Of a stretch of DNA of 64,000 bases, positions 1 through 64,000 are shown in pieces. The DNA lies in the NCBI RefSeq assembly GCF_004117055.1, contig NZ_CP026363.1, forward strand, positions 4,363,001-4,427,000. Direction: 5' to 3'. Every line of letters begins with the position of its first letter. Positions within the stretch are counted from its first letter, which is position 1. The notes beneath the pieces were generated by a model. It saw nothing but the letters and a program-made list of their open reading frames with translations. It was not told the DNA's origin and ran no database searches. This DNA is from Brevibacillus agri (lineage in GTDB: Bacteria > Bacillota > Bacilli > Brevibacillales > Brevibacillaceae). Both the position numbers and the translations under genes were made by a program.

Positions 1-188
1 GTCGTTTTCGACCAACTGGGAAAAGCGGCTTGCGCAGCGTCGACCGCCTGCCGCGCTTCTTTCGCGGAAGCGTCCGGCACGCTGCCGATGATTTCCAATG
101 TCGCGGGATTTTGCACCGCGACGCGTGCCGCAAGCGTCACCCACTCTCCGTTCACGTACATGCCTTTGTTCCATTCTTGTTGTCTCAC
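1..188 (-). CDS. Succinate-semialdehyde-type aldehyde dehydrogenase, N-terminal part
   Basis: Reading the minus strand from a GTG at 188 gives an opening typical of NAD(P)-dependent aldehyde dehydrogenases: MYVNGEW, then NPATLEIIGSVP and a helix ending AAFPSWSKT. The gene runs off the left edge, so only about 62 residues are visible and the catalytic Cys and Glu are outside. An AGGAGG lies nine bases before the GTG, and the start overlaps the stop of the upstream permease by four bases (GTGA), so the two are translationally coupled. It is the third gene of the sigma-54 operon. With an iron alcohol dehydrogenase as first gene, oxidation of succinate semialdehyde made from 4-hydroxybutyrate is a reasonable guess, not a proof. 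Confidence 0.85.
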   Translation of the reverse strand, partial: MRQQEWNKGMYVNGEWVTLAARVAVQNPATLEIIGSVPDASAKEARQAVDAAQAAFPSWSKT

Positions 189-1567
189 GCTGCCTTTTCC
201 TCCTTTTCATTTGCCGTGAACAATTTCTCTTTTTCACCGCGCAACCAATCTTTTCCATATAATAAGACGCACAGCAAAATTCCAGCGCCAAAAGCCATCG
301 CCGCTCCTTTGATGACGAGAATCGCCCCTACGACACCCGCGATGCCCAGGTCGCGCTGGCTGCGCGCCTGCATCACGCCAATCCGCACGCTGACGTAGCC
401 TTGGACGAGCAGCGTCAGGGCGACGGCGACGCCGAGAATCGGCTGGACCAGACTGACGATCGGCAAAAGCAATAAACCTGTATTCGTACCCCAGCGAAAC
501 GATCCCGCACCGCCGAAAAACGAGTCCATCGCTTTTTTGCCTTTTTTGAACCGCTCTACCACCACAACCTGCATCGCGGCCCACATCGGCCCGCACATCG
601 TAATGTCCGGCCCGATCAGGCTCATCAACATGTTGCGTCCGCCAAAAATCATGTGCGCCCGGTCCGGGTTGTAGTCGACTTTTTCATCGAGCCGCACTTG
701 GTCGGACTCGGACAAAAGCGCTTTCGTCTTCAACACGTCGCCAAAGACGACGAGATACGTTGCGAACACAGCCGGAATCGCTGTAATGAAAAAGGAGAGC
801 GACGGCAAGCCCAGCCCGAAGACGGTGTACTGCGACCAGAGCGTGGCGAAGTCCGGCTGGCTGAAGCCCCATTGAATGTCCGGCCACTTCGCTTCCCCGA
901 ACAACGGGGCGACGAACACCGCGAGCAAGATCGCAGGCAAAATCCCGAGGTTGCCGAGCAATGCCCACCCTTTCCCTTTTTGTTTCAACCCTTCAAAATG
1001 TTTGGAAAAAACGAGATAAAAGCAAAAGCCGATACAAATGGCAATCGTGTACGGGAACAGGTCGAACTTCCCGCCCTTTTCAAAAATCGAGGTAATCGCG
1101 CCAATCCCCGCGCCGAGAATAATCCCCGACTTGATCGCATTCGGCACGAAGTTGACTACCCGCTTCGCTAGTCCGGTGACCCCGAGCAAAATGGATAACA
1201 GCCCAAGCGTCAACTGAAAGGCGATCAGCGCGTACACCCGCTCCTGCCCTTCCGGAAACTGCTCGACAAACAGCACAATCAGCGGAATCGCCGGCGTAAT
1301 CCAGCCGGGAATGACCGGATCGCCCAAGAGGTGGTGCAGCAAATACAAAAAGCCATTCAAAATGACAACGGCCAGTCCCACCTCAAACGGCATGCCCAGA
1401 TGGTCGGCGAGCAGCGTGATCGCGCCGAGGTCGACGGCGCACATCAACAGTCCTTGCAAATAATCGGGCCATTCAAAGCGATAGTGTACAAACGGCAGCC
1501 GGATCTTGAACGGTCCGGCCGGAATGTACGGGGTTTCTTCACCCGCTCTGCGTTGTTTCCACTTCAT
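185..1567 (-). CDS. NCS2-family (uracil/xanthine permease-like) membrane transporter
   Basis: 460 residues with roughly a dozen hydrophobic segments and the layout of nucleobase:cation symporter-2 proteins (SLC23 type). The ATG at 1567 is chosen because a GGGGG ribosome site stands just before it; an in-frame extension to 1747 reads through the end of the preceding gene and looks non-coding. It sits 14 bases after the alcohol dehydrogenase stop and overlaps the aldehyde dehydrogenase start. The family normally moves purines, pyrimidines or ascorbate. Here the partners are two dehydrogenases for short oxidised carbon chains, so the substrate may be a hydroxy acid or other compound and not a nucleobase. 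That is inference from context. Confidence 0.85.
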   Translation of the reverse strand: MKWKQRRAGEETPYIPAGPFKIRLPFVHYRFEWPDYLQGLLMCAVDLGAITLLADHLGMPFEVGLAVVILNGFLYLLHHLLGDPVIPGWITPAIPLIVLFVEQFPEGQERVYALIAFQLTLGLLSILLGVTGLAKRVVNFVPNAIKSGIILGAGIGAITSIFEKGGKFDLFPYTIAICIGFCFYLVFSKHFEGLKQKGKGWALLGNLGILPAILLAVFVAPLFGEAKWPDIQWGFSQPDFATLWSQYTVFGLGLPSLSFFITAIPAVFATYLVVFGDVLKTKALLSESDQVRLDEKVDYNPDRAHMIFGGRNMLMSLIGPDITMCGPMWAAMQVVVVERFKKGKKAMDSFFGGAGSFRWGTNTGLLLLPIVSLVQPILGVAVALTLLVQGYVSVRIGVMQARSQRDLGIAGVVGAILVIKGAAMAFGAGILLCVLLYGKDWLRGEKEKLFTANEKEEKAA

Positions 1568-1581
1568 ACGATGTCCCCCTT

Positions 1582-2727
1582 TTAGTAAGCTGCTCGATAG
1601 ATGTCTTCGATATCTTTTTTCCGCAAAGCGCGGGGATTGTTTTTCAAAAGGCGGGTTTGCTTCATCGCCTCTTCGGCCATCTCGGCGATCGCGGATTCCG
1701 GAATGTTGAACTCGCGTAGCGACTGCGGAATTTCCACGTAACGGCACAGGCGCGTCATCGCTTCAATCGCTTTTTCCGCCGCTTCGTCCAGGTTCAGTCC
1801 GGCGACGTTTTCCCCGAGCGCCTGCGCGATCTCCCCGAGCTTTTCCAGGCAGGCGATCTTGTTCGCCCGCATGACGTAAGGCAGCAAGAGCGAATTGCTC
1901 ACGCCGTGCGCCATGTGGAATCGTCCGCCGAGCGGGTAGGCCAGCGCATGGACAGCTCCTACGCCCGCGTTGCCGAAAGCAAGTCCGGCCATCAGCGACG
2001 CGGTAATCATCGCTTCGCGCGACTCGATGTTATCCGGGCACGCGTACGCTTTCGGCAAGTGAACGGCAATCAGTTTCATCGCGCCAATCGCCAGCGCGTC
2101 CGTCACCGGGGAGGCGAACTTGGAAATGTAGGCTTCCACCGCATGCACCAACGCGTCCACGCCGCTCGCAGCGGTCACGCTCGGCGGGCACGTAAGCGTC
2201 ATCACCGGCGAGACGATGGCGACGTCCGGCAGCAGGTAAGGGCTTACAATTCCTTTTTTCACTTGCTCTTTCGTATCCGACAAAATCGAGATATTCGTCA
2301 CCTCTGAGCCTGTCCCCGCCGTAGTCGGAATCGCGATCAGCGGCAAGCCCGGCTTTTTCACCAGATTCGTGCCAAAATATTGCTCGATGCTGCCCTCGTT
2401 CGTCGCCATGACGGAAGCTGCCTTGGCGATGTCGATTGCGCTGCCGCCGCCGACTGCGATCAGGCCGTCGTAGCCCCCTTCGCGGATCATCTGCACACAC
2501 AAGTCGACGATCTCGATTTCCGGCTCGGGGTTCACGTCCGAGAAGACGCCCGCCTCCATCGGCAAAAGCGCTTCCACCTGCGCGACTACCCCGGCCTGAA
2601 TGAGAATTTTGTCCGTCACAATCATTGGACGCGCCACTTTCAGACGGGCAACCTCCTCGGGCAGCAGCGCCAGCGAATCCCGCCCTGTGACCAGTTTGTT
2701 TGCAGCGGCAAAAGTAGAAATGTTCAT
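1582..2727 (-). CDS. Iron-containing alcohol dehydrogenase (group III)
   Basis: 381 residues. Seen: the nucleotide-binding run GGGSAIDIAKA, then PTTAGTGSE, and the metal-ligand block with spaced histidines VHALAYPLGGRFHMAHG, all hallmarks of Fe/Zn group III dehydrogenases. The start at 2727 follows GGAGAG at good spacing; an upstream in-frame reading covers promoter DNA. First gene of an operon with an NCS2 permease and an aldehyde dehydrogenase. Members of this family include 4-hydroxybutyrate dehydrogenase, 1,3-propanediol dehydrogenase and lactaldehyde reductase. The aldehyde dehydrogenase partner favours a two-step alcohol-to-acid route such as 4-hydroxybutyrate to succinate. Expression should depend on sigma-54 (see the -24/-12 promoter upstream). 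Confidence 0.92.
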   Translation of the reverse strand: MNISTFAAANKLVTGRDSLALLPEEVARLKVARPMIVTDKILIQAGVVAQVEALLPMEAGVFSDVNPEPEIEIVDLCVQMIREGGYDGLIAVGGGSAIDIAKAASVMATNEGSIEQYFGTNLVKKPGLPLIAIPTTAGTGSEVTNISILSDTKEQVKKGIVSPYLLPDVAIVSPVMTLTCPPSVTAASGVDALVHAVEAYISKFASPVTDALAIGAMKLIAVHLPKAYACPDNIESREAMITASLMAGLAFGNAGVGAVHALAYPLGGRFHMAHGVSNSLLLPYVMRANKIACLEKLGEIAQALGENVAGLNLDEAAEKAIEAMTRLCRYVEIPQSLREFNIPESAIAEMAEEAMKQTRLLKNNPRALRKKDIEDIYRAAY

Positions 2728-2765
2728 GATGTCACTCTCTCCTTTCTGTATGCCGCTACGTGAAA

Positions 2766-2782
2766 AGCAACTCCCGTGCCAA
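2766..2782 (-). promoter_or_regulatory. Sigma-54 (-24/-12) promoter of the dehydrogenase operon
   Basis: On the minus strand the bases read TTGGCACGGGAGTTGCTT, matching the consensus YTGGCACG-N4-TTGCW at every defined position. GG and GC lie ten bases apart. The expected start of transcription is near 2755, leaving a short leader before the ATG at 2727. A second TTGGCAC further upstream (2797-2803) lacks the -12 GC. Confidence 0.9.
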
Positions 2783-2927
2783 GCGGAAAAAAGCGGGTGC
2801 CAATTTCGCTCCGCCACCTGCGGGAAAAACGACCTTCCCCCCAACAGCGGCAAGCCTTTTCTCACTTTTTTGTCACATTTTCCGCAGCACAGTTTGTTTC
2901 GGCCAAAAGCAACCGTTTACATTCGCT

Positions 2928-2979
2928 GTTTGATTATAATTCAAATCAAACTTGCGCATTTGATTCATTATCAAATCAA
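2928..2979. promoter_or_regulatory. Twin dyads, probable enhancer site for the sigma-54 activator
   Basis: Two copies of the dyad TTTGATT-N8-AATCAAA stand at 2928-2949 and 2958-2979. Their centres are exactly 30 bases apart, about three helical turns, so both face the same side of DNA. They lie roughly 180 and 210 bases upstream of the predicted sigma-54 start, the usual distance for activator sites. They are also upstream of the divergent cycA promoter. The likely binder is the Fis-type HTH of the activator at 5062-6663 (inference). Confidence 0.75.
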
Positions 2980-3126
2980 AACTCATACCCTTCCCCTTTC
3001 GACACATCCGCTCACCTGGCTAGCGGAAAAAACGACGAATGATTGTCGTTTCCTGCTTGTCATCTGGCCTTCCGTCAATCAAAAATGTTTTATGTTTAAA
3101 ATAATCTGTTAATTAGGAATTTTCAT

Positions 3127-3155
3127 TTGACAACCTTTTTGGAATATTTTACTAT
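3127..3155 (+). promoter_or_regulatory. Sigma-A promoter of the glycine riboswitch/cycA transcript
   Basis: TTGACA (3127-3132), a 17-base spacer and TACTAT (3150-3155). This places the transcript start near 3162, about 30 bases before the riboswitch aptamer. Confidence 0.8.
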
Positions 3156-3193
3156 CATAAGAACGCACGCGAATATCTGACGCGGATGAATAT

Positions 3194-3281
3194 TGCGGGA
3201 GAGACTAAACTCGCCGTTTAGCACCGAAGGAGCAAATCCTGACCGCTCAGGACAAATCTCTCAGGTAAAAGGACAGAGAAA
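3194..3281 (+). promoter_or_regulatory. Glycine riboswitch, single aptamer
   Basis: The conserved glycine-aptamer blocks occur in order: GGGAGAG (3197-3203), the ACCGAAGGAGCAAA block (3223-3236), and CTCTCAGGTAAAAGGACAGAG near 3259-3279. Only one aptamer is visible. A terminator follows within about ten bases, and the next gene is a CycA-type amino-acid transporter, so this is a transcriptional switch for glycine uptake. Whether glycine turns it on or off cannot be decided from the sequence; single aptamers before transporters have been reported as off switches. Confidence 0.88.
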
Positions 3282-3285
3282 AGTA

Positions 3286-3322
3286 GGAACCGGTCTATTT
3301 TTCCCGTTCCTTTTTTTGTTGC
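3286..3322 (+). terminator. Riboswitch expression-platform terminator
   Basis: GGAACCGG pairs with CCCGTTCC (one mismatch) across a short AT-rich loop and is followed by seven T. It abuts the aptamer. The 270 bases from here to cycA hold no convincing gene. Confidence 0.75.
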
Positions 3323-3594
3323 AGAAAATAGGAGTGTTGTGCGTTCACCATGAAACAGCCGTTCCATTTGCCTCGAAAAAAGGAGGGAAAACTGCCGACA
3401 AAACCGCAAATTTTCTGCCTCGCTCAAAAATGTAAGCGTTTTTTTCGATGGAAGTAACTTAATGATGTATTTATGCTGGGTCGCTATGTTAAGATATGAA
3501 TTATAAAGTTTCATAAACTTTTTGAAAGGTCGGCGGTTGGTTTTTTACCAACAGCCGCAAACGAATCAAACGCATGAGAAATGAGGGGGATCAC

Positions 3595-4965
3595 ATGCAA
3601 CAGCAAAATTTGGCGAGGGGCCTGAAAAACAGGCACGTTCAACTCATCGCGATCGGCGGGGCCATCGGAACGGGATTGTTCCTCGGTGCGGGCAAATCCA
3701 TTCACCTGGCCGGCCCATCCATCCTGTTTGCTTACTTGATTACTGGGATTATTTGCTTTCTGATTATGCGCTCGCTCGGTGAACTTCTCCTTAGCAACCT
3801 GAACTATCATTCCTTCGTTGACTTCGTAAAAGACTACCTCGGCAACATGGCCGCGTTCGTCACAGGCTGGACGTACTGGTTTTGTTGGATTTCGATTGCC
3901 ATGGCCGACTTGACGGCTGTCGGAATGTACACGCAATACTGGTTCCCTGAGGTTCCGCAATGGATGCCGGGATTGATTGCGCTCGTCATCCTGCTCATCA
4001 TGAACCTGGCAACGGTCAAGCTTTTCGGCGAAATGGAGTTCTGGTTCGCGCTCATCAAAGTCATCGCGATTCTCGCTTTGATCGCCGTCGGAATCTTCAT
4101 GATTGTCAAAGGCTTCTCGACAAACTCCGGCGCGTCCAGCTTCAGCAACCTGTGGAGCCACGGCGGCATGTTCCCGAACGGCATCAACGGCTTTTTACTC
4201 TCCTTCCAGATGGTCGTGTTCGCCTTTGTCGGCATTGAGCTTGTCGGGCTGACTGCCGGGGAGACAGAAGACCCCGAGCGCGTGATTCCAAAAGCGATCA
4301 ACAACATCCCGATTCGCGTGCTGCTCTTCTACGTCGGCGCTCTGATCGTCATCATGAGCATCTATCCATGGAACGCCATCATCCCGACCGAAAGCCCGTT
4401 CGTTCAAGTGTTTGCGGCTATCGGTATCGCGGCTGCCGCAGGTATCGTCAACTTCGTCGTGCTGACCTCCGCCGCTTCGGCATGCAACAGCGCCATCTTC
4501 AGTACAAGCCGTATGCTCTACTCGCTCGGCAAGGAAAATAATGCGCCTGCGTCCATGACCAAGCTGACAACGCGCCAGGTGCCTGCCAATGCCTTGTTCT
4601 TCTCGACTGTCGTCGTTCTCATTGCGGTTGTGTTGAACTACATCATGCCAGAAGGCGTCTTCACTCTGATTACGAGCGTTTCGACGGTCTGCTTCCTGTT
4701 CATCTGGGGCATTACCGTGATCTGCCACCTGAAGTACCGCAAGACAAGACCGGATCTGGCAAAAACAAACAAGTTCAAAATGCCGCTCTTTCCGTTTGCC
4801 AACTACCTGATTCTCGCTTTCCTCGCGTTCATTCTCGTCGTGCTCGCGCTTGCCGAGGATACGCGCGTGGCCTTGTTCATCACTCCGGTCTGGTTCATCA
4901 TGCTCGTCGTGATTTACAAGCTGCGCAAGGCTAAAGTCGATCAGGTGAAAGTATTGGAAAACTGA
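3595..4965 (+). CDS. cycA: Amino-acid permease, D-serine/D-alanine/glycine symporter type
   Basis: 456 residues, about 12 membrane segments, APC superfamily. The N-terminus RGLKNRHVQLIAIGGAIGTG is the classic amino-acid permease signature, and the overall pattern, including SAFS-like helix breaks and a basic C-terminal tail, fits CycA-type proton symporters. GAGGGGGATCAC precedes the ATG at 3595. The gene is preceded by its own sigma-A promoter, glycine aptamer and terminator, which strongly supports glycine (and probably D-alanine or D-serine) as substrate. It is single, divergent from the dehydrogenase operon and convergent with the sigma-54 activator. Confidence 0.92.
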   Translation: MQQQNLARGLKNRHVQLIAIGGAIGTGLFLGAGKSIHLAGPSILFAYLITGIICFLIMRSLGELLLSNLNYHSFVDFVKDYLGNMAAFVTGWTYWFCWISIAMADLTAVGMYTQYWFPEVPQWMPGLIALVILLIMNLATVKLFGEMEFWFALIKVIAILALIAVGIFMIVKGFSTNSGASSFSNLWSHGGMFPNGINGFLLSFQMVVFAFVGIELVGLTAGETEDPERVIPKAINNIPIRVLLFYVGALIVIMSIYPWNAIIPTESPFVQVFAAIGIAAAAGIVNFVVLTSAASACNSAIFSTSRMLYSLGKENNAPASMTKLTTRQVPANALFFSTVVVLIAVVLNYIMPEGVFTLITSVSTVCFLFIWGITVICHLKYRKTRPDLAKTNKFKMPLFPFANYLILAFLAFILVVLALAEDTRVALFITPVWFIMLVVIYKLRKAKVDQVKVLEN

Positions 4966-5021
4966 TCGCCAGCCAAACAAAAAAACACATCCGGCTTCCG
5001 ATGTGTTTGCATGGCAAGGAC

Positions 5022-5066
5022 AAGCATCCTGCGACTGCACCAGGCATTCGCAGGATGCTTTTTATT
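5022..5066. terminator. Bidirectional terminator between cycA and the activator gene
   Basis: GCATCCTGCG pairs with CGCAGGATGC (5024-5059) and is followed on the plus strand by TTTTT. A weaker hairpin with arms ACACATC/GATGTGT lies just before it at 4985-5007. Confidence 0.8.
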
Positions 5067-6663
5067 TGCTCGCTTCCGGCTCGTTCTCTACGCGCAGTTG
5101 CAGCTTTTTCATCTTTTGGACGAGTGCGCTCTGGCTGATGCCGAGCGCTTCTGCCGCCAACCGGGTCGTCTTGTGCGTCTGGATCGCCTTGCCGATCATG
5201 CTCCGCTCCAGACGGGCGACCGCTTCGCGCAAAGACGTCGGTTCTGCCTGCGGGAACACTTGCTGGAGAAAATTCGGCAAATCGCCGACGTCAATCGTGT
5301 CGTGAAAAGTCGTGACCACCAGCCGCTCGACCAGATTCGCCAGCTCCCTGATATTTCCCGGCCAGCTATAGTTCGTGAGCCACTCGTAGCATTCCAGTGT
5401 CATCGTCTTTTCTTCCTTGTATTTCTCATTGAATTTTTCCAGATACGACACCAAGAGCGGGACAATCTCTTCCCGGCGTTCGCGCAGCGGCGGCACCTCG
5501 AAGGTGACGATGTTCAGCCGATAGTACAAATCCTCGCGAAACAGCCCCTCGCGCACGAGTGTAGCCAGGTCGCGGTGGGTAGCCGTAATGATCCGCACGT
5601 CCACATGGCGGACTTCGGTGGAGCCGACGCGCATGAATTTGCTTTCCTCCACTACTTTCAACAGCTTCACTTGCAGCTCCAGCGGCAAGTCGCCGATCTC
5701 GTCCAAAAACAGCGTGCCGCGATGGGCGCTCTCCAAAATGCCGATTTTCCCCTGCTTGAGCGCGCCTGTAAACGCCCCCGGCTCGTAGCCGAACAACTCG
5801 GCCTCGACCAGATGGCCCGGGATCGCCGCGCAGTTCAGCTCCATAAAAATTTCGTTCGCGCGGCTGCTGCGGGCATGGATGTATTTGGCGATCATGCTCT
5901 TCCCCACACCCGTCTCGCCTTGCAGCAAAATTTTCGCATCTGTCTTGGCGACCTTGTCGGCCAGCCGGAACAGCGAGCGCGTCGCAGGTCCGAGCACGAC
6001 GTCCTCCAGCCCCGTCTGGTCCGGGTGCGGCAAATCGCTGTGCAAAAGCTTCTGGCTGTCCAGCTCGTGCTTGAGGCGAATCAGCTCGGTAATGTCCCGG
6101 ACGCTGCTGATGACGTACAAAATTTCGCCTGCGGGAGACAGCACAGGGGTGGCAGAGACGATGATCTTGCGGCTGTTGCGGATCGTCTGGATCAGCGTCA
6201 CCGGCCTTCGCGTGCGAATCGTTTCCAGCGAAGCGGACACCGAAATCATGCCTTGCTTGATGAGATAGCCCATGTGCTGGCCGATGACCTCTTCCTCGCG
6301 AATGCCCGTAATGCGCTGGTACGCCTGGTTGACAAACAGCGTGACGCCTGCCCCGTCCGTAATATAGACGCCGTCGTACAGCGCATTGAAAACAATCTGG
6401 CAGACCGGGCTTTCAAAAAAAGCGCGAAGCTGCGCCTGCGAGCTGGCCTGCCTCTGGCGGTCCGGCAGGTTCACCTCGGGCACGACGTACTCGACAATCG
6501 GGCGCGTCAGTTCCCCGCGATGAATGGCGTGGGCGATCGCTTCCACCGTCAAATAGCCGAGAAACTCCCCCTCTTCGCTGTACACTTCCTGCACTTCATT
6601 TTGATCTGGCGAAAAATGCGCGACTGCTTCCTCAACCGTCATCGTAGGACGCAATGAATACAT
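5062..6663 (-). CDS. Sigma-54-dependent activator with CBS-like and PAS domains
   Basis: 533 residues. Order: CBS-like N-terminus (about 1-65), PAS domain (about 85-195), AAA+ domain with Walker A GETGVGKS (249-256), the sigma-54 contact loop GAFTGA (296-301), Walker B LFLDEIG, an arginine-finger region, and a Fis-type HTH at the C-terminus (SQSALVQKMKKL). All parts needed for activity are present. The ATG at 6663 follows GGAGAG. There is no receiver domain, so the signal is probably a small molecule sensed by the PAS or CBS-like part. It is the only sigma-54 activator in the window and a perfect sigma-54 promoter lies 2.3 kb away, so it most likely controls the dehydrogenase operon. Confidence 0.93.
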   Translation of the reverse strand: MYSLRPTMTVEEAVAHFSPDQNEVQEVYSEEGEFLGYLTVEAIAHAIHRGELTRPIVEYVVPEVNLPDRQRQASSQAQLRAFFESPVCQIVFNALYDGVYITDGAGVTLFVNQAYQRITGIREEEVIGQHMGYLIKQGMISVSASLETIRTRRPVTLIQTIRNSRKIIVSATPVLSPAGEILYVISSVRDITELIRLKHELDSQKLLHSDLPHPDQTGLEDVVLGPATRSLFRLADKVAKTDAKILLQGETGVGKSMIAKYIHARSSRANEIFMELNCAAIPGHLVEAELFGYEPGAFTGALKQGKIGILESAHRGTLFLDEIGDLPLELQVKLLKVVEESKFMRVGSTEVRHVDVRIITATHRDLATLVREGLFREDLYYRLNIVTFEVPPLRERREEIVPLLVSYLEKFNEKYKEEKTMTLECYEWLTNYSWPGNIRELANLVERLVVTTFHDTIDVGDLPNFLQQVFPQAEPTSLREAVARLERSMIGKAIQTHKTTRLAAEALGISQSALVQKMKKLQLRVENEPEASK

Positions 6664-6718
6664 GGGCTACTCTCTCCTGGATGTCATGACCTGATAAATG
6701 AACGAAAAGCTTTCTCTA

Positions 6719-7045
6719 TCATTTTACACGCTCCGCCCTCGAATCAAATATCCCTTCGATCGCGATTCCATTTTTACGTTTGAGCAGAAACATAAAAGGA
6801 AAATAAGAAATAAGGCTGAAATTCAACGCCCCAAACGTGTACGCCAAGATCGTGCCTGCCAGCGCGAGCAGACTGTCCGGGATACTCGTCGCGGCCGCAG
6901 TGCTCGTGTGGTCCACCGCGCGCATCAAAAGCAGGACAACCAGTTGGAAAAGCCCGACCAGCAGGCCGAGAGAAAAGCCGGCCCCTACACACAGCTTGAG
7001 ATAAGAAGAAATTTTCAAATATTTCACAGTCAACGACGTGTACAT
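6719..7045 (-). CDS. Small membrane protein of unknown function
   Basis: 108 residues with two to three hydrophobic helices (around 18-42, 52-75 and 78-90) and a polar tail. I do not recognise a family. A good AAAGGGGGG ribosome site precedes the ATG at 7045. It lies 55 bases upstream of the sigma-54 activator in the same direction and is divergent from the sensor kinase, so it could be co-transcribed with the activator. Function unknown. Confidence 0.6.
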
Positions 7046-7150
7046 GCAAGCCCCCCTTTGCCTTCATCCAATATTTTACACGTCAACCTGAATGGAGTCC
7101 TGTCTTTTCTCGAAAGTTTTTGCGATTACATACAAATAGCGAGGTCGCTC

Positions 7151-10093
7151 ATGAAAACTTTTCACGTCAGCCATGCCCGAAAACTGACCATCCTCATCCT
7201 GTTAATCATCGTCGTCGCCTTCTCTCTGTCCGGCTACATCATGCGCTCCCAGACCAATCGGATCATGAAAGTCGAGATCGAGAGCAAGCTGACTCTGCAA
7301 AGCCAGGCGCTGGCGGAGCGAATGAACGCATTTTTCGCCCAGAAAAGCTTTCTCATCAAGCAGATGAGCACCAACCAGTCGATCGTTCGCTACTTGCAAA
7401 CCGTCAAAACGCGGGACGATGCGTTTTCCAACCCGTATTACCCGGATGTGGCCGCCGCACTGGACGGCATCCAAAAGCTGGACCGCAACCTGGGACTCGT
7501 CTGGATTTCCAGCCAGGCGGGCAACTTCACATTCGGCAACACAGACGAGCTTACAGGGCCAGACTGGTCGCTCCAGCAACGCCCGTGGTACCAGGACGCC
7601 GTTCGCACAGACGAAGTCGTTTTTTCTGAGCCGTACGAAGATTACTTGACCAAAAAAATGGTCACCAGCGGCACCATGAAGCTGAAAGAGGACGGGAAGC
7701 TCTTGGGCTTCGTCGCCATTGATATTTTGCTCGACGACATTCCGGAAATGCTCGGCAGCTATCCCATCGGCGAATCCGGCTATGCCATCCTGCTCTCCAG
7801 GGACGGGACGATCATGTATCACCCGAACCCCGCGCTTGTCAGTCGGCAAAAGCTGACGGAGCAGCCCGGGGACATGGGAAAAATCGCCCACAGCATGATC
7901 GCGGGCCAAAAAGGGCTGCAACGCATCACCATCGACAACAACAGCTACTACATCGGCTATGCGCCCGTCGCTTCTACAGGCTGGTCCGTCGCAGCGGTTT
8001 TGCCTTCGAGCGAAGCTCTCGGCCAGTTGAACTCCGTACAGGAGCTGTCCAGCCTGATTACCGGGCTGTCGATTTTTATTCTGGTCGGCATGCTTTCGCT
8101 TTTGCTGCACATTATGCTTCGGGAGCAGCGGCGCATCCAGGCGGAGCTGTTGGCCGCGAAGGAAGAGGCGGAAGAAGCGAGCAAAGCCAAAACCGATTTT
8201 CTGGCGCGAATGAGCCACGAAATCCGCACTCCGCTAAACGGGATCATCGGACTGTCGCAACTGATGCAAAAAACGGTCATGACGCTGGTGCAAAAAGATT
8301 ACCTGGACAAAATTCTCTCTTCCTCGCAGGTGTTGCTGCGGCTCATCAACGAGATTCTCGACTTTTCCAAGATCGAAGCCGGAAAGCTGGAGCTGGAAAA
8401 AGCCAGCTTTGACCTCGACGACTTTGTCCGCCGGCTCTCGCACATGCTGAGCATTTACCTTGGGACGAAGCAAATCGAGATCATCGTCGAGCTGCCGCCG
8501 AAAATGCTGCCCAAGCTGATCGGGGACCAGCATCGGCTGGAGCAGGTTTTGCTCAACCTGTGCCACAACGCGATCAAATTTACCGAGCAGGGCTACGTCG
8601 CCATGCGCGTCACGCTGGTGCAGGAAGACGAAAAGAGCCTGCTTTTGCACTTTGCCGTGGAGGATACGGGCATCGGCATGTCTGCGGAGCAGATGGACAA
8701 GCTGTTCGAGCCGTTCACCCAGGCGGACGGCACGACGAGCAGAAAATACGGCGGCACCGGCCTGGGCCTCGTCATTTCGCGCAGCCTCGTGGAAATGATG
8801 GGCGCCACTCTCGAAGTCACGAGCACGATTGGCAAAGGAAGCTGCTTCTCCTTTACCCTCGCGTTCGAGCACGCGCCCTGGCAAGAGAACGAAAGCCCCG
8901 GCTCGCTGCTTCCTCCCGGCTACGCCAACCAGCGCGTCCTGGTCGTGGAGGACCATGACAAAATGCGGAGCAGCCTGGCGGACATGCTGGTGAGCCTGCG
9001 CTTTGCTCCGACCTGCGCCGCCTCGTGGCGAGAGGCGTTTGCGCTGCTGGAAGAGGCGGACGAATCCAACCCGTTTTGCTTTGTCTTCGTCGACATGGAG
9101 GCGGAAGACATGTACGGCGTCGAGTCGCTCTGGCGCCTGCACACGCTCGCCGAAGCATGCGATGCGGCGACCATCGCCATGACGACCGAGTACGGACGCG
9201 ACGAGCTGGCCTCGCTGGAGGAAGCTGTCCAGCCTGACGCCGTTCTCATCAAGCCGATTAATCGCATGGACGTGACGCGCGCCCTGCTGGGAGCGCAGGA
9301 GCATAAAGAACTGCACACCGCCCACGTCGCGGCTCCCGCGCAGAGCGCTTCTTTCGAAAACGTCATGTTTCCCGGACATCGCGGCACCATCATGCTGGCG
9401 GAAGACAACGAGATCAACCAGCTCGTGGCTGTCGAATTTTTGCGCCGGGAAGGCTATGCCGTCACGATTGCCAAAAACGGCCTGGAAGTGCTGGAGCTTT
9501 TGGACACGAAAAAATGGGATCTGATCCTGATGGACGTCCACATGCCGGAAATGGACGGCTGCGAAGCGACGCTGCGCATTCGCCAGCACAAGCAGTACGC
9601 GAGCCTGCCGATCATCGCGATGACGGCGAGCGTCATCAAAGCCGAGCACGACAACTGCTACCGCTCAGGCATGAATGGCGTCATCACGAAGCCGATTCAT
9701 CTGGGAGAGATGAAAGAAACGTTGAAGCGGGCCATTCCTGTGCCTTGTCTGGATGTGTCGCTCGCGCTGGAGCAGCTGGATGGAAAACTCCCGATCTACA
9801 CGCAAATTCTCCGGACGTTCACCCGCGAGTACGCGAATTTTGCCGAGCGGCTGCAAAAGACGCTTCGCGCAGGCGATACCGAGGAAGCCCGACGCATGGT
9901 GCACACGCTGAGCGGCGTAGCCGGGAATCTCTCTGCCCAGCGATTGCTGCTCGTAGCAAGAAAGGTTGAGAGTCTGCTCTCCCCATCGGCAAACCGGAGC
10001 GATTATGAAGAATGTATGAGCGAGTTTGCGTGGCAACTGGACGAAGTATTAGCTCTCGCAACCGAGTGGCTGGAAACTCTGGCGAACTCCTAA
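7151..10093 (+). CDS. Hybrid sensor histidine kinase (dCache-HisKA-HATPase-REC-REC-HPt)
   Basis: 980 residues. Membrane helix at about 11-30, a large extracellular dCache-type sensor, a second helix at about 299-322, then HisKA with [11 protein letters not shown] (phospho-His 356), the catalytic ATPase with a GTGLGL G-box, receiver 1 with Asp 648, receiver 2 with [10 protein letters not shown] (Asp 795), and an HPt domain with His 918 (MVHTLSG). Everything for a full His-Asp-His relay is on one chain. The ATG at 7151 follows GAGG; an in-frame extension to 6698 lacks domain sense. The OmpR-type regulator and EAL protein follow on the same strand and are plausible outputs. Confidence 0.93.
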
Positions 10094-10239
10094 CAAATTT
10101 TTAGCATTTTTCGTGAAATTAGGTCCATTCTCCTCATTTTTTTGCTAAAATATGAGAAAAGTATTAGGAAATCATGAACCATTGCTAGCTCTTTCCCATC
10201 TTTATGAATAACTTTCTCCCAGAAAGAGTGAGGAATCTG

Positions 10240-10959
10240 ATGTACAAACTATTGATTATCGAAGACGATCAGATTATGGGTGAAATGCTGGCCATGTATT
10301 TAACCGAGGAAGGTTATTCTGTGAAAATAGCAGATCATGGACAAAAAGGTCTGGAGCTGGCCCGATCGTTTGCACCGGATGTCATCCTTCTCGACATGAT
10401 TCTGCCGGATATGAGCGGTACCCGGTTGTGCGGCGAGCTGCGCAGCTTTTCGCTCGCTCCCATTCTCGTCGTCTCGATGAAGACAGACGTATCCGATCGG
10501 GTGGAAGCCTTGCAAGCAGGAGCGGACGATTACATTTGCAAGCCGTTTTCACTGCGAGAGATTTCAGCAAAAATCGGAGCCATAATCAGACGAACTCACC
10601 AATACCAACAGCAGGCCGCCTCCGTGGAGAACGCCGAGCAGGCGGATACGACGATCGCTTGCCCGGAAAATACGTTTCTGCTCGACCTGGAGCGCAGGGC
10701 GATCTACGTCAACCAGTTCCACGTCGAGACGACTTTTTCCGAATTTGAAATCATGCGCCTGTTCATTACAAACGAAGGCAAGGTGTTCAGCCGAGAGGAG
10801 CTGCTCTACGAGCTTCGCGGTTTTGATTCTTTTGTCACAGACCGGGCGATTGACGTCCACATCGCCAACTTGCGCAAAAAAATCGAAGACAATCCGAAAG
10901 AACCGAAATACATTCGAACCGTCTGGGGTGTGGGGTATAAATTCGTCTCTAGGAACTAG
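10240..10959 (+). CDS. OmpR/PhoB-family response regulator
   Basis: 239 residues: receiver domain with the acidic pair IIEDD, phospho-acceptor in LLDMILPDMSG, conserved Lys in ICKPFS, then a winged helix ending RTVWGVGYKF, typical of OmpR/PhoB. The ATG at 10240 has GAGGAA six bases upstream; an earlier ATG at 10204 has no good site. It lies 146 bases after the hybrid kinase, with an AT-rich stretch between that may hold its own promoter. Partnership with that kinase is likely but not shown. Confidence 0.92.
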   Translation: MYKLLIIEDDQIMGEMLAMYLTEEGYSVKIADHGQKGLELARSFAPDVILLDMILPDMSGTRLCGELRSFSLAPILVVSMKTDVSDRVEALQAGADDYICKPFSLREISAKIGAIIRRTHQYQQQAASVENAEQADTTIACPENTFLLDLERRAIYVNQFHVETTFSEFEIMRLFITNEGKVFSREELLYELRGFDSFVTDRAIDVHIANLRKKIEDNPKEPKYIRTVWGVGYKFVSRN

Positions 10960-11093
10960 CAGACAAACGCATGGGATGGTGCTCTTTTTTTGAGATTATT
11001 TCACACTCTCCTAATACATAGACAGAAACTTATCTAATACATCAGGTGCATAATCAATCCCAGAAGACTTGGACTGCATATGGAGGGTAAAAA

Positions 11094-11924
11094 ATGGAGT
11101 TTACACCGCATGCGACATGCGAGGACCTGGAGCACAAGCTGAGATTGGCCAATGATCTGCAAGAGGCATTGCCTCTTCAACAACTATCCTTGCACTACCA
11201 ACCCCAATTCGAGACCGGATCTGGCAATGTGCGCGGCTTTGAGGCTTTGCTCAGATGGAATCATCCGCACTTTGGACCGATCTCCCCCACAGAATTTATC
11301 CCGCTCGCCGAGGAGACAGGACTGATTTATTCCATCGGAGACTGGGTGATCCAGACCGCTTGTCAAAAGAACAAGCAAATTCAGGAAAAATACATGCCCA
11401 ACTCCGTCATGTCCGTCAATTTGTCGGGCTTGCAATTGCAAGATTCCTTATTCTTTGACCGGGTGTGCGGCATTTTGCAGCAAACCGCTCTCTCCCCGCA
11501 ATCGCTGGAGCTGGAACTGACCGAACGGGACCGCATCTCTCTCAAAGACAGACGGATCGACTCACTGAAAAGATTTGCCCATCACGGTATCAAAATCGTA
11601 TTGGACGATTTCGGGACGGAATACTCCTCGCTTGAATACATCACGACTCTCCCCCTTTCTACGATCAAAATCGACCGCTCGTTTGTCACACATATCAACA
11701 ATCATTACGAAGGGACCGTTCTCGTCGAATGGATCATCTCGCTGGCGCGAAAGCTGGGATTCACCGTCGTCGCGGAAGGCATCGAAACGTACGAGCAGCT
11801 TCATACCTTGCAAAAGTGGAAGTGCGATTTTGTGCAAGGCTATTTGCTGAGCAAGCCGCTGCATGAACAGGAACTGCCGCTGTTTTTTCGCAAGGTGGAA
11901 TGGAAGCAGGAAAACAAATTCTAG
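11094..11924 (+). CDS. EAL-domain cyclic-di-GMP phosphodiesterase
   Basis: 276 residues, one EAL domain with no GGDEF or membrane segment, so cytosolic. Catalytic motifs are all there: FEALLRW, the Asn of VNLSG, ELTERD, LDDFG, KIDRSF, VVAEGIET and FVQGYLLSKP. In loop 6 the usual DDFGTG reads DDFGTE, a change next to, not in, the metal-binding aspartates. It should hydrolyse cyclic-di-GMP. GGAGGG precedes the ATG at 11094. Downstream of the kinase and regulator, it could be their effector. Confidence 0.9.
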   Translation: MEFTPHATCEDLEHKLRLANDLQEALPLQQLSLHYQPQFETGSGNVRGFEALLRWNHPHFGPISPTEFIPLAEETGLIYSIGDWVIQTACQKNKQIQEKYMPNSVMSVNLSGLQLQDSLFFDRVCGILQQTALSPQSLELELTERDRISLKDRRIDSLKRFAHHGIKIVLDDFGTEYSSLEYITTLPLSTIKIDRSFVTHINNHYEGTVLVEWIISLARKLGFTVVAEGIETYEQLHTLQKWKCDFVQGYLLSKPLHEQELPLFFRKVEWKQENKF

Positions 11925-11942
11925 CATCCAGGTGTCCTGGAA

Positions 11943-12311
11943 TCATCCCCCTTGCCCGACCAGCTTCAGCACACGGCACAGGTCGTACAGAGCGTGGACG
12001 CCGCGCATTTGCCAGCCATTGACCTGATGCAAATAACGCAAGGTGTCCACGGCGATTTTTCGCGCCTCCTGCACATCTTCTTCCTTCATCTCGGCGACGG
12101 CGTTTTTCAGCTCTACGACGGAGGGCGAGTACACCTGCGCACGCAACGCTCGCAACAGCATGATTTTGTGAATGTGCGAACGGTTGAACAACTGATAGCC
12201 GTTTTTCGGATCGCGCGCGGTCGTAATCAGCCCGGTTTTTTCCCAGTGGCGAATCGTAGAGCTGGGAAGTCCTGTCTCGCTGGCGGCTTGCTTGATTCGC
12301 GATTGCCACAC
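11943..12311 (-). CDS. MerR-family transcriptional regulator
   Basis: About 122 residues with an N-terminal winged HTH of MerR type (TGLPSSTIRHWEKTGLI, then NGYQLFNRSHIHKI) and a helical C-terminus without an obvious cysteine sensor. The start is doubtful: the only usable in-frame codon is the GTG at 12311, and the GGAGG upstream touches it with no spacer, which is too close. An upstream frameshift or a decayed 5' end is possible. It faces the end of the EAL gene and follows the WG-repeat gene in the same direction, 55 bases apart. Confidence 0.6.
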   Translation of the reverse strand: MWQSRIKQAASETGLPSSTIRHWEKTGLITTARDPKNGYQLFNRSHIHKIMLLRALRAQVYSPSVVELKNAVAEMKEEDVQEARKIAVDTLRYLHQVNGWQMRGVHALYDLCRVLKLVGQGG

Positions 12312-12366
12312 CCTCCGATTGGCGCTGCCTGATAACCTTCCGCTGTGAGGCTGCTGCCTCCAAATT

Positions 12367-13566
12367 TTATCGATAGGGCGGGATGACCAACTTCCCGGTA
12401 TAATCTAAATAGCCATCGAGACCCCAATTGATGGCGTACAGACCGTTACGATCCATAAGAGAGCCATATGGACTTTGATAGGTACCAAAATAACGCGGAC
12501 TTACAAGATACTCTCCTTTGCGATTGATAAAGCCCTCCCTGCCGTCGTGCAGGCGAACCATGGCTATACCGTTATAAAATCTGCCTATAGCTGAGTATTT
12601 GGGTTCGAGAATGACCTCTCCTGTCAGGGTAACAGCACCCGCGTAAGATTGACCGTCTTCTTTGTTAGTGTAGTACCTGTAAATGCCTTCCTCTACATCC
12701 GATGATCCTGCAAAAGGAGTAAATTCGCCTGGCGGGATGATCCATTCGCCTTTTTTATTGATCAATCCTCCTCCAAGCGATTTTCCGTCCGCTTTCCAGC
12801 TCGAAGCATAGGCTATTCCGTTCCGGAAGGGAACGGTAAAATAATAGATCGGTGCGATGATGTACTCGCCTTTGCTGTTAATAAACCCAATCTGCTTATC
12901 CTTTTCTTGGACAGCGGCTAATCCGTCAGAAAATTCTTTTGCCAAGACGTACTTAGGGGGGACCAAAACGGTTCCTTTCGCATCCATATATCCGTAGTAA
13001 GGACCTTGCTTAATGAGGATCGGATCATTGGAATACTGCTGCCGTTCGGGAATGTAGCCTACGTAATCAAAGGTAGGCTGCACGATCCAATTCCCCTTCG
13101 TGTCGATGAGTCCCCATTTTTTATTCACAGAAGCAGCTGATCGTCCAAAACGGAAACCTACTATTCGCTCATACTTTGGAGGGATGACTTCCTTTCCTGT
13201 ACGGTCGATCACCCCGCTTCTTTCCCCTATCTGAAAGCTTGCAAGCCCTTCGGAGAAACTGGAAATATAGTTGTATTTATAGGGAACAATGAGCTTGCCA
13301 GTATGATCTATCACTCCCCACTTTTCTATGCTCGTGTTTCGTACAAGGCCGAGGCCATCTTTGAATTCCTGTATCGTACCGTATTTGGGCAAAGTAAATC
13401 TCGCATGAATCTTGCCGTTACGATCACTCAAAGCCCATTGATTCCCGGTAGGTTTTCTTAGTGGGTACAGTTGCTGGTTTGGTTCGCCTGCACCTTGTGC
13501 GGATACACCAGCAAGGCTGAGACACGCCAGAATCATAGCTAGGATCGTTACCAAAAATTTCTGCAT
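12367..13566 (-). CDS. Secreted WG-repeat protein
   Basis: 399 residues. A signal peptide (about 1-25, with a hydrophobic core and SAQGAG at the cut site) is followed by about ten WG repeats of the form WGVIDxxGKxIVPPKY, each roughly 35-45 residues. WG repeats build beta-rich domains on secreted or surface proteins and are thought to bind partners; no enzyme motif is seen. GGAGGA lies eight bases before the ATG at 13566. Monocistronic or leading the MerR gene. Confidence 0.85.
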   Translation of the reverse strand: MQKFLVTILAMILACLSLAGVSAQGAGEPNQQLYPLRKPTGNQWALSDRNGKIHARFTLPKYGTIQEFKDGLGLVRNTSIEKWGVIDHTGKLIVPYKYNYISSFSEGLASFQIGERSGVIDRTGKEVIPPKYERIVGFRFGRSAASVNKKWGLIDTKGNWIVQPTFDYVGYIPERQQYSNDPILIKQGPYYGYMDAKGTVLVPPKYVLAKEFSDGLAAVQEKDKQIGFINSKGEYIIAPIYYFTVPFRNGIAYASSWKADGKSLGGGLINKKGEWIIPPGEFTPFAGSSDVEEGIYRYYTNKEDGQSYAGAVTLTGEVILEPKYSAIGRFYNGIAMVRLHDGREGFINRKGEYLVSPRYFGTYQSPYGSLMDRNGLYAINWGLDGYLDYTGKLVIPPYR

Positions 13567-13932
13567 AGTAGTACATCCTCCGAGAGTCTAATGAGTTAGT
13601 TGCCCTAATTATAGGGTAATTTGGAATTAAAACCAATAAGGGGGTTTGGCTACACGGGGACAAGGAACTGTTCTTTTGCGTGCGTGTCGGTATTTCGAAA
13701 AATTTACCATCTCAGTAAATACTGATATCAATAGATTCTAAACATTTATTCGGAATCTTTATTAACGATAACGATTTAATGGAGGTGTATCCATTCATGC
13801 AATCTCTGACAGCCGTTTGTTAATGAATGACATTCTCTCCGTTCCATATCGATTTGATTTCAATCTACTAGACATCCATGCTTCTTTACAAAAACATCCC
13901 CATTCTTATTATCATCAAAAAAGATCCGTCTA
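13567..13932. other. AT-rich gap with two tiny open frames beside the IS
   Basis: 366 bases between the WG-repeat gene and the IS. On the plus strand a perfect GGAGGTG (13781-13787) precedes an eight-codon frame at 13797-13823 (MQSLTAVC), whose stop overlaps the start of a 36-codon frame (13823-13933, beginning MNDILSVPYRF) through TAATG. The second frame ends in a TAG partly made by the IS end, but the empty site would also give a stop. Could be a leader peptide pair or the remnant of a gene. No homology recognised. Confidence 0.3.
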
Positions 13933-14790
13933 GGATGTGTCTGAAAACTCATTATTGAGTTAGTTTAAAGATGGACGCGACATATACAAACGCTAGGAAT
14001 GATTTGGCCAGCTTGTCGTAACGAGTAGCGATTCGTCGAAAATGTTTGATTTTATTGAAGAAGCACTCCACCAAGTGCCGTTCTTTATAGCGGTACCAAT
14101 CCACTTTCCAAGGATTTTTATTATTCGCTTTAGGCGGGATGGTGTACGCTGCCTGCTTAGCCGTAATCCAATGCCGAATGCCTTCTGAGCCGTAGGCTTT
14201 GTCACCAACAATATGGCTTCCCGTAAGATCAAACCCTTGAAGCAAATTGATCGCTGGAACGGAATCATAGACGTGCCCCCCCGTGAGAAGAAAAGCGAGG
14301 GGATTCCCTAATCCATCGACGACGGTATGAAGTTTGGTTGTCTTTCCGCCACGGCTGACGCCTATGTGCTGATTTACTTCGTGTCCTTCTGCGTTTTTTT
14401 AGCACCCGCACTGTGTTGATGAGCTTTGACCGATGTAGAATCGATGCTCAAGTTTTCAAAGTCAGGTTCTACGTGAAGAGCTTGGAAGATGGCGACAAGT
14501 AATCCGGTATCTCTCCACTTGCAGAAGCGACTGTAGACCGTTTTCCATGAACCATAACGTTCTTCCGGCAAATCTCGCCAAGCCGCACCACTTCGGGCAA
14601 TCCAAAGAATGGCATTAAACATGGTACGATTACTTAATTTGGACGGACGTCCTGTTCGATAGGGGGGGAACATGTCCTGAATTTGTTCCCACTGTTCATC
14701 GTTTATTTCGTACCGTCTTTGAATCATGCTCGTTGCTCCATTCGTTTTTCCTAAATCATACCACATTTTCTTTAGTTTTCAGACACGTCC
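13933..14790 (-). mobile_element. IS5-family element, IS427 group
   Basis: 858 bases. Ends are imperfect inverted repeats: GGATGTGTCTGAAAACT on the left and, on the other strand, GGACGTGTCTGAAAACT on the right (16 of 17). Both ends are flanked by TA, as expected for a TA target duplication in this group. The single transposase is encoded in two frames on the minus strand. Both ends and the catalytic residues look intact, so it may be active. Confidence 0.9.
13952..14766 (-). CDS. IS427-type DDE transposase made by -1 frameshift
   Basis: Frame A (14766 to 14374) carries the N-terminal part with WEQIQDMFPP and the first catalytic Asp in SIDSTSVKAH. Near 14393-14399 the minus strand has a run of seven A; a -1 slip there leads into frame B, which continues NAEGHEVNQHIGVSRGGKTT and holds the second Asp (VGDKAYGS) and the Glu (ERHLVECFFNK), ending at 13952. 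Without the slip, frame A stops ten codons later. Programmed slippage on A-runs is known in this IS group, so I treat this as one functional gene. Confidence 0.85.
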
Positions 14791-14885
14791 TAAGTATGTT
14801 CGTATCCATATTCTAATCCTACCCTAAAGAAAGAAAGCAGGACAGCCTTTCGACTATCCCAAAACTTATAAATTCCTATCTGTTG

Positions 14886-14920
14886 AAAAAAACCTTGAAG
14901 AAAGCTTCAAGGTTTTTTTC
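14886..14920. terminator. Bidirectional terminator after the PPOX gene
   Basis: CCTTGAAG and CTTCAAGG form a perfect stem with an AAAG loop, flanked by A-runs and T-runs on both sides. Confidence 0.88.
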
Positions 14921-14931
14921 GCCGCGAGCCA

Positions 14932-15534
14932 CTAACCGTTTTCCTTCAACGCAACCCCGTTGATTCGCAAATGGGCGCGGAACATTTCCATGATCGACGG
15001 CATGTCCGCTTTGTCCGCCCACGAGTCCGTATTCCACACGCCAGCCTGCTTGAATGCGCGCGGGCAGTGAATGAAACACTCCTCCACCTCGACGACGACA
15101 CCGAGCCCGAGTGTTTTGCCCTTCCAGTTCTGCGCGGCGAGCAGCTCGGCGTTTTTCGTAATCGTCGCTTTTCCGTTGATGCGCAGCACTTCTTCCAGCC
15201 CAGGAATGAGAAAAATCATGCCGACCTGCGGATTCGCCAAAATGTTCAGCAAAGAATCGACCCGCCGGTTTCCCATTCTTTCCGGAAAAATAACGTGCCG
15301 CTCGTCCAGCACTTTGACAAAGCCCGGCTCATCGCCGCGCGGGGAAACATCGCAGCGTCCATCGGCATCTGCTGTCGCCAGGAAAAACAGCGGCGACATG
15401 GACAAGTAATGAATGACATGCGACTCTACCTGCGCAATGCTTTTGTTCGCAACCGTCTCGTGCGGAACCCCTACCAGACTTCTCAGTTCATCCGCGCTGG
15501 CAACACGGTCCTTTTGCCACTTTTCTTCCCACAT
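14932..15534 (-). CDS. Pyridoxamine-phosphate-oxidase-fold flavin protein
   Basis: 200 residues of the split-barrel PPOX family: SPLFFLATADADGRCDVSPRGD then VIFPERMGNRRVDSLLNILAN, which resembles the FMN-binding core of the MSMEG_1061-type subgroup. Substrate unknown; such proteins often reduce cofactors or xenobiotics using FMN or F420, and here FMN is likely. The ATG at 15534 is preceded by GGAGAG; a longer in-frame reading to 15642 has no ribosome site. Monocistronic. Confidence 0.85.
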   Translation of the reverse strand: MWEEKWQKDRVASADELRSLVGVPHETVANKSIAQVESHVIHYLSMSPLFFLATADADGRCDVSPRGDEPGFVKVLDERHVIFPERMGNRRVDSLLNILANPQVGMIFLIPGLEEVLRINGKATITKNAELLAAQNWKGKTLGLGVVVEVEECFIHCPRAFKQAGVWNTDSWADKADMPSIMEMFRAHLRINGVALKENG

Positions 15535-15750
15535 CTTTGTCTCTCCTCCAGGCCCTGTATTTTGGATGACAAACGCCAAGAGCGATCGGGAACCGTTCTC
15601 ATCCATTTTTCCCATCTTATCGGCTGCGCAGGCGGATTGCAAGACTGCTGAGCGAACGACGTACCGTCTGCTCGCCTTTTTTCCCCGCGCACAATAGAGG
15701 ATAGCTCACGCGCTATCGCGCAAAGATGCGACTGCCCGTCGCACGCCAAA

Positions 15751-15773
15751 AGGGATGCCGCCTGTGCATCCCT
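15751..15773 (-). terminator. Terminator after htpG
   Basis: AGGGATG pairs with GCATCCCT over an eight-base loop; on the minus strand it is followed by TTTTGG. Confidence 0.65.
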
Positions 15774-15816
15774 CTTCGTGCGTGTTTCCCGCTCTTTGTC
15801 CGTTGCCTTTGCGCGG

Positions 15817-17697
15817 TTACACCATAATTTTGCAAATGTCGTTCGTAAACTCGACCGGGTCTTCGATCGGCAATCCTTCGATCAGCAATGCCTGATTGTA
15901 GAGCAGGGCGGTGTACAAGTTCACCTTTTCCTTGTCCTCGGCAAAAGCTGTCTTGAGCGACTGGAACACGTTGTGGTTGACGTTGATTTCCAGCACCTTT
16001 TGCGCTTTGACGCCCTGGCTGTTCGGCATAGCGTTCAACACTTTTTCCATCTCAATGGTGACATCGCCCTCGGTGGACAGGCAAACCGGATGGGATTTCA
16101 GCCGCTTGGACGCTTTTACGCTGGTGACTTTTCCTTCGAGCAGGCTCTTCATGTACGAGAACAGCTCCTGGTTGTCTGCGTTTTCTGCGTCTGCCGCCTT
16201 GTCCTGGTCGTCCGCTTCGATGCCCAAATCTGCGCTGGATACGGAGCGGAACTCTTTCTCCTTGTAGGTGCGCATCATTTTGATCGCAAACTCGTCGATG
16301 TCTTCCGTGAAGTACAAGATTTCATAGCCTTTGTCGGCAACCAGCTCGGTCTGCGGCAGCTTTTCGATGCGCTCGTTGGATTCTCCGGTTGCGTAGTAAA
16401 TGTATTTTTGGTCTTCCGGCATTCTCTCCACGTACTCGGCGAGCGTCACCAGCTTTTTCTCCTTCGAGGAGTAGAACATCAGGAGGTCTTGCAGCGTGTC
16501 CTTATGCGTGCCGAAGTCGCTGTACACGCCGTATTTGAGCTGGCGGCCAAACGCCTGATAAAACTTCTCGTACTTCTCCCGCTCGTTTTTTTGCATGCTT
16601 TGCAGTTGGCCCTTGATTTTGCTGGCGATGTTTTTCGCGATCAGCTTCAACTGGCGATCGTGCTGCAGCATCTCGCGGGAAATGTTGAGGGACAGGCTTT
16701 CCGAATCAACCATCCCTTTGACGAAGCTGAAGTAGTCTGGCAGCAGGTCTGCGCACTTGTTCATGATGAGTACGCCATTGGCATACAGCTCCAGACCTTT
16801 TTCGTACTCTTTGGAGTAATAGTCGAACGGAATGCTTTCCGGGATGTACAAAATCGCCTGATAGACGACGGCTCCGTCCGCGCTGACGTGGATGTGCGCC
16901 AGCGGCTTGTCAAAGCCGTAGTGCTTGCTTGCGTAAAACTGCTCGTAATCTTCATCCTTCAGCTCGCTTTTGTTTTTGCGCCAGATCGGCACCATGCTGT
17001 TGATGACCTGTTCTTCGCGCGCTTCCTCAAACTCGTTGTCGCTGCCCTCTTTTGGCTTGTGGGTAGTGACGTCCATTTTGATCGGGTAGCGGATGAAGTC
17101 GGAGTATTTTTTGATGATCGCTCTTAAGCGATACTCTTCCAGAAACTCGTCGTAGCGCTCTTCTTCGGTGTTCTCCTTGATTTTGAGGATGATCGTGGTA
17201 CCGACCGTCTCTTTTTCATACGGCTCGATCGTATAGCCATCTGCGCCGCTGGATTGCCATTTGTAGCCTGTCTCTGCCCCGAGCGCCTTGCTGATAACGG
17301 TCACGACATCGGCGACCATGAAAGCGGAGTAGAAGCCCACCCCGAATTGCCCGATAATGTTGTAGCCATCCTTCGCTTCGATTTCTTTTTTGAAGGCGAG
17401 CGAGCCGCTTTTCGCGATCACGCCCAGGTTGGTTTCCAGCTCTTCAGCGGTCATGCCGATCCCCGTATCGGTAATCGTCAGCTCGCGGGCGTCTTTGTCG
17501 ATGGTGATTTTAATGAAGTAATTGTCTTTATCAAAAACTAGCTGCGGATCGGTCAGCGATTTGTAATAAATTTTATCAATCGCATCGCTCGCATTGGAAA
17601 TCAGCTCACGCAGAAAAATCTCTTTTTGCGTGTAAATGGAATGGATCATCATTTCCAACAGTCGCGTCGATTCCGCCTGAAACTGCTTCTTTTCCAT
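15817..17697 (-). CDS. htpG: Chaperone HtpG (bacterial Hsp90)
   Basis: 626 residues, full length for HtpG. GHKL ATPase motifs are visible: [14 protein letters not shown] (N-box), DTGIGMT and GQFGVGFYS. Middle and C-terminal dimerisation domains follow, with no C-terminal MEEVD, as in bacteria. Assists folding under heat or oxidative stress. ATG at 17697 with GGGAGAA eight bases before. Upstream are a sigma-A promoter and a CIRCE operator, so HrcA should repress it; in Bacillus subtilis htpG is not in the CIRCE regulon. Confidence 0.97.
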
Positions 17698-17734
17698 CGG
17701 ACATTCTCCCTTCTTCTTTTGCACGACACACTTG

Positions 17735-17761
17735 TTAGCACTCTAGCATGGTGAGTGCTAT
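17735..17761 (-). promoter_or_regulatory. CIRCE operator (HrcA site) upstream of htpG
   Basis: TTAGCACTC-N9-GAGTGCTAT: 17 of the 18 arm bases match the CIRCE consensus TTAGCACTC-N9-GAGTGCTAA. It covers the predicted transcript start and early leader of htpG. Confidence 0.93.
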
Positions 17762-17770
17762 CCACTATTT

Positions 17771-17799
17771 TTTATAGCAGTCCTAGATTTTTCTGTCAA
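17771..17799 (-). promoter_or_regulatory. Sigma-A promoter of htpG
   Basis: On the minus strand, TTGACA (17799-17794), 17 bases, TATAAA (17776-17771). The CIRCE element begins about ten bases downstream, a typical arrangement for HrcA repression. Confidence 0.85.
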
Positions 17800-17861
17800 T
17801 ATATCGGCCTTGTTTTTTCCAAATTCTTCCGACCGTTGGAAGCTTTTTTTCCATAAGAAAA

Positions 17862-17896
17862 ACAGTCAGGGAAAAACGCCCTGACTGTCCTTTTTT
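17862..17896. terminator. Bidirectional terminator between htpG promoter and IS91-type genes
   Basis: CAGTCAGGG and CCCTGACTG form a perfect stem with T-runs on both outer sides. It serves the 96-residue gene on the minus strand. A role as an IS91-type terminal hairpin is an alternative. Confidence 0.75.
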
Positions 17897-17899
17897 GCG

Positions 17900-18190
17900 C
17901 TAGAGGATATCCGAAAGTTTGTATTCATAGCCATGTAAACCTTTATAATACTCAGGATACATGGGGTTTCCACAGTACTCACAACCAAATTGCGGTGGCA
18001 CGGTTGGGTCACCATCATCCATTGCATCAAAATCACGAACAACACTTAGAGGTACATCCTCTGTTTCATGACACGTCAAACAAACATATTTGACGACTTC
18101 GTTCCTCTCTTGTTTCCTTCGGAAACTGTCGAGTAATGCTTTGTGATTTTTCTTTGCCTTTTTCTTTTTTGACACCTGTGAGATCTTCAA
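17900..18190 (-). CDS. Zinc-ribbon protein overlapping the IS91 transposase
   Basis: About 96 residues: a lysine-rich N-terminus (SKKKKAKKNHK) and two CxxC pairs (CLTCHE and CEYCGN) that would form a zinc ribbon, with a GLHGYEYKLSDIL tail. It starts inside the last 125 bases of the transposase gene in another frame. The start is a TTG at 18190 or a GTG at 18175; neither has an ideal ribosome site. Its place suggests an accessory protein of the IS. Function unknown; I do not recognise a named family. Confidence 0.6.
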   Translation of the reverse strand: MKISQVSKKKKAKKNHKALLDSFRRKQERNEVVKYVCLTCHETEDVPLSVVRDFDAMDDGDPTVPPQFGCEYCGNPMYPEYYKGLHGYEYKLSDIL

Positions 18191-19379
18191 TCATCCTTTC
18201 CAGACAACGCCGAGATAGATCGCAAACAGCAAAGGCGACCGTAAGTTGTCCATCTTTTAGGCAGGCTTCTCCCTTGTATTCATAGTAGCACTCACACTTT
18301 GGGCAAACCATAGGGTCTTTCCCTGCATAATTTATCATCTTCTCTCGCCATGTTCTTCGACGAAGTACATGCTTTGCTTTTACGATCCACCTTTTCACAG
18401 TTTTTTGCCACGCTGAAAGAACCTTTTTACAAAGGTTTTTCACTCTTCGGGCATACACACCATAATAACGAATCGTTTTAAATTGTTCGTCCGGAATATG
18501 TCTGATGAGGCGAGCAATAAATTCTTCTACTGTTACGGTTTCTGTTTTTTCCTGCCCATCCGTTTTATCCTTATACCGAAACGTCACAAATTGGCCGTCA
18601 TATTCCTCAATCCGGCCAAGAGCGATGGCGGGTCGACGAATATATCGGCCAATATAAGCCAACTGCGCTTTTATGTTCCCTTTTTGTTTCGGAGCATGCA
18701 CATAGAAGCCTTCCCCGTTAGCGGAGTAGGCCTTTTGTAGAAGGCGCTGTACTTCCTTTTTTTCCTCTTCTGTCAGAAGACGTCTAATGAGCTTTAATAC
18801 AATGGTTTGCCACTGCTTTCGAAGCATCTCGAACGGAAGGAAGTCGTAGGTTTTCCATTCACCGTTCTGCTTCATCCCTCCCATTGTGACCAACAAATGT
18901 AGATGCGGATTAAAGTTAATACGTGATCCAAATGTATGCAAGCCTACGATAATGCCTGGATTTACTTTATGTTTCTTTTCAAAGTATTCTCGGATAAATC
19001 GCGCGCCTTCGTCCATAAACTCCTTTAACAGCTTGCGATGTTTGAGGAACACGTCCCGTAAGCCTTCATCGATCGTTAGGATAATATGGCGATGATTGAC
19101 TTGAAATACTTCGTGTTCGAGCAACCGACTCCATTCCTCGGTTTCCCCAACAGAGCAAGTTGTGCAGAACCTCCCCTTACATCGATACGGTACCCGTCTA
19201 ACATCATGACACCCTTCACATACAAATAGCTTAAACCCATTCTTTGGATTGCCACAGTTACGAAATTTCTCCACTTCTTTTCGGACAATGGGTCGTATTT
19301 TTCTACCATGCTTCTTTTCAAACCGATCCCAATGTTGATTCTCATCAAAGAAAATTTCTCTAAGAATGTTTGTCTCCAT
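18066..19379 (-). CDS. IS91-family HUH (Y1-type) transposase
   Basis: 437 residues. Seen: an N-terminal zinc finger (CEGCHDVRRVPYRC then CTTC), the HUH motif in NPHLHLLVTMGG, and the catalytic tyrosine region AQLAYIGRYIRRP. This is the rolling-circle type found in IS801/IS1294-like elements. A C-terminal CPKC motif is also present. ATG at 19379 without a clear ribosome site. The ends (oriIS and terIS) could not be fixed by eye, as these elements leave no target repeat. The gene looks intact. Confidence 0.88.
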   Translation of the reverse strand: METNILREIFFDENQHWDRFEKKHGRKIRPIVRKEVEKFRNCGNPKNGFKLFVCEGCHDVRRVPYRCKGRFCTTCSVGETEEWSRLLEHEVFQVNHRHIILTIDEGLRDVFLKHRKLLKEFMDEGARFIREYFEKKHKVNPGIIVGLHTFGSRINFNPHLHLLVTMGGMKQNGEWKTYDFLPFEMLRKQWQTIVLKLIRRLLTEEEKKEVQRLLQKAYSANGEGFYVHAPKQKGNIKAQLAYIGRYIRRPAIALGRIEEYDGQFVTFRYKDKTDGQEKTETVTVEEFIARLIRHIPDEQFKTIRYYGVYARRVKNLCKKVLSAWQKTVKRWIVKAKHVLRRRTWREKMINYAGKDPMVCPKCECYYEYKGEACLKDGQLTVAFAVCDLSRRCLERMIEDLTGVKKEKGKEKSQSITRQFPKETREERSRQICLFDVS

Positions 19380-19452
19380 GACTCTATTTTACAAATAACT
19401 TAACAAGGATGGGTACTCCCCTTCCTCAAAATTTATACTTTCTTATCCGTTG

Positions 19453-19498
19453 AAAAAGAAAGTTCCCAAGCCAACTGACCTGGGAACTTTCTTTTTTT
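19453..19498. terminator. Bidirectional terminator
   Basis: GAAAGTTCCCA pairs with TGGGAACTTTC across a 12-base loop, flanked by A-runs and T-runs. It overlaps the stop of the membrane-protein gene at 19497. Confidence 0.85.
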
Positions 19499-20441
19499 AA
19501 GTGAAACGATCGTTGTCCACTTTCTTTATCTCTAAATAACTGCCCAGAAACCATGCCATAAAGCCGAATAAGCACCAATATAAAATCGCCCAAAATTCGA
19601 AGTCCCAGCTAATAAGCCAAAACGCAAACAGTATTTCGCAAACAATGATCCCAAATGCATTGCCGTGTTCTCGCAAATGCTTGTACGATTCCACGTAATC
19701 TTCGCTTTGGCTTTGCTTGTTTTCCTTAGAAAAATTCCTTTTCTGCACGTACATTTCCCCACGGTTCACTCGCATGCGGAAAGAATGGTACTTCCTCGGC
19801 GCCTCCTGATTATCCTTCGTTCTCGACGCGCTTAATTGTTCGTAGAACTGCTGAATAAAGGAAAAAGTAAACATGAGCAAAACAAAAAAGCCACTAAGGA
19901 CAGTAAGCGAGATGAGATGCTTGCCAGTACCCCAATGTTTTTCATATTGATTGTCAATAATCATAGGTGAAAATATCCAAATGACCAACATGAAAAAGAT
20001 GGCCAGCAAACAATGCGCAAAGTATTTCCAGGTCGGTTTAATGGGATAAAAAAATACTAATGAGCGGATGCCGTGCAGAATCAAAATGAGCATACTGGAA
20101 AAATACATATACAAAAACCCGGAAACCGCTAATATAATCGCAGCTAAAATCGGAAAGCCCGTCACTTTTATCTCTATGCTTTCGTTTTGCCGATCAATCA
20201 AATCGTCACTCCCGATGATTTTCAATATTTCATTCGCACCCCTGCCCTCCAGACCGTAAGTCGTACTGAACAACAGGTTATACACATCACTTTTCACACT
20301 CTGGCATTTGGGGTCCGGATAAAAAGCTTTTGTGATAGCTGCATCGTAGTTGATAATCAAATAAAACAAAATCACGATCCCAAAAATCGTGCCTAGCAAA
20401 TAGCGCACCAGATAAAACTCCCAAAATCGGTTCCCTCCCAT
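19497..20441 (-). CDS. Multi-pass membrane protein of unknown function
   Basis: 314 residues with six or so hydrophobic segments: one near the N-terminus, two or three in the middle, two close to the C-terminus, and a charged cytoplasmic stretch (about 215-260) between them. No known domain recognised. GGGAGGGAAGT directly precedes the ATG at 20441, favoured over an in-frame ATG at 20465. Lower GC than its neighbours by eye. Stands alone between the IS91-type element and the hydrolase gene. Confidence 0.75.
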   Translation of the reverse strand: MGGNRFWEFYLVRYLLGTIFGIVILFYLIINYDAAITKAFYPDPKCQSVKSDVYNLLFSTTYGLEGRGANEILKIIGSDDLIDRQNESIEIKVTGFPILAAIILAVSGFLYMYFSSMLILILHGIRSLVFFYPIKPTWKYFAHCLLAIFFMLVIWIFSPMIIDNQYEKHWGTGKHLISLTVLSGFFVLLMFTFSFIQQFYEQLSASRTKDNQEAPRKYHSFRMRVNRGEMYVQKRNFSKENKQSQSEDYVESYKHLREHGNAFGIIVCEILFAFWLISWDFEFWAILYWCLFGFMAWFLGSYLEIKKVDNDRFT

Positions 20442-20531
20442 ACTTCCCTCCCTGTTGTCATTCATTGAACACTCGGCAAAAACACAAATTACCAAATATT
20501 GTACCATATACCCAGGACTTTCAGCTTAAAA

Positions 20532-20562
20532 TAAAAAACCCCCGGTCATCCGCCCGGGGGTA
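20532..20562 (-). terminator. Terminator after the hydrolase/SDR remnant
   Basis: On the minus strand CCCCCGGGCG...CCGGGGG forms a GC-rich stem followed by TTTTTT. It still closes the transcript that once held the SDR gene. Confidence 0.85.
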
Positions 20563-20569
20563 GTGTTCG

Positions 20570-20690
20570 TTATCCTTGTTGTCGCGTCGGCGCCAGCACA
20601 ATCTCGCGAATATGGACACTCTGCGGCTGGCTGAACGAAAAAGCAGATCGTCTCTGCTACCGTTTTCGGATCGAGGCCGCTTGCTTCGCT
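20570..20690 (-). pseudogene. 3' remnant of a short-chain dehydrogenase gene
   Basis: In the frame next to the hydrolase end, the minus strand reads EASGLDPKTVAETICFFV, then after a one-base shift SQPQSVHIREIVLAPTRQQG and a TAA at 20572-20570. This is the usual C-terminal tail of SDR proteins (AETIxF...VHIREIVLAPT). The rest of the gene is missing. The scrap is joined to the 3' end of the hydrolase gene and overlaps its last codons. Confidence 0.75.
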
Positions 20691-21535
20691 GTGCCGCCGC
20701 CCTCCTGCGTATGCTGCAAGATTGCGCCGATAATAACGTCCCAGTCGCCTTGCGGAAGCTCATGCCCGGTTCCTTCCAGCGTCACCAGCGAGGCGCCGGG
20801 AATCGTCCGCGCCAGCGCGACACCGTGCGGATACGGAATGATCGGGTCTTCTGTGCCGTGAATGACCAGGGCAGGGACCGCGATTTCTGCCGTCCGGGCC
20901 AAATACGGTTCGCTGCCGGGAATCAGCGCGTGATTGTTGATGTTTGCCATCTTGCGGCTGCGTTTTACTTCCGCTGTCACCAGCTCATACGTCCGCTGCT
21001 CGTCAAGCGGGTGCCGGGAGCCGACGAGCACTTTCCACTTCGCGACGGAAAAGTCGATCACGTCCTGCTCCTTTTCCCAGTCTAGCTCTTCTACATTGCT
21101 GAAAAATTGCACGATCTTCTCCTCCATTGGCGGCAAATCCGGGGCGAAATTGGACGTTGCCAGCAAGCCGATCGTCCGCACTCTTTCCGGATGCCGCAAA
21201 GCGATGATCTGCGTGATGATCCCGCCCATCGACATGCCGACGATGTGCGCCCGCTCGATCTTGTAGGCATCGAGTATGTGAATCGCGTCGTCTGCCATGT
21301 CCTCGAACGTATAGCCCGGATTGCCCAGCTCAAAAGTGGTAGAGCGGCCGACATCGCGATTGTCGTAGCGAATGACAAAGCGGCCCGCGTCCGCCAGCCG
21401 CTGGCAAAATGGTTCCTCCCACCAGACGAGCGACGCCTGCGCCCCCATAATCAGCAAAATAGCCGGATCGGCCGGATTGCCGAAGCTTTCCGTGCAAAGC
21501 TCCACGCCATTTCGATTCACCATTTGTTCGGTCAT
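20657..21535 (-). CDS. Alpha/beta hydrolase
   Basis: 292 residues. Nucleophile elbow GMSMGG, acid in HGTEDPIIP, and histidine in EGTGHELP complete the triad. Oxyanion region LIMGAQASLVWWEE. Similar to aclacinomycin methylesterase-like or haloperoxidase-type hydrolases; substrate unknown. AAGGAGGAG precedes the ATG at 21535. The last dozen residues (about GGGTAKQAASIRKR) are read out of frame from an SDR gene fragment, so the natural C-terminus probably lay just before; the fold is unlikely to suffer. Confidence 0.88.
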   Translation of the reverse strand: MTEQMVNRNGVELCTESFGNPADPAILLIMGAQASLVWWEEPFCQRLADAGRFVIRYDNRDVGRSTTFELGNPGYTFEDMADDAIHILDAYKIERAHIVGMSMGGIITQIIALRHPERVRTIGLLATSNFAPDLPPMEEKIVQFFSNVEELDWEKEQDVIDFSVAKWKVLVGSRHPLDEQRTYELVTAEVKRSRKMANINNHALIPGSEPYLARTAEIAVPALVIHGTEDPIIPYPHGVALARTIPGASLVTLEGTGHELPQGDWDVIIGAILQHTQEGGGTAKQAASIRKR

Positions 21536-22124
21536 TCGTTTCTCCTCCTTCAACATGCGGTCTTTTCATGAAACGACTGGACTTTTGCCAGGCCGTTGGC
21601 GCAGCCTTAGTTGCACTTATAAATCTTACAGTACAAAAAAAACACAGGCTGGCTGCCTGTGCTGGTGTAATCGAAAAAGCAGAGAAAAAGAACCGCGCCA
21701 AACGCCGCAGACTTACTGCGTTAAAAGCAAGCACGCCGCGCAAAAAGCAGAGCCGCTTTTGCAGCGCGCAATGGCAAACGGCAGCGGGCGAAACCGTGAA
21801 AATGACCGTTCCATTCGCTTCCTTCTCTTCTTTTGTTTTTCAGGGCAAGCGGGGCCGTCGCTTGAAAAACTTCCCCTACCTGTCCTGCAAACCGGTTACC
21901 ATGCAAGCAAACCATTTTTCGATTACCGTACGCACACGACTTAGCCTTTTTCGTGCTATTTCCAATCATTGTGCCAGGAATGAAACCGAAAAATTAGTTT
22001 GCCACACGTAACCCTCCGTTCCTCTCAATTGCGTCCATCCTACCATGAGCCGCTGTGAACTGTCAATGACTGGATAATCGTCCAACACGCGCGCCCGTTG
22101 TCCCTCATGGCCTTCATGCAGATG
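21536..22124. other. 589-base gap with a dispersed repeat and a small terminator
   Basis: No convincing gene on either strand. It contains copy A of the dispersed repeat (21570-21640) and, just after, a hairpin CACAGGC/GCCTGTG (21643-21661) followed by a T-run on the minus strand. The remaining DNA up to the ABC gene end shows short frames with non-protein-like composition; a decayed gene is possible. Confidence 0.5.
21570..21642. repeat. Dispersed repeat, copy A (degenerate)
   Basis: Shares GAAA...TTGGCGCAGCCTTAGTTGC..CTTATA and the A-run tail with copies at 43256-43347 and 63151-63238, but the central palindrome is partly lost. Confidence 0.6.
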
Positions 22125-23867
22125 CTACGCCGTAATTTTCCACCCGCTCGTTCTTCGCTGCAACTCCCACAGCCGGGCGTACAGCCCGCCTTTTTCCAAC
22201 AGCTCCTGGTGCCGCCCCTGTTCCACGACCTTGCCTTTTTCCAGCACGATGATGTTGTCGGCGTTCACGACCGTTTTCAGCCGATGGGCGATCAGGATGA
22301 CCGTCCGGCCTTTGACCAGCCGCCCGATCGCCTGCTGCATGTCGGCTTCGTTTTCCGGGTCGAGCGAGGAAGTCGCTTCGTCCAGGAGCAGCACCGGAGC
22401 GTTTTTCAAAATCGCCCGGGCGATGGAAATGCGCTGCTTTTCGCCGCCGGACAAAGTGGAGCCGCCCTCGCCGACCATCGTGTCGTAGCCGTTCGGCAAC
22501 TTCATGATGAAGTCGTGGCAGCACGCTTCCTTGGCTGCGGCCTCAATCTCTTCCTGCGTCGCATCTTCCCGCCCGTAGCGAATATTGTTGCGGATCGTGT
22601 CCTGGAACAAGTACACATCCTGGAATACCATCGAAATTTTTTGCATGAGCTTCTCCGGGTCGATCTCGCGTTCATCTTTTCCGCCGAACAGCACCCGTCC
22701 CCCGACCGGATCGTAAAAGCGCGCGATCAGCCGCAGCAGCGTGCTTTTTCCGCTGCCGGACGGCCCGACGATAGCCGTCAGCGTGCCTTTTTTCATCTCG
22801 ACAGACACGCCGTCCAGTACGAGCGTGCCGTCGTCATAGCCAAAGCTCACCTCTTCCAAGCGGATGTCGTGCTCCTCAGGCGCTGCCTGCTCGCCTTGCA
22901 TGATCGGCTCGGCCAGCAGATTGACGATGCGCTCTCCCGCCATCGCATCGTACTTGAACGCAGGCAGGCGCATGATCGCGACAGACAGCGGGTCGAAAAT
23001 GCGCGCCCCGACCAACAGGAACATTGCGAACAGCGGAACCGTCAACTCGCCGCCGAGCACGAGATAGACGCCGACAATCGTCAACAGCGATACGCCCATC
23101 TGCATGAATGCCATGGCAACGAGGAAAAACGGGCCGAGCACTCCCTCCAGCCTGATGCTCTCTTGCATGTAGCGGTAAAACGACTGCTTCAGCCTTTGGA
23201 AGTTGTCGATGCGCAAATTGTACGCCTTGATGACCTTCATGCCGTACAAATATTCTTGCAGGCAGTTCGCGAGGGCGACTTTGGCCCGGGAATGGCTCGT
23301 GCCGAGCCTGCGTTCCAGTCGGGAGACGCCCCACAAAATGAGGATCGTGACCGGGAATCCGGCCAGCATCGCCACGGCCATGCGCCAGTCCCAGAACAGC
23401 AGGCCGAAAAACGCGAGAAACGGGATCAGCACACCGCTAATCAACTGCGGCAAAATCGACGTTCCGGCATTTTCAATCTGGGTAAAATCATTCATGATCG
23501 CATGACCCAGCTCGCCTGCGTCCTTGCGCATGAGAAAACCAAGCGGCAGCTTGCGCAAGTGCTCGGCCAGATTCGTCCGGCCCTCGACAGACGCTTCGTA
23601 CGCGCCGCGATAGATCGCGCGATACGCTTTTCGCTCACAGTAGAACACGACGATCAGAAATACGGCCATGCCTCCCCACGCCAGCCATAAGCTTTGCGTA
23701 TCGAGCGCAGCCTGCTCTTTGGCATAGTAGGCGTAAACGAGGCTCACGGCCCAGGCCAGACAGCCAAACGGCAGCATGTTGGCGAGATTCGCCAGCACGG
23801 CCCAAAGGATCGGCTTCCACATTTTCCCGGGGTTGCCGGCCGTAATGTCGTACAGCAGCTTGCGCAT
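22125..23867 (-). CDS. ABC transporter half-molecule, permease-ATPase (YbtQ/IrtB-like)
   Basis: 580 residues: six membrane helices (about 1-310) fused to an ATPase with Walker A GPSGSGKST, signature LSGGEKQRISIARA and Walker B LLLDEATSSLD. Exporter-type fold. The ATG at 23867 shares one base with the stop of the preceding ABC gene (TGATG), so the two are coupled and should form a heterodimer. Exporter-fold pairs of this kind next to ECF genes occur in siderophore loci (YbtP/YbtQ, IrtA/IrtB, equibactin), where they import ferric siderophores. Last gene of the cluster. The siderophore role is inferred. Confidence 0.9.
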   Translation of the reverse strand: MRKLLYDITAGNPGKMWKPILWAVLANLANMLPFGCLAWAVSLVYAYYAKEQAALDTQSLWLAWGGMAVFLIVVFYCERKAYRAIYRGAYEASVEGRTNLAEHLRKLPLGFLMRKDAGELGHAIMNDFTQIENAGTSILPQLISGVLIPFLAFFGLLFWDWRMAVAMLAGFPVTILILWGVSRLERRLGTSHSRAKVALANCLQEYLYGMKVIKAYNLRIDNFQRLKQSFYRYMQESIRLEGVLGPFFLVAMAFMQMGVSLLTIVGVYLVLGGELTVPLFAMFLLVGARIFDPLSVAIMRLPAFKYDAMAGERIVNLLAEPIMQGEQAAPEEHDIRLEEVSFGYDDGTLVLDGVSVEMKKGTLTAIVGPSGSGKSTLLRLIARFYDPVGGRVLFGGKDEREIDPEKLMQKISMVFQDVYLFQDTIRNNIRYGREDATQEEIEAAAKEACCHDFIMKLPNGYDTMVGEGGSTLSGGEKQRISIARAILKNAPVLLLDEATSSLDPENEADMQQAIGRLVKGRTVILIAHRLKTVVNADNIIVLEKGKVVEQGRHQELLEKGGLYARLWELQRRTSGWKITA

Positions 23868-25678
23868 CAGCCGTACACCTCCTTCTCCTGCCTGAGATCA
23901 ATCGTCCAGTCAGCCGAGCTCGTATAGGCAGCCCACATGTTTTTGTACAATCCGCCGCGGGCGAGCAGCTCGCGATGCGTGCCGCTGTCCTCGATTTTGC
24001 CGTTTTTCAGCACGATGATCTGATCGGCTTCGCAAATCGTCGTCAGCCGATGGGCGATAATCAACACCGTCTTGCCGCGGATCAGCTCTCCCAAGGCAAG
24101 CTGCATCTCGTATTCGTTTTCCGGGTCGGCGTACGCTGTCGCCTCGTCGAGAATCAAAATCGGCGCGTTTTTCAAAATCGCGCGAGCAACCGACACCCGC
24201 TGCTGCTCCCCGCCCGACAGGTGCACGCCGCCCTCGCCGATCAGCGTATCGTAGCCATGCGGCAACCGCTCAATGAACCCGTGACATTGCGCCGCCTTCG
24301 CCGCAGCGTACACTTCCTCTCTCGTCGCACTCGGCCGACCGGACAAAATGTTGTTGTAAAGCGTGTCCGTAAACAGGAAGCTGTCCTGAAAAACAAAGGA
24401 CATGGCGTCCATCAGCTCCGCCGTCTTCATCTCGCGGATGTCTACGCCGCCGATGAAAATCGTCCCTTTTTGCACGTCCCAGAAGCGTGGAATCAACTGC
24501 GCAACGGTCGATTTGCCCGAGCCTGACGGACCGACGAGCGCCGTAATTTTTCCCTGTGCCGCGACAAAGCTGATTCCCTGCAGCACCTCGTTGCCGCCCT
24601 CGCCCTCGTACGAAAAGGAGACGTCGCGAAACTCGATGTCATAGCCCGTCGGCTTCGCACCGTGCTCCGGCTCCGGGATCGCTTTTTCTTGCAGCATCTC
24701 GTCAATGCGTTTTACGCCCTCGGCAATCGTCGTCATCGCCGAGGCGAAGTTGTTCAGCTTGAAAATCGGCGTGGATATCCCCGGAGCGAGCACGAGAAAC
24801 AGCATCAGCGTAGCAGCAAAAGCGACGTGATCCGGGTCCTGGCTGATGAAAAACAGGCCGACCGGAAAGAAAAACGTCGCCAGCGAGAGCATGACTACCT
24901 TGAAGGACACGTAGCCCAGCTCGAAATTGTCCGTGTAGCGCAGGCTGAAATCGCGGTAATGCAGCATGTCCTGGTAAAACTTGCGGAACGAATGCACCGT
25001 CTGGCCGAAAATTTTGATCGCCGGCATCCCGCGCACGTATTGCACCGAGGACGTGCTGATCGCCTCCAGCGCGTCAAAGTATTCCTTCAGCCCCGCCTTC
25101 GCCTTTTTCCCAGCCATCATCGAATATTGGGCGGCGAAGCCGAGCACCATCGGGATGATGCAGGCCAGCGCCAGCCATACATCGAGCGAAAACATCGCGA
25201 CCACGATGACGACGAGCATCACCGCCGTATTAATCAGGTCAGGCAACTGGTGGGCGATGAACAGCTCGATTCGCTCCACGTCCAGCTCCACGACTTTTTT
25301 GATTTTGCCTGTGGCATTTTTGTTGAAGTAGCCGAGCGGTAGCGCACCGATATGGTCGGCCAACCGCACCCGGATGCCGTACAAAATGCGAAAGGCGGCA
25401 ATGTGCGAGCACATCCCGCCGACGTACATAAACAAATAGCCGAGCAAAAGCCCTGCCACGCCCCGGACGGCCCAGGCAATGACATAGCTCGCATCGACGG
25501 CCGAAATGTCTGCGGCATGCCGCAAAAGCTCAGCCAGGACGTAGTAAATCGACAAGTACGGGACGAGCAGCAAAAAGACGCTTACGGTAGACAAAACTGC
25601 CGAGCAGACCATCAGCGTCTTTTTTTCACCTGCCAGCTCCAGCAGTCGAGCCATTCCTGTTTTTGGCTTACGTTTCAA
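23867..25678 (-). CDS. ABC transporter half-molecule, permease-ATPase (YbtP/IrtA-like)
   Basis: 603 residues, six membrane helices followed by an ATPase with GPSGSGKST, LSGGEQQRVSVARA and LILDEATAYADPENE. The TTG at 25678 is chosen because AAGGAG lies nine bases upstream; the ATG at 25654 has only AGGA right next to it. The TTG overlaps the end of the ECF ATPase gene by 11 bases. Partner of the next gene. The ATPase half contains ALVGPSG and LSGGEQQ like multidrug-type exporters, so annotation as a drug exporter is the main alternative; the ECF neighbours argue for import. Confidence 0.9.
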   Translation of the reverse strand: MKRKPKTGMARLLELAGEKKTLMVCSAVLSTVSVFLLLVPYLSIYYVLAELLRHAADISAVDASYVIAWAVRGVAGLLLGYLFMYVGGMCSHIAAFRILYGIRVRLADHIGALPLGYFNKNATGKIKKVVELDVERIELFIAHQLPDLINTAVMLVVIVVAMFSLDVWLALACIIPMVLGFAAQYSMMAGKKAKAGLKEYFDALEAISTSSVQYVRGMPAIKIFGQTVHSFRKFYQDMLHYRDFSLRYTDNFELGYVSFKVVMLSLATFFFPVGLFFISQDPDHVAFAATLMLFLVLAPGISTPIFKLNNFASAMTTIAEGVKRIDEMLQEKAIPEPEHGAKPTGYDIEFRDVSFSYEGEGGNEVLQGISFVAAQGKITALVGPSGSGKSTVAQLIPRFWDVQKGTIFIGGVDIREMKTAELMDAMSFVFQDSFLFTDTLYNNILSGRPSATREEVYAAAKAAQCHGFIERLPHGYDTLIGEGGVHLSGGEQQRVSVARAILKNAPILILDEATAYADPENEYEMQLALGELIRGKTVLIIAHRLTTICEADQIIVLKNGKIEDSGTHRELLARGGLYKNMWAAYTSSADWTIDLRQEKEVYG

Positions 25679-27140
25679 CGGTTCTCACTCCTTGTTCCGT
25701 GAAAATCGTCTCCACATCGTGCGTTGCTTTCAATTCCACAATCTGATCGCTGGCCAGCCCGGACAAAATCTGGTCGTGCGTGATGATGACTACCGTTTTG
25801 CCAGCCTGGGCGAGCTTTTTCACCCACGCTGCCACCTTGAGGACGCCATCCCCATCGAGTCCGCTCGTCGGTTCGTCGAGAATGATCCACTCTGCGTCCG
25901 AGCAGTAGGCGGCCGCCATCGTGACCCGCTGCTTTTCTCCGCCCGACAAGGACGCCGGATGCCTGTCGCGCAAATTTTCGATGCCAAACGCCTCCATCGC
26001 CGCATAGGCGCGCTGGCGCAGCTCCTCGTCCAGCCGTCTGCCCATCACGATCTCGTTGCCCACGCTGTCGGCGTAGAGCTGATAGTCTGCGTCCTGCATG
26101 ACCAGGTAGCTCGCTGCGCGCCTTTTGCTCGCAAAATAGCGGGCGGAGCCGTAGTGGACCGTGCCCTTTTGCTCGCGCAGCAGCCCGCACAAAATTTTGC
26201 TCAACGTCGTCTTTCCGGCCCCGTTTTCTCCCGTTAGCGCCGTGACAGTTCCTTTTGGCAGCGTAATGTCGACCTCCGAGACTCCGTCGCCTTTTCTGCG
26301 GTAAAAATACGAAAGCCCTCGCCCTTCCAGCGCGATTTCGGACGGTGTGGCCTTCTTCGCCTGATCCTCCGCCTTGCTGGCACAAGCCATGTCCGGGTGG
26401 CGCAGCCCGTACGGCCGCACCGCTTCCATCGGCAGTTCGGCAAACTCATCCCTCGTCCACGTCTGCGCGATTTTGCCGTTTTCCATGCACACATACCGAT
26501 CCGCTACAGGCAAAAACGGCGTCAGTCTATGCTCGCAAATGAGCAGAGTCGTGCCGTTTTGCTTGAGCCTTCCCAAAATTTCGATCAGATTTCGCGTCGA
26601 GGACTGGTCCAGATTGGCCGTAGGCTCGTCTAGCAACAGCAGCGGCGGGGCCAGGACCGATGCAGCCGCAATCGCTACGCGCTGCTTTTGGCCGCTGGAC
26701 AGCCTGTGCAGCGAACGGTCGAGCAGATGGTACACACCGAGCTGCTTCGCTACTTTGTCGATCCGCTCCCTGATTTCTTGCGGGTCCATCCCGATGTTTT
26801 CCGCGGAAAACGCCAACTCGTCGCGGACGTTTTCCATAAAAAACTGGCTTCGAGGGTCCTGGAACACGACGCCCATCAGCCGCGTTCTCTCCTGCGGCAA
26901 AAGCTCCGCGGGACTTTTCCCGCCCACGCGGACCGTGCCGCTGAGCTTGCCTGCGTAAAAGCCGGGGGCGAGGCCGTTGACCAGCCGCATCATCGTGCTT
27001 TTGCCGCTGCCCGAACGCCCGCACAGCACGACACACTGTCCGGCTTTTACCGACAGGTTGATCTGGTTGACCCCCGTCTCACTGCCGGGCGTCCCGTCTT
27101 CGCTCTCATAATGGAAGGTGACATCTGTCAGCTCGATCAT
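25668..27140 (-). CDS. Fused double ECF-type ATPase (EcfA-EcfA')
   Basis: 490 residues with two complete ATP-binding cassettes. Domain 1 (about 1-230): CGRSGSGKST, LSSGQKQRVAIAAA, LLLDEPTANLD. Domain 2 (about 255-490): TGENGAGKTT, LSGGEKQRVTMAAA, ILDEPTSGLDGDG. The ATG at 27140 overlaps the EcfT stop by four bases (ATGA). In most group II ECF systems the two ATPases are separate genes; the fused type is common in dedicated (group I-like) modules. Provides energy for the EcfT/S pair encoded just upstream. Confidence 0.92.
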   Translation of the reverse strand: MIELTDVTFHYESEDGTPGSETGVNQINLSVKAGQCVVLCGRSGSGKSTMMRLVNGLAPGFYAGKLSGTVRVGGKSPAELLPQERTRLMGVVFQDPRSQFFMENVRDELAFSAENIGMDPQEIRERIDKVAKQLGVYHLLDRSLHRLSSGQKQRVAIAAASVLAPPLLLLDEPTANLDQSSTRNLIEILGRLKQNGTTLLICEHRLTPFLPVADRYVCMENGKIAQTWTRDEFAELPMEAVRPYGLRHPDMACASKAEDQAKKATPSEIALEGRGLSYFYRRKGDGVSEVDITLPKGTVTALTGENGAGKTTLSKILCGLLREQKGTVHYGSARYFASKRRAASYLVMQDADYQLYADSVGNEIVMGRRLDEELRQRAYAAMEAFGIENLRDRHPASLSGGEKQRVTMAAAYCSDAEWIILDEPTSGLDGDGVLKVAAWVKKLAQAGKTVVIITHDQILSGLASDQIVELKATHDVETIFTEQGVRTVET

Positions 27141-27817
27141 GCCATCATCCCTCCCGCTCCGTAAATAGCTGTCGCCGCTATAATGTAGATGACCAGCGCC
27201 ACTGCGTCCGCTGTCCGGAAATGAAACGCATGGATCGACGTCCTCGCGCAGTCGCTCTCGATCCCGCGCAGCTCGGCCGACGAAGCCAGCTCGGCGGAGA
27301 GCTTCAGGCAGCGCACGACCAGCGGCATGAAATAGCATTCGTAAGCCATGGCCGGATGGAGCAGCGCGCTGTACCAGTGCGGAAAAATCCCCCTCGCGCG
27401 AATGCCGTCGCGAATCGCCTTCATCTCCAACAGCACCACCGGGAAAAAGCGGATCAGAATGCAAATCATCACGGTAATCGGCCGCGGCACTGACATCCGC
27501 TCCAGGACGCACATGATGCTGCCGGGGGGCGAGTACATCAGCGTCGCCCCGATCATGACCAGCGGCATCATTCTGGCAAACGAATAAAAAACAAGCTTCA
27601 TCGTCCCGAGCGTCTCCGGCATGGCAAAAGAAACAGCCAGAGACAGGACATAAACGAGAATAAAGGGAAGTACCTTTCTGGACAGCCGATTTAAGACCAA
27701 GTACACTACACTTAAAGCCACCATCATATGTACCTGCAGGTCGTCCTTGATGAGGATCGTCAGGATGCTCGCCAGAAGAAGCACCAGCAGGTGTGTCTTT
27801 GGACCTGGCTGCCTCAT
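27137..27817 (-). CDS. ECF transporter transmembrane protein EcfT
   Basis: 226 residues with five or so membrane helices and the two Ala-Arg-Gly-like coupling motifs of EcfT (RDGIRARGI and SAELRGIES) that dock the ATPases. The start at 27817 overlaps the S-component stop by four bases. Middle of a tightly coupled operon, so the S protein, EcfT and fused ATPase should assemble as one importer. Confidence 0.9.
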   Translation of the reverse strand: MRQPGPKTHLLVLLLASILTILIKDDLQVHMMVALSVVYLVLNRLSRKVLPFILVYVLSLAVSFAMPETLGTMKLVFYSFARMMPLVMIGATLMYSPPGSIMCVLERMSVPRPITVMICILIRFFPVVLLEMKAIRDGIRARGIFPHWYSALLHPAMAYECYFMPLVVRCLKLSAELASSAELRGIESDCARTSIHAFHFRTADAVALVIYIIAATAIYGAGGMMA

Positions 27818-28416
27818 GCCAGCTTGGCCTTTTTCACATGTTTTCTGAACAGCATGTTCCCGATCATGACACCGACAAGGCCGCCCGCTGCCGAAATCAG
27901 GCACATGGTGATCGCCATGCTCGGAGTCCCGTAGTAGTAGAGCATTTCATCCAGCGCCACTTTGGAGTAGCTTTTGGACAGAGTCGCAATGTACTCGTCG
28001 CGGAAGAAAATGAGCGGAACCATCCCGCACAGCGAGTAGCCTACATAGAACAAGGCGTAGGCGATGGCGTTGCGCACAGGGTTTTTATAGCCTTCCTGGC
28101 CCCACAGAACCAGTTCGCAAATGATCCCCATGACGCCGAGCACCAGCAGGAAATACGCATAGCCATAAGCGACAAAATACAGGCCCGTAATGATAGCGGA
28201 TAAGAACAGTACGCCTCTTTTGTTGATTTTGTTCGCCATGACCACATAGAGCGGTCCGTTGAGCAGAGCGGTAATCCCGCCGACAATCAGGTAAGAGGCG
28301 AAGGTAAAAATCGGGCAGAACGTAATGATGATGAGCATGACCACATTGAAGATGGCGAGTGTGATGAAGTCCCGCAACGTCCATCTGTTTTGCAGGGGTG
28401 AGACTTGAGCTTCCAT
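27814..28416 (-). CDS. MptD-type ECF substrate-binding (S) component
   Basis: 200 residues, about six membrane helices, resembling the MptD/Trep_Strep family of putative ECF S components (TLRDFITLAIFNVVMLI start). AAGGAGGAACGATC precedes the ATG at 28416. First gene of the five-gene operon S-T-AA'-ABC-ABC. In Streptococcus equi a comparable set belongs to the equibactin locus; homologues elsewhere are linked to heme or metal complexes. Ligand here unknown. Confidence 0.87.
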   Translation of the reverse strand: MEAQVSPLQNRWTLRDFITLAIFNVVMLIIITFCPIFTFASYLIVGGITALLNGPLYVVMANKINKRGVLFLSAIITGLYFVAYGYAYFLLVLGVMGIICELVLWGQEGYKNPVRNAIAYALFYVGYSLCGMVPLIFFRDEYIATLSKSYSKVALDEMLYYYGTPSMAITMCLISAAGGLVGVMIGNMLFRKHVKKAKLA

Positions 28417-28456
28417 GATCGTTCCTCCTTATGTCCTATTGCAAAAATGTAGAGAA

Positions 28457-28527
28457 CTGTAAATGAGATCAATTTTCATTTGCAGTGACTTGGTTCCATT
28501 TTATTTTTATCCAACTTGGAGGGTCAA
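28457..28527 (-). promoter_or_regulatory. Promoter and dyad operator of the ECF/ABC operon
   Basis: Minus-strand TTGACC (28527-28522), 18 bases, TAAAAT (28503-28498). Just downstream is the dyad CTGTAAATGA-N9-TCATTTGCAG (28457-28485), nine of ten arm pairs matching. It contains a loose 7-1-7 Fur-like core (10 of 14 positions), so either Fur or the divergent AraC protein could bind. Confidence 0.6.
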
Positions 28528-28597
28528 TGAGCTGGGCGCAGGTGCGTCTTTTCGTGGTATGTTTTCGTCCGATCACGGTATTTGGAGGTGAAAGCAA

Positions 28598-29572
28598 ATG
28601 AAGGACATCGTGACCGAAATGCATGTGCCTTGCTTGATGCAATGCGGTTTTTACCAGGATGACAGCCAGGTGCCCTACAGTCAGGCAGGGACGTGCTTTT
28701 CCGTCTCGCCCGAAAAAGGCTCCGGTCACTACTGGACGTACTCCCGGGAGAACCTGTTTGCCATCTCGATTCTCGACTTCGTTTTTTATGAGGATTTGTT
28801 CCTGGAATTTCAGCAGCCGAAGTATTTGAGCCTGAACTACTACGACTCTGTCTCGGGCGAAGAGCTGCACCCGTACAAGCGCCTGTCCTCCGGCTGCATC
28901 CGCGTGCATTTTGGCTGCAACAACGTGTATCGGGCGCGCTACCATAAAAATATCCCGATCCGTTCGACGGGGATCGAGATTACGCCGGAGTATTACGAAG
29001 ATTATTTGAAAACAAAATACCCGGATGAGTACACGGACCCGCGCTCGTCTTTTCTCAGCGTGGACGGACTGACGAATTTTCCCGAGCTCGTCTTTCTGTT
29101 CCGACAGATCAGACAGTTTCGCGGCACCGGCATCGCGGCCAAGCTGTACTACGAGGGCAAGGTGGCGGAGGCAGTCTCGCTGATCGTCGAAAAAGCCCAG
29201 CAGCAAAAAAAGACGTATCCGAGCAAATACGTGTCCAAGGCGGATTTGGACAGTCTGCAGGCTGTGACCGCCTATATCGACGACCACTTTGCCGAGGACA
29301 TCCACCTGGAGTCGCTCGCCCGGATCGCCTGCATGGGGACGACCAAGCTCAAGAGCACGTTCAAGCTCGTTTACAAATGCACGATCACGGAATATATCCA
29401 GAACAAGCGGATGAGCCGGGCGGAGCAGTTGCTCAGCAGCACGGACATGCCGATCAACCAGATTGCGCAGCTCGTGGGCTACCACAACTCCAGCCGTTTC
29501 TCCGAGCTGTTTCGCAAAATTACCGGGATGCTGCCGAACGAGTACCGGAGATACTGCGCTACGCTCTTGTAG
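28598..29572 (+). CDS. AraC-family regulator, probable controller of the ECF/ABC operon
   Basis: 324 residues: an N-terminal ligand domain of YbtA-like type and a C-terminal double HTH (about 225-320) with LARIACMGTTKLKSTFKLVY and QIAQLVGYHNSSRFSELFRK. YbtA is the siderophore-responsive activator of yersiniabactin genes; the same layout, divergent from transporter genes, suggests this protein senses the imported ferric complex. GGAGGTGAAAGCAA precedes the ATG. Separated from the operon by 181 bases holding the dyad operator. Confidence 0.9.
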   Translation: MKDIVTEMHVPCLMQCGFYQDDSQVPYSQAGTCFSVSPEKGSGHYWTYSRENLFAISILDFVFYEDLFLEFQQPKYLSLNYYDSVSGEELHPYKRLSSGCIRVHFGCNNVYRARYHKNIPIRSTGIEITPEYYEDYLKTKYPDEYTDPRSSFLSVDGLTNFPELVFLFRQIRQFRGTGIAAKLYYEGKVAEAVSLIVEKAQQQKKTYPSKYVSKADLDSLQAVTAYIDDHFAEDIHLESLARIACMGTTKLKSTFKLVYKCTITEYIQNKRMSRAEQLLSSTDMPINQIAQLVGYHNSSRFSELFRKITGMLPNEYRRYCATLL

Positions 29573-29746
29573 GTCAGACGGTCGGGGGAAGCTGGTCAAG
29601 CGTGTTGACGGCGTTTGCGGTCCCGCCTGAACGCTGTGCCTGGTCTTTTTTGCGCGGTGCTGCTGCATGGCGCAAGTCGAAGCGTTTGCGCTCCGCTGAC
29701 GTCCATAAAGCCGGGCTTTCCCTGCCGCATGCCGATCCGCTAGGTA

Positions 29747-29788
29747 CAAAAAAAGCTGTAGCCGCTCACACGTACGGCTACAGCTTCT
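29747..29788 (-). terminator. Terminator after the VOC pseudogene
   Basis: AAGCTGTAGCCG pairs with CGGCTACAGCTT; on the minus strand seven T follow. On the plus strand it may also stop the AraC transcript. The 170 bases between AraC and this hairpin hold nothing recognisable. Confidence 0.8.
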
Positions 29789-29797
29789 TCGTTTAAT

Positions 29798-30153
29798 TCA
29801 GGCGATGCACGATCTCGTACCGGTTGCCGCACGGGTCCTGGAAATAGACTGCGTAGTAGGTGGGGCTGATGGGAAAAAACTGCGGCCCGCTGTGAATGGT
29901 CCCCCGGACTGCTCCACGAGCGCGGCCATCCGGTCTACCTCGTCCCGGTCAGATTGCCGTTCGGGACGTGCTCCGGGTCTTCGGTGATCGCAAAGTACGG
30001 CACACTCGGCAGCTCGCCTTCCGCTGCAAACACGCGCCAGTTCGCACTGTGAAACGTGCGCGTAAACCCGAGCGCAGGCAGCAGCTTTTCGTAAAAGGGC
30101 AACGATTTTTCCTAACTTTTCACTCGCAAATCCATATGGCTGAACTTGTTCAT
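29798..30153 (-). pseudogene. Broken glyoxalase/VOC-family gene
   Basis: From the ATG at 30153 the frame reads MNKFSHMDLRVKS, then a TAG where a Leu is expected, then EKSLPFYEKLLPALGFTRTF and on to FAITEDPEHVPNGN. A frameshift near 29960 and another near 29910 follow; the C-terminal strand YYAVYFQDPCGNRYEIVHRL resumes in the first frame. This is a VOC (glyoxalase/dioxygenase) protein with at least one nonsense and two frame lesions. Start overlaps the stop of the AHSA1-like gene by four bases. Confidence 0.85.
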
Positions 30154-30620
30154 TGGACACTGCTCCCCTCGTTTTCCTCCGCGCTCAGGCAAGCTTTTTC
30201 CTTCAGTTTTTCCAGCGCTTCCTCCCACTGCTGCTTCATCTGTTCGCGCGCCGCTGCGTCCGGGAGGTTTTCCTGGTGAAAGCTGATCGTCGTTTTCCCG
30301 TTTTTGGCGGCTAACAAGCGGATTTGCAAAGTCGACGGCTTTTCCCACTCCGGCTTGTTCCACCTCAGGCGAAGCTGCTGAAACGGCTTGACGACCTTGA
30401 ACTCCCCGGAAATCCCTTCTGCACAAGCAAAAGCTTCTCCCACCTGAAAGGCAGGCGGCGGCAATTCGCCCAGCCACAGCTTCAAGCCCTCTTGTGACGT
30501 CAAAAAAGTCCAGGCCCCTTCGCTCGATATCGGCAGCGTTCTGCGCACGCCGATCTGGAACCCGGTCGCGGCGGTTTGTCCAACCATTTTCGGTAATGCC
30601 AAAGACGGTTTGCTGTTCAC
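30150..30620 (-). CDS. SRPBCC/AHSA1-like domain protein
   Basis: 156 residues with the START/AHSA1 pattern: RTLPISSEGAWTFLTSQEG near the N-terminus, LRLRWNKPEW in the middle and a long C-terminal helix (about 125-150). These proteins make a cavity that binds hydrophobic ligands; role unknown. GTG start at 30620 with GAGGTGG upstream. It leads a short operon whose second gene (VOC) is broken. A palindrome 29 bases upstream may be the TetR operator. Confidence 0.82.
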   Translation of the reverse strand: MNSKPSLALPKMVGQTAATGFQIGVRRTLPISSEGAWTFLTSQEGLKLWLGELPPPAFQVGEAFACAEGISGEFKVVKPFQQLRLRWNKPEWEKPSTLQIRLLAAKNGKTTISFHQENLPDAAAREQMKQQWEEALEKLKEKACLSAEENEGSSVQ

Positions 30621-30648
30621 TTTCCCACCTCACCATTTGCGTACATTT

Positions 30649-30660
30649 GTTAGCGCTAAC
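30649..30660. promoter_or_regulatory. Palindrome, possible TetR operator
   Basis: GTTAGCGCTAAC is a perfect 12-base palindrome upstream of the AHSA1-like gene. Its half-site GTTAG recurs in the palindrome at 31309-31324. Confidence 0.5.
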
Positions 30661-30682
30661 TGCCAGCATGCTTGCAAAAAAA

Positions 30683-31258
30683 TTACGGAGTCAACGCCTT
30701 GACGAACAAGTCGATGCTCGATTCCATGAACCGCTGCCTCGTGACGTTTGTGATCGTCTCTGCCCCGTACAAATGCGTCATGAACGCCCCGTAGTTCATC
30801 CACATGAAGGTGATCGCCTGCGCTTCGACATCTGTGGCGACCAGCTTGTTTTTCTCCTGCATGATCTGAAAATATTGCGTCAAAAGCTCCAGCAGCTTGC
30901 GCAGATGCTTTTGCGCCTTTTCGCGGATGGCCAAGAGGTCGTCATCTTTGAGCACGATGAGAAACAGCTTGCGATTGCGCTCCATGATCTCGTGGTACAT
31001 CCGGCTCATCATCAAGAGGTCAGCCCGCAGCTCCCAGACGATCTGTTCCGCGAAAATCCGCTCCATCTCCACGGAGTAATGGTAGCGCTCCACTGCCTGG
31101 TCGAGCAGATTTTGCTTGCTGCCAAAATGGCGAAACAGCGTCATTTCGCTAACCTGGGCAGCGGCGGCGATTTCTTTTGTCGATACGCCTTTGTAGCCTT
31201 TTGCCGCCATTAACTCGATGGCTGCTGTCATCAGCTTTTCTTTGGTGTCCGTAGCCAT
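30683..31258 (-). CDS. TetR-family regulator
   Basis: 191 residues: N-terminal HTH (GYKGVSTKEIAAAAQVSEMTLFRHFGSKQNLL) written here in outline as the canonical TetR pattern STKEIA...VSEMTLFRHF, and an all-helical ligand domain with no family assignment. ATG at 31258 follows AAGGGA. Upstream of the AHSA1-like gene in the same direction, 62 bases apart. Probably represses itself and its neighbour through the GTTAG/CTAAC palindromes. Confidence 0.9.
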   Translation of the reverse strand: MATDTKEKLMTAAIELMAAKGYKGVSTKEIAAAAQVSEMTLFRHFGSKQNLLDQAVERYHYSVEMERIFAEQIVWELRADLLMMSRMYHEIMERNRKLFLIVLKDDDLLAIREKAQKHLRKLLELLTQYFQIMQEKNKLVATDVEAQAITFMWMNYGAFMTHLYGAETITNVTRQRFMESSIDLFVKALTP

Positions 31259-31308
31259 TTGTCCCTTCACTTCGTCCTCCCGTCATCGTGGAATTTCGCT
31301 TTTGTTTA

Positions 31309-31324
31309 GTTAGTACTCACTAAC
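31309..31324. promoter_or_regulatory. Palindrome upstream of the TetR gene
   Basis: GTTAGT-ACTC-ACTAAC, perfect six-base arms, 50 bases before the TetR start. Likely autoregulatory operator. Confidence 0.6.
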
Positions 31325-31441
31325 ATACGTAACCATAGCTTATTTCTTTTTTTGGAAATGTCAATAGCGATACGGCAAAAACCCTGGCTGACCAATCCTG
31401 GGCTTTTGTCTAACAATGCAAAGATGCTTCTCCACTACTGC

Positions 31442-31837
31442 CTACTGCCGCAGCGAAAACAGCTTCCGCACCCGTTCGTCCCGCAGCCAAAGCCCGCCCC
31501 AGGCGAGAATCGCCAGGTAGAGGGCAAACAGCGTGTGCGTGAACAGGGGCGCATCCATGCGAATCTGTGTCGCGATCACGCCGCCAAAATACCCTGTCAA
31601 CAGCACAGCGCCTCAAAAAGCCGTTCGCGGCAGCGCATACAGCACCGTAGAGACGAGCGCGAGAATGCCCAGCAGGGCGATATGGTGCTCGGCATAGCCA
31701 AGCTCCAGCGTGCCTGTTATTACCGGCTCGGGCTGGATGAGTTTGAAGATACCGTCAAACAGCATGAAGAGAATGACAAGCCCGCTCATGATCCGGGCTA
31801 CCCAGAGGCGGGTTTTGGAAATGTTTTGCGCCACCAT
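31442..31837 (-). pseudogene. DoxX-like membrane protein gene with one in-frame stop
   Basis: From the ATG at 31837 the frame reads a DoxX-like four-helix protein (RLWVARIMSGLVILFMLFDG, then LALVSTVLYALPRTAF), meets a TGA at about 31613, and continues in the same frame GAVLLTGYFGGVIATQIR to FSLRQ and TAG at 31442. Nothing else is wrong, so this is a single nonsense change (or a sequencing error). DoxX-type proteins act in thiol/oxidative stress or quinone metabolism. Confidence 0.82.
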
Positions 31838-32010
31838 CCGTTCCACCTTTCTTCCTGAAAAAATTACGATTGCGCTTTGCTGCCTTTTTACGAAGCCTAT
31901 GTCCCCTGTTGCTATCATCAACTAAGAAAAGGGTAACACAAACCGATTCGCGACATTTCTCATGAATTGCTCTGTTGGCAGCCGGGTTTCTCCAGGCAAA
32001 AAGAAACAGC

Positions 32011-32041
32011 CCGCGCAAATAGACAGATGTCCATTGCGCGG
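32011..32041 (-). terminator. Terminator after the TraB/GumN gene
   Basis: CCGCGCAA pairs with TTGCGCGG around a 14-base loop; the minus strand then reads GCTGTTTCTTTTT. Confidence 0.75.
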
Positions 32042-32076
32042 ACTGCGGACTGCAGAAGCGGCTTGCTTTTCCACCA

Positions 32077-33465
32077 TTATTTCATGCGCTGAATGTCGTA
32101 GCCTTTTTGTTTCAACTGGTCGAGAACCATTCCTTTCATCGCGTAATGGGCAGAGCCGATCACGACAAAAGAGGTGTGTTCTCCTTCCTGCTCCAGGAGC
32201 TGTACCAGCTTGCTCGCCATGTTGCGGTCCCGTTCCCCGAGCAGGCGCTGGTTCACTTCGCCAGCCCCGAACTGCCCGTAGGTTGTCAAGGTGTTGGTCA
32301 GCCCTTCCAGATCGCCTTCCACCCAGTCGCGCTGCATGTCTTGCAAAATTTTTCCCTGGTCGGCCAGTTGCTCGCCAGAGAGGATGCTGTCCAGCATAGT
32401 GTTCAATTCTTTTTCCTGCTGCTCGGCAGGCACGCCAGAGAGCAAGTCCGCCTGCAGCTTGATGCCTTCCAACTCGTGGATCGGCTTGTCGGCAAGCAGC
32501 GCTTTCGTCAGGAAGTAGCGGTCAATGCCCGTAATCAGGCCAACCTCGCCTTCCGCCGGATCGGAGAAGTAGCCGAATGTCGGCAGCGACAGCGTAACGG
32601 CAAACGGCTTCAGCGTATCAAAGGCGTTTTCCGGCAGCCCCAGGCTTGCCAGCACCTTTTGCAGCTTGCTGTACGTCTCGGCGGATACGTGGTCCTTTAA
32701 TGTCGTACCGTCGCTGTACATCATTTTTTCGGTCATGTAGTCCATGTCGCCGCCGACGATGTCTGCCTCGACCCACAGGTCGTCAGAAGCTTCGAAGGCG
32801 TCGCGGATGCTTTTTTTCATCGGGTACATGTCCGTAATCCCGAGGTGGACGGAGCCGAGCAAGTACAGCGTGTTTTTGCCGTTCGTCACCTTCCACATCA
32901 GACCTGCGGCACCGCTGCCCGCTGTATCGTAGGCGAACTCGACGACCCGGCTTGCGAGCACCACTGCCTGTTCAACCGTCGCAGGCTGCTGCAGGGCCAG
33001 ACCCGCATTACCCGTTCCTTTCACCAGCCCTTTTTTCTGCAAGTACGCCAAAGAGTCTTGCCCCGTCATTTCGAATGCGGCCGGCAGCTCGTAATTCGCC
33101 AAAAGCTTGTACAGAGAGGTCATGACCGTTTCGCGCGTGATGACTTTCTCTTGAGGAACCGACACAGCCGCTGCTTTTTTCTGCAAGCCAAGCGCATCGA
33201 GCTTTTTCTCCGTAGCCTTCATCAGTTCGGCAAACCGATCAGCAGAGATCGGCTGCAGAAATGCTTCGTCCTGGTACCATTGCAACGGGAAAATTCCGTA
33301 TTTCTCGCCTTCGTTCAAGGTCGTCACAGCCCATGGGCTGACGCTGGGAACTGACGCTGGCGTCTTAGCATGAACCGGGTAGACTTGCCCCAATAAAATG
33401 GACAGGCTGAATACCCCTGCTCCCGCCCACCGGAAAAACTTGCTCCATCGCTTGTTTTTGTTCAT
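32077..33465 (-). CDS. TraB/GumN-family secreted protein
   Basis: 462 residues. Signal peptide at about 10-32, then an SLH-like or linker region, and a TraB/GumN (Tiki-like) domain from about 190: LYLLGSVHLGITDMYP with the conserved His, LWVEADI with the conserved Glu, and a C-terminal VVIGSAHYAMKG with the second His. Family members are membrane or surface metal-dependent proteases or pheromone-shutdown factors; activity here not known. GAGGAG precedes the ATG at 33465, and a TATAAT lies upstream near 33525. Confidence 0.87.
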   Translation of the reverse strand: MNKNKRWSKFFRWAGAGVFSLSILLGQVYPVHAKTPASVPSVSPWAVTTLNEGEKYGIFPLQWYQDEAFLQPISADRFAELMKATEKKLDALGLQKKAAAVSVPQEKVITRETVMTSLYKLLANYELPAAFEMTGQDSLAYLQKKGLVKGTGNAGLALQQPATVEQAVVLASRVVEFAYDTAGSGAAGLMWKVTNGKNTLYLLGSVHLGITDMYPMKKSIRDAFEASDDLWVEADIVGGDMDYMTEKMMYSDGTTLKDHVSAETYSKLQKVLASLGLPENAFDTLKPFAVTLSLPTFGYFSDPAEGEVGLITGIDRYFLTKALLADKPIHELEGIKLQADLLSGVPAEQQEKELNTMLDSILSGEQLADQGKILQDMQRDWVEGDLEGLTNTLTTYGQFGAGEVNQRLLGERDRNMASKLVQLLEQEGEHTSFVVIGSAHYAMKGMVLDQLKQKGYDIQRMK

Positions 33466-33681
33466 AAAAAGAACTCCTCTCATGCTGTCAAGCAGACTCG
33501 CTCGTTATTTTCTATCAATGGTAGATTATACCACAGCAAAAAAATGCAAGTAACCCAAATGCTAGATTTGATTGGCTCATTTTGCGTTCATCCGCTCGAC
33601 TCGTCCGGCTTTTTGCCGCTTTCCTCCCGGCGCTTATCTGTTATAGTAAAAAAATAACAACATCATTTAAGGAGGGATACG

Positions 33682-34212
33682 ATGGAGTACGTCCGTGACT
33701 ACGCCATGTACGCCGCAGTCTTTGGGCTGTTCAGCTTCTCCTGGTTCGGCTGGGCGCAGGAAAAGCCCCGACCGGGCTGGCGCAACTATCTCGGCATGGC
33801 TGCAGGCGCCGCGCTGCTCGTCTGCCTCGTGGGCGTCTACCTGAGTGTAACCAATTGGCATGCCCCCTCCGCGCTGTCTGACCGGACTGCTTTTCAACGT
33901 TACTTGCTCCTCGTGTCTGTCGAATTTGCCCTTGCTCTGGCGGGAGCGCTTGTGCTCTTGAAAAAGCGGCGCAAGGACGAGATTGCCCCGTGGATTGCCT
34001 TGATCGTCGGCCTCCATTTTTTCGGGCTGAAAAATGTGTTTGCGGATGCGGGTTTATCCGTTTTGGCCGTGCTGCTGATTGTCGTCGCCCTTGTTTCCCG
34101 TCCGATCGCGCGCAAGCTGCAAGTGGCGAGCAGCGCGATTACCGGCATTGGCGTGGGGACGGCATTGTTTGCCTTTGCCATTTTGGGGCTGATCCGGTTT
34201 ATGTCGGTGTAG
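33682..34212 (+). CDS. Five- or six-helix membrane protein of unknown function
   Basis: 176 residues, almost entirely hydrophobic with short polar links (helices at about 8-25, 37-55, 73-93, 100-115, 122-140, 150-172). TAAGGAGG precedes the ATG. No family recognised. Single gene, divergent from the TraB/GumN gene. Confidence 0.75.
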   Translation: MEYVRDYAMYAAVFGLFSFSWFGWAQEKPRPGWRNYLGMAAGAALLVCLVGVYLSVTNWHAPSALSDRTAFQRYLLLVSVEFALALAGALVLLKKRRKDEIAPWIALIVGLHFFGLKNVFADAGLSVLAVLLIVVALVSRPIARKLQVASSAITGIGVGTALFAFAILGLIRFMSV

Positions 34213-34431
34213 CCGGTAGCTGGCCTTGAACAGCCCTATTTTTCCGAATCGTCTGACCACACTTTAAAAAGAAAGCCAGCGCGCTCTGGTTTGTCCGTTT
34301 TCATGCCCATTCCCCCTCGTTATGACTCGGCAAAATCGTTTTGCCACGAGTATGCTAAGCAAAAGGCATCTCGAATCATGTCAGCTTTCGATAGAGCCAT
34401 CACTTTTTTTCGATAAAAGGAGCCAAAACAC

Positions 34432-35280
34432 ATGGATATAGATACCATCCGGGCTTTTGTCACGGTCGCCGAGCTGAAGAGTCTGTCTGCCGCCGCCTTT
34501 CGCATGAACCATCTGCAATCCAACATGACAGCGAAAATCAAAAAGATCGAAACGCATTACGAAAAGCAGTTGTTCATCCGCAGCTCCAAAGGAATGGAGC
34601 TGACCCATGAGGGAGAGAGGCTGTATGCGCACTATAAAAAGTTGCTGACCCTCTGGGAAGAAGCCGAACAGGAGATGCAGCAGCAAGACCCCAAGCTGCG
34701 GCTTGGCACGATGCAATCGGTCATCGGCTCGGAGCTGACGGCGGCGTTCACGGACCTGTACGATAAATATCCGCGGCTGTCCGTCACCTTGAAGACCGGC
34801 ACCACCGAGGAAATGGAAAAAGCGCTGATGTCTGGCAGCATCGACCTCGCCTATACGATCGGCACATCCAGCAAGACGGAGCAGCTCCACTTCAAAAAAA
34901 TCGGGACAGAAGAGCTTGTATTGATCGGCAAAAAAGCAAAGTCGGGCGTTTCGCTCCAGCATTTTCTGCAAGGCGAAACAATGCTCGTTTCCTCCAAGGA
35001 ATGTCTGTGTACGGCGATTTTGCTGCAGCTTTACTCCGACCTTGGTTTGCCAGCAGCCCCCTTGACGGAAGTAGCCGTGCTGGAGACACTGTTTCAGTTT
35101 GCCGCTTTGGGCATGGGGATCGCCCTTTTATCCAAACGGATCGTCAGGCAGTTTGGGCTGACAGACTTTGTGGAGCTGCCCACAGAGCATCGGTATGTGG
35201 ATAAATATTTGGTCACGCGGCAAGGCTATCAGCTCTCGCCGCTGGAAAGGCAATTTATCGAAGCGAGTCATTTCCTGTAG
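34432..35280 (+). CDS. LysR-family transcriptional regulator
   Basis: 282 residues: N-terminal winged HTH (DTIRAFVTVAELKSLSAAAF and QSNMTAKIKKIE) and a substrate-binding domain of periplasmic-protein fold. AAAGGAG precedes the ATG. Stands directly before a broken isochorismatase-family gene on the same strand, which could have been a target. Inducer unknown. Confidence 0.9.
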   Translation: MDIDTIRAFVTVAELKSLSAAAFRMNHLQSNMTAKIKKIETHYEKQLFIRSSKGMELTHEGERLYAHYKKLLTLWEEAEQEMQQQDPKLRLGTMQSVIGSELTAAFTDLYDKYPRLSVTLKTGTTEEMEKALMSGSIDLAYTIGTSSKTEQLHFKKIGTEELVLIGKKAKSGVSLQHFLQGETMLVSSKECLCTAILLQLYSDLGLPAAPLTEVAVLETLFQFAALGMGIALLSKRIVRQFGLTDFVELPTEHRYVDKYLVTRQGYQLSPLERQFIEASHFL

Positions 35281-35379
35281 CCGTGCGCTTTCCGGGCACG
35301 GCTCTTTTTTTATCTGTTTCTGGCCTGGACAAGCGGTACAATAGAGGGAAACTACTTCACTTGCTGGAGGGGAAAAGCC

Positions 35380-35915
35380 TTGAGCTACACAAGTCCGAAT
35401 TGGCACACGTCCGCACTGGTTACGATTGACACGCAAAACGATTTTACTCTGCCAAAACGCCCCGGCGGAAATTCCGGGCACTGCACAGGTGCTGCCGCAT
35501 ATACACAAGGCGCTGGAGGCTTACCGCGCGAGTCGTTTTCCGATTATTCACGTAATTCACCCATGCAAAGAAGACGGCTCCAACGTCGACCTGTGTCGCC
35601 GGGAAGCGATTGAAAACGGCGCGAAAATAGCCGCGCCAAATAGCGAAGGCGCAGAGCTGGTCCGCGAGCTTCGTCCTTCTGCCTACACCGCCCTCGACTC
35701 CGCTGCGCTGCTTGCCGGACGATTCCAGGCGGTGGGCGAGCAGGAATGGGTCATGTACAAGCCGCGCTGGGGCGCTTTTTATCAGACGGGGCTGGAGCTG
35801 TTTCTGCGGGAGCGCGGTATCGACACGCTCGTGTTTGCTGGCTGCAATTTTCCCAACTGTCCGCGAACCTCCATTTTGCGCCAGGTAGCCTGCTTTTCCG
35901 TCATTTACTCAACAA
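35380..35915 (+). pseudogene. Broken isochorismatase-family (cysteine hydrolase) gene
   Basis: A TTG start at 35380 after GGAGGGG gives SALVTIDTQNDFTLP, with the catalytic Asp. One extra A in the AAAA run at 35455-35458 shifts the frame; the protein then continues APAEIPGTAQVLPHIHKALE, with the conserved Lys in VMYKPRWGAF and the Cys in GCNFPNCPRTS. After that the family sequence stops and unrelated codons run into the terminator, so the 3' end is also lost. Two independent lesions make it non-functional. Confidence 0.82.
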
Positions 35916-35951
35916 AAAACCAGGCGGCCCCGAATGGAGCGCCTGGTTTTT
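35914..35951. terminator. Bidirectional terminator
   Basis: AACCAGGCG pairs with CGCCTGGTT around a 14-base loop, with A-run and T-run on the two sides. It closes the siderophore-uptake operon from the right. Confidence 0.85.
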
Positions 35952-35981
35952 GCCTTTTTCCGCCTGCAATCCCGCTTTTGC

Positions 35982-37022
35982 CTAGCGATTGCGGCTTCGG
36001 TAGAGCAAATAGAGGAAAAAAGGGGCGCCTACGCCCGCTGTAAAGACGCCTGCCGGAACGTCGAGCGGTTGAAAGGCGAGCCGGGCAACCGTATCCGCAG
36101 TCAGCAAGAGCAGGCTGCCGATCAGGGCCGCCACGGGAATGGCGCGGCCGTAGGACGGGCCGACAAGCTTTCGGGCGATATGCGGGCCGATCAGCCCGAT
36201 AAAGCCGACGGCGCCCGCGACTGCAACTGCCGCCCCTGCCAAGGCGACGCTGATAAACAGCAGAATGCAGCGGTGAAGCTGCACGCGCGCGCCAAGCCCT
36301 GTCGCCAGCTCGTCCCCCAGCTCCTGGACGTCGAGGATGCGGGCGTACAAAAGCGCCAAAGGAATGAACACGATCGCCCAGGGCAGCATGGCGTACACGT
36401 TTTCCCACGACGCGCCGTATATGCTGCCCGTCATCCAGATGTACGCCTTGCTGGCCGCCGTAATCGGACTGAGGACGATCATCAGCATGGTCAACGCGCT
36501 GGTGACGGCAGCTACCCCGATTCCGACCAAAATCAGCCTCGTGGACGTCACCCCTTTTTTCCAGGCCAAAAAGTAAATCAACAGCGAAACGAGCGCCGCC
36601 CCGCAAAAAGCCGCCAGCGGAAGCCACCGCACACTGACCGCTCCTGCCGTATAGGTGATGAACGCGACAGCGGCAAAAGCAGCTCCCCCTGTCACCCCGA
36701 TCACATCGGGCGAAGCGAGCGGATTGCGGGCCACGCCTTGCAAAATCGCCCCCGAGACGCTCAGCGCCGCGCCGACGAGCACGGCGAGCAGAACGCGCGG
36801 AAGCCGGAGCGTGCCGACGACCAGCATCTGCTCCGGTGTGCCGTAGCCGAACAGCGTGCGCACGACGTCTGACAGCGGGATCAGTTTGCTGCCCAACTGC
36901 ACGCTGACGACCATCCCGCCGACGGTGCACAGCAGCAATACCGCGAGTAGCAGCATCGTCTTCTGCGGCAGTAGCTGCGCAAAGCGTCCGGCCCAGCTTC
37001 GGATCGAAAATAGCCGATTCAT
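35982..37022 (-). CDS. FecCD-type siderophore permease, second subunit
   Basis: 346 residues, about ten membrane helices, with the BtuC/FecD patterns RLPRVLLAVLVGAALSVSGA and GAVGFIGLIGPHIARKLVG (the cytoplasmic loop that docks the ATPase). The ATG at 37022 overlaps the stop of the first permease (ATGA). Last gene of the Fur operon. Forms a heterodimer with the preceding permease; the ATPase must come from elsewhere. Confidence 0.93.
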   Translation of the reverse strand: MNRLFSIRSWAGRFAQLLPQKTMLLLAVLLLCTVGGMVVSVQLGSKLIPLSDVVRTLFGYGTPEQMLVVGTLRLPRVLLAVLVGAALSVSGAILQGVARNPLASPDVIGVTGGAAFAAVAFITYTAGAVSVRWLPLAAFCGAALVSLLIYFLAWKKGVTSTRLILVGIGVAAVTSALTMLMIVLSPITAASKAYIWMTGSIYGASWENVYAMLPWAIVFIPLALLYARILDVQELGDELATGLGARVQLHRCILLFISVALAGAAVAVAGAVGFIGLIGPHIARKLVGPSYGRAIPVAALIGSLLLLTADTVARLAFQPLDVPAGVFTAGVGAPFFLYLLYRSRNR

Positions 37023-38044
37023 TGCGATGCTCCTTTCGCGCGGTACTCTTTACGGGCCGTATAGACAAAGAAAGGCGCACCGACCAGCGCCGTCATTACC
37101 CCGAGCGGCATCTCGGCGGGCATAATCAAAAAGCGGGCTGCAATATCTGCACTCACCAGCAGGATGGCGCCCAAAACCGCGCTGTACGGAATGACCCAGC
37201 GATAGTCGATGCCGACCAGAAAGCGGGCGATGTGCGGAATCACCAGCCCGACAAAGCCGATCGAGCCTGCGACCGCGACCGAGCTGCCCGCAAGCAGGAT
37301 CACGGTGAGCGCAATCAGCAGCTTGACGAGGCCCGTTTTTTGTCCCAAGCCTTTGGCAACCTCTTCGCCTGTCGCCAAAATGTTGACAGACCGGGCCAAC
37401 AATAGTGCCGCTACTCCGGCGAACAGCATGTAGGGCAACACCGGAAGCAAGCTGTCCAGCTCTTTGCCGGACACAGAGCCTGCCAGCCAAAACAGCACAT
37501 TTTGCAGCCCGGACTCGTCCAGGACGAGCATTCCTTGTGTAAACGAAGCAAACAGCGCGGACATGGCCGAGCCTGCCAGCACGATTTTCAGCGGCGTCAT
37601 GCCCCCTCGGCCCATCGAGCCGAGGAAGTACACGGTGAAAGCAGCTACGCCCGCTCCCGCAAAAGCGATCCAGACCAGTTGGTTCAGCGAGGAAATCGGC
37701 AGGACAGCCAATGCCGCCACCACAAAAAAGACAGCCCCGGAATTGATGCCGAAAATGCTGGGCGACGCCATCGGGTTTCGGGTCAACGCCTGCATGAGAG
37801 CGCCTGCCACAGCCAGGTTTGCTCCGATCACCGCAGCAAAAACGGCGCGCGGAAGCCTGGTCGTCATCACGATGACATGCTGCTTGAGCGAGGCGTCATA
37901 ATCGCGAAACGATTCGATGACGGTCAGAAAGCGAATCGGCGTGCTGCCAAGGGCGATGCTTGCCACAAACAATCCCCCGAGGACAATGGCGCAGCCGATC
38001 AAGCCAAGCGCCTTGTAAACAGGCTGATGCAAGTATGAGCGCAC
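37019..38044 (-). CDS. FecCD-type siderophore permease, first subunit
   Basis: 341 residues, about ten membrane helices, with TTRLPRAVFAAVIGANLAVA and GSIGFVGLVIPHIARFLVG. The GTG at 38044 is used: GGAGG lies six bases before it, while upstream in-frame codons fall in the binding-protein gene. Pairs with the next permease and the lipoprotein encoded just upstream. Confidence 0.92.
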   Translation of the reverse strand: MRSYLHQPVYKALGLIGCAIVLGGLFVASIALGSTPIRFLTVIESFRDYDASLKQHVIVMTTRLPRAVFAAVIGANLAVAGALMQALTRNPMASPSIFGINSGAVFFVVAALAVLPISSLNQLVWIAFAGAGVAAFTVYFLGSMGRGGMTPLKIVLAGSAMSALFASFTQGMLVLDESGLQNVLFWLAGSVSGKELDSLLPVLPYMLFAGVAALLLARSVNILATGEEVAKGLGQKTGLVKLLIALTVILLAGSSVAVAGSIGFVGLVIPHIARFLVGIDYRWVIPYSAVLGAILLVSADIAARFLIMPAEMPLGVMTALVGAPFFVYTARKEYRAKGASQ

Positions 38045-38130
38045 AACAATCCTCCCTCGCTTTTTTCGCGAAAGCGATCGACAAGAAAACTGCTGACGCT
38101 GCTTGCGGTCAACAGTTTCCTCCCGCGTCC

Positions 38131-39147
38131 TTATTTCAACTCGTAAAATTCGTACAAGTCTTCGAGCATGCCCAATGCCGCCAACGGGCCGGAGCCGTTG
38201 TTCCAGATCGCCGAATCCACCTCGAATACGCGATTGTTTTTCACCGCCCGCAGATTTTTCCAGAGCGGGTGCTCCGTCCACTCTTTGCGCAAATCCAGTC
38301 GTCCGTCATCCCGGGTCGTGCTCGTCTGGTCGAAAATGATATCCGCGTCCATTTGCGCAATGTTTTCCTTGGAGGTCAGCTTCACTCCCCACTCTTCGCC
38401 TTTCTGGTTCGTCGGCCGCGCTACGCCCAGCTCGTCCAGAACGAGAGCGGAAAAGCCTGTGTACACGATGCGGGCGTGGTCCGGGCGGAAGTCGACAATC
38501 CCGACCTGCAGATTGAGCTTGTCGCCCATTTTTTCCTTGAACGCCGCTACCTTTTGCGCCCATTCCTCTAAAAACTTGGCCTCTTCCGCTTTTTTGTTCA
38601 GCGCTTCTGCACTCAGGCTCAAGGTGTCTTTCCAAATATGCACCTCTTCGGTCATCACCGTCGGCGCAATCGCGGACAGTTGCTCGTAAATTTTTTCGTG
38701 ACGGGTCTTGGAGGCAATGATGAGATCCGGGTGGAGAGCTACAATCTCTTCCAGGTTCGGCTGGTTTTCCGAGCCCAGGTTGGTCACGCCGTCCATCTTG
38801 TCTCGAATGTAGTTGTACCACGGCTGCTCAATCCACGACTCTACTGCGCCTACCGGCTTGACGCCAAGCAGCAGGGCGGCATCGGTAGCGCCCTGGAACA
38901 GCGTCACGACTTTGGTCGGCGTGCCTTTTACTTCTGCTTTCCCCATCGCGTGGGAAACGACCCGGACGTCCTGTTGTCCCGCGTCTTTAGCTGGTTCGGC
39001 CGCTGCTTGCGGCTGGCTTTGCGCCGGTTGTGTCTCCGTCGTCCCCGCTGTTGCCGTTCCTTGCCCGCTCGCTCCGCAGCCTGCGAGCACGAAGGCAACG
39101 AGAAGCACGGCGCTGAAAATGAACGACCATTTTTTATCGATCAACAC
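38131..39147 (-). CDS. Iron-siderophore binding lipoprotein
   Basis: 338 residues. A lipoprotein signal (VAFVLAGC, with Cys at about 26) and a Thr/Gln/Pro/Ala-rich linker precede a class III periplasmic-binding fold: VVTLFQGATDAALLLGV, HPDLIIASKTRHEKI, IAPTV. Anchored outside the membrane, it hands ferric siderophore to the FecCD pair. GTG start at 39147 with GGGGG eight bases upstream; a longer in-frame reading runs through the MFS gene. Fur-controlled through the operon promoter at 43.2 kb. Confidence 0.93.
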   Translation of the reverse strand: MLIDKKWSFIFSAVLLVAFVLAGCGASGQGTATAGTTETQPAQSQPQAAAEPAKDAGQQDVRVVSHAMGKAEVKGTPTKVVTLFQGATDAALLLGVKPVGAVESWIEQPWYNYIRDKMDGVTNLGSENQPNLEEIVALHPDLIIASKTRHEKIYEQLSAIAPTVMTEEVHIWKDTLSLSAEALNKKAEEAKFLEEWAQKVAAFKEKMGDKLNLQVGIVDFRPDHARIVYTGFSALVLDELGVARPTNQKGEEWGVKLTSKENIAQMDADIIFDQTSTTRDDGRLDLRKEWTEHPLWKNLRAVKNNRVFEVDSAIWNNGSGPLAALGMLEDLYEFYELK

Positions 39148-39197
39148 TGCTGTTTCCCCCTTTTGTTTTTCCGACGATTTCCTTGTCAATAGAAAGC

Positions 39198-40448
39198 TCA
39201 CTGGCGCTTTTCTGCGCTTTCGTGCAGCGGGCCGATATGCGGAAGCACCATGAATTTCATCCATAGCTGGTTTAGGAGCAGCAAAACGGCCGAGCCGACA
39301 AAAATCAGCGGCAAGCCGAAACCGCTCGCAATCGCTCCCATGGCAAACGTCCCCGCCATGCCGCCCAAAAAGACGGCACAATTGTGGTAGCTGTACGTCC
39401 TGCTCTCCATTCCTTTTGGCGCGTACTGCCGCAGGAGAACGTGCAGAGAGGGCATCATCCCGCCCAGGCATGCTCCCGTGCAAAAGCGCAGGGCGATGAA
39501 TTGCCATAATTGCTGGACAAAGGCTTGCGGCACCAAAAAAACGATCGAACCGAACACGGCGAGGTTGAAAATCCGGTGGGAGCCGAACTTGTCGCCCCAC
39601 TTTCCGAGTTGGGGAGCCGCGAGCATATTGGCAAGGCCCATGACCGCCGTCGTCACGCCCGCCATGATAACTACGTTGTCCTGATCGGGAAGCAACTGTT
39701 GGACGTACAGCGGGATGAGCGGCAACGTACCGACCATCGCTGCTCTGGCGATTGCGGCAGAGACGAACAGCGCGCCGAGCGGCTTTTTGCCCGCGATGTG
39801 CCGCAAATCGGCGAGAAAGTTCGTTTTCTCCACAAGCCGCTGCTCGTTTGCCACACGCTCCTGCACCCAAAAAACGATCATAATGGCGGCAAGCAAAATG
39901 CACAGACCTGTGTAGCAAAAGACGGCGCTAAAGCCGAAGCGGACAGCGAGCAGACTGCCCAAAAGCGGGCCGCAGATCGTTCCCCCGACCGCGCTGGCGT
40001 GCAGGATGCCGAGCGCATAGCCGCTGCGCTCCTGCGGCGTATTCGTTGCGGTAAAAGCGACAGCAGCCGGGCTGAAACCTGCCATCATCCCGTTTGCCAG
40101 CCGCAAAACGAGCAACTGCACAGGACTGGTGACAAATCCCATCAGCGTAATCGTGACCGCGAGACCGAAGCCGGAGCGAACGATCATCAGCTTCCGGCCG
40201 TGCCGATCCGCCAGCTTGCCCCACAGCGGCGAAAACAAAAACGCCGTCAGCAGATTGGCGACGTAAATCGCTCCTGCCCACCAGAGAACTTCGCCGGGAT
40301 CAGACACGCCCATCTCCTGCAAATAGAGCGGCAAAAACGGAGTGACGCAACTGAGCGAGGCCATCGTCAAAAATTGCCCGGCGCACAAAATAAACAGATT
40401 CCGTCTCCACTTTTCCACCGTGCTGACACGATCCTCTCTCGCTGTCAT
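39198..40448 (-). CDS. MFS transporter, probable siderophore exporter
   Basis: 416 residues, 12 predicted membrane helices, with the MFS motif A variant GKLADRHGRKLMIV after helix 2 and a second copy-like motif near the middle (GKWGDKFGSHRIF). ATG at 40448 overlaps the FhuF-like gene's stop by four bases. Within a siderophore-uptake operon it may release iron-free siderophore or export an endogenous one; no biosynthesis genes are in this window. Drug export is the alternative. Confidence 0.88.
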   Translation of the reverse strand: MTAREDRVSTVEKWRRNLFILCAGQFLTMASLSCVTPFLPLYLQEMGVSDPGEVLWWAGAIYVANLLTAFLFSPLWGKLADRHGRKLMIVRSGFGLAVTITLMGFVTSPVQLLVLRLANGMMAGFSPAAVAFTATNTPQERSGYALGILHASAVGGTICGPLLGSLLAVRFGFSAVFCYTGLCILLAAIMIVFWVQERVANEQRLVEKTNFLADLRHIAGKKPLGALFVSAAIARAAMVGTLPLIPLYVQQLLPDQDNVVIMAGVTTAVMGLANMLAAPQLGKWGDKFGSHRIFNLAVFGSIVFLVPQAFVQQLWQFIALRFCTGACLGGMMPSLHVLLRQYAPKGMESRTYSYHNCAVFLGGMAGTFAMGAIASGFGLPLIFVGSAVLLLLNQLWMKFMVLPHIGPLHESAEKRQ

Positions 40449-41224
40449 CGGCTTTTCGCTCTCGGGCAAGCCGAGCAGAAGCCTTCGCGCGAAGAAACCT
40501 TGTAATGATAGCAGCACGTCTTGCGAATCCGGCCCGGTCGCGCTGTCGCTGCTCCAGGCTCGCTGTCGCCAAACTCGCAAAACTGCGCGAACGGATTTTG
40601 TTCTTCCCCGAACCATGGGGCAGGCGCGTGCTTGAGCAGGCAGGCAAAGTCAGCCTGGACGCGCTCCCGCAGTTCGCTTCCCGCCTCCGCTTTGATCCGC
40701 TTTTCGTACAGCGAAAACAAACGGACCGCCGTGTTTTCCCACAGCACCATGCGCGGAATGTTCGCCACGCGGGAAATCGTGTGCCACAGCGGCGCGATAT
40801 GTCCGGCGAACAAGCTGCGGATGATCTGCTCCCGCCACTCGCTCCTGTCCCCGGCAGCGAACGCGCGAACGTCCGACGCGCGTACATGGAGCCGCGACAA
40901 CCATGGCTCGCCCGGCTCCTTTGCCAAAACGAGCTGGCATTGCCCGATGTCCAGCGTGACTGCTTTGTTGTACACCGTCATGGCGTACAAGATGGGGGCA
41001 ACGGTCAAAAACGCGTACCTTTTGGCAAACAGGGAGGCGGTCACTTTCAGCGAAGGGGCGTGCAAATAGCCGCTCATCCGCGCGAGACAGTCCGCGCACG
41101 TCTTTTCATCCAACAACTCTGTGACCGGAATCAACTCTCCCGAGCGCACGGGTACGCCATGGGTCAGGCGAAAATGCTCCGCCAAATACGCCGATTCGTC
41201 CGCTTCTAGCCAGTTTTTGTTCAT
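40445..41224 (-). CDS. FhuF-like ferric-siderophore reductase
   Basis: 259 residues. The C-terminus carries the [2Fe-2S] motif of FhuF: KTCCYHYKVSSREGFCSACP, i.e. Cys-Cys-x10-Cys-x2-Cys. The rest matches the IucA/IucC-C-terminal/FhuF fold. FhuF reduces Fe(III) in the cytoplasm to free it from hydroxamate siderophores. ATG at 41224 follows GGGAGAG; one in-frame TTG directly before it is less likely. Second gene of the operon, after the Btr-like regulator. Confidence 0.9.
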   Translation of the reverse strand: MNKNWLEADESAYLAEHFRLTHGVPVRSGELIPVTELLDEKTCADCLARMSGYLHAPSLKVTASLFAKRYAFLTVAPILYAMTVYNKAVTLDIGQCQLVLAKEPGEPWLSRLHVRASDVRAFAAGDRSEWREQIIRSLFAGHIAPLWHTISRVANIPRMVLWENTAVRLFSLYEKRIKAEAGSELRERVQADFACLLKHAPAPWFGEEQNPFAQFCEFGDSEPGAATARPGRIRKTCCYHYKVSSREGFCSACPRAKSR

Positions 41225-41259
41225 CAAATGCTCTCCCTTTGCGGGCAGAGATGAGGCGG

Positions 41260-43122
41260 TCAGGACAACAGCGCGTCTGCAATTTCATCCACTACCCGGT
41301 TAATCGCGACAGGCCCGTAAAAGCCGATCCACATCGTCGTGTCGAACGTGCGCACATGGTTGGCTTTGACCACGCTCAGGTTTCTCCAGAGGGCGGACTC
41401 CTGGTAGGCGCTGGTCAGCGCGGCGTTCGTCGCGTCCTGCAACACAAAGAGGTGGTCGGCATTCAGTTCGGTCATGGCGTCCAACTGGATGTACGAGCTG
41501 GTCCGCTTGCTGTCCATCGCCATCGGCGGCGGCGCGATGCCGAGATCGCGGTACAAAATACGTGCCGTCCGGTGCGCCGTCGTGTGCAGCCGGATCATGT
41601 TGTCGCGCGGCCGGATCAAGGAAACCGTCTTGCCCCCCAGCTTGGCCGCAATCGCATCTTTCAGATGGACGATCTTTTGGTTGTACGCGTCAATCACGTG
41701 TTGCGCCTCCTGCTCTTTGCCGAGCATTTTTCCCAGCACAGGAAGCGTCGTCCGCCAGTCGTCGTTTCTGCCGAGCATCACCGTCGGGGCAATCGCGACC
41801 AGCTCGTCGTACAAATGCGCATGTGTATCCGTGCAGACAATCAGCTCCGGCGACAGCTCGGCAATCGCGGTCATATCCGGATGATCCTTTGTCCCCAGCC
41901 TTTTGATCGCGCTCATTTTCTCGCCCAAATATTCCGGCAATCCGGACGGGCTGGTCGTGGCAAATACGCTGCCTGCTGGCAAGTGGCCGAGTGCGTACAT
42001 TTGATCGATGTACTGGTAATCGAGCACCGCAATTTTTTCGGGCAGTCGGTCCAGCTCCAGTTCGCCTCGCAGATGCCTGATGTACTTGCTTGTCGTTTTT
42101 GCCACTCCCCCCTCAGGGTCTGCCTGTTTTGCACGCTTGCTCCTGTGCGCTGCCAGAGCAGCCGAAGCAGGTGCTGTTTTTTGTTGAGAATGACTCCCAT
42201 TCTCGTTGTTAATACTATACAAGGGCACGCTTTTGCCGCCAATGAACGATGGCGACAAGCCGGATGGATTTTGACGACAAAGTTCGGGTTGCCCGGCCAT
42301 TTTTCTGAATTGGCTGGGGGAGATGCCGACGTATTTTTTGAACAGGCGGCTGAAGTAATAGCTGTCTGTAAAACCGACAGCCTCGGCAATGTCCATCAGC
42401 GGCACATTCAGTTTCAGCAGCAGGTCCTTGGCCTTTTCCAGCCGGACGCGGAGCAGGTATTCCATCGGCCCCACCGCAAGCGCTGCCTTGAACAGCCGTT
42501 GCAACTGCCGCTCCTGGCAGCCTACCTGGCTCGCCAGCGCATGCAGCGTCATTTTCTCGGAGAACTGCTCCTCGATCAAGCGGATTGCCTTGTCCACCAG
42601 ACTCTGGGCAGTCGGCTCTTCTGCCTGCTCCTGGCGCTGCTGCAGCCATTCGTACACAAACTGATGCAAGAGCGCCTTCGCGTGGAACCTGTCCAGCATG
42701 CTCGCCTTCTGCCATTTCTCGTGCATCTGGCGGACTGTGCCAAACAGCGGCAGCGGATAGCGCGGCGTAAAGCTGTGCGCGAGTTGAAAAGGGTCTCGCT
42801 TCTGCTGCAGCCGCAACAGCTCCTCGCGGCACGGCAGAGCCAGGGTCGCCTTGTATTGCAGCAAATAGTATTCGAGTGCTTCCTGCACGTAATCAATCGC
42901 GAGTACCGTGCCTTTTCCGGCGTGGCAAACATGATAAGGGCCCGCCTGATACTGCGCTTCGTCAAGCAGCACGCGAGCCTTTCCCTGTACGGTACACAAA
43001 AATGAGCCTGCCGTAAGCTGGTGCGCGCGCAGGCTGTCGCCTGGCTGGATCACCGCACGGCGGACGTCCACTACTTTGAGAGCTGCGTGATTCCATAACA
43101 ACAAATCGTCCTGAAATGACAA
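41260..43122 (-). CDS. Btr-like AraC regulator fused to a siderophore-binding domain
   Basis: 620 residues. N-terminal cupin-like part (about 1-140), AraC double HTH (about 185-285: MTLHALASQVGCQERQLQRL and MDIAEAVGFTDSYYFSRLFK), a linker, and a C-terminal class III binding-protein domain (about 350-620: SPELIVCTDTHAHLYDEL, IAPTVMLGRNDD). In B. subtilis, Btr binds ferric bacillibactin directly in the cytosol and activates the uptake genes; the same logic is expected here. First gene of the operon; the Fur box overlaps its -35. Confidence 0.93.
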   Translation of the reverse strand: MSFQDDLLLWNHAALKVVDVRRAVIQPGDSLRAHQLTAGSFLCTVQGKARVLLDEAQYQAGPYHVCHAGKGTVLAIDYVQEALEYYLLQYKATLALPCREELLRLQQKRDPFQLAHSFTPRYPLPLFGTVRQMHEKWQKASMLDRFHAKALLHQFVYEWLQQRQEQAEEPTAQSLVDKAIRLIEEQFSEKMTLHALASQVGCQERQLQRLFKAALAVGPMEYLLRVRLEKAKDLLLKLNVPLMDIAEAVGFTDSYYFSRLFKKYVGISPSQFRKMAGQPELCRQNPSGLSPSFIGGKSVPLYSINNENGSHSQQKTAPASAALAAHRSKRAKQADPEGGVAKTTSKYIRHLRGELELDRLPEKIAVLDYQYIDQMYALGHLPAGSVFATTSPSGLPEYLGEKMSAIKRLGTKDHPDMTAIAELSPELIVCTDTHAHLYDELVAIAPTVMLGRNDDWRTTLPVLGKMLGKEQEAQHVIDAYNQKIVHLKDAIAAKLGGKTVSLIRPRDNMIRLHTTAHRTARILYRDLGIAPPPMAMDSKRTSSYIQLDAMTELNADHLFVLQDATNAALTSAYQESALWRNLSVVKANHVRTFDTTMWIGFYGPVAINRVVDEIADALLS

Positions 43123-43175
43123 CTCCCTTTCCCTCCTGTTCTGTGCTGTGGCGTCGTGGAATTGGATGTGGGTCT

Positions 43176-43204
43176 ATTATAAAGATAATGATTCTCATCA
43201 TCAA
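43176..43204 (-). promoter_or_regulatory. Promoter and Fur box of the siderophore operon
   Basis: Minus strand TTGATG (43204-43199), 17 bases, TATAAT (43181-43176). The Fur box GATAATGATTCTCATCATC (43184-43202, 16 of 19 to consensus) fills the spacer and most of the -35, so Fur-Fe would block RNA polymerase. Confidence 0.88.
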
Positions 43205-43255
43205 TAAAGAATCGCCCCTAGGGACAGTTGGCGTATGCGCCTGGCGATGCGCATT

Positions 43256-43347
43256 AGAAAATTTGGCTGCGCCACTGGCTTGGCGCAGCCTTCGTTGTCT
43301 TTCTACTGGATAAGAATCTTATCCATTCTTGTCTGTATAAAAAAACA
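43256..43347. repeat. Dispersed repeat, copy B
   Basis: Hairpin GGCTGCGCCA...TTGGCGCAGCC, then the palindrome GGATAAGAATCTTATCC (43309-43325), then CTGTATAAAAAA. Nearly the same as copy C at 63151-63238; a decayed copy A lies at 21570-21642. Confidence 0.75.
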
Positions 43348-43367
43348 CAGCCTTTGCGATAGCTGTG
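43338..43367 (-). terminator. Terminator after the DUF2798 gene
   Basis: CACAGC pairs with GCTGTG around a ten-base loop, followed on the minus strand by seven T that belong to repeat copy B. Confidence 0.65.
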
Positions 43368-43380
43368 CGGTGACCAAGCG

Positions 43381-43617
43381 TTATTTGCTCTCGACAAACG
43401 TAATTTTTTTCATCAGCCGCCGGATTGCTTTTGGCCAAAAGTAAGCGGCGGGAAACGCCAGCGAAAAAGCCATCGGCCATGCCTTGAGCCAGCGCTCGAG
43501 CAGCATGGAGTTGAAGCCGAAATTCACCAGCATCATGAAGAACGACAAAATACAGGACATGCCCAGCGCCATTAAAAACGTAAAGACAATCGCTTCGTAT
43601 TTTTTCGGGATTTTCAC
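43381..43617 (-). CDS. DUF2798-type small membrane protein
   Basis: 78 residues with two hydrophobic helices (about 8-30 and 42-62) and the pattern FTFLMALGMSCILSFFM...AWPMAFSLAFPAAYF typical of DUF2798. I prefer the GTG at 43617 because GCGAGGTGAT sits at proper spacing; the ATG at 43623 overlaps that site. Function unknown. Single gene. Confidence 0.75.
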   Translation of the reverse strand: MKIPKKYEAIVFTFLMALGMSCILSFFMMLVNFGFNSMLLERWLKAWPMAFSLAFPAAYFWPKAIRRLMKKITFVESK

Positions 43618-43751
43618 ACGCATCACCTCGCTGATTTTCCTGTTTCTTCCTATTAAAAGGCAACCGTTCTGCGCGACGGTTACCCGATTAATTATGGTAG
43701 CTCAAAGCAAAATAGCGAAGCCGTCAACGCTGCAAGTGTCGACGGGACAAG

Positions 43752-43780
43752 AAAAAAACCTTTGCTGTATCGCAAAGGTT
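43752..43780 (-). terminator. Terminator after the CoxG-like gene
   Basis: AACCTTTGC pairs with GCAAAGGTT with a five-base loop; T-runs on both strands. Confidence 0.85.
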
Positions 43781-43800
43781 TTTCAGCAACGCTGCTCTTG

Positions 43801-44238
43801 TTATTCCCTCATCCGGCTGGCGACGGCTTCCGCCAAATCTGTCGTCAATTGCGGGACGTGTGACTTCAGGATCGAGTTCACCATGGGGGCCTTCAAGCCT
43901 TTTGCCGTAATGTCGAGAAACCCGGTCATTTTCGTGCGCTCCTCCCCCAACGCCTCTGCCCGAAAGTAGCCTTCTCCCGTAAAATTCTCGTTGATTCCGG
44001 TCAGTGTAAACTTCACTTCCGTCGGCTCGTTCCACTCGGTAATGTCCACCTGCAGGCTGATTTGCTTTTTCATAATCCCGATGTCGCCGGTAAACGTCCA
44101 GGTCACGCGCCGCTCATGGATCACTTCGTGGCTGATGTAGCCTGGCACGAGCGGAACCCAGTTCTCCAGCACGCTGACAAATTCCCAGATCGTCCCGATC
44201 GGCAGCGGCAGCTCGATATCGTGGATGCCTTGAGGCAT
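43801..44238 (-). CDS. CoxG-like SRPBCC protein
   Basis: 145 residues in the SRPBCC/CoxG pattern: LPIGTIWEFVSVLENWVPLVPGY at the start, a beta-rich middle, and a C-terminal helix LTTDLAEAVASRM. CoxG proteins attach CO dehydrogenase to the membrane, but many relatives have other roles. AAGGAATGAG precedes the ATG. Before the nearby duplication it lay directly downstream of the AMP-ligase gene, so it probably belonged to the SDR-ligase operon. Confidence 0.8.
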   Translation of the reverse strand: MPQGIHDIELPLPIGTIWEFVSVLENWVPLVPGYISHEVIHERRVTWTFTGDIGIMKKQISLQVDITEWNEPTEVKFTLTGINENFTGEGYFRAEALGEERTKMTGFLDITAKGLKAPMVNSILKSHVPQLTTDLAEAVASRMRE

Positions 44239-44318
44239 GGTTGCTCATTCCTTTCCCCTGGTTGTTTCGGATGTCTCGTAATATGTATGGCTTTAGGGGG
44301 CAGGATATTTCGGGAAAA

Positions 44319-44494
44319 TGTGTCGTTGTCTTTACACAAGCTGCTTCCGGTCGGGCTTGCCCAGGCCGGTGTAGGCGATGCTGTCAACGAACACAATCTC
44401 TTTTGGCAACTGATACCTGGCGACTCGCGGGCGCAGCCAGCCAGCCCAGCAAAGCTTCCTCGGTCAGCCCGGCATGGCTCGCAGGATGCACGAA
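44319..44494 (-). pseudogene. 3' fragment of a second AMP-ligase copy
   Basis: About 175 bases that match 46541-46712 closely, including the end of the ligase (LGKPDRKQL), its stop and the first bases after it. The gene body upstream is replaced by the AT-rich island. With the fragment at 46439-46532 it represents the split second copy of the ligase gene. Confidence 0.85.
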
Positions 44495-44561
44495 ATGCCC
44501 CGGGAAAGAACTTCCTTGATGGGTTTCGAGTATTCTGGGTTTCGGCGAAGCCTCTGGGGAC

Positions 44562-44870
44562 TCATTTATGTTTGTAGTTGTATCCTTTAGGTTTAAGCGT
44601 TACATGTACAGGTACTATTTTTCCGTCTATTTCAGTATAAAAGTATCTTACATCGGGTTCATCAGCAAAAATAACTTCTACACCAAAGAACGGAAGCTTC
44701 CCAAAACGGCCATCTAGACTAACTATTGTTTTCTCATCAATATTTTTCTCGGTAATGAGATATTGGCGTACCTGATTTTCTAAGCTTAACAAAGTTCCTT
44801 GAACATATATAACTGGAACAGCGATAAGGATTAAAACTAGGAAAGCTATTATCATCATTTTTTTATTCAT
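44562..44870 (-). CDS. DUF3139-like membrane-anchored small protein
   Basis: 102 residues: one N-terminal membrane helix (about 5-25) and a small extracytoplasmic domain with GKLPFFGVEVIFADEPDVRY, which resembles DUF3139. GGGGGGAAAC precedes the ATG at 44870. AT-rich, in the inserted island, divergent from the permuted NlpC/P60-like gene. Function unknown. Confidence 0.75.
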   Translation of the reverse strand: MNKKMMIIAFLVLILIAVPVIYVQGTLLSLENQVRQYLITEKNIDEKTIVSLDGRFGKLPFFGVEVIFADEPDVRYFYTEIDGKIVPVHVTLKPKGYNYKHK

Positions 44871-44983
44871 TTTTGTTTCCCCCCAAAAAAGTGGTTGTAA
44901 AATGATGCTTTTTTTTCCTTGAATAGTGAAAGCGATAATGGGCGCCTTATTATCGTTAATCAACTATATAGGAGGAATTTTAT

Positions 44984-45466
44984 ATGGCAACTGACAGACC
45001 ACAATATCCTGGCACTAACACGGATATGAAGCCAGGAGACGTATTGTACTCGAAAAAAAGCTTTTCGACTTTTTTTGTTGGGCACGTGGCAATTGTAGGA
45101 CCGGACTACGATATCATTCACGTTCATCCGGACGGACCTGGATTAGTTGACGATATTGATGGCTATGTTTCTCTATTTAAGCCCGGCGATAAGATCCAGG
45201 TTCTCCGTCCCAGGAGTGGAGCTTCCAAAGCTGCTAAATGGGCAATCAACCATATTGATGACGTAAAGAAATACTATTTTAATATGGACTTGGATAATAT
45301 CGAGCTTAGTTATTGTTCTAAGTTCATCTGGCACGCATTTTACTATGGTTCTAATCTCGACATTACTGGCAGAGGTCTTACTGATCGCAGTAGAGCAACC
45401 CATATTTATCCAAGCGATGTTCGAGATTCAGAGGACTTTGCATCAGTAGGAACTATCAAACGTTAA
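44984..45466 (+). CDS. YiiX-like permuted NlpC/P60 protein
   Basis: 160 residues without signal peptide. MKPGDVLYSKK and the histidine of FVGHVAIVG come first and the cysteine of SYCSKFIWHAFYYG comes later, the reversed order seen in permuted papain-fold (YiiX/YebB) proteins. Probably a cysteine hydrolase or amidase; substrate unknown. TAGGAGG precedes the ATG at 44984. Lies in the AT-rich island, followed by its own terminator. Confidence 0.78.
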   Translation: MATDRPQYPGTNTDMKPGDVLYSKKSFSTFFVGHVAIVGPDYDIIHVHPDGPGLVDDIDGYVSLFKPGDKIQVLRPRSGASKAAKWAINHIDDVKKYYFNMDLDNIELSYCSKFIWHAFYYGSNLDITGRGLTDRSRATHIYPSDVRDSEDFASVGTIKR

Positions 45467-45480
45467 GAAGAAGGTCAAAT

Positions 45481-45506
45481 AAAACCTCGCATTAGCGGGG
45501 TTTTAT
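45481..45506 (+). terminator. Terminator after the YiiX-like gene
   Basis: AAAACCTCGC and GCGGGGTTTT form a stem with an ATTA loop, followed by ATT. Confidence 0.85.
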
Positions 45507-45655
45507 TCCTTGCACAGATTTCCCAACTCTGTAATTTATACCCCAAACGAAGAGAAAAATCCTCTTTTTACCATCTAACAAAAAATGTATTGATTTGTTA
45601 AAATAAGTTGCTTTTTACCTTGTTCATTTACCTATAAGATGGGATGGTGAGAAGC

Positions 45656-45994
45656 ATGAATGATGAACTACTAAAAGAAGAGTGTAGGAGAGTTATAAAA
45701 AGGATTGCTTGGCGGTTACAGTATCAAGCAAAGAAGATTTCCGCCCGAGAGCTTCCGATCATAGAAAATATATGTGGGCAGAATCAAATATTTTCTGTAG
45801 ATTCTAAGTTGTATGTAGAAGAAATGTTGAATTCCCTTCCATCTAAAGCAAGATTCATTATCGAGCAAGTAGTTATCAATGGGGTTCCAGAAGAAATAGT
45901 AGCAAAGCATTTAGGTATATCCCAACAAGGCGTAAATAAATACAAACGGAAATATTTAGGGTTGCTTCGGAAAAAAATAGAATCTGACTCTTGA
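45656..45994 (+). CDS. Sigma-region-4-like DNA-binding protein
   Basis: About 112 residues. The second half has a sigma-70 region 4 pattern: LNSLPSKARFIIEQVVINGV then VAKHLGISQQGVNKYKRKYL. The first half is helical without a clear region 2, so it may be an incomplete or helper sigma factor such as RsoA, or a phage-type regulator. ATG at 45656 after GGTGAG; 45644 (GTG) is an alternative. Its stop lies exactly where the IS200/IS605-type right end begins, so the last residues may be altered by that insertion. Confidence 0.6.
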   Translation: MNDELLKEECRRVIKRIAWRLQYQAKKISARELPIIENICGQNQIFSVDSKLYVEEMLNSLPSKARFIIEQVVINGVPEEIVAKHLGISQQGVNKYKRKYLGLLRKKIESDS

Positions 45995-46200
45995 GACTCC
46001 CACGGCTAAAGACGCAAGCCTTCCACTTTACGGTGTACGGGTGGGATTCTTGAATGACTAAGCGTTCGCAGTCCATTTCTGTTTTGAACAGCCTTCAAGA
46101 TGAGGACATCTCATTGCCCCTCCTAAGACAGTGCATATAGCATCTTAGGCTGATTGACTGTTACCATCAATCACAGGTGCATATCGAATGTTCATAGCAC
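45986..46200 (-). ncRNA. Right end / guide-RNA (omega RNA) scaffold of a TnpB element
   Basis: Downstream of the tnpB stop the minus strand continues about 150 bases and ends GCCGTGGGAGTCTCAAGA, with a preceding hairpin CCCACCCGTAC..GTGGGA-like and CTTTAGCCGTGGGAG motif typical of IS605/IS1341 right ends. In such elements this stretch, plus the tnpB 3' end, is the omega RNA scaffold whose guide is the flanking DNA. Here that flank is the sigma-like gene's 3' end. Assignment by pattern only. Confidence 0.55.
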
Positions 46201-46430
46201 CGACTAAATCACGATGTTTTTCGAATCCACATTTGCATTTATACTTACGGTCTTGTGCCTTATTCTTCTCAGAGCATTTAGGGCATGTCTGACTTGTGTA
46301 TGCAGGATTCACATGCTCAACTCTAATACCAACTAAGCTTTATATTCAATGAACTGAGACAGGCGATAAAATGACCAAGTATGCAGATTCTTTTCGTTTT
46401 TACGGCTTGTTCTTGCCGTCTTTTGATAGG
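46145..46430 (-). pseudogene. C-terminal remnant of a TnpB (IS200/IS605) gene
   Basis: Reads RKNEKNLHTWSFYRLSQFIE, loses a few bases near 46340 (frame change), then LVGIRVEHVNPAYTSQTCPK, the zinc ribbon CPKC...CKCG, and the third RuvC motif HRDLVGAMNIRY, ending at a TAA (46147-46145). About 95 of some 370-400 residues remain; the N-terminus and first two RuvC acids are gone. Joined at 46430-46438 to a ligase gene fragment. Confidence 0.85.
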
Positions 46431-46438
46431 GGTGAATG

Positions 46439-46532
46439 GCCGGAAGCGGCGAAAATCGCTTTCACCAGCGCCATGTGGTTTTGGCATAGAAAGCCGACCT
46501 TTTTGCCGCGGGCAAGCCCGTATTTCTCTCTG
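46439..46532 (-). pseudogene. 5'-side fragment of the second AMP-ligase copy
   Basis: 94 bases nearly the same as 47784-47876 in the main copy (AREKYGLARGKK to IFAASG region). It keeps four A where the main copy has three, so it preserves the reading frame VGFLCQNHMALV that the main copy has lost. Confidence 0.85.
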
Positions 46533-46553
46533 CATGCGGATGTGTCGTTGTCT

Positions 46554-48106
46554 TTATAAAAGCTGCTTCCGGTCGGGCTTGCCCAGGTCGGTGTAGGCGA
46601 TGCTGTCAACGAACACAATCTCTTTTGGCAACTGATACCTGGCGACTCGCGGGCGCAGCCAGTCCAGCACAGCTTCCTCGGTCAGCCCGGCATAGCTCGC
46701 AGGCTGCACGAACGCTTTCAGCCTTTGCCCAAACGCTTCGTCGGGAATGCCCACCACAGCCGCGTCCTCTACGCCCGGATGCTCGGCCAAAATGCGCTCC
46801 AGCTCGATCGGATACACATTTTCTCCGCCGGATACGACCATGTCGTCTGTCCTTCCGCATAAAAAATAATACCCGCGCTCATCCCGATAGCCCAGATCCC
46901 CTGTCTCGACCCATCCGGTCCGGGTGGAAAAAAGCGCTCTCCGCCTTCGCACGCAAAGCTGCCCGATCTCGCCTGCCGCGAGCTTTTGCCTGTCCCTTCC
47001 CCGTACGTGCAAGCCGACACCGCCAATTTTTTTGCCAATCGTGTGCGGTGCAGCCGCCAGGTCTTGCGGAGTTGCGACGGCACAAAGGCCCGCTTCGGAA
47101 GTGCCGTACAGGTTGAACAAGACCGCTCCCAATTGGCCGGACACTTCGGCGGCAAGTGCGGGCGTTAGCGGCGCGCCGCCAGAAGCGATGCAAGCGAGAG
47201 ACTGCAAGGCGCTCGCGTTGTGCCGCAGCATTTTTCTCAGCATGAGCGGAACGACCGTCACGGCGTCGACCTTGTGCTTTTCGATCAGCGCACAGGCGTT
47301 GGCGGCGTCGAAGCCGGGCGTTATCACGACTTTTTTGCCCAGCGCAAGGAACAAGAGCAAGATCGCCAGCCCGTATCCGTGGCAGATGGGCGTAGCCACA
47401 TAGGCAGTATGGCAGCGCAGCAGCCGAAGCCGCGTCAGCAGCGCCAAAAACGGCGGCAAATAGTGGAACAGCGACGGCTTGTGCGCGACTTTTTTCGGCT
47501 GCCCCGTCGTCCCTCCTGTCAACAGCATGATGTGCCCGGCAGATGCCCGCTTTGGCGATTTTGGGGTGGCGGCAGCCGTTTCATGCCACTCGTGCAGCAG
47601 CCGATTGATGGCGGGCAACTGGTCGTAGTAGCTGTGCAGCCGCACGGTCCTGTGCGCCGCCTGCTCAATGCGGGCCGTCCCGTTGGCGTCGTGGACGAGC
47701 AGGTCGAGCTTCGTCTCGTCCAGCAGTTGCGCGAGCTGCCTTGCGCTCATCTCCGGATTGAGCAAATAAATGTCGCACCCCGTGCCGGAAGCGGCGAAAA
47801 TCGCTTTCACCAGCGCCATGTGGTTTGGCATAGAAAGCCGACCTTTTTGCCGCGGGCAAGCCCGTATTTCTCCCTGAACGCCCAGGCGAGGCGTTCGGAG
47901 TCGCACCACAACTGCCGAAAGCTGACGGCTTCCCGTTCGTCGGCCAGGGCGATCTTTTGGCCGTACGTGCGCTGCGCGACCTGCAACAGCGTCATCAGGT
48001 TGGTTCCGTATCGGCAGATGGCGGCGAGCAGCCTGCCGATTCCTGCTGGCGTCAACAGCTTCATTTTGTACAGCGTCGCAAGCAAAAACACGATCCGCAC
48101 CGTCAT
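46554..48106 (-). pseudogene. Acyl-CoA-synthetase-like AMP-ligase, frameshifted
   Basis: Start ATG at 48106 overlaps the SDR stop by four bases. The first part (to VGFLCQ) is in one frame; a missing A in the run at about 47825 shifts it, and the rest follows in another frame: the AMP-binding loop MLLTGGTTGQPKKV, FNLYGTSEAG, TGDLGYRDERGYYFLCGRTDD and the C-terminal Lys of LGKPDRKQLL. All ANL-family motifs (fatty-acid or aryl-acid activation) are otherwise intact. A one-base loss means no full-length product unless the frame slips. Partner of the SDR and formerly of the CoxG-like gene. Confidence 0.85.
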
Positions 48107-48951
48107 CCCCCCTTTTTTCGCAGCCAGCGCGGAGTGAGGCGCTCCAACAGTCCTCTGCCCAACACCGAGGCCAGCTCCCCGAACAAAAGCCACCACGGCC
48201 GCCAGCTTTTTCGTCTCGTGCACATGGATTTGGCGATGACCCGGGCGGCGTGCTCCGCGCTCATGGCGGGCATGCTGCGGTAGGCGGCAGTCGGCGCGAT
48301 CATCGGCGTTTTTACCAGCGGAAAATAAATCGCAGTCGTGGCGATTCCTCGCGCGTTCCACTCCGGTGCCGCCGAGCGAAACCAAGTGTCAAAAGCTGCC
48401 TTCGAAGCTTGGTACGCCGCCCAGTACGGCAGCGGAACTAGCGACGTGTTGATCGTCGAGATATGGATGATTTGTCCGTTGCTTCGGGCAAGCTGCGGCA
48501 GAAGAGACAGCAGCAGCCTGACCGGGGCGAAGTAATTGATCGCCATCGTCCGCGTAAAATCGTGGTGGCGGTCGAGCGAGTCCATGATCGAACGCCTGAT
48601 GGACAAGCCCGCGTTGCTGACCACGATATTTATCGTGTCAGCCTGCTCGCACACCCAGGCGAGAAACGACTCCAGTTCAAGCGGCTCGCGCAAATCCGCC
48701 CCGAAAACGCTGACTGCAGCCGTTCCGTGCTGCTCGATTTCCCGCTTGAGCTGGCGAAGCTTTTCCTCTCTTCTCGCCACCAGCAGCAACTGCACCTCGC
48801 AACGCCCCAACAAATATGCGAGCTGCTCGCCAATCCCGGAGCTTGCCCCTGTAATGAGGATCGTCTTGCCTGCAAGCGAGCGTGCCAGCCTTTTTTCGTC
48901 CAGGACGGCTGGCCAAAACAGCAGTTTTTCCAAAAGACTGTACGTATGCAT
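48103..48951 (-). CDS. Short-chain dehydrogenase/reductase
   Basis: 282 residues with a leading 20-residue stretch, then the Rossmann motif TGASSGIGEQ, NAGLS, the catalytic Ser of IIHISTIN and Tyr-x3-Lys in YQASKAAF. C-terminal amphipathic or hydrophobic tail, so membrane-associated, as in the fatty-acyl/sterol-type SDRs. ATG at 48951 with AAGGG nine bases upstream; 48957 is an alternative. Coupled to the ligase gene (ATGA overlap), suggesting an acid-activation and reduction pathway. Confidence 0.87.
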   Translation of the reverse strand: MHTYSLLEKLLFWPAVLDEKRLARSLAGKTILITGASSGIGEQLAYLLGRCEVQLLLVARREEKLRQLKREIEQHGTAAVSVFGADLREPLELESFLAWVCEQADTINIVVSNAGLSIRRSIMDSLDRHHDFTRTMAINYFAPVRLLLSLLPQLARSNGQIIHISTINTSLVPLPYWAAYQASKAAFDTWFRSAAPEWNARGIATTAIYFPLVKTPMIAPTAAYRSMPAMSAEHAARVIAKSMCTRRKSWRPWWLLFGELASVLGRGLLERLTPRWLRKKGG

Positions 48952-49023
48952 CGGCATGACCCTTTTTTGGCAAGTAGTAGATTTCTCCTTATTTTCCTCG
49001 ACTCTGCCCCGGGAAACAAGAAC

Positions 49024-49326
49024 ATGCAAACCTATGACCTGAACAACCATTTGGAGTCGGCACCTAAGCACATCGGGGCGCTGATGGGATTTGAGCGGAC
49101 AAAAGTCTTGCAGTTGCAGTTGCGCGCCGGAGCGTTCGTCCCGGAACACGATACGGATGCAGACGTGCTCATTATCGTGCAAAAGGGCACAGCCGTGTTC
49201 GACTTTTCCGGCAAACAGGTGGAGCTGACTCCGCAGACGCTTTTGCACATGCTCCCTCTGGAAAAGCATAGCGTGCGCGCTCTGGACGAAGATGTAGAGA
49301 TGGTAGTCATCCGGATTGAACGCTAG
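49024..49326 (+). CDS. Small cupin protein
   Basis: 100 residues, single cupin: the first motif FVPEHDTDADVLIIVQKGTA lacks the usual second His (EHDTDAD instead of xHxH), the second motif has LHMLPLEKHSVRAL. Some metal ligands thus seem missing, so it may be a sensor or binding protein, not an enzyme. Ribosome site weak (GGGAAAC). Divergent from the SDR-ligase operon with 70 bases between. Confidence 0.8.
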   Translation: MQTYDLNNHLESAPKHIGALMGFERTKVLQLQLRAGAFVPEHDTDADVLIIVQKGTAVFDFSGKQVELTPQTLLHMLPLEKHSVRALDEDVEMVVIRIER

Positions 49327-49582
49327 TCATAAAAGCGCCATGCCAGCGGCGGAGCTTGCCGCAACCCGTGTAAGTTCCACCCGCCGCCAAGCCACGCCTG
49401 GACGAAGCCGGTCTCGTGTTTCTGCGATACCGGCTTTCCATCGTACATTCCCTCTCGCTTTTTCTCCTTGCCCACTCTCCCCGCCTGCGAAAAAGGCGCG
49501 AAAACAAGAAACCGAACCTCTCCCTCAATCGTCTCTCTATTACTATACAAAATCTGACAATGAGATCGAGGTGCAGGCAATC

Positions 49583-52500
49583 ATGGAATCTATCTCTATC
49601 GTCCTTTACCGTCCCGAGCTGGCCGCGGCCGTCGCGGACATGTGGAACGCCAGTCGGGACAGTTGGGGAGGCGGAAATTCAATCACGACAGCGGAACAGA
49701 TCAGACAGGAGGAAGCTCACTCCGATGCGCTCGCTGTCTACCTGGCGATGGACGGCGAAACCGTCGTGGGCTATTGCAGCCTCGCCGAGTACCGCGAAGA
49801 TACCGGCGCCCTCTACATCCCCCTGCTCAACGTCCGGCCGGAATACCATGGCAAAAAGGTAGGACGCATGCTGCTTGCCCGCGCACTGGACAAGACCGTC
49901 GAACTCGGCTGGCCGCGGCTTGATCTCTACACATGGGCGGGCAACACGAAGGCTGTCCCCCTGTATAAAAAGTTCGGTTTTTTCTGGGAAGACCGCGACG
50001 ATAGCACGCATTTGATGAACATGATGCCCACTGTGCTGCGGACGGAAGCCATCGCGCACTACTTCGAGGAACTCGACTGGTATCGGGACTCTGCCCGGGA
50101 GATTGTGGTCGAGCCGGACGGTCGGAAAGAAAACGGCTTCGACTACTTCACCTACTCCTGGACGAAAGGCGAAAAAAGCCTGCGCGTAGAGTTTGAACGG
50201 CGCGGGCGCGGCATGCGGCTGATCGAAACGGAAGATTACTTGCTCGCTGCCGAGGTGGAGCAACTGGAGCTGGTCTTCGGTCGCACGTACCAGATTCACT
50301 ATCGGATCGTCAACAAATCAGGCAAGCCGTTGCAGCTATCTTTGACAGGAGAGTCTGACGAAAACATTCGCTTTGACTATCGCCAAGAACTGGAAGTGAC
50401 GGGCGAGACGACGCTGTCCGCCAGCTTTTTTGTCGGAGAGATTACAGAGGAGCAAAGCGTCTGGCGCACGCATCCGCGAGTCTGCACACACGTCCTGATT
50501 AACGGCAGGCGCGCCTTGTTCCAGGTCGGAATCTTGCCCAAGTTTCCCGCTTCCCTCTCCCTTCACGTCCCCGGCTTGTCCTATCCTGGACAGACCGCAC
50601 CGTTTTATCTCGATGTGGAAAACAACTTTGCCGAAGAAGCGCAGTTTTCGTTCACGCTTCCGGAAGCGCCGTTTTTACGCTTCCATGAACAGCAATTCAC
50701 GCTGACGCTGGCAGGCAAGGAGCGCACCTCGCTGCCGCTTGCGGCCGATTTGCTGCAACACGGCTTTTACGAAGCGGACGTTCGTGTACAGGCGCAGCTT
50801 GCAGACGGCAGTACAGTCTCGTTTGTGAAAAAGCTCGGGGCTGCCTTCACTGGCCTTGGCGCCATGCTCGCGGGCGAGACGGAACAAACCTGGCAAGTGC
50901 ACCACGGCCGCCACTCGCTGTTTTTGACCAAGGACGACAACGAGCTGACCATCGTCGGCGCAAATGGCGGCGAACCGAGCTACATCGCCTATCCGAAGCT
51001 TGGCAAGCCGTATTCCAGCGAGTTTTCCAAAAAGCGCGCCGAGCAGGTCGAGTTTGTCGCGGAAAAAGGAGCGATCGGGATTCACGCCACGTATCACTCC
51101 GGCAGTTACCCCGGACTTGTCCTGGTGGAAAAGACGCTGCTGTTCGGAGACGGCTCCGTCGAACACTTGCTGGAACTGGAAAACCGCTCTGCCGAAAAAA
51201 TGGCGGCGGAGCTGTGGCTGATCCAAGGCTTTTCCCATACGCTGCACCGCCCCGTTTTGCCGTATCAAGGCCGCTATGTCGAAGTGCCTTCCTCCTACGG
51301 CAGCGATTTGGACTACTGGGACGGCAAGCTCGTCAGCGAAAACTGGCTGTTTTCGCGGGAGGAAGCAGTTCCGTGGGGCATGTGCTGGCCGAAGGAGTAC
51401 CGGATTGACTTCCAGGTCCGGCAGCTCACGCTGGAGACGTGCCTTGGCAGCCTGGAGCCGCACGACAAAAAGAAGTTCGGCCCGATCCACATGACGCACG
51501 GTGCGTATGCGGACTGGAAAGACTTCCGCGCCTTTGCGCAAAAAGAAGCTTTGCCATCAGCAAACTTGTCCCTGACGCCACATCTGGAGCTTGTCGCCAA
51601 CGATCACAACCCGTTTGTCGCAGGAAAAGAAGTGCAGGTACAGGTCAAAGAATACAAACAGCAATATTTGGAGGGCGAGCTGACTGCCTCGCTGCAAAGC
51701 GCGCCTGCCGGAAAACAGGCCCACCGCTACACGGAAGAGGCGGAAGCGACAGAATCGCGCTTTTCGCTCGCTGCGCCGACAGGCTCGCCTGACCTCGTGC
51801 GCGTAGACGGACGCTTCGCCACCCACGACGCTCGCTTGCAGAGCGCGATCTTCCCCATCGGACAAGGCGAGATTGCCCAGGAGACGACCGAGGAAGCGGG
51901 ACAACAGGTGTACGTCGCGGACAACGGCTTTATCCGCATCAAAGCCGCCCCGGACTTCGCTCCGGCGCTCTATTCGCTCACCGCCGGAGGGCAGGAGTGG
52001 CTGGCCAGCTCCTTCCCCGAGCGCCAGCCGAAGTCGTGGTGGAATCCGTGGACAGGCGGCATCAGCAACCACGTCGAGGAGCTGAGTGCGTTTTCGCTGG
52101 TCAAGGAAGAGCGGTCCGCTTGCTTCGCCCAACTGACCGACAACAAGCAAAACGTCTGGCAAGGGATCAAACTGAGCTACCACGTAAAAAAGCAGGAAAA
52201 ATATCGAGGCCTCACCTGCCATCAATATTTCCTGCTCATGCCTGGCGTCCCGCTGCTCTGCCATACGGTTGAAATCGTGCAAAAGACCGGAACGTACTTC
52301 GCAGGCAAAGGCTGGAGGACGGAAATCTTTTTGCAAACGGAAACGGCGGCAGACGCGGTGTGGCTGAAAACGGCAGGAAAACATGGCGAGGAGCTGGACT
52401 ACAAGCTGGGCCAAGGGGAACTGTTCGCCTACGAAGCGTCAGACTATACGTTTGGCAGCGCCGCGTGCAAGCAAAAGCTGCAGATCATCACAGACCTGGA

Positions 52501-52702
52501 GGCGGCAGACATGGATGTCTACGCCAACAAAGAAATCGCCCTGACCTCGCTCTCGCGCGAGCTGAACCTGCCGCACGACCGCATAGCCTTTACCGCCCCT
52601 GTCTTTTTCCTGTTTGCGGACGAGCCGCTGCCAGCCGATTCGCTGTCGGCCTTGCGCGCCATCCGGTTTGCCAGCGAAACCGAAGGGAGGATTTCACGAT
52701 GA
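49583..52702 (+). CDS. Large two-part protein: GNAT acetyltransferase plus unknown beta-rich region
   Basis: 1039 residues, no signal peptide. Residues 1-about 150 form a GNAT domain: LLNVRPEYHGKKVGRMLLAR is the acetyl-CoA pyrophosphate loop and NTKAVPLYKKFGF the family's end motif. The other 890 residues are rich in beta-strand patterns and aromatic/Trp motifs (SWWNPWTGGI, FGPIHMTHGAYADW), reminiscent of carbohydrate-active or galactose-mutarotase-like folds, but I cannot name a family. The ATG at 49583 (GAGG upstream) is where the domain begins; an extension to 49316 is non-protein-like. Stop overlaps the amidohydrolase start. Confidence 0.85.
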   Translation: MESISIVLYRPELAAAVADMWNASRDSWGGGNSITTAEQIRQEEAHSDALAVYLAMDGETVVGYCSLAEYREDTGALYIPLLNVRPEYHGKKVGRMLLARALDKTVELGWPRLDLYTWAGNTKAVPLYKKFGFFWEDRDDSTHLMNMMPTVLRTEAIAHYFEELDWYRDSAREIVVEPDGRKENGFDYFTYSWTKGEKSLRVEFERRGRGMRLIETEDYLLAAEVEQLELVFGRTYQIHYRIVNKSGKPLQLSLTGESDENIRFDYRQELEVTGETTLSASFFVGEITEEQSVWRTHPRVCTHVLINGRRALFQVGILPKFPASLSLHVPGLSYPGQTAPFYLDVENNFAEEAQFSFTLPEAPFLRFHEQQFTLTLAGKERTSLPLAADLLQHGFYEADVRVQAQLADGSTVSFVKKLGAAFTGLGAMLAGETEQTWQVHHGRHSLFLTKDDNELTIVGANGGEPSYIAYPKLGKPYSSEFSKKRAEQVEFVAEKGAIGIHATYHSGSYPGLVLVEKTLLFGDGSVEHLLELENRSAEKMAAELWLIQGFSHTLHRPVLPYQGRYVEVPSSYGSDLDYWDGKLVSENWLFSREEAVPWGMCWPKEYRIDFQVRQLTLETCLGSLEPHDKKKFGPIHMTHGAYADWKDFRAFAQKEALPSANLSLTPHLELVANDHNPFVAGKEVQVQVKEYKQQYLEGELTASLQSAPAGKQAHRYTEEAEATESRFSLAAPTGSPDLVRVDGRFATHDARLQSAIFPIGQGEIAQETTEEAGQQVYVADNGFIRIKAAPDFAPALYSLTAGGQEWLASSFPERQPKSWWNPWTGGISNHVEELSAFSLVKEERSACFAQLTDNKQNVWQGIKLSYHVKKQEKYRGLTCHQYFLLMPGVPLLCHTVEIVQKTGTYFAGKGWRTEIFLQTETAADAVWLKTAGKHGEELDYKLGQGELFAYEASDYTFGSAACKQKLQIITDLEAADMDVYANKEIALTSLSRELNLPHDRIAFTAPVFFLFADEPLPADSLSALRAIRFASETEGRISR

Positions 52703-53556
52703 AAATTATTGATGCCCACATGCATCTGTCCCACATCGAAGAATTCAAGCGCACAGCGGCCGAAAAGTCGTTCGTCGACTACTCCGTCCAGGGCATTTTG
52801 CAGGAATACGCGGAAAACGGCGTCGTGCTCGGCATCGGCATGGGCCTGACCGAGACGCAAAAGAACGGCTTTCCCGACCCGGAGGCGGCAACACCAATGG
52901 GCCTCGACCTGACAGACGAGCTGCCGCCACAGCTCGTCTACTGCCTCGGGATCAATCCGTACCATCTGGACGAGGCGGCAGTCGCCCGCCTGGAAGCCGA
53001 ACTGCAAAAGCCGCAGGCCGTCGGCTTGAAAATCTATTTGGGCTACTATCCATTCTACGCTTACGACAGCGTCTACGATCCGGTCTACGCGCTTGCGGCC
53101 AAATACGGGGTACCGGTTGTTTTTCATACGGGCGATACGTACTCGGAGCGCGGCCTGCTCAAATACTCCCACCCGCTCACGCTCGACGAAGTAGCCGTGA
53201 AGCATCGGGACGTGAACTTCTTGATGGCGCATTTCGGCGATCCTTGGGTGCTGGATGGCGCAGAAGTCGTGTACAAAAACCGCAACATGTTTGCCGACCT
53301 CTCCGGCCTGATGGTCGGTGACGCCGCCAACTGCCGCAGACTGGCCGAGTCGCCGCTGTTCTTCGCCCACCTGCGCCACGCGATCACCTACTGCGACCAT
53401 TACGAAAAGTTCCTGTTCGGCACCGACTGGCCGCTCGCGCCCGTGAAGTCGTACATCCAGTTCGTGCAGGAGCTGATCCCGGCGGAGTATCATGAGGATG
53501 TGTTTTATAAGACGGCGTTGAAGGTGTTTCCGAAAATCAGGACGATTGTTGAGTAA
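52699..53556 (+). CDS. Amidohydrolase-2 family (ACMSD-like) metal hydrolase
   Basis: 285 residues, TIM-barrel with the metal ligands of this family: HxH in IIDAHMHLS, His in VVFHTGD, His in LMAHFGDPW and Asp in LFGTDWPLAP. Such enzymes hydrolyse or decarboxylate small substrates. ATG overlaps the stop of the preceding large GNAT-fused gene (ATGA), with GGGAGG upstream, so the two products probably serve one pathway. Followed by a terminator at 53584-53637. Confidence 0.9.
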   Translation: MKIIDAHMHLSHIEEFKRTAAEKSFVDYSVQGILQEYAENGVVLGIGMGLTETQKNGFPDPEAATPMGLDLTDELPPQLVYCLGINPYHLDEAAVARLEAELQKPQAVGLKIYLGYYPFYAYDSVYDPVYALAAKYGVPVVFHTGDTYSERGLLKYSHPLTLDEVAVKHRDVNFLMAHFGDPWVLDGAEVVYKNRNMFADLSGLMVGDAANCRRLAESPLFFAHLRHAITYCDHYEKFLFGTDWPLAPVKSYIQFVQELIPAEYHEDVFYKTALKVFPKIRTIVE

Positions 53557-53583
53557 ACTGGAAGGTTGATAGTTGGAATAACT

Positions 53584-53637
53584 ACAAGCCCCATGCTGTG
53601 TCACGTGGCAGTTTGCCCGTGAGCCCGTGGGGTTTTT
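53584..53637 (+). terminator. Terminator after the amidohydrolase gene
   Basis: AAGCCCCA pairs with TGGGGTTTT; long internal sequence (about 35 bases) can fold into a second GCACG-like stem. T-run at the end. Confidence 0.6.
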
Positions 53638-53696
53638 ACTGTCAACTTGGCGGAAAAACGGTTTACATACTTCCATCCCGCACAGGTCGCCAAACA

Positions 53697-53737
53697 AAAA
53701 GAAAAACGCTTGGGATTGAACGGTTCCCTAAGCGTTT
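53697..53737 (-). terminator. Terminator after the binding-protein gene
   Basis: AACGCTTAGGG pairs imperfectly with CCCAAGCGTT on the minus strand, followed by TTTCTTTTT. Confidence 0.75.
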
Positions 53738-53787
53738 TCGTATTTTTAGCGCGTCTCTCCTGGCCTGTCTGTATTTTTTATAAGCGG

Positions 53788-54753
53788 TTATTGCTTGCCC
53801 AAAAAACCTTCCTTAAAAATGTTCAGCAAGTACTCCAACGTAATCGGGTCACTGTAGGTAGATGCCTCCGTGTCGATGACGATCACGTGGTTGTTTTTCA
53901 CGGCCGGGATCTTTTTCCACGTCTCAGAGTTCAGGAACGCATTTTCGCCGCCTTTGCGCTGGCTGAGTACGATGTAGTCTCCGGCATACTCCGGAATCAC
54001 TTCCAGGGAAAGCATGTAGTAGCCCGGGCCGAGGGCGTCCTTCTTCACTCTTTCCGGCATGGCGAGGCCCATTGCCTGGTACAGAATCTCGGTTCCGCGA
54101 GCCCAGTTGTTTCCGAAGACATAAAAGTCTTTTGCGTCGTGCTCAAAGACGGACACGGTTTTGTCCTTGCCGATTTTCGCCTTGATTTCTTCGCCGGCCG
54201 CTTGCGCGCGCTTCGTGAAATCGTCAATCCACGCTTGCGCTTCCTGTTCCTTGTTCAGCAACTTGCCGATCTCGCGCTGCTGCGCCAAATAGTCCAGCTT
54301 GCCCCACGTATAGACGACCGTTGGCGCGATCTCCTTCAATTTATCCAAGTTTTTCATCCACGACCCGGCAATAATCAGGTCAGGCTGGAGGGCGAGAATT
54401 TTTTCCATCGTTTCATCGGATACCGTTTCGACATCTTTTACCTTATCCGCGAACAACGGGTTCTTTTTCGTCCATTCGTCGACCCCGACCAGTGTTCCGC
54501 CCAAAGCAAGAACGTTCGGCGCATTGGTCAAACCGACAATTCGCTTAGGACTCGCAGGAACCTCGATCGGTCCGTTCTCCGACTGGTACGTAATCGTCTC
54601 CGGCTTCGCTTCGGCTTCCGGTTTTGCTTCTGTTGTCGCTTCCTGCTTTGCTGCGTTGCCACCAGCAGCGTTCTCCGTTGGCACCGATGCATTGCCGCAG
54701 GCGCTCAGCAGCAGTACGAGCGACATCATGATAGAGGTGAGCCACTTTTTCAT
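53788..54753 (-). CDS. Iron-hydroxamate-type binding lipoprotein
   Basis: 321 residues: lipoprotein signal LVLLLSAC (Cys at 19), a Glu/Ala/Lys/Pro-rich linker, then a class III binding-protein domain (RIVGLTNAPNVLALGGTLVG, LQPDLIIAGSWM, IAPTVVYTWG). Resembles YxeB/FhuD/FeuA-type receptors. No permease or ATPase gene adjoins it, so it must use a shared FecCD/FhuC-type transporter, perhaps the one at 36-38 kb. Under a strong promoter with a Fur box. Confidence 0.92.
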   Translation of the reverse strand: MKKWLTSIMMSLVLLLSACGNASVPTENAAGGNAAKQEATTEAKPEAEAKPETITYQSENGPIEVPASPKRIVGLTNAPNVLALGGTLVGVDEWTKKNPLFADKVKDVETVSDETMEKILALQPDLIIAGSWMKNLDKLKEIAPTVVYTWGKLDYLAQQREIGKLLNKEQEAQAWIDDFTKRAQAAGEEIKAKIGKDKTVSVFEHDAKDFYVFGNNWARGTEILYQAMGLAMPERVKKDALGPGYYMLSLEVIPEYAGDYIVLSQRKGGENAFLNSETWKKIPAVKNNHVIVIDTEASTYSDPITLEYLLNIFKEGFLGKQ

Positions 54754-54791
54754 GTTGCATTCTCCTTTTTAACAGATGAAAACCAACAATT

Positions 54792-54851
54792 GATAATGAT
54801 AATCATTTCCGAACCATTACATACTATAAACAGTTCTCTATTCCCTGTCAA
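54792..54851 (-). promoter_or_regulatory. Promoter and Fur box of the binding-protein gene
   Basis: Minus strand TTGACA (54851-54846), 17 bases, TATAGT (54828-54823). Downstream, 54792-54810, is GATAATGATAATCATTTCC (plus strand), 17 of 19 to the Fur consensus, placed over the early transcribed region. Confidence 0.9.
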
Positions 54852-55016
54852 TATGGAGCAAGACTCGATCTGACAACTCGGCAAGCTTGATTTTGTCAGC
54901 GTTTGCAGATTGCGGCAGCAGCCAATCCGCGAGCGCTGCCCGTCTGTCTGACGAAGCATTGCATTGCATTGCTTTCCTTGCCTGCACGCGGCCATCGCGT
55001 CCGAATCATTTTCCCA

Positions 55017-55041
55017 CAAAAAAACGGCCATTCAGCCGTTT
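55017..55041 (-). terminator. Terminator after the MDR-family oxidoreductase gene
   Basis: AAACGGC pairs with GCCGTTT around six bases; the minus strand then has seven T. Confidence 0.85.
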
Positions 55042-55970
55042 TATCCGCCTTCCTGACCGTGCTCCACTGTACTGACGACGTTGCCTTTTTTATGCCCTTG
55101 TTCTACGTACCAATGGGCTTCCGGAACCTGTGCCAACGGATAGCGCCTGTCGATCACCGTTTGGAACTGCCCTGACGCCATCAGCTCCGCGAGAAATTGC
55201 AAGTCTTCCGCCCGCTCTTTTGCCACCCCTTGCCCATCTACGGTGATGAACTTGCCGTTTGGCGCGAGCGCCTGCTGGCAACGGGCTTTCGAGCTTTTTC
55301 CGACGGCGTCGAAAATGAGATCGTACTGCTTGCCTGTACGCGCGACATCTTCTTTTGTATAATCAATCGCTTCATCGGCCCCGAGCGACTTGACCAGCGC
55401 AAAATTGACGCCGCTGCACACCGCGGTCACGTTCGCCCCGAAGTATTTGGCAAGCTGCACGGCCGCCGTCCCTACCGCCCCGGACGCTCCGTAAACGAGG
55501 ACGCGTTGCCCGCGCTGCAGCTTTCCTTTGCGAAAAAAATGCAGGGCTGTCGTCCCCCCAAAAGGCACAGCGGCGGCCTCTTCGAAGGCTACATTCCCGG
55601 GCATGTGCGCGATCACGGCGTCTTCTCGCAGACAGACGTACTCGGCATGTGCGCCAAAGCGCATCCCGCTCAGCGCGTACACCCGCTCCCCCGGCTTGAA
55701 GCGCTTGACCTGATCGCCGACCGCTTCCACTTCTCCGGCCAGCTCGACACCCAAAATCGGTTGTCGCGGCTTCGTCCAGCCCAAAAACAGGCGCATCGGC
55801 AACCAGTACAACAGCGGACTGCGAAAAGCCCGCCCCCTGCAATCTCCAGACGTAACTGTCGTCGCATGAATTTTGACCAGCACTTCCTTGTCTTTTGGAA
55901 CAGGCTTCGCTACTTCCTGCAACACGATGGCATCCGGCGATCCGTATTTGGGGCAGACAATAGCTCTCAT
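55041..55970 (-). CDS. Zinc-independent quinone-oxidoreductase-like MDR protein
   Basis: 309 residues, medium-chain dehydrogenase fold: GroES-like N-terminus (VLVKIHATTVTSGDCRGR) without zinc-binding Cys/His set, and Rossmann motif VYGASGAVGTAAVQLAK with NADPH-type fold. Likely reduces quinones or enoyl-type substrates. AGGAGG precedes the ATG. Monocistronic. Confidence 0.9.
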   Translation of the reverse strand: MRAIVCPKYGSPDAIVLQEVAKPVPKDKEVLVKIHATTVTSGDCRGRAFRSPLLYWLPMRLFLGWTKPRQPILGVELAGEVEAVGDQVKRFKPGERVYALSGMRFGAHAEYVCLREDAVIAHMPGNVAFEEAAAVPFGGTTALHFFRKGKLQRGQRVLVYGASGAVGTAAVQLAKYFGANVTAVCSGVNFALVKSLGADEAIDYTKEDVARTGKQYDLIFDAVGKSSKARCQQALAPNGKFITVDGQGVAKERAEDLQFLAELMASGQFQTVIDRRYPLAQVPEAHWYVEQGHKKGNVVSTVEHGQEGG

Positions 55971-56016
55971 GGGCTTCCTCCTGTATTTTCATTTGCCGTG
56001 AGTCGGCGCAAAACAG

Positions 56017-56135
56017 CTACTCTCCTTCATCGAGCGACAGCCAGGCCGCAGGCTCGGAACTGCCCGCGAGCCACTCGCTGACAAGCGTTGTTTTCCCGTA
56101 GCCTGCGGAAACAGAAACAAGCATCAGCCCGCCGA
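56017..56135 (-). pseudogene. MalT/LuxR-type regulator fragment (P-loop only)
   Basis: Reads [20 protein letters not shown] and [11 protein letters not shown] then a stop. This is the start of the STAND ATPase of MalT-type regulators ([15 protein letters not shown]...WLSLDxxD). Everything else of the roughly 900-residue protein is missing. A similar piece lies at 63329-63555. Confidence 0.75.
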
Positions 56136-56185
56136 AGCAGAAACAAACGTCAGCCTGCGGCGCAGCCCTTCGTCCAGCCGCGCAA

Positions 56186-56759
56186 TCAGGCACAGACGAT
56201 GGACTGTTTTGGCCGAGGCTTAGGGACGTGCAGTTTCGCAAGCAGGACCGTCTGTTCCTGATCCCACCAAAAATACCACACATCCTGTTTCAGCAAAGAA
56301 TCGGCGTAATGGCCGAGTGTCGGCTGGTCCTCCAGGACGTACTGGCAAAAAATGAAGTGCTCTTTTGCCAGTTGCAGCGCTTCTTCTGCCGTTTGCGGCC
56401 GTCTGCTTGCCTGCAGTACCCACGTATCGCCTGTCACCGCGAGAATGTTTGCGCCGTACTGCTGCTGAAAATGCCGGAAGATCACGGACTGGTAAACAGG
56501 CAGCGGACATTCGTTGTAGCCGCCCATCGGCACCCACAAAGGCGCCTCGTATCCGCGCTCAGACTGTGCACGTCCGCAAGCTGCTGCTCTACGAAGGCAG
56601 GCAGCGATTCTGCTTGGTCACATGCCTCCTCCATCATTTCCAGCAAGTTGTAGCAGGGCAAAACGAGAATGCTGTGCTGTCCCGCTGGCAGCGCTACATC
56701 CTCCGCAGCCACACTTCGGTTTCGCACCCTTCCAAATATTGGACCAACTCTTCAATCAC
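56186..56759 (-). pseudogene. Broken DUF4253-domain gene
   Basis: Starts at GTG 56759 after AGAGGTG (IEELVQYLEGCETEVW), shifts frame near 56700 (VALPAGQHSILVLPCYNLL) and again near 56560, where a missing T breaks the codon for the stretch before APLWVPMGGYNECPLPVYQS. The C-terminus (VWYFWWDQE) is a DUF4253 domain. Two lesions. Confidence 0.75.
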
Positions 56760-56943
56760 GATCGACACCTCTTTTTCTTTTGGCACGCCTGAAGCGCTTT
56801 GTCTGTTTCACCCTGATTTCCTTGGAAAAATAATCCACACACGTTTATCGTACACTATCTTTGCTTGAGAAAGTAGAACGATCCGCAAGAATCTTGGGCC
56901 ACGCCAATCCTTTTGCCAAGCGCTGATCGCAACACGGCTGCAG

Positions 56944-56978
56944 CAAAAAAGCTTCCCTCGCAACTAGGAGGGAAGCTT
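56944..56978 (-). terminator. Terminator after tyrS
   Basis: GAAGCTTCCCTCC pairs with GAGGGAAGC; minus strand then has TTTTTT. Confidence 0.88.
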
Positions 56979-56998
56979 CTTCGCCATACGATTATTTT

Positions 56999-58258
56999 TT
57001 ACGACAGCTTTACGAGGCTGTAGTTTTTCTTGCCTTTACGGATAATGATGAAACGCCCGCCAATCGCCAGGTCAGCCGTTACTTCCAGATCCAGCTCGCT
57101 CACCCGCTCGCCGTTCATGGAAATCGCGCCTTTCGTAATGTCCTCGCGCGCCTGGCGCTTGGATGGCTCGATGCCCAGCTCGACGAGCCAGTCCACGATG
57201 TTTTTCGCTTCCTTCGTCGCCTCGTAGGTCGGCATTTCCTTGAAGCCTTGCTCGATCTCATCGGCGGTAAGCGATTTGATATCACCCGTGAACAGGGCGG
57301 CTGTGATGCGTTTGGCCTGCTCCAGCAACTCTTCGCCGTGCACGAATCGCGTCATTTCCTCTGCGAGCATTTTTTGCGCTTCGCGTTTATGCGGCTCCGT
57401 CTCGACTTTTACCGCCAGCTCGTCGATTTGCTCTTTGGAGAGGAACGTAAAGTATTTCAAGTATTTCACGACGTCGCGATCGTCGGTGTTCGCCCAGAAC
57501 TGGTAAAATTCGAACGGCGTCGTTTTGTTCGGATCGAGCCAGACGGCACCGCCCGCTGTTTTCCCGAACTTCGTCCCGTCCGCTTTCAGCATGAGCGGGA
57601 TTGTCAGGCCAAACGCTTTCGCCTCAGGCCCTTCTTTTTTGCGGATCAGATCGAGACCGCTCGTAATGTTGCCCCATTGGTCGGAGCCGCCGATTTGCAA
57701 CTGGACGTCCTCGTGTCTGTACAGGTGCAGGAAGTCGAGCGACTGGAGGATTTGGTAGGAAAACTCGGTAAAGGAAATGCCGCTCTCCAGTCTGCTTGCC
57801 ACGACATCCTTGGCGAGCATCGCGTTGATGCTGAAGTTTTTCCCGTAATCGCGCAAAAATTCGATCACGTTGATTTTATGCGTCCAGTCGTAGTTGTTAA
57901 CCAGGCGAATCTGGTTGTCGCCTTCTGTGATGAACAGCTTTTTCATTTGTGCGGTGAGGGCATCCACATTCGCCTGCACCTGCTCCAGCGTTTGCAGCGA
58001 GCGCTCGGACTGGCGGCCGCTCGGATCGCCAATCGTCCCTGTCGCGCCCCCGATCAAAATAACCGGACGATGGCCCGCAAGCTGGAAACGTTTCAGCATG
58101 ATAAAAGGAATCAGGTGCCCGATGTGCATGCTGTCTCCCGTCGGGTCCACGCCACAGTACAACGAGATCGATTTTTGCTCAGTCAATTCACGAAGCCCTT
58201 CGGCGTCTGTTTGTTGGTTAATGGCGCCGCGCCATTCGAGTTCATCAATAATGTTCAC
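56999..58258 (-). CDS. tyrS: Tyrosyl-tRNA synthetase
   Basis: 419 residues, class I synthetase. Seen: the Tyr-binding LYCGVDPTGDSMHIGHL with the HIGH variant HIGH, GATGTIGDPSG, GGSDQWGNI, and the KMSKS-type loop KFGKT; a C-terminal S4-like RNA domain (about 350-419: SKRQAREDITKGAI). I use the GTG at 58258 because GGGAG lies ten bases before it; the TTG at 58264 has only four bases of spacing. Controlled by a T-box leader. Confidence 0.95.
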   Translation of the reverse strand: MNIIDELEWRGAINQQTDAEGLRELTEQKSISLYCGVDPTGDSMHIGHLIPFIMLKRFQLAGHRPVILIGGATGTIGDPSGRQSERSLQTLEQVQANVDALTAQMKKLFITEGDNQIRLVNNYDWTHKINVIEFLRDYGKNFSINAMLAKDVVASRLESGISFTEFSYQILQSLDFLHLYRHEDVQLQIGGSDQWGNITSGLDLIRKKEGPEAKAFGLTIPLMLKADGTKFGKTAGGAVWLDPNKTTPFEFYQFWANTDDRDVVKYLKYFTFLSKEQIDELAVKVETEPHKREAQKMLAEEMTRFVHGEELLEQAKRITAALFTGDIKSLTADEIEQGFKEMPTYEATKEAKNIVDWLVELGIEPSKRQAREDITKGAISMNGERVSELDLEVTADLAIGGRFIIIRKGKKNYSLVKLS

Positions 58259-58320
58259 AGCCAATTCACTCCCTTAGGTTCGTAGATCTCCTATACCGAA
58301 TCACCGTTGTGCGTGACAAC

Positions 58321-58590
58321 AAAAAATCGCCCCTTGTCTATTGTAGACACAGGGACGATTGTATAACCGTGTTACCACCCAGATTGCACCAATGGTCACC
58401 CCATCTTCCGGATGCCATTCATGCCACTCTCGGCGAGATATCGTTCGCCATTCCGCTCAGCATTACCCGAGATACTCCAGAGTTGTAATTCGCGGGCTTA
58501 GTGTGTACCGGGTTCCATCCACCCCCGGCTTTCTAGGACAGGGACCAAGCTGCTACTGGGCTCTTTCAACGTATGTCGCATATAAGATTA
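58321..58590 (-). promoter_or_regulatory. Tyrosine T-box leader of tyrS
   Basis: Minus strand. The T-box antiterminator element reads TGGGTGGTAACACGG (58382-58368), followed by the terminator stem ATCGTCCCT/AGGGGCGAT with a T-run (58326-58359, then T). A UAC triplet at 58487-58485 sits in the expected specifier region, matching tyrosine. Uncharged tRNA-Tyr would allow read-through. Confidence 0.85.
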
Positions 58591-58595
58591 CAGAC

Positions 58596-58624
58596 AGTAT
58601 AGTGAATTGGAAGGGCGGTGTCAA
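58596..58624 (-). promoter_or_regulatory. Sigma-A promoter of the tyrS T-box transcript
   Basis: TTGACA (58624-58619), 17 bases, TATACT (58601-58596). The stop codon of the SUMF1 fragment (TGA) lies inside the -35 box. Confidence 0.88.
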
Positions 58625-58836
58625 CTGGTTAACGACCTCGCCACCCGAAACCCGAAATCATCAATGCGAAACGTCGGATGACTGCGGCGGCGGCACGTCG
58701 CTCCGCAGCCCCGGGCTTCCTCCGCCCAGCTCCCGCCGCGAAAAATCCGGTAGGAGCCGTACACGTCGGCATCGTACACATCCGAGCACCATTCCCACAC
58801 ATTGCCCAGCATGTCGTAAAGCCCCCAGGCATTCGG
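58621..58836 (-). pseudogene. SUMF1-type C-terminal fragment
   Basis: Reads PNAWGLYDMLGNVWEWCSDV, YRIFRGGSW and FRIDDFGFRVARS, the C-terminal part of formylglycine-generating-enzyme-type (SUMF1) proteins. It begins directly after the stop of the DUF4180 gene in the same frame, so no start codon belongs to it. The N-terminal two thirds are missing. Confidence 0.8.
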
Positions 58837-59205
58837 CTATTTGGCTCTGCTCAACTTTTCTATCGCTTCCTGCTCCGTCGGCACAAAAAAGAAATCGCTG
58901 CCGTTGTTCGACTCGTAGATGAAGTCCCGCAAGCTTTTGCTGGTGTACGCCGAAAAATCGCCGACGATCGCCATTTTCATCCTGTAGTTGCTAAACTTTT
59001 GCAAAATCTCGCCTGCCAGCCGCGTTTTCAGATCGAAAAAGCTTTCCGCAAACATGGACTTGCGCAAAATGATGCGGTCGCAATCGACTTCATAGCGCAC
59101 AGTCGCCATCAGGTCGAGCGCAGCTTGAACATCGGCAACCACCACTTCCTCGCTTGTGACGACAGCTAGATCGACTCCGTTAACGGTCTGCTTTGCAATT
59201 TTCAT
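58837..59205 (-). CDS. DUF4180-family protein
   Basis: 122 residues, matching DUF4180 pattern: VVTSEEVVVADVQAALDLMA then CDRIILRKSMFAESFFDLKT, AGEILQKFSNYRMKMAIVGD and SLRDFIYESNNG. STAS-like fold suspected; function not known. AGGAGG precedes the ATG at 59205. It lies immediately after a TetR-type gene fragment, its usual neighbour type. Confidence 0.88.
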   Translation of the reverse strand: MKIAKQTVNGVDLAVVTSEEVVVADVQAALDLMATVRYEVDCDRIILRKSMFAESFFDLKTRLAGEILQKFSNYRMKMAIVGDFSAYTSKSLRDFIYESNNGSDFFFVPTEQEAIEKLSRAK

Positions 59206-59208
59206 CGT

Positions 59209-59530
59209 CTATCCTCCTGTGGGAGCATTCGCTTTTTGTGAGTGAAAAAGCCTTTGCACATACTGCTCGCCAATGTACCGATTGTCTTCGCCCCGGGGCG
59301 GCGCAATGCCTGCCACCCGGAAAAAGCTCAGTCCCACGACCATCGCCATCAGTCCGTAGGCTGCGCTTTGAGCGTCTTCCTCCATCGTCTGCCCTGTCTT
59401 GCTTCCATAGGCAAAAATTTTGGCAATGCCCTGGAGGTCGGCCTGATAGCTTTTCGCTGCGACCTCTTGCAGCTTTGGATCGAGCGCTGCCCTGGAAAAA
59501 AACTGCACGAACAGCCTGCCCTGATCGCTG
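59209..59530 (-). pseudogene. TetR-family regulator, C-terminal fragment
   Basis: Frame from about 59530: LFVQFFSRAALDPKLQEVAA, then YQADLQGIAKIFAYGSKTGQ and IGEQYVQRLF. This is a TetR ligand-domain C-terminus. The HTH domain is missing; the sequence before it (59531-59926) is unrelated. Likely the former regulator of the DUF4180 gene. Confidence 0.65.
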
Positions 59531-59926
59531 TACGGAATATGCATCGGCCCTGTTCCAGCCACCTGCGAAACGTTGATTTTTTGTTCCCCGTCTTCCTGAC
59601 AGGGCGGCAAGTAGCGCTCGGCACCCCGCACAAGGCAAACAGCCGGGCAAGAAAATCCGAAACCATCGTCAAGCAGCCGTAGCCGGTATCCCCGCAGTAG
59701 CCCACTTCGCTGCATTGCGTTGCCTCGCCATGCGCCACACTCGAGCCTGCCCGCATTGTCCGGGTGTTACCTGCACCGATTTTTTGGCCCACAAAAAAAC
59801 AGCATGACAACCGCAAACCATGCCTCTTTCCCTCGTTTGCCGCGAAAAACAAAACCAGCCGTTGCCACGCGAAGGAGCATGCTCGCATGACAACGGCCCC
59901 GCCAGGTTCATCCCCGGCACCGCACG
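59531..59926. other. 396-base stretch without a recognisable gene
   Basis: No frame on either strand looks like protein of a known family. Cys-rich short frames on the minus strand (around 59600-59720) are probably chance or decayed sequence between the TetR fragment and the monooxygenase gene. Confidence 0.5.
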
Positions 59927-61237
59927 CTATGAGTGGATTCCCAAATGTTCGCGCAAAGTGGTTCCGGTATATTCGCGCTTGAACAAGCCTTTTTCCACCA
60001 GCTTCGGCATCAACTGTTCAAAAAAGATTTCCATCGACTTGTGCGAACCGCCAGGCAAGGCGATAAACCCGTCGATCGCTCCCGCTTCGTAGCGCGCGAT
60101 AATATCGGCCAGCACGTCGTCGACGGTCCCGACGGACACCCAATGAGCCGATCCGACCACTTCCGGGCGCACCAGCACCTCTTCCAATGTCGGCTCGTAC
60201 TTCGTAATATAGCGGCGCAGCAGCTCCGCATGTGTCCGGCTGCGCACGGGCATGTCCGGATCAGGCAGCATGTCAGCCGTGATCCGCTGATCCAGCGCCA
60301 GATGGCTTGCGTCCATCCCAAGCACGGACTTGAGCGAAGTCAGTCTGCGCTCTGTGCTCAAATTGGCGTGTGCGGCCTTATGCAGCTCCTGCGCTTCCTC
60401 GCGCGTCTCGGCCAGGAAGAAATACAAGCCGGGCAAAACCTTCACCGCATCGGGATTGCGCCCGTGCTCCTCTGCCCGTCTGCGCAAGTCGTTGCGCAGC
60501 TCTACCCCTGATTCGATATCCGGCATGGCCGCAAAAATGGCATCGGCCAATGACGAGGCAAAATCCCGCCCGATGTCCGACGCTCCCGCCTGAAAGAACG
60601 GAATCGAGCCGGACGGATGGGCAGGGAGGATAAGCGGTCCTTTGACGCTGAAAAACTCACCCGAATGGTTAATCGGCGTAATCTTGTCCCTGTCCGTAAA
60701 AATGCCGGACTCCTTGTCCATGACGATCGCATCGCGCGGGAAGCTGTCCCACAGCTTGCGGACGACTTCCGTAAACTCGCGCGCTTTCCGGTATCGTTCT
60801 TCCGGCGAAGGCATCGGAGCATCCCCGAAGTTTTCCGCCCCTTCGATGGACGTGACAATATTCCAGCCAGCGCGTCCATTGCTCAGCCAGTGCAGCGACT
60901 GAAGCTGTCTCGCCACCACAAACGGCGGGTTAAACGTCGTCGAGATCGTCGTAACCAGCCCGATCCGCTCGGTTTCGCGGGCGATGACGGCGAACATCAT
61001 CGTCGGGTCCGGGCTGCCGAAGTTCGCGGAATCCCCCATCATCTGCGGGTTGATGAACAAGTAATCTGCCCGGAACAAAAAGTCGAGCTTGGCCCGCTCC
61101 GCCATTTTGGCCAAGTCAATATAGTAGTCAATCGTGCCCATCTTCTCCACGCCACTGTCTGGACGCCGCCAGCCGTCGCCTTTCATCCAGGTCGCATTGA
61201 TCGCCAATCCTATACACAATTGTCTATTTTCAGTCAT
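59927..61237 (-). CDS. FMN-dependent monooxygenase, NtaA/SnaA/DszA type
   Basis: 436 residues of the bacterial luciferase-like (LLM) family: FLFRADYLF near the N-terminus, RIGLVTTISTTFNPPFVVAR, SNGRAGWNIVTS and FQAGASDIGRDFASS are NtaA-group hallmarks. Uses FMNH2 from a separate reductase to oxidise its substrate (nitrilotriacetate, EDTA, sulfur heterocycles in known relatives). ATG at 61237 has AAAGG nine bases before. A near-perfect Fur box lies about 90-105 bases upstream, so iron limitation should induce it; the substrate may be a metal chelate. Confidence 0.9.
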   Translation of the reverse strand: MTENRQLCIGLAINATWMKGDGWRRPDSGVEKMGTIDYYIDLAKMAERAKLDFLFRADYLFINPQMMGDSANFGSPDPTMMFAVIARETERIGLVTTISTTFNPPFVVARQLQSLHWLSNGRAGWNIVTSIEGAENFGDAPMPSPEERYRKAREFTEVVRKLWDSFPRDAIVMDKESGIFTDRDKITPINHSGEFFSVKGPLILPAHPSGSIPFFQAGASDIGRDFASSLADAIFAAMPDIESGVELRNDLRRRAEEHGRNPDAVKVLPGLYFFLAETREEAQELHKAAHANLSTERRLTSLKSVLGMDASHLALDQRITADMLPDPDMPVRSRTHAELLRRYITKYEPTLEEVLVRPEVVGSAHWVSVGTVDDVLADIIARYEAGAIDGFIALPGGSHKSMEIFFEQLMPKLVEKGLFKREYTGTTLREHLGIHS

Positions 61238-61324
61238 GCGTACCAACCTTTCCCTGCTTTAAAAGCCGTTTTGCGAGTCGAAAACGTTCCGAGCAGAGAC
61301 ATGCGCAAATCGGCCTCTAAAACT

Positions 61325-61343
61325 AGCAATGATAATCATTATC
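61325..61343 (-). promoter_or_regulatory. Fur box upstream of the monooxygenase gene
   Basis: AATGATAATCATTATC core inside a 19-mer matching the consensus at 16 of 19 positions (mismatches only in the first three). A plausible promoter (TTGCTT, about 16 bases, TACACT) reads into the monooxygenase gene and overlaps it. Confidence 0.88.
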
Positions 61344-61412
61344 GACAATTAGTGTAGCAAGGACCAGGCGAAAAGCAAATGCACAAATCATAAAAGCGGC
61401 ATGCATCATTTC

Positions 61413-62249
61413 CTAATCCGACGCTGCCTGTTTTGTTGCCATGTCTTTATAGGCGGTAGGCGACATGCCGAATTTCTTTTTAAACACGCGGCTGAAGTAG
61501 AACGGATTGGCATATCCGACGCTGACGGCAATGTCGCTGATCGGGTAGTCCCCTGCTTTCAGCAATTCGCTCGCTCTCTCCATCCGATAATGGATCACAT
61601 AGTCGATGGGGCGGAGCCCCGTATATTTATGGAAAAAGTAGGAAAAGCGCTTCGGGCTCATGGCATGCAGCTCGGCCAGCTCGTCGAGTGTCAGCGGGTT
61701 CATGTAATGCCCATGAATGTAGGCAACCGCTTCGTCGATCACCCTCTGGCTCGGTGAGCTGCCTCTCTCGCGATGCTTGCAGCTCACCAGCACCTGATAC
61801 ATGATGCTTAAAAAAAGCTCTTTCAGGCGCAGCTTCCCGATGCCCCCCTGTGCCTGCGCATTCTGTTGCAGCATGATAAGCAGCTCCAGCAAACGCGGAT
61901 TCACTCCGGGCTCAAGCATGAAATGGACGTTGCATGCCTCCGCGTCGCTTTTGCCCCCTGACTCGTCCCAGCGGTAAAATACCCGGTAGTACTCCAGCTC
62001 GGACTCGCCTATGACGCGCGAGTTCATCATCATGCCGGGAGCCGCATGCAAGACCGTTCCCGGCTGCAAATCGTAAGCGGTACCATTTACATGCATGTTC
62101 GCTTCGCCGCGAACGGTAAACAGAAACCCGTAGGCCACGGTCTTGAAATCACGCAACACACTTTTCGGCTGGATGACTAGGCGCTGCACACTCGCGATCT
62201 CGTAGGAGCTTTTGGCGAATCGTTCTGCTAGTTTGTCCGCATCGATCAT
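61413..62249 (-). CDS. AraC-family regulator next to the monooxygenase
   Basis: 278 residues: N-terminal cupin-like sensor (about 15-110, FLFTVRGEANMHVNG) and a C-terminal AraC HTH pair (about 170-270: LTLDELAELHAMSPKRFSYF and DIAVSVGYANPFYFSRVF). Same direction as the monooxygenase, 175 bases upstream of it; probably controls it together with Fur, sensing the substrate or chelate. ATG at 62249 after a weak CAGG. Confidence 0.9.
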   Translation of the reverse strand: MIDADKLAERFAKSSYEIASVQRLVIQPKSVLRDFKTVAYGFLFTVRGEANMHVNGTAYDLQPGTVLHAAPGMMMNSRVIGESELEYYRVFYRWDESGGKSDAEACNVHFMLEPGVNPRLLELLIMLQQNAQAQGGIGKLRLKELFLSIMYQVLVSCKHRERGSSPSQRVIDEAVAYIHGHYMNPLTLDELAELHAMSPKRFSYFFHKYTGLRPIDYVIHYRMERASELLKAGDYPISDIAVSVGYANPFYFSRVFKKKFGMSPTAYKDMATKQAASD

Positions 62250-62561
62250 GAAAATTGTACCTGCTTTCTATCCATCTCGTTTCCCCTTGGGCCGCTCTCC
62301 TTCGTGCGAAGCGACCGACCGTTTCCCGCACACGCCGCCAGGCTATCCGCAGGATGCACCGTTACGCCACAAGGCCGTTTTCATGCTTTATTTTATCATA
62401 ACAACCTCGGACAAAAATCGCTCTGTTGCAAGCTTCGCCAGGACGCCGCAAGCAACTTCCGTGCCCGCTGATAACTCTGCCCAAATAAATCGCGGGAAGC
62501 ATATTTATTTCGTCTCTGTTTGCGGGTATGATAATAGAAAAAAAAAGAAAGAGGCTGTTAT
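62250..62561. other. 312-base divergent intergenic region
   Basis: Between the AraC gene and the ECF S-component gene. It holds a -10-like TATGATAAT (62527-62535) before the latter, but I recognise no known riboswitch (TPP, preQ1, folate and cobalamin patterns were looked for and not found). Confidence 0.5.
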
Positions 62562-63092
62562 ATGGATTCAACCTATTCATCCAGATCTACATCCAAAACG
62601 AAAATGCTCGTGATTCATGCTCTTTTTATCGCTTTTACCCTTGCAGCCACCATGTTCATCAACATCCGCCTCCCGATCATGGGCAACGGCGGCCTGATCC
62701 ACCTCGGTAACGTGCCTCTTTTCATTGCCGCTTTCGTGTACGGCAGAAAAACAGGGGCGATTGCAGGTGCCTTCGGGATGGGCCTGTTCGACCTGATCTC
62801 CGGCTGGACCGCCTGGGCACCGTTTACGTTTGTCATCGTCGGTGCCATGGGCTATGTCGCCGGCCTGATCGCGGAAAAAATGCCTGGCAAACGCGTCCTC
62901 GCCTACTCTGTAGCGATCGCTGTCGCCCTGCTTATTAAAATCGTCGGCTACTACTTCGTGGAAGTGATCCTGTACGGCAACTGGATTCAGCCGTTTGGCT
63001 CGATTCCGGGGAACTTCCTCCAGGTTATCGTGGCCGGAATCATCGTGCTGCCGCTGGTAGGACGCCTGAAAAAAATTGTCGGACAAGGCTAA
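62562..63092 (+). CDS. ECF transporter S component (riboflavin/HmpT-like superfamily)
   Basis: 176 residues, about six membrane helices, with HLGNVPLFIAAFVYGRKTGA and GLFDLISGWTAWAPFTFVIV, typical for the ECF-type S proteins of the RibU/HmpT/PdxU superfamily. Binds a vitamin-like substrate; which one cannot be told. No energising module adjoins it, so it should use the general EcfAA'T. AGAGG seven bases before the ATG. Confidence 0.88.
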   Translation: MDSTYSSRSTSKTKMLVIHALFIAFTLAATMFINIRLPIMGNGGLIHLGNVPLFIAAFVYGRKTGAIAGAFGMGLFDLISGWTAWAPFTFVIVGAMGYVAGLIAEKMPGKRVLAYSVAIAVALLIKIVGYYFVEVILYGNWIQPFGSIPGNFLQVIVAGIIVLPLVGRLKKIVGQG

Positions 63093-63150
63093 CGCGCAGC
63101 TTGCAAAGGAAACGTTGCACGCGACGCCCTCAGGCGAGCCGTAACGAGTA

Positions 63151-63238
63151 GAAAACTTGGCTACGCCAAGCCATTGGCGCAGCCTTAGTTGCGCTTATAC
63201 CGGATAAGAATCTTATCCATTTTTCTCTGTATAAAAAA
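63151..63238. repeat. Dispersed repeat, copy C
   Basis: TTGGCTACGCCA...TTGGCGCAGCC hairpin, GCGCTTATAC, palindrome GGATAAGAATCTTATCC (63202-63218) and CTGTATAAAAAA. A hairpin with CAGGAG/CTCCTG arms and T-runs follows at 63237-63275. Confidence 0.78.
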
Positions 63239-63328
63239 TCGCTCAGGAGATGCTGACTCCTGGGCGATTTTGTTTTGCTCTCTTTTCCGTATTTTCGCAT
63301 GCTACAATAAAAAAACGGAACGAAAGCG

Positions 63329-63555
63329 ATGAGAAAAATGAACGAAACGCGTGATTCCCTGTTGCTGTCCAAGCTGCAAATTCCGTTGCCGCTGTCAGCC
63401 ACTGTGCCTCGTCCCGGCTTGATTGGCTGGCTGAACGAAGGCTTGTCCCGAAAAGCAACGCTGGTTACAGCACCAGCCGGATACGGCAAGACGACGCTTG
63501 TCAGCGATTGGGTCCGGCAGTTGACGATTCCCGCAGGCTGGGTAACGGGCTTGAA
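63329..63555 (+). pseudogene. MalT-type regulator, N-terminal fragment
   Basis: From ATG 63329 (also 63338): LLLSKLQIPLPLSATVPRPG, LIGWLNEGLSRKATLVTAPA and the P-loop [11 protein letters not shown], then the frame loses similarity around 63550. This is the N-terminus of a MalT-like STAND regulator, cut off after the P-loop and joined to an Ig-like domain gene. Confidence 0.75.
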
Positions 63556-64000
63556 GCTGCTCTCCCTGTCCGGCGCATGCAACCAATCAAGCGGTGTCGT
63601 GGAGCTCCAGCGCCCCCGACGTGGCAACGGTTGATGAGGACGGCACGGTTACACCGAAGTCTCCGGGCACAGCCGTCATTACCGTGACGACAGCAGACGG
63701 CAACAAGACCGCTTCGGCCGCTGTCATCGTCAAAAAGAAAAAAGCGGCTTTCCAACTGGAAACGTCCGTCAAGAAAATTCTCTTGCGCCCGAACGGCTCT
63801 GCCAGCTTCCGCGTTTTTGCCGTGGATTCGGAGGGCAAGCGCAAATCCGTCACGCTCTCCCCCGATACCGCCTACAGCAGCCACTCCCCGCTCCTCCATG
63901 TAAAACGGGGCAGCGTGAAGGCTGGCAAGGACGCAGGCGAAGCTACCTTCACCGTCCACCATTTGGGCGAGGAACGCGACATCCAGGTCGTGATTACAAA
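63556..64000 (+). CDS. Bacterial Ig-like (BIG2) surface protein, incomplete
   Basis: In the frame beginning near 63556, TNQAVSWSSSAPDVATVDED, GTVTPKSPGTAVITVTTADG, then a linker AAVIVKKKKAAFQLETSVKK and a second domain (SASFRVFAVDSEGKRKSVTL). The first part is a classic BIG2 repeat. No start codon of its own is visible; it is joined to the MalT fragment, so the left end is truncated or rearranged. It continues beyond the window. Probably a secreted or cell-surface adhesin-like protein. Confidence 0.7.

Follow-up and report, generated by a model that had tools for sequence, protein, structure and literature searches.

What does a protein do that joins a GNAT acetyltransferase domain to some 890 further residues, and does the hydrolase encoded directly behind it belong to the same pathway? 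The question is raised by a gene pair of Brevibacillus agri, located in the window, i.e. the whole stretch of 64,000 nucleotides that was analyzed here, in a genome consisting of a single contig of 5.37 Mb. The first gene (49583..52702, + strand, ATG start) encodes P0001, a GNAT-scaffold fusion protein of 1039 aa whose full-length reading frame is conserved in at least 79 Bacillota loci. The second, situated downstream (52699..53556, + strand), encodes P0002, a metal-dependent hydrolase of 285 aa assigned to the Amidohydro_2 family by Pfam. Alignment places the start codon of P0001 at the same Met as in its homologues; an in-frame TTG upstream, at 49316, extends the raw reading frame into a stretch where no homologue aligns. 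As originally predicted, the two genes overlap: the ATG of P0002 (52699-52701) shares bases with the TGA stop codon of P0001 (52700-52702) in an ATGA arrangement, and a GGGAGG ribosome-binding sequence is found just 5' of this ATG. P0002 is probably made from the same transcript as P0001. Both reading frames recur in conserved form in many genera and thus reflect more than chance. A possible intrinsic terminator (53616..53640, + strand) follows both genes, a weak candidate given that such sites are no commoner in the region than in shuffled sequences. On the other side, a gene for a small cupin of the AraC-binding type (window positions 49024-49326, + strand) lies on the same strand 257 bases 5' of the P0001 gene. 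Neither P0001 nor P0002 contains a membrane segment.

Among 99 relatives, most members of the genus and some other Bacilli have full-length homologues of P0001 (37-78% identity). A contig scan gave 386 confirmed matching stretches, among which 79 loci were listed, and at all 79 the match to P0001 covers nearly the full length. These loci stem from Brevibacillus, Aneurinibacillus, Paenibacillus, Neobacillus, Fictibacillus, Ornithinibacillus, Alkaliphilus and Clostridia MAGs. Within a sample of 398 Bacillota genomes, 24 contain a homologue, always as an open reading frame of about 1010-1130 aa, and even three remote homologues (genomes G317, G371 and G119) are each still GNAT fusions. No scaffold copy without a GNAT domain was found among the loci and genomes sampled, save one decayed remnant in genome G026. 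Domain and scaffold thus form an obligate fusion as far as sampled, and this fusion is an ancient, fixed architecture.

Some loci feature unusual arrangements. In the decayed case (L029:1450-1897), the fusion gene has shrunk to about its last 150 codons, and the first 32 and last 20 codons of the hydrolase gene are joined across a large internal deletion. Locus L128 (6465-13033) carries two diverged fusion genes in tandem, followed by one hydrolase gene. A copy sharing 31% identity with P0001 over the full length (WP_233811912.1, annotated by PGAP as 'GNAT family N-acetyltransferase') resides on a 690 kb plasmid of Cytobacillus spongiae (L116:7989-11069) and is not adjoined by an amidohydrolase gene.

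The GNAT domain, which had been placed in the first 150 residues by the original prediction, is indeed present there (residues about 1-150, 49583..50032, + strand): residues 20-133 match Pfam family PF00583 with an E-value of 4e-15 and 56.6 bits against a cut-off of 20.7. For P0001, NCBIfam returned nothing but sub-threshold GNAT matches, the best score of the domain being that of RimI (34 against a cut-off of 86). The acetyl-CoA loop H89-G94, N121 and the general-acid Tyr128 are conserved. This loop (R/Q-x-x-G-x-G/A) reads H89-G-K-K-V-G94 in P0001, K92 replacing the middle Gly, which is present in the three remote homologues (GKGVG or RQGIG) together with the N and Y residues. G90, G94, N121 and Y128 show no variation across 41 diverse rows of the alignment, which include genomes devoid of the hydrolase, and acetyl transfer is therefore probably retained in all P0001 homologues, as far as these residues indicate. 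P0001 resembles other GNAT N-acetyltransferases (PF00583, e.g., 2ge3) in residues 20-133, in the acetyl-CoA loop and in the catalytic Tyr; however, the GNAT chains matched in the PDB comprise about 140-305 aa and none carries the 890-residue scaffold.

For these other 890 residues of P0001, neither Pfam nor NCBIfam contains a family scoring above cut-off, and no PDB chain matches them by sequence beyond chance. In an AlphaFold model of residues 146-1039, built with 65 orthologues (mean pLDDT 91.3), the chain is almost all-beta. It is predicted to start with a short helical linker that leads into two Ig-like beta domains (residues about 151-425, 50033..50857, + strand, boundaries approximate), which resemble Ig-like arrays and LacZ in Foldseek searches. 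A middle all-beta domain follows (residues about 426-663, 50858..51571, + strand). Its strand order in the model resembles that of the C-terminal domain, and from this we infer that it is probably another supersandwich preceding the C-terminal one. An internal duplication of two beta-rich halves was also considered and found no support in profile comparison, and the middle and C-terminal domains show no similarity in sequence. Residues 664-1034 were folded separately (pLDDT 93.2, pTM 0.92) and, according to this model, consist of a third Ig-like domain (residues about 664-772, 51572..51898, + strand) and a galactose-mutarotase-like beta-supersandwich (residues about 773-1034, 51899..52684, + strand) that was recognized by Foldseek and contains the conserved motifs SWWNPWxGG and DxxxNxWxG.

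When the whole chain was compared with known structures, LacZ beta-galactosidases and ciliary Ig arrays led with E-values of about 1e-11 at TM-scores of about 0.2 or less, such that the similarity holds domain by domain and the overall arrangement differs. The best relatives of residues 664-1034 span E-values from 1e-6 to 1e-3 at moderate TM-scores of 0.35-0.54 and are headed by the mutarotases YeaD (2hta, 2.6e-6) and GalM (4bze, 4.2e-6), both with TM-scores of 0.44-0.54; GH36 alpha-galactosidases, the beta-galactosidase from K. lactis, a GH38 mannosidase and the periplasmic domain of YidC are further relatives. Complement C3/C4 is also among the Foldseek matches. Thus, the original description of the large part as beta-rich with hints of carbohydrate-active folds is supported by model and structural relatives (LacZ, GalM, GH36, GH38). 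The fold of residues 773-1034 is shared with the supersandwich domains of GalM, YeaD and LacZ/GH36/GH38, and LacZ has the general make-up of Ig-like domains plus supersandwich in common with P0001. Unlike the galactose-mutarotase-like proteins, to which it is about 10% identical, P0001 is fused to a GNAT domain and lacks both a glycosidase barrel and the conserved mutarotase His. No alpha/beta (TIM) glycosidase barrel is present in the model, which is almost all beta past residue 166. A conserved His that would belong to the catalytic His/Glu pair of mutarotases was not found in residues 664-1034, the best column containing His in 41 of 65 rows, and no aldose 1-epimerase or hexose mutarotase model in Pfam or NCBIfam matches the sequence. 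The missing histidines point at a protein with a mutarotase fold that is not a mutarotase. The original idea was to fall if a structure or profile search assigned the large part to a family whose role is known; this has come true only halfway, the C-terminal fold having proved to be a known one with which neither a family nor a role came.

Conservation is distributed unevenly along P0001, mean identity amounting to 64% in the GNAT domain, 61% in residues 151-220 and 49% in residues 781-900 versus 24-38% in most other stretches. N781, W806, W819, P822, G825, G826, D853, W859 and G861 of the C-terminal domain are invariant, and the Trp, Pro, Gly and Asp residues from W806 to G861 mark a predicted conserved surface. 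The high identity of residues 781-900 would fit a conserved binding surface of the C-terminal domain in which invariant Trp residues abound.

P0002 matches Amidohydro_2 (PF04909) with an E-value of 7e-26 and 92.1 bits against a cut-off of 26.4. Among 96 homologues, none deviates at its metal ligands H7, H9, H143, H178 and D243 or at K111, in agreement with the initial view of an ACMSD-like hydrolase with a complete set of ligands. The likeness to ACMSD itself holds at the superfamily level only: no ACMSD model in NCBIfam matches P0002, no ACMSD chain is among its sequence-profile matches in the PDB, and this search reaches only 3irs, an uncharacterized protein, and a TatD protein. The HxH...H...H...D metal site and the TIM-barrel superfamily are common to P0002 and other Amidohydro_2 hydrolases/decarboxylases such as BB4693 (3irs) and ACMSD, but the latter is out of reach of the P0002 sequence profile.

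The predicted coupling of fusion and hydrolase is supported. The hydrolase gene is found directly 3' of the fusion gene in 62 of the 79 listed loci by the gap criterion and overlaps it in one more (about 63 of 79); linked genes are co-directional and mostly lie within about 50 bases of each other. The pair is adjacent in Paenibacillaceae, Bacillaceae, Fictibacillaceae, Natronincolaceae and Clostridia MAGs, and all other neighbors change. Within Brevibacillus, the hydrolase is present only in genomes that contain P0001. Sixteen genomes lack an adjacent hydrolase gene; four of them have a close copy elsewhere, in the case of L051 because its contig breaks off at the fusion gene, whereas the others contain none or only a weak relative. 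In the 398-genome sample, both genes occur in 13 genomes, the fusion alone in 11 (including 3 remote cases) and a close hydrolase homologue alone in 7, and 367 genomes have neither. The 13 genomes with both genes compare with about 1.2 expected (Fisher p = 2e-13), and the pairwise identities of the two proteins correlate over 73 linked loci (Spearman 0.80), both values being inflated by shared ancestry. A maximum-likelihood tree groups most linked hydrolases together and places the most divergent solo hydrolases outside. The idea that the amidohydrolase always accompanies the fusion holds usually in Bacilli and fails in many Clostridia, which carry either gene alone, indicating that one of the two can suffice for the pathway. 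Coupling is thus strong but not obligate.

The hydrolase is the sole neighbor conserved throughout. A larger conserved cluster was sought and rejected, the neighbors shared beyond single lineages being generic (ABC, TetR and similar genes) with DegV alone recurring, and a role in anti-phage defense was dismissed as there is no PADLOC match. A gene of the DegV family (fatty-acid-binding type) adjoins hydrolase or fusion in the same direction at L033, L043, L046, L084, L086, L152, L154 and L155, which belong to several distant lineages; the genome containing the window has one DegV gene only, located far away. In a few genomes, an FAD-dependent oxidoreductase of one family is encoded near the pair (L025:5462-6091, L098:15336-16496, L029:316-1443). 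At L125:7223-12483, a remote fusion homologue is followed by an Amidohydro_3 gene whose start overlaps its stop and is preceded by a DUF1028 gene. This is a second pairing with an enzyme of the amidohydrolase superfamily, and among the relatives this form was not found beyond genome G317 itself.

How may the two proteins work? We tentatively propose, at somewhat less than even odds, that P0001 acts as a cytosolic acetyl-CoA-dependent N-acetyltransferase and holds a substrate containing an amino sugar on a glycosidase-like scaffold and that P0002 serves the same pathway. The GNAT catalytic domain would sit on an Ig-Ig-[supersandwich]-Ig-supersandwich scaffold devoid of a glycosidase barrel. This scaffold would most likely bind a carbohydrate-containing substrate, i.e. 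an amino-sugar oligosaccharide or glycoconjugate, and offer the amino group of this substrate to the GNAT site. P0002, as a TIM-barrel metal hydrolase, would then process the product or a related compound by deacylation or by amide or lactone hydrolysis. We infer the substrate class, the order of these steps and the action of both enzymes in one pathway; acetylation and hydrolysis of one shared substrate, as originally guessed, is plausible. Given that galactose mutarotases, LacZ, GH36 and GH38 enzymes are the best structural relatives, a LacZ/GH38/GalM-like scaffold may be explained most economically, if still tentatively, by a carbohydrate or amino-sugar substrate. This explanation is weakened by the fact that mutarotase-like folds also serve non-sugar roles, as exemplified by the YidC domain among the matches, by the moderate TM-scores and by the nearby genes, since glycan-metabolism genes are not conserved near the listed loci.

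The main rival holds that the beta scaffold is structural, contributing to oligomerization or stability, that a small non-sugar amine (amino acid, polyamine or antimetabolite) is the acetyl acceptor of the GNAT domain and that the hydrolase disposes of the acylated product, by removing or opening it, in detoxification or salvage. Small metabolites are common substrates of GNAT and Amidohydro_2 enzymes. The nearest solved GNAT chains, e.g., 2ge3, are small-molecule or unannotated acetyltransferases, the GNAT domain together with residues 151-220 is better conserved than the rest of P0001, and the Amidohydro_3 and DUF1028 genes of L125 point to amide-type rather than sugar chemistry. However, the presence of the full-length scaffold in all lineages (proteins of about 1012-1065 aa) and the invariant Trp/Asp/Gly clusters of the last domain suggest more than support, and we regard such a substrate as possible but rather unlikely. 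Recognition of a protein or peptide by the scaffold, followed by acetylation of lysines or N-termini, is improbable: protein binding is within the capacity of Ig-like arrays and supersandwiches, the Foldseek matches include YidC, complement C3/C4 and ciliary Ig arrays, and RimI has the top NCBIfam score, but that score is far below its cut-off, the TM-scores of the protein-binding matches are low and an amidohydrolase partner would not be expected. Mere co-transcription of functionally unrelated genes, to which the many genomes with one gene alone and the lack of common neighbors around solo hydrolases (uninformative as a guide to the substrate) could point, is improbable as well, since adjacency holds across five lineages including Clostridia MAGs while other neighbors change.

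The folds of the parts are known, and the architecture and the pairing appear to be undescribed; the open-access literature yielded nothing on P0001 or on the P0001-P0002 pair. Many Bacillota carry this protein of about 1039 residues, with 386 matching stretches confirmed, labelled merely as 'GNAT family N-acetyltransferase'. With the fixed fusion and the linked hydrolase recognized, a poorly labelled gene becomes part of a two-enzyme pathway that can be tested. It is conceivable, if doubtful at present, that Bacillota possess an undescribed family of acetyltransferases that modify glycans or amino sugars, carry a GNAT domain in place of the catalytic domain on a glycosidase-type scaffold and work with a dedicated metal hydrolase in a cytosolic pathway. 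P0001 would then exemplify the exchange of a catalytic domain on a glycosidase-type chassis.
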